NCBI GenBank assembly: GCA_900320815.1
Contig: ONTY01000066.1
Coordinates: 1 to 6,947, forward strand
Length of the DNA: 6,947 nt
Direction: 5' to 3'
Origin: an uncultured Pseudomonadota bacterium
Lineage (GTDB): Bacteria; Pseudomonadota; Gammaproteobacteria; Burkholderiales; Burkholderiaceae_C
Shown here piece after piece: positions 1 through 6,947 of the stretch. The translations under genes were made by a program, and so were the position numbers. The notes under the pieces are model-generated. The model was not told where the DNA came from. It saw only the letters and a program-made list of their open reading frames with translations, and made no database searches. How positions within the stretch are numbered: the first letter of the stretch is position 1; the number at the start of each line of letters is the position of its first letter.

Positions 1-509
1 AGCACGGCGGCGGCAATCAGCCGCGCGGCGGGGTCGGCGATGGCGCTGACGGTGGCATGCGCGGCTTCGGGCGTGGCGGCGGTGGCGGGTGCGGCGAGGA
101 GGGCGGCGGTGGCGCGGTGCGCGGCGGGCAGCAGGGCGAGGTCATACGGCTGCGGCGCGGCGTGCAGATAGCGCGCGTAGGCGGCTTCCTGGGCGCCGGC
201 GTCTTGAGCAAGGGCCTCGTACGCGGCGCAGGCACCAAACTCCAGCCCAGCAGTGCGTGCGGCGCAGGCGGCCAGTTCCAGGCGTGCAAGCATGTCCAGC
301 CGTGCGCTGGCGCTGATGGCGGCGCGCGCCTTGCGCCATTCGCGCTCGGCCTGACTGCTTTTCCCCTGCAGGTGCGCGGCAAAGGCGCGCTCGTGCGCGG
401 CGAAGGCATTGGTGTGCCAGTCAGGCACGGGGGCACTGGCGCAGCCAGCCAGCAGCAAGGTGGCGGCGACGGCCAGCAGGGCAAGAGCAGGGAAGTAGCG
501 ATGCCTCAT
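1..509 (-). CDS. Uncharacterised lipoprotein, C-terminal part outside the window
   Basis: The frame is open from an ATG at 509 to the window edge (169 codons seen, end missing). The protein starts with a lipoprotein signal: basic MRHRYF, a hydrophobic run, then lipobox LAGC with the lipidated Cys at residue 23. Residue +2 is Ala, so there is no inner-membrane retention Asp and an outer-membrane location is likely. The rest is Ala-rich and probably all helical, with two Cys near residues 84 and 97 and a stretch 'ADPAARLIAAAVL' at the window edge. The start ATG overlaps the stop of the MCE gene (ATGA, 506-509), so translation is probably coupled. That position is where MCE operons often encode an auxiliary outer-membrane lipoprotein (PqiC type), but I see no PqiC-like motif. 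It resembles, from memory, uncharacterised Burkholderiales lipoproteins. Lipoprotein call is strong; function is unknown. Confidence 0.85.
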   Translation of the reverse strand, partial: MRHRYFPALALLAVAATLLLAGCASAPVPDWHTNAFAAHERAFAAHLQGKSSQAEREWRKARAAISASARLDMLARLELAACAARTAGLEFGACAAYEALAQDAGAQEAAYARYLHAAPQPYDLALLPAAHRATAALLAAPATAATPEAAHATVSAIADPAARLIAAAV

Positions 510-1537
510 GGCAGTTTGATACCCGGCTTGTCACCGCTGGCAAAGGGCCAGCGGCGCCCCAGGCTGTTCATCAGGGTTTCGGCGCGCTGCAGGTTGGCCT
601 CAACCTCCTCGCGCAACTCATGCAAATCGTTTGTGGCAGCGCGCGTGTTGCCGCTGATGGCTTTGGCGTCGCCAAGGACGGCGTCGATGTGTTTGATGCT
701 GCCGCGCAACTCGCCTATCAGCCCATGAAGCTGGCGCATGGCCGTTTGCGCATCGCGTGTCAGCCCCTTGGGGCCGAGAACTTGGGCGTTGGCGTTTTTG
801 GTCAGTGCTCCCAGGCGACGCAAGAGGGTGTCGGCGCCTTCGAGCACGCGGGTGGTGCGCTCGATGAGGGCGGCGGCGCGTCGGGCGTCTTCGGCGTCAC
901 CAGTCAGGGCGGCAAGCAGCCCGCCCTGATGCGGGGCAGCAAGGCGCTGCGTGATTTCTTGCACATCCAGCAGCGCACCGGCCAGTGCAGAGTCGGCGGC
1001 GGTGAGCTGCTCCAAGTTGCGCAGCAGGGCGCGCGCCTCGGCCAACAGCAGCGGCAGCTCGGCGGTCAGGTCGCCGCGCAGCAACTCGCGCTGGCTGCCT
1101 GCGGGCAAGGGCGGGTCATCGGGCACGTTGGTGATGGCGCGCAGCCGCGCAGCGCCGACGATGCTCTTTTCCAGCAAAAACACGCTGCTGGTGCGCAGCC
1201 AGTGGCGCGCGGCGCGTGCGTCCACGTTGACATGCACGCGCGCGCGCACATTTCCTTCCTTGTCTCTGGTTGGTCTGATTTCGCGCACGCGCCCGATGGG
1301 AAAGCCGACAAAACTCATCTCCATACCCACGCTAATGCCCTCGGAGTCTTCGCAGATGAGATACAGCGGCTGCCACGTCCTGAAAGCGCCACGGATGTGC
1401 AGCAGGTAATACGCGCCGCCGATGAGCAGCGCCGCCATCAGCGCCAGCAGCGCGAGGGCGCGTGCGTGCAGGCGGCGCGGGGAGATGAACAGGGCGCTGC
1501 CATCGTCATCGGGCGGCAGGGCGGGGGAAGCGGACAT
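506..1537 (-). CDS. MCE-domain (MlaD-like) lipid-transport substrate-binding protein
   Basis: The 343-residue protein has a short cytoplasmic N terminus, one membrane segment at about residues 27-47, and an MCE domain at about 55-155 ('GISVGMEMSFVGFPIGRVREI', then 'SSVFLLEKSIVGAARLRAI' and a 'LPAGS' segment before the domain end). A long helical region follows (about 158-325) and the tail is 'RRWPFASGDKPGIKLP'. MCE proteins are anchored in the inner membrane, form hexameric rings or tubes in the periplasm and carry phospholipids or other lipids between the membranes with an MlaE-type permease. The length and long helical tail are more like PqiB/YebT-type or betaproteobacterial single-MCE proteins than E. 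coli MlaD (about 180 residues). It lies 14 bp downstream of the permease and overlaps the lipoprotein by 4 bp. No clear Shine-Dalgarno sequence precedes the ATG. Family call is firm; the lipid carried is not known. Confidence 0.93.
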   Translation of the reverse strand: MSASPALPPDDDGSALFISPRRLHARALALLALMAALLIGGAYYLLHIRGAFRTWQPLYLICEDSEGISVGMEMSFVGFPIGRVREIRPTRDKEGNVRARVHVNVDARAARHWLRTSSVFLLEKSIVGAARLRAITNVPDDPPLPAGSQRELLRGDLTAELPLLLAEARALLRNLEQLTAADSALAGALLDVQEITQRLAAPHQGGLLAALTGDAEDARRAAALIERTTRVLEGADTLLRRLGALTKNANAQVLGPKGLTRDAQTAMRQLHGLIGELRGSIKHIDAVLGDAKAISGNTRAATNDLHELREEVEANLQRAETLMNSLGRRWPFASGDKPGIKLP

Positions 1538-1551
1538 AGGATGTTGGGGTA

Positions 1552-2409
1552 TCAGTAATAGTTGCTGACGAGCGCGGCAATTTCAATGAGCAGCATGAGT
1601 GTTGCCATGTGGATGAGGCCGCGCAGCTCCAGGCTGGTGCGCGAGGCGCGCGCTGGGGCATCGCGCAGCGCCTGCGCCAGCGGCATGAGCGCGGTGGCAA
1701 AGGCGAACGCCAGCGTTTTCGCAATCAGGATGAGGACGACAGGGCGGCTGAAGATTTGCCCGACGGCGTGGTTGAACGAGCGCAGCCCGGTGAGCGTGAA
1801 GCCGCGCACGCCCACATACGCCAGCACCAGCGCCAGCAGCGCGCTGAGCATTGCCAGCAGCGCCACGGCAAAGGCGGCAGCTGCTGCGCGCGGCAGCACC
1901 AGCAGCGCCAGTGGCTCGCAGCCTGCGTCGCGCATGCGCTGTATGGCGCCATCGCGCCGCAGGCGAAAGAGGGCATTGCCCTCTGGCACGCTGTAGTTCA
2001 CGGCTACAAAGAGGGCTGCGGCCAGCGGCAGGATTTCCAGCACCAGCACGCGCACCACGGTATCGATCGCATACGTTGCCAGCCCGTAGGAGTAGGCTGT
2101 AACCATGACGATGTGAATGAGCACGATGCTCAGCAGCAGCATCAGCGCCGTAAAGCCCGGCAGCACCGGTCCGGCAGCCAGATAGATGTGGCGCAGCACA
2201 GCCTGCCGCACCCGCGCACTGCGCCACACCGCCGGCATGGTCGCCAGCACCACAAGCTGCGCGCCGAGCATCAGCACACGCCAGGCGCCCATGAGCGCGT
2301 GCAGCGGCGCGCGCACAAAACGCGGCAGGCGTGCCCAAAGCAGGCTGGGCCAGGCTGTAGACAGGAAGGTGGGCATAGAGCAGGCGGAAGCGGTGTTGCA
2401 GGGCAGCAT
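1552..2409 (-). CDS. MlaE-like ABC transporter permease, divergent
   Basis: The 285-residue product from the ATG at 2409 is an integral membrane protein with hydrophobic segments near residues 43-60, 84-106, 120-138, 170-200, 222-245 and 264-282. The stretch 'RMRDAGCEPLALLVLPR' (158-174) matches the MlaE-family cytoplasmic coupling segment (usually 'ALGVDPxRxLVxPR'), and 'EILPLAAALFVAV' precedes it as in the family. The usual small-residue 'GRVGAAIAAELG' stretch is replaced by 'NYSVPEGNALFRL', so it is a distant member. It should be the membrane core of the MCE lipid transporter encoded next. No ATPase gene lies between it and the MCE gene. The start is uncertain: the ATG at 2409 has only AAGG two bases upstream, and an in-frame ATG at 2376 is an equally reasonable choice; the frame also stays open to an ATG at 2523 inside the intergenic repeat, which I do not favour. 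Confidence 0.82.
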   Translation of the reverse strand: MLPCNTASACSMPTFLSTAWPSLLWARLPRFVRAPLHALMGAWRVLMLGAQLVVLATMPAVWRSARVRQAVLRHIYLAAGPVLPGFTALMLLLSIVLIHIVMVTAYSYGLATYAIDTVVRVLVLEILPLAAALFVAVNYSVPEGNALFRLRRDGAIQRMRDAGCEPLALLVLPRAAAAAFAVALLAMLSALLALVLAYVGVRGFTLTGLRSFNHAVGQIFSRPVVLILIAKTLAFAFATALMPLAQALRDAPARASRTSLELRGLIHMATLMLLIEIAALVSNYY

Positions 2410-2479
2410 TGCCTTGGGGCGGCGGCGATGATAGCGGTGCGCTACTCTGGAAAAATGGCCTCCACAATTCGTGTATTCT

Positions 2480-2541
2480 TGGAGTATGGCAATTGATGCC
2501 CGCGATATATGCCGGCAATGCAAACTTTATAATTGGAGTAT
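2480..2541 (+). repeat. Modular intergenic element, copy 1 (62 bp)
   Basis: Reads TGGAGTAT (2480-2487), 10-nt spacer, GCCCGC (2498-2503), 7-nt spacer, GCCGGC (2511-2516), AAT plus 14 nt, TGGAGTAT (2534-2541). The two outer boxes are direct repeats 54 bp apart; the inner hexamers can pair at five of six positions. The same box order and spacing recur at 5887-5947 and 6505-6565 in the opposite orientation. It lies between the divergent permease and moxR genes and holds the putative moxR -10. It may be a dispersed repeat or a compound protein-binding site. Confidence 0.7.
2528..2533 (+). promoter_or_regulatory. Candidate -10 box for the moxR operon
   Basis: A perfect TATAAT lies 62 bp upstream of the moxR ATG, in the AT-rich spacer of repeat copy 1. 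No TTGACA-like -35 sits 16-18 bp upstream (the sequence there is GATATAT next to the GCCGGC core), so it would need an activator or be weak, or the match may be chance in an AT-rich stretch. Confidence 0.4.
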
Positions 2542-2553
2542 TTGATACACTCC
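2535..2553. promoter_or_regulatory. Dyad just after the moxR -10, possible operator
   Basis: GGAGT (2535-2539) is mirrored by ACTCC (2549-2553), with an inner GTAT-TTG-ATAC palindrome at 2538-2548. It starts two bases after the TATAAT and covers the expected transcription start, a usual place for a repressor site. The arms are short and no regulator is identified. Confidence 0.25.
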
Positions 2554-2595
2554 TGTTCATTTTGAAGCTGGTGTATCTGCTACCTTCCACGCCCC

Positions 2596-3516
2596 ATGAA
2601 TGTCACAGAAAAAATCCAGGCCATCCTTGGCCAACTGAACTCGGTGATCGCAGGCAAGGCGCCGCAGGTGCAAGACAGCGTCACCTGCCTGCTCGCGGGC
2701 GGGCACCTGCTCATTGAAGACGTGCCCGGCGTGGGCAAGACGACGCTTGCCAGCGCGCTGGCGCGCACCTTCGGGCTGCAATTTGCGCGCGTGCAGTTCA
2801 CTGCCGACCTCATGCCCAGCGACTTGACGGGCGTGTCGGTGTATGACCGGGGCAAGGAAGACTTCATCTTTCACCCCGGCCCCGTGTTCACGCAGGTGCT
2901 GCTGGCCGACGAAATCAACCGCGCCAGCCCCAAGACGCAAAGCGCACTGCTGGAGGCGATGGAAGAGCGCCAGGTGAGCGTGGAAGGCGCCACGCGCGCG
3001 CTGCCGCAGCCGTTTTTCGTCATTGCCACGCAAAACCCCTTTGAGCAGCTTGGCACCTATGCGCTGCCCGAGTCGCAGCTTGACCGCTTTCTGATGCGCA
3101 TCAGCCTGGGCTACCCCGAGCGCGCCGCCGAGCGCGAGCTGCTCTGCGGCCAGAACCGCCGCGACATCCTCGCCGGGCTGCCCGCCGTGCTGGGCGCGGG
3201 CGAACTCGCCGCGCTGCAGGCCGCCGTGGGACGCGTGCACGCATCCGACGCGCTGCTTGACTACGTGCAAGACATCGTCGCCGCCACGCGCAGCGGACGC
3301 TGGTTTGTGCAGGGGCTGTCGCCGCGCGCCGGCATCGCCTTGCTGCACGCCGCACGCGCGCAGGCACTCATTGAAGGGCGCGACTACGTCGCCCCCGACG
3401 ACGTGCAAGCCATCCTGCCGCAGTGCACCGCGCACCGCATGGTGCCCGTGGCCGATGCCGGGCGCGGCGCCGTGGAGCAGGTGCGCGCCATGATTGACGA
3501 GGTGCCGCTGCCATGA
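2596..3516 (+). CDS. MoxR-family AAA+ ATPase
   Basis: The 306-residue protein carries the full MoxR set: Walker A 'EDVPGVGKTT' (41-50, Lys48), the family stretch 'RVQFTADLMPSDLTG' (65-79), Walker B 'VLLADEINRA' (101-110, Asp105-Glu106), 'QSALLEAMEERQVSV' (115-129), sensor 1 'ATQNPFEQLGTY' (144-155), arginine finger region 'LPESQLDRF' (157-165) and sensor 2 'SPRA' (242-245). MoxR ATPases act as chaperones that insert cofactors or mature partner proteins, usually together with a DUF58 or VWA protein. A DUF58 gene follows two genes downstream. The ATG at 2596 is the first in frame and leaves the normal length before Walker A; no Shine-Dalgarno sequence is visible. The stop overlaps the next start by 4 bp. 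Expected in the cytoplasm. The physiological client cannot be named from the sequence. Confidence 0.96.
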   Translation: MNVTEKIQAILGQLNSVIAGKAPQVQDSVTCLLAGGHLLIEDVPGVGKTTLASALARTFGLQFARVQFTADLMPSDLTGVSVYDRGKEDFIFHPGPVFTQVLLADEINRASPKTQSALLEAMEERQVSVEGATRALPQPFFVIATQNPFEQLGTYALPESQLDRFLMRISLGYPERAAERELLCGQNRRDILAGLPAVLGAGELAALQAAVGRVHASDALLDYVQDIVAATRSGRWFVQGLSPRAGIALLHAARAQALIEGRDYVAPDDVQAILPQCTAHRMVPVADAGRGAVEQVRAMIDEVPLP

Positions 3517-4889
3517 AGCGGCTCGCCTTGCCGCACGCTTGGCGCAGCCGTTTTTGGGACCGCGTTTTGGCGGGTCTCTTTATCGCTGCTGCCACACTGG
3601 TTGCGGCCGTGGCATGGCAGCGGCCAGCGCGTGACCCGAAGCTGGCATTTTTTAGCCCGGAAATATATCCAGAAGAATTGGCGCGCCACACCTGGCTGGG
3701 CATGATCAATAACGTCTATACGCCTGAAAAACTGCGCCGCAGCCTGGAAACCGCGCGCCAGCAGGGCGCGCGCCTGCAGCTTGATTTCAGCCCCATTTTT
3801 CTGCGCAAGCACCAGGATATTCACACAACGTACCAAAGCAACGGCCAGTTGCAGCAAAAATCCTTTTCTCCCCTGCCCAGTCACAAAGTCAAGCGCCCCA
3901 ATACATACAGCGAACTCAAGCGTTTGATAGCACCGACTGCACCCATTCTCAAAAAATACCGCCGCCAAATCGCTGCCATTTTTATCGCCGACGAACCCTA
4001 TTTGCACGGCATCAGCCGCAGCGAACTGGAGCGCGCTGCGCGCAGCGTGCGCCACTTGCTGGCAGAAAACGGGCTGCACGATGTGCCGCTGGGCGTCACT
4101 TTTGCTGGCGCCATGTTTCATCCCGGCTTTGCTGCCATGATAGCGGGTCAGGCAAATGCGTATGTGGCAGACATTGAACAGTATTATCAAAATATCCGTG
4201 GCGATGAAAGCGAAGAAAGCCGGCGCTGGATTGAAGCCTATTCCCAAAATCGCCTCACCACCTACGACCTGGCGGGCAATATCTACACCGGCGGCGGCAT
4301 CCCCGAAGGGGTGGACATCATTGCCTACGACCTGTATACCGCCTCGCTGCTGCAAGATACCCTGCACGCGCACACGCTGGCATGGTTTGCAGAACTCGGC
4401 GCCAGCGCGGCATGCACGCCATTCAAAAACACCTCCATGCCTCAGGTGCGAACTCAATTGAGCTTTTATTCAGACGACAATGCCGGCGCCGCCCCCGGCG
4501 CACAAGAAGCCGATAACGCCCTGCTGAACGCCATATTCACCTGCAAATCTGAATCCATGCTGCAGCTGCTCAAAAAACACGCACCCAAAGGCACGACACT
4601 GCAACTGTGGGGCGAGTCCAGCGCCAACGGATTTCTTGATTTCGACGCGCGTGGCAATAAAAAAAACGAACAGTCGCAGGCTCTGATTGCGGCGCGCGTG
4701 CGCAGTGAAATGCAGCGCACGCTGGATTTTTATCAGCGCCGGCGCCGAGACTATGCCGGCGGCCTCATTTTTTTCATTTGGGACGATACCGTTGACATCA
4801 CCATCAATTTACCCATTTCAGGCGCGCGCTCCGTGCCCGGTGCGCCAGCGATGGTGTTTGAAAAAATTGGTAAACGCCGTCCGCACTAG
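3513..4889 (+). CDS. Unrecognised membrane-anchored protein, possible TIM-barrel hydrolase
   Basis: I do not recognise this 458-residue protein. A signal anchor at about residues 17-35 follows a basic N terminus, so the rest should be periplasmic. The body alternates hydrophobic strands and helices: 'ARLQLDFSP' (86-94), 'IAAIFIADEP' (153-162), 'VPLGVTFAG' (191-199), 'GVDIIAYDLY' (266-275), 'TLQLWGES' (362-369) and 'GGLIFFIWDD' (416-425). Strand ends with Asp-Glu-Pro (160-162) and Gly-Glu (367-368) resemble the acid/base and nucleophile sites of barrel glycoside hydrolases; this is inference, not a family match. GAGG at 3499-3502 is a suitable Shine-Dalgarno sequence, and the ATG overlaps the moxR stop (ATGA). 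Codon use is visibly more AT-rich than in both neighbours, suggesting a different history. It sits where it could be the substrate or effector of the MoxR/DUF58 pair. Confidence 0.85.
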   Translation: MKRLALPHAWRSRFWDRVLAGLFIAAATLVAAVAWQRPARDPKLAFFSPEIYPEELARHTWLGMINNVYTPEKLRRSLETARQQGARLQLDFSPIFLRKHQDIHTTYQSNGQLQQKSFSPLPSHKVKRPNTYSELKRLIAPTAPILKKYRRQIAAIFIADEPYLHGISRSELERAARSVRHLLAENGLHDVPLGVTFAGAMFHPGFAAMIAGQANAYVADIEQYYQNIRGDESEESRRWIEAYSQNRLTTYDLAGNIYTGGGIPEGVDIIAYDLYTASLLQDTLHAHTLAWFAELGASAACTPFKNTSMPQVRTQLSFYSDDNAGAAPGAQEADNALLNAIFTCKSESMLQLLKKHAPKGTTLQLWGESSANGFLDFDARGNKKNEQSQALIAARVRSEMQRTLDFYQRRRRDYAGGLIFFIWDDTVDITINLPISGARSVPGAPAMVFEKIGKRRPH

Positions 4890-4898
4890 CAAAACGCC

Positions 4899-5909
4899 AT
4901 GACCGCTTCCTCCCTGCCCCCCTGGGCGTTGCATGCGCGGCTGCGGCGGCGCATCCAGCGCTGGTTCCTGCGCATCCCGCCCGCCGACACGCTGCTGCTG
5001 GACCACCGCAACACCTACATCCTGCCCACGCGCGCCGGCTTCATGCTTGCCGCCACGCTCATCGTGCTGCTCATTGCCTCCATCAACTACCAGCTCGGTC
5101 TGGGCTACCTGCTCACTTTCTTGCTAGCGGGCTGCACGGCGTCGGGCATGTGGGTGGCGCACAGCACATTGCGCGGGCTGCGGCTGCATATGAGCGCGCC
5201 GCAGCCGCTGTTCGCCGGCGCATTGGCTGTGCTGGACGTGGTGCTGGCCAACGAGCGCCGCACGCCACGCGTTGCCATTGCGCTGGCGCTGCACGGCACG
5301 CAAAACTGGTCTTGGGCGGATGTGCCCGCGCAGGGGCGCGCGAGTGTGCAGCTCAGTTTCAAACCCGCGCGCCGTGGGTTGCACACGCTGCCTGCGCTCA
5401 CCGTGCAAACGCTCTTTCCGATGGGGGCATTTCGCGTCTGGTCCGTCTGGCGCCCCGCCGCGCAGGTGCTGGTGTGGCCCGCACCCGAAACCTCGCCCCC
5501 GCCGCTGCCACCAGGTCAGCCCACAGCAGGCGCCGGCATTGCCAGCGGCGCGCGTGCGGCTGGCGAGTTTGACGGCGTGCGCGCCTACCGCCCCGGCGAT
5601 GGCATGCGCCTGATCGTGTGGAAAAAATTCGCCCGCGCCGGTGAACTCGTCTCGCGCGACGCCATGCAGATGCAGCAGCGCCAGCTCTGGCTGGACTTTT
5701 CGCTCACTGGGGCGATGGAGGCGGAAGCGCGCCTCTCGCGCCTGGCCGCCTGGGTGCTCGCCGCCGACGCGCAAGGGCTGGATTACGGCCTGCGGCTGCC
5801 CGGCACAGAAATCCCCCCCGACCAGGGCGCTCCCCAGCGCCTGCGCTGCCTGCAGGCGCTGGCGCTGTGGGGGCAGCCAGCAGCAGATACTCCACTTGAT
5901 AAACAATGA
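4899..5909 (+). CDS. DUF58-domain protein, partner of MoxR
   Basis: The 336-residue protein has a basic N-terminal segment (about 13-25), two adjacent membrane helices at about 46-63 and 66-86, a beta-rich middle ('RRGLHTLPALTVQTLFPMG', 158-176) and the DUF58 signature 'EFDGVRAYRPGDGMRLIVWK' (223-242) followed by 'KFARAGELVSRD' (243-254). DUF58 proteins are routinely encoded beside MoxR ATPases and are thought to act as membrane-bound partners in maturation or delivery of clients. The start lies 9 bp after the stop of the preceding gene; no Shine-Dalgarno sequence is evident, so expression may depend on upstream translation. The last seven codons (Asp330 to Gln336) and the stop lie inside repeat copy 2, so the native C terminus may have been replaced. 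The transglutaminase-like gene that often comes next is not present. Confidence 0.93.
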   Translation: MTASSLPPWALHARLRRRIQRWFLRIPPADTLLLDHRNTYILPTRAGFMLAATLIVLLIASINYQLGLGYLLTFLLAGCTASGMWVAHSTLRGLRLHMSAPQPLFAGALAVLDVVLANERRTPRVAIALALHGTQNWSWADVPAQGRASVQLSFKPARRGLHTLPALTVQTLFPMGAFRVWSVWRPAAQVLVWPAPETSPPPLPPGQPTAGAGIASGARAAGEFDGVRAYRPGDGMRLIVWKKFARAGELVSRDAMQMQQRQLWLDFSLTGAMEAEARLSRLAAWVLAADAQGLDYGLRLPGTEIPPDQGAPQRLRCLQALALWGQPAADTPLDKQ

Positions 5910-5911
5910 TT

Positions 5912-5930
5912 GCCGGCTTGTTATGCCGGC
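5912..5930 (+). terminator. Hairpin after the moxR-DUF58 operon, no U tract
   Basis: GCCGGC, 7-nt loop TTGTTAT, GCCGGC forms a perfect six-pair GC stem two bases after the DUF58 stop (5907-5909). Its position suggests it ends or protects the operon transcript, but the bases that follow (GATGATATAAT) are not a U tract, so an intrinsic terminator is doubtful. It is also the core of repeat copy 2. Confidence 0.35.
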
Positions 5931-5935
5931 GATGA

Positions 5936-5941
5936 TATAAT
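5936..5941 (+). promoter_or_regulatory. Candidate -10 box for the acidic DUF4303-like gene
   Basis: Perfect TATAAT 43 bp upstream of the ATG at 5985, inside repeat copy 2. TTGCCG at 5910-5915 is the nearest -35 resemblance but is 20 bp away, longer than the usual 16-18. The gene has its own ribosome binding site and follows a hairpin, which fits a separate promoter here. Confidence 0.45.
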
Positions 5942-5970
5942 ACCCCATCAATCTTCCCGTTCATCCAACG

Positions 5971-5976
5971 AAAGGA
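5971..5976 (+). promoter_or_regulatory. Ribosome binding site deciding the start at 5985
   Basis: AAAGGA lies 8 nt before the ATG at 5985. It rules against the in-frame upstream ATG at 5910, which has no such site and would add 25 residues read through the repeat. An out-of-frame ATG at 5980 is too close to the site. Confidence 0.75.
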
Positions 5977-5984
5977 CGTATGCC

Positions 5985-6503
5985 ATGCCCCTCAACGAAG
6001 CCCGCAAACAGGAAATGCTGCAGCAAATTGCCGCCGACATTGAAACATTTCTCAAGGAACACCCCGGCGAGACCTTTTATACCTTCGGCTTTGACTTCAA
6101 CGCCAGCGAAGCCGAAATCCTGCTGTCTTTCAACACCGAAGAAGCCTATGCCGAGCGCCTGAAATACTATCAAGACAATTACAGTCCATATGACGACGAC
6201 GACCAAGAAATGCGCTACGGCACAGGCGACTGGAAATACCAGGGCACCAATATTTACTACATCTGCGAGGAAGAAGAAAAAGACAAGATATACGACGACG
6301 ATGAAGACAATGACTATGAAAATGCCAAGAAAGCCTTTATGGACTTTGCCTACGGCCTGCTGCTTGCGGTGTGTCGCACGCCTGCCTACCAAGCCATCCC
6401 CAAAACCAAAGATTTCCTCGTCATCCTCACCGAACACGACGAAGACAACCTGGAAGGCATCGAAAGAGGCAAACGCCTGATGGCCGAGATTGCCCAGTCT
6501 TAA
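5985..6503 (+). CDS. Small acidic cytoplasmic protein, probably DUF4303-like
   Basis: The 172-residue product has no signal or membrane segment. It begins with an amphipathic helix, then 'GETFYTFGFDF' (28-38) and 'SFNTEEAYAERLKYY' (48-62), a 'GDWKYQG' strand (81-87), two very acidic stretches ('EEEEKD' 95-100 and 'DDDEDNDYEN' 104-113), a helix 'AKKAFMDFAYGLLLAV' (114-129) and 'DFLVILTEHDEDNLEGIERG' (143-162). The order F-Y-x-F, N-T-E-E-A, a Trp strand and a late V-I-L-T-x-x-D resembles the DUF4303 family from memory; I cannot confirm this without a profile search. The function of that family is not established. Codon use is less GC-rich than in the flanking operons. The gene stands alone between like-oriented repeat copies 2 and 3, with its stop one base before copy 3, which hints at acquisition as a unit. 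Confidence 0.85.
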   Translation: MPLNEARKQEMLQQIAADIETFLKEHPGETFYTFGFDFNASEAEILLSFNTEEAYAERLKYYQDNYSPYDDDDQEMRYGTGDWKYQGTNIYYICEEEEKDKIYDDDEDNDYENAKKAFMDFAYGLLLAVCRTPAYQAIPKTKDFLVILTEHDEDNLEGIERGKRLMAEIAQS

Positions 6504-6504
6504 A

Positions 6505-6565
6505 ATACCCAGCAATATTACACATCATTGCCCTTATTCTGTGCGGGTATTCAATCATATACCCA
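6505..6565 (-). repeat. Modular intergenic element, copy 3 (61 bp, degenerate)
   Basis: Read on the minus strand: TGGGTAT (6565-6559), 10-nt spacer, ACCCGC (6548-6543), 7-nt spacer, AAGGGC (6535-6530), AATG plus spacer, TGGGTAT (6511-6505). Outer boxes are 54 bp apart and all inner spacings agree with copies 1 and 2, but the boxes lack one base and the core hexamers have diverged, keeping only a CCC/GGG pairing. It starts one base after the stop of the DUF4303-like gene. Confidence 0.55.
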
Positions 6566-6576
6566 CCGAGTTTTTT
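6545..6576 (+). terminator. Weak stem with T run before the FecCD gene
   Basis: GGGTAT (6545-6550) and ATACCC (6559-6564) form a six-pair stem with an 8-nt loop, followed after six bases by TTTTTT (6571-6576). The gap between stem and T run and the short stem make it a poor intrinsic terminator; a regulatory dyad for the next gene is the alternative. Confidence 0.3.
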
Positions 6577-6586
6577 AAGAAAGTCG

Positions 6587-6947
6587 ATGACCACCCCGCT
6601 GTCCTCCCGCACGCTGCCGCTTGGCGCGCTGCTGCTGGCCGCTGGCGTCTTGCTGCTGTGGCTGGGCGCATGCGTGGGCAGCACGGGCTTTGAGAGTCTG
6701 GCGGCGGCGCGCAGCGATGAGGCGCTCTGGCACATCGTGCGCGATGTGCGGCTGCCGCGCAGCGCCGGCGCTTGGCTGGCGGGCGCACTGCTGGGGCTGG
6801 CGGGGGCGCTGGCGCAGGGGCTGTTCCGCAATCCGCTCGCCGACCCCTTTTTGCTGGGCAGCGCGGCGGGCGCGGCGCTGGCTGTGGCGTGCACGCTGGC
6901 GCTGGCGGGCGCGGCGCAGATGGGTTGGCTCGCGCACCTGGGGCTGA
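6587..6947 (+). CDS. FecCD/BtuC-family ABC importer permease, 3' end outside the window
   Basis: The frame is open from the ATG at 6587 to the window end (120 codons; the family is usually about 320-350 residues). A first membrane helix spans about residues 11-30. The diagnostic FecCD block follows: 'VRLPRSAGAWLAGALLGLAG' (54-73), 'ALAQGLFRNPLADPFLLG' (74-91) and 'SAAGAALAVA' (92-101). These permeases form homodimers in the inner membrane and import iron-siderophore complexes, haem or cobalamin with a periplasmic binding protein and an ATPase. The substrate cannot be told from this part. No clear Shine-Dalgarno sequence precedes the ATG ('AAGAAAG' at 6577-6583 is weak). No cobalamin riboswitch fits in the 83-bp upstream gap and I see no good Fur box, so regulation is not visible. 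The gene probably begins an uptake operon that continues beyond the window. Confidence 0.92.
   Translation, partial: MTTPLSSRTLPLGALLLAAGVLLLWLGACVGSTGFESLAAARSDEALWHIVRDVRLPRSAGAWLAGALLGLAGALAQGLFRNPLADPFLLGSAAGAALAVACTLALAGAAQMGWLAHLGL

What the first reader, a model, noticed from the sequence alone, without database searches (positions are those of the whole stretch)
2480..6565. Three copies of an unrecognised ~61-bp modular intergenic element with fixed box spacing
All three main intergenic gaps hold the same architecture: a TGGRGTAT-like box, 9-10 nt, a GC hexamer, exactly 7 nt, a second GC hexamer followed by AAT, then a same-direction TGGRGTAT-like box 53-54 bp from the first (2480-2541 plus; 5887-5947 and 6505-6565 minus). 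Boxes and spacings are kept while most spacer bases are not. That pattern fits either a compound protein-binding site (53-54 bp is about five helical turns) or an old, diverging dispersed repeat family. I do not recognise it as REP, ERIC, a Correia element or an integron attC site.
Basis: seen in the sequence. Interest (0 to 1): 0.75.

Follow-up and report, generated by a model that had tools for sequence, protein, structure and literature searches.

The report
Repeated DNA-wrapping sites at gene ends
Two related small-genome bacteria, likely of the genus Ottowia, carry several hundred copies of a rigidly spaced, roughly 60-letter DNA signal that is concentrated where genes end and that the same exact search did not find in 398 related genomes; it is likely a double-stranded DNA site that a still unknown protein would bind and wrap to mark gene boundaries.

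Summary
The three copies belong to a dispersed family: 131 copies in 448 kb of the window's own genome and 207 in 532 kb of one congener, with 0 in reversed sequence at 12 bits or more. An exact pattern gives 311 and 544 matches in the two whole genomes, controls 0, and none in 398 other family genomes. Layout: GTAT, 7-8 nt, 23-bp dyad TYGCCSGC-N7-GCSGGCRA, 19 nt, GTAT. GTAT is nearly invariant and spacers are nearly free. Convergent gaps are mostly filled (26/33, 46/52), there is no strand preference. AT-rich steps about a helical turn apart run into both flanks, also on sides without a predicted terminator (clear in the congener, weak in the own genome); predicted terminators favour two distances outside the boxes (66/88 in the congener, 20/46 in the own genome). 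The core pairs slightly better than chance. Best reading: a bound, probably wrapped, double-stranded site acting as gene-end punctuation; protein unknown. It resembles E. coli BIME repeats in position but fails the tag and transposase tests of REPs. A REP-like, formerly mobile origin is the main rival.

The parts
2480..2487 (+). copy 1, left box TGGAGTAT (GTAT at 2484-2487)
2496..2518 (+). copy 1, 23-bp dyad core (left gap 8 nt)
2534..2541 (+). copy 1, right box TGGAGTAT (GTAT at 2538-2541), followed by an inverted ATACACTCC
5940..5947 (-). copy 2, left box TGGGGTAT
5910..5932 (-). copy 2, 23-bp dyad core (left gap 7 nt)
5887..5894 (-). copy 2, right box TGGAGTAT; lies inside the last codons of the DUF58 reading frame, whose stop (5907-5909) is inside the element
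6559..6565 (-). copy 3, left box TGGGTAT
6528..6550 (-). copy 3, degenerate dyad core (left gap 8 nt)
6505..6511 (-). copy 3, right box TGGGTAT, one base after the DUF4303 stop codon (6501-6503)
1552..2376 (-). MlaE-type permease gene, neighbour of copy 1 (divergent gap)
   Evidence: Pfam PF02405
2596..3516 (+). MoxR-type AAA ATPase gene
   Evidence: Pfam PF07726
4899..5909 (+). DUF58 gene whose 3' end runs into copy 2
   Evidence: Pfam PF01882; congener comparison
5985..6503 (+). DUF4303 gene between copies 2 and 3
   Evidence: Pfam PF14136
6587..6946 (+). start of a FecCD-type transport permease gene (runs off the contig)
   Evidence: Pfam PF01032

Best explanation
The three elements are copies of a several-hundred-copy intergenic family, found in two species, whose rigid, phased layout is predicted to be a double-stranded DNA site that an unidentified protein would bind at the two GTAT boxes and the central dyad and likely wrap or sharply bend, above all where genes end. 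Shown: copy number, layout, near-invariant GTAT, nearly free spacers, 3'-end and convergent-gap bias, lack of strand preference, AT-rich steps locked to the element in both flanks, and preferred distances to predicted terminators. Inferred: that a protein binds, that the DNA is wrapped, and that the complex works as a bidirectional boundary at gene ends, for instance by blocking read-through polymerase or by holding supercoils between convergent genes. The binding protein is not identified; gyrase or an IHF-type protein are the known models of such a site.
For: Spacing is kept while spacer sequence is not: right gap 17 in 62/63 and 65/68 with 15-19 allowed; left gap 7 or 8 in 129/131 and 205/207. 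In 90 and 192 copies with left gap 7, G of GTAT carries 1.4-1.5 bits and T, A, T 2.0-2.2 bits each, while nearly all spacer columns are below 0.9. Positions behave nearly independently, as in a binding-site matrix: no two non-redundant copies share more than 45 (own genome) or 48 (congener) of 57 bases. AT content peaks at offsets -30 or -28, -20, -9, 9 or 12, 22, 32, 44, 51 or 52 and 65 from the core start in the two genomes, in the own genome also at -54, -42 and 0. In the congener the flank peaks (about 8, 19, 30, 40 nt from the GTAT edge) persist on sides without a predicted terminator: best period 10.0 (n=80) and 11.2 (n=82), none of 500 randomisations as strong. Predicted terminators have their T-tract start 7-14 or 18-23 nt outside the GTAT edge in 66 of 88 cases in the congener, where 14 of 56 positions were counted as hits. 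Convergent gaps of 60 bp or more are filled in 26/33 and 46/52, divergent in 10/41 and 20/58 (Fisher 5e-6 and 6e-9); strand relative to tandem genes is random, 26/57 and 36/87. Of the window copies only copy 2 folds clearly better than shuffles (7 of 200 as good; copies 1 and 3: 152 and 20).
Against: No binding protein was found; HU/IHF gene number is as in congeners (3 in both, 2-5 in the eleven others). The core pairs better than column-shuffled cores (mean RNA energy -9.23 against -7.71 sd 0.26; -13.03 against -12.39 sd 0.09) and pair 6/18 covaries (z 4.5 and 8.3), which a hairpin also explains. Periods are not a clean 10.5: flanks 12.2, 12.3 (own) and 11.4, 11.5 (congener), inside the element 11.1 and 16.0; neighbouring cores (82-84 bp apart in 32 of 66 pairs) 11.8-11.9. 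The randomisation tests any AT pattern locked to the element, not periodicity as such. In the own genome the flank pattern without terminators is weak (periods 8.8 and 12.1, p 0.014 and 0.026) and only 20 of 46 terminators are at the preferred distances; those distances were chosen. Tandem gaps are not significantly fuller than divergent ones (p 0.18 and 0.06). Gaps with elements have terminators as often as gaps without, so a role in termination is not shown. The congener has more similar copies than independence gives.
Confidence: 0.5

Rival explanations
1. A REP-like, formerly mobile family: a GTAT-tagged palindrome spread by a transposase now lost or not recognised, which preferred landing sites next to terminators; the copies are old and the boxes are kept only by residual constraint.
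For: Hundreds of copies in two of the 29 genomes of the genus searched (a third, G023, had one marginal match that the exact pattern does not confirm). Presence differs between orthologous gaps: of 12 gaps of 60 bp or more, 1 has elements in both species, 1 only in G000, 2 only in G027, 8 in neither. Pairs in inverted or tandem order at preferred distances, as REP dimers. The congener has more similar copies than independence gives (100 pairs at 44/57 or more, 14.5 expected). Published REPs lie mainly downstream of genes, and CGTC repeats also lack a dedicated transposase (PMC3733652, abstract and passages).
Against: No Y1 transposase at E up to 1 in G027 (97% complete), one match in G000; other transposase families were not searched. 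No recent copies: best pair 48 of 57 bases. Old immobile copies should have lost their spacing by indels. Tag is GTAT at both ends, not GTAG or CGTC at one.
Confidence: 0.33
2. An RNA element: a hairpin in 3' untranslated regions that ends or protects mRNA from both strands.
For: 3'-end and convergent bias without strand preference; core pairing above chance.
Against: GTAT boxes outside the stem are the most conserved part; left spacer does not covary with right spacer; no T-run in the consensus directly after the stem; copies in divergent gaps (16 of 131, 25 of 207); the AT pattern extends beyond the element; no Rfam match in the window at the gathering score.
Confidence: 0.12
3. An operator of one regulator with a limited regulon.
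For: Dyad plus direct boxes, rigid spacing.
Against: Hundreds of copies; divergent gaps, where promoters face each other, have the smallest filled share.
Confidence: 0.03
4. Chance resemblance of intergenic sequence.
For: None found.
Against: Reversed controls 0 (at 12 bits or more); 0 exact matches in 398 other family genomes.
Confidence: 0.01

Closest known systems
E. coli BIME-1 / RIB elements (IHF-binding repeats at 3' ends of transcription units)
   Same: Dispersed palindrome-bearing intergenic repeats; the inter-REP sequence of BIME-1 binds IHF (PMC2817692, passage; the RIB paper with its '3' end of transcription units' only as a title in its reference list).
   Different: Here one dyad between two direct GTAT boxes; the IHF consensus (recalled) is within 1 mismatch at box 1 in only 14/90 and 31/192 copies, no more than column composition gives (13.4 and 26.7).
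E. coli BIME-2 repeats and the gyrase motif
   Same: Gyrase motif: 130 bp, symmetric, GC periodicity 10.75 bp; cleavage sites enriched downstream of operons and in BIME-2 (PMC6379681, abstract and passages). The Ottowia element has AT steps over about 95-119 bp.
   Different: The gyrase motif is degenerate; here GTAT is nearly invariant and the steps are 10-12 bp apart. That paper finds the downstream attraction of gyrase not coded in the sequence. Not scored against the gyrase matrix (supplement not readable here).
REP elements (GTAG and CGTC superfamilies)
   Same: High copy, palindrome with an unpaired tag, mainly downstream of genes, singles and dimers (PMC3733652, abstract and passages).
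   Different: Tag GTAT on both sides, 7-8 and 19 nt from the dyad; no Y1 transposase in G027; length about 57 bp against 20-40.
GapR-bound positively supercoiled DNA
   Same: Recalled: GapR marks positive supercoils at convergent gene ends; of PMC8360656 only the search listing and start of abstract were seen.
   Different: No relation by sequence tested.

Membership tests
REP (GTAG/CGTC-tagged) | unpaired GTAG or CGTC tag at one end of the palindrome | tested here: not met
   tag is GTAT, on both sides
REP (GTAG/CGTC-tagged) | associated RAYT (Y1) transposase | tested here: not met
   none in G027 at E<=1; one Y1 match in the 81% complete G000, not examined for flanking elements. The published CGTC class also lacks one
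REP (GTAG/CGTC-tagged) | high copy number, mostly downstream of coding regions | tested here: met
REP (GTAG/CGTC-tagged) | imperfect palindrome with base-paired stem | tested here: met
   core pairs above column-shuffled chance, effect small
BIME-1 / RIB | IHF site between two inverted palindromes | tested here: not met
   one dyad per element; IHF consensus poor in most copies. IHF sites in the linkers of inverted pairs were not tested apart
strong gyrase site | symmetric 130-bp GC periodicity of about 10.75 bp | tested here: inconclusive
   AT steps over about 95-119 bp, but periods 11.1-16.0 in that call and 10.0-11.5 in the congener flanks; gyrase matrix not available
strong gyrase site | gyrase cleavage in vivo | not testable with these tools
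   needs Topo-Seq
MITE | terminal inverted repeats | tested here: not met
   ends are direct GTAT repeats
MITE | target site duplication | not tested
   no empty orthologous site was aligned
integron attC, ERIC, Correia element | their consensus sequences | not tested
   not compared; the window has no Rfam match at the gathering score

The most novel reading that the evidence does not exclude
A lineage-specific, sequence-directed DNA-wrapping site, read by a dedicated protein with strict specificity for two GTAT boxes and a dyad, has been installed at hundreds of gene ends in two small-genome Ottowia species as chromosome-wide punctuation, with terminators placed in register one or two turns away.
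Probability: 0.28. Interest if true: 0.85.

Novelty: new variant of a known kind. Interest (0 to 1): 0.62.

Why it matters
Repeats at gene ends (REP, BIME) are hard to explain because stem, mobility and protein binding are mixed. Here the conserved parts are separated by rigid spacers, two species have the family and the other congeners searched do not, and the layout predicts register effects that a footprint or a half-turn spacer change would test. If a protein wraps these sites, it would be a bacterial example of sequence-coded, nucleosome-like positioning at gene boundaries that arose within one genus.

Tried and rejected
Rejected: operator of a small regulon (copy number, position); chance (controls); replacement of a lost Rho factor (Rho present in both); extra HU/IHF gene; canonical IHF site; elements standing in for terminators (convergent 21/32 with element against 17/22 without, and 39/66 against 8/18; tandem 11/26 against 42/67, and 32/61 against 28/57; none significant); copy-specific pairing of the spacers (z 1.4 in the own genome, 0.0 in the congener); RAYT-driven REP. 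In inverted pairs 82-84 bp apart the linker GTAT-N13..15-ATAC is somewhat palindromic (22 pairs, p 0.012); too few to build on.

Failed or flawed: one search scanned genome contigs with N{18} before the last GTAT where N{19} is right; one search shows that this pattern matches none of the sampled copies, so its zero is no result. One search replaces it within the family only. One search, on the first 25 copies, found no covariation; larger sets found it at pair 6/18. The matrix was trained on the contigs it was counted on; searches are the check on whole genomes. The right gap was fixed in that matrix and left gaps of 6-9 only were tried; its constancy rests. Searches used subsets (left gap 7, full flanks; 63 also no neighbour within 150 bp). 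The preferred terminator distances were picked. The gene caller is a home-made codon-usage script; it put 10 of 131 and 4 of 207 cores inside genes, several at gene edges. I first read the neighbour distances as 10.5-bp steps; the better fit is 11.8-11.9.
Full report
What is there. The three intergenic copies are real and at the stated places. A direct-repeat pattern finds 14 copies in the own genome and 0 reversed, a looser one 25 and 0; of those 25 one of 55 bp (locus L032) was set aside as unlike the rest. A sequence model from 25 copies (the other 24 plus the third window copy) gave 151 matches at E up to 1 in the own genome, a lower bound because 150 of 1614 candidates were scored.

Whole family. 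On 60 contigs of the own genome (447,922 bases) and 60 contigs or parts of contigs of congener G027 (531,969 bases), refined position matrices find 131 and 207 copies at 12 bits or more; reversed sequence gives 0 there (1 at 8-10 bits in the own genome). An exact IUPAC pattern has 77 and 150 matches on the same contigs and 311 and 544 in the two whole genomes, with 0 in the controls. By that recall I estimate about 530 and 750 copies; this is an estimate, not a count.

Who has it. Among 60 genomes searched with the model, which include the own genome and 28 congeners, 4 had a match at E 0.001: G000 and G027 (87 each, the number scored), G023 (1, E 6.4e-4) and G043 of another family (2, best 2.7e-5); that call used stricter filters that lose weak matches. 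The exact pattern finds none in G023 and G043, and none in 398 other genomes of the family; 349 of the 399 searched were at least 90% complete and at most 5% contaminated, and G027 was not in that draw. No contig of the viral collection matched a similar pattern. The genome-contig scan used a wrong spacing and counts for nothing. The genus is Ottowia by inference: the best MoxR relative is O. beijingensis, 84% identical, and congener G003 has the same DUF58 end and following 130 bases as that record (loci L206 and L304).

Anatomy. GTAT - 7 or 8 nt - TYGCCSGC N7 GCSGGCRA - 19 nt - GTAT. Of 76 and 78 strong cores, 63 and 68 had boxes at allowed places; the left gap was 7 in 50 and 64, the right gap 17 (to GRGTAT) in 62 and 65. 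In 90 and 192 copies with left gap 7, the G of GTAT carries 1.4-1.5 bits and T, A, T 2.0-2.2 each; nearly all spacer letters are under 0.9. The own genome prefers TTGCC, the congener TCGCC. Copies look nearly like independent draws from one matrix: the best non-redundant pair shares 45 of 57 bases in the own genome and 48 in the congener. The congener does have an excess of similar pairs (100 at 44 or more, 14.5 expected), the own genome little (1, 0.4 expected).

Pairing. The core is a dyad. Its pair 6/18 covaries (z 4.5 in 90 copies, 8.3 in 189), others weakly, and loop pair 11/13 is paired less often than chance in both genomes (z -4.7 and -9.6). Overall the stem is slightly more stable than column-shuffled cores. 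The arms outside the core do not covary. Of the window copies only copy 2 folds clearly better than shuffles as single-stranded DNA (7 of 200 as good; copies 1 and 3: 152 and 20). A hairpin, matched half-sites of a dimer, or template-switch repair of the palindrome would each give this (inference).

Place. By a home-made gene caller (360 and 475 genes), convergent gaps of 60 bp or more hold elements in 26 of 33 and 46 of 52, tandem gaps in 41 of 112 and 73 of 149, divergent gaps in 10 of 41 and 20 of 58; convergent against divergent is significant, tandem against divergent is not (p 0.18 and 0.06). In convergent gaps the median distance to the nearest stop is 20 and 8 nt. Single elements in tandem gaps of 150 bp or more are nearer the stop than the start in 14 of 20 (p 0.12) and 32 of 38 (p 2e-5). 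Strand relative to the genes is random (26/57, 36/87). In the window, copy 1 lies in a divergent gap, copy 2 overlaps the DUF58 end, copy 3 starts one base after the DUF4303 stop. In all 18 congener loci compared (L287-L304, genomes G001-G018), DUF58 ends exactly 12 codons earlier; here the frame continues and takes its stop from the element.

Register. Elements with left gap 7 and no neighbour within 150 bp (52 and 123) show AT peaks at -30 or -28, -20, -9, 9 or 12, 22, 32, 44, 51 or 52 and 65 from the core start, in the own genome also at -54, -42 and 0; best periods are 12.2 and 12.3 in the flanks of the own genome, 11.4 and 11.5 in the congener, and 11.1 and 16.0 inside the element. In the congener the peaks outside the GTAT boxes fall at about 8, 19, 30 and 40 nt on both sides, with and without a predicted terminator, best periods 10.0-11.5, none of 500 randomisations as strong in the four groups; in the own genome the pattern is clear on box-1 sides with a terminator (none of 500) and weak in the other three groups (p 0.014-0.026). 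The randomisation rotates each flank, so it tests any AT pattern locked to the element; that the pattern is periodic rests on the peak places. Predicted terminators facing an isolated element have their T-tract start at 7-14 or 18-23 nt from the GTAT edge in 66 of 88 cases in the congener and 20 of 46 in the own genome, those being 14 of the 56 distances examined, chosen; 52 of 139 and 17 of 87 elements have such a terminator on at least one side. Gaps with elements are not significantly poorer or richer in terminators. Neighbouring cores stand 82-84 bp apart in 32 of 66 pairs within 160 bp, with further clusters near 73, 96 and 107; the best period is 11.8-11.9 bp (without the 80-86 class: 34 pairs, p 0.0005), longer than a B-DNA turn and unexplained.

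Reading. Rigid spacing with nearly free spacers, near-invariant direct boxes, absence of strand preference and an AT pattern beyond the conserved sequence point to double-stranded DNA bound by protein and probably wrapped (inference). Gene-end and convergent position suggests a boundary role (inference). Known parallels are BIME-1, whose inter-REP sequence binds IHF, and BIME-2, bound by gyrase (PMC2817692 passages), and the 130-bp gyrase motif with 10.75-bp GC periodicity (PMC6379681 abstract and passages); that paper also says that the attraction of gyrase downstream of operons is not coded in the sequence. IHF: the two GTAT boxes rank first and second among 234 position-strand pairs in both genomes (second tied in the own genome), but most copies miss the consensus. 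HU/IHF gene counts and Rho are as in congeners.

Mobility. The family was found in two species and differs between orthologous gaps (12 gaps of 60 bp or more: 1 shared, 3 in one species only, 8 empty), so it was gained or lost at several places. No Y1 transposase is in G027; other transposases were not searched. I therefore keep a REP-like mobile past as the main rival, and the two are compatible: a spread family can be kept for binding.

Print. Of the literature searches only named Ottowia; its one hit concerns plasmids (listing only). None of the listings showed a description of this element. RepRanger (PMC12306157) was seen as abstract and outline, PMC9943676 as passages and not used. The library holds open-licence papers only, so this is weak evidence of novelty.

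Noticed in passing
window 3513-4889: 458-aa protein between MoxR and DUF58 without any Pfam match at E 0.001.
   Followed up: no
window 5909 onward; L206 and congener loci L287-L304: In many congener loci the DNA after DUF58 reads by eye like the start of another gene (a stretch resembling RDTRDTLFLL); here a DUF4303 gene and two elements stand in its place, so the operon seems cut.
   Followed up: partly
window 1544-1552: A lone TTGGGGTAT box between the MlaD- and MlaE-type genes, without dyad or second box (read).
   Followed up: no
G027 and G000 cores: Loop heptamers occur in both orientations relative to the boxes (in G027 AACATAA 30 and TTATGTT 5; TTCATAA 16 and TTATGAA 10 of 192), as if the core could flip inside the element.
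   Followed up: partly
G027 contig C36, 4763-5852: Three similar copies on one strand within 1.1 kb, with purine-rich right spacers unlike the rest; perhaps inside a repetitive coding region.
   Followed up: no
L147, L170, L192 and others: Some inverted pairs have a perfectly or nearly palindromic linker, for example GTATTTGTTGCACAACAAATAC in L147.
   Followed up: partly
L078, cores at 3182 and 3266: Two tandem copies lie inside a called 566-aa reading frame on the other strand; gene call not verified.
   Followed up: no
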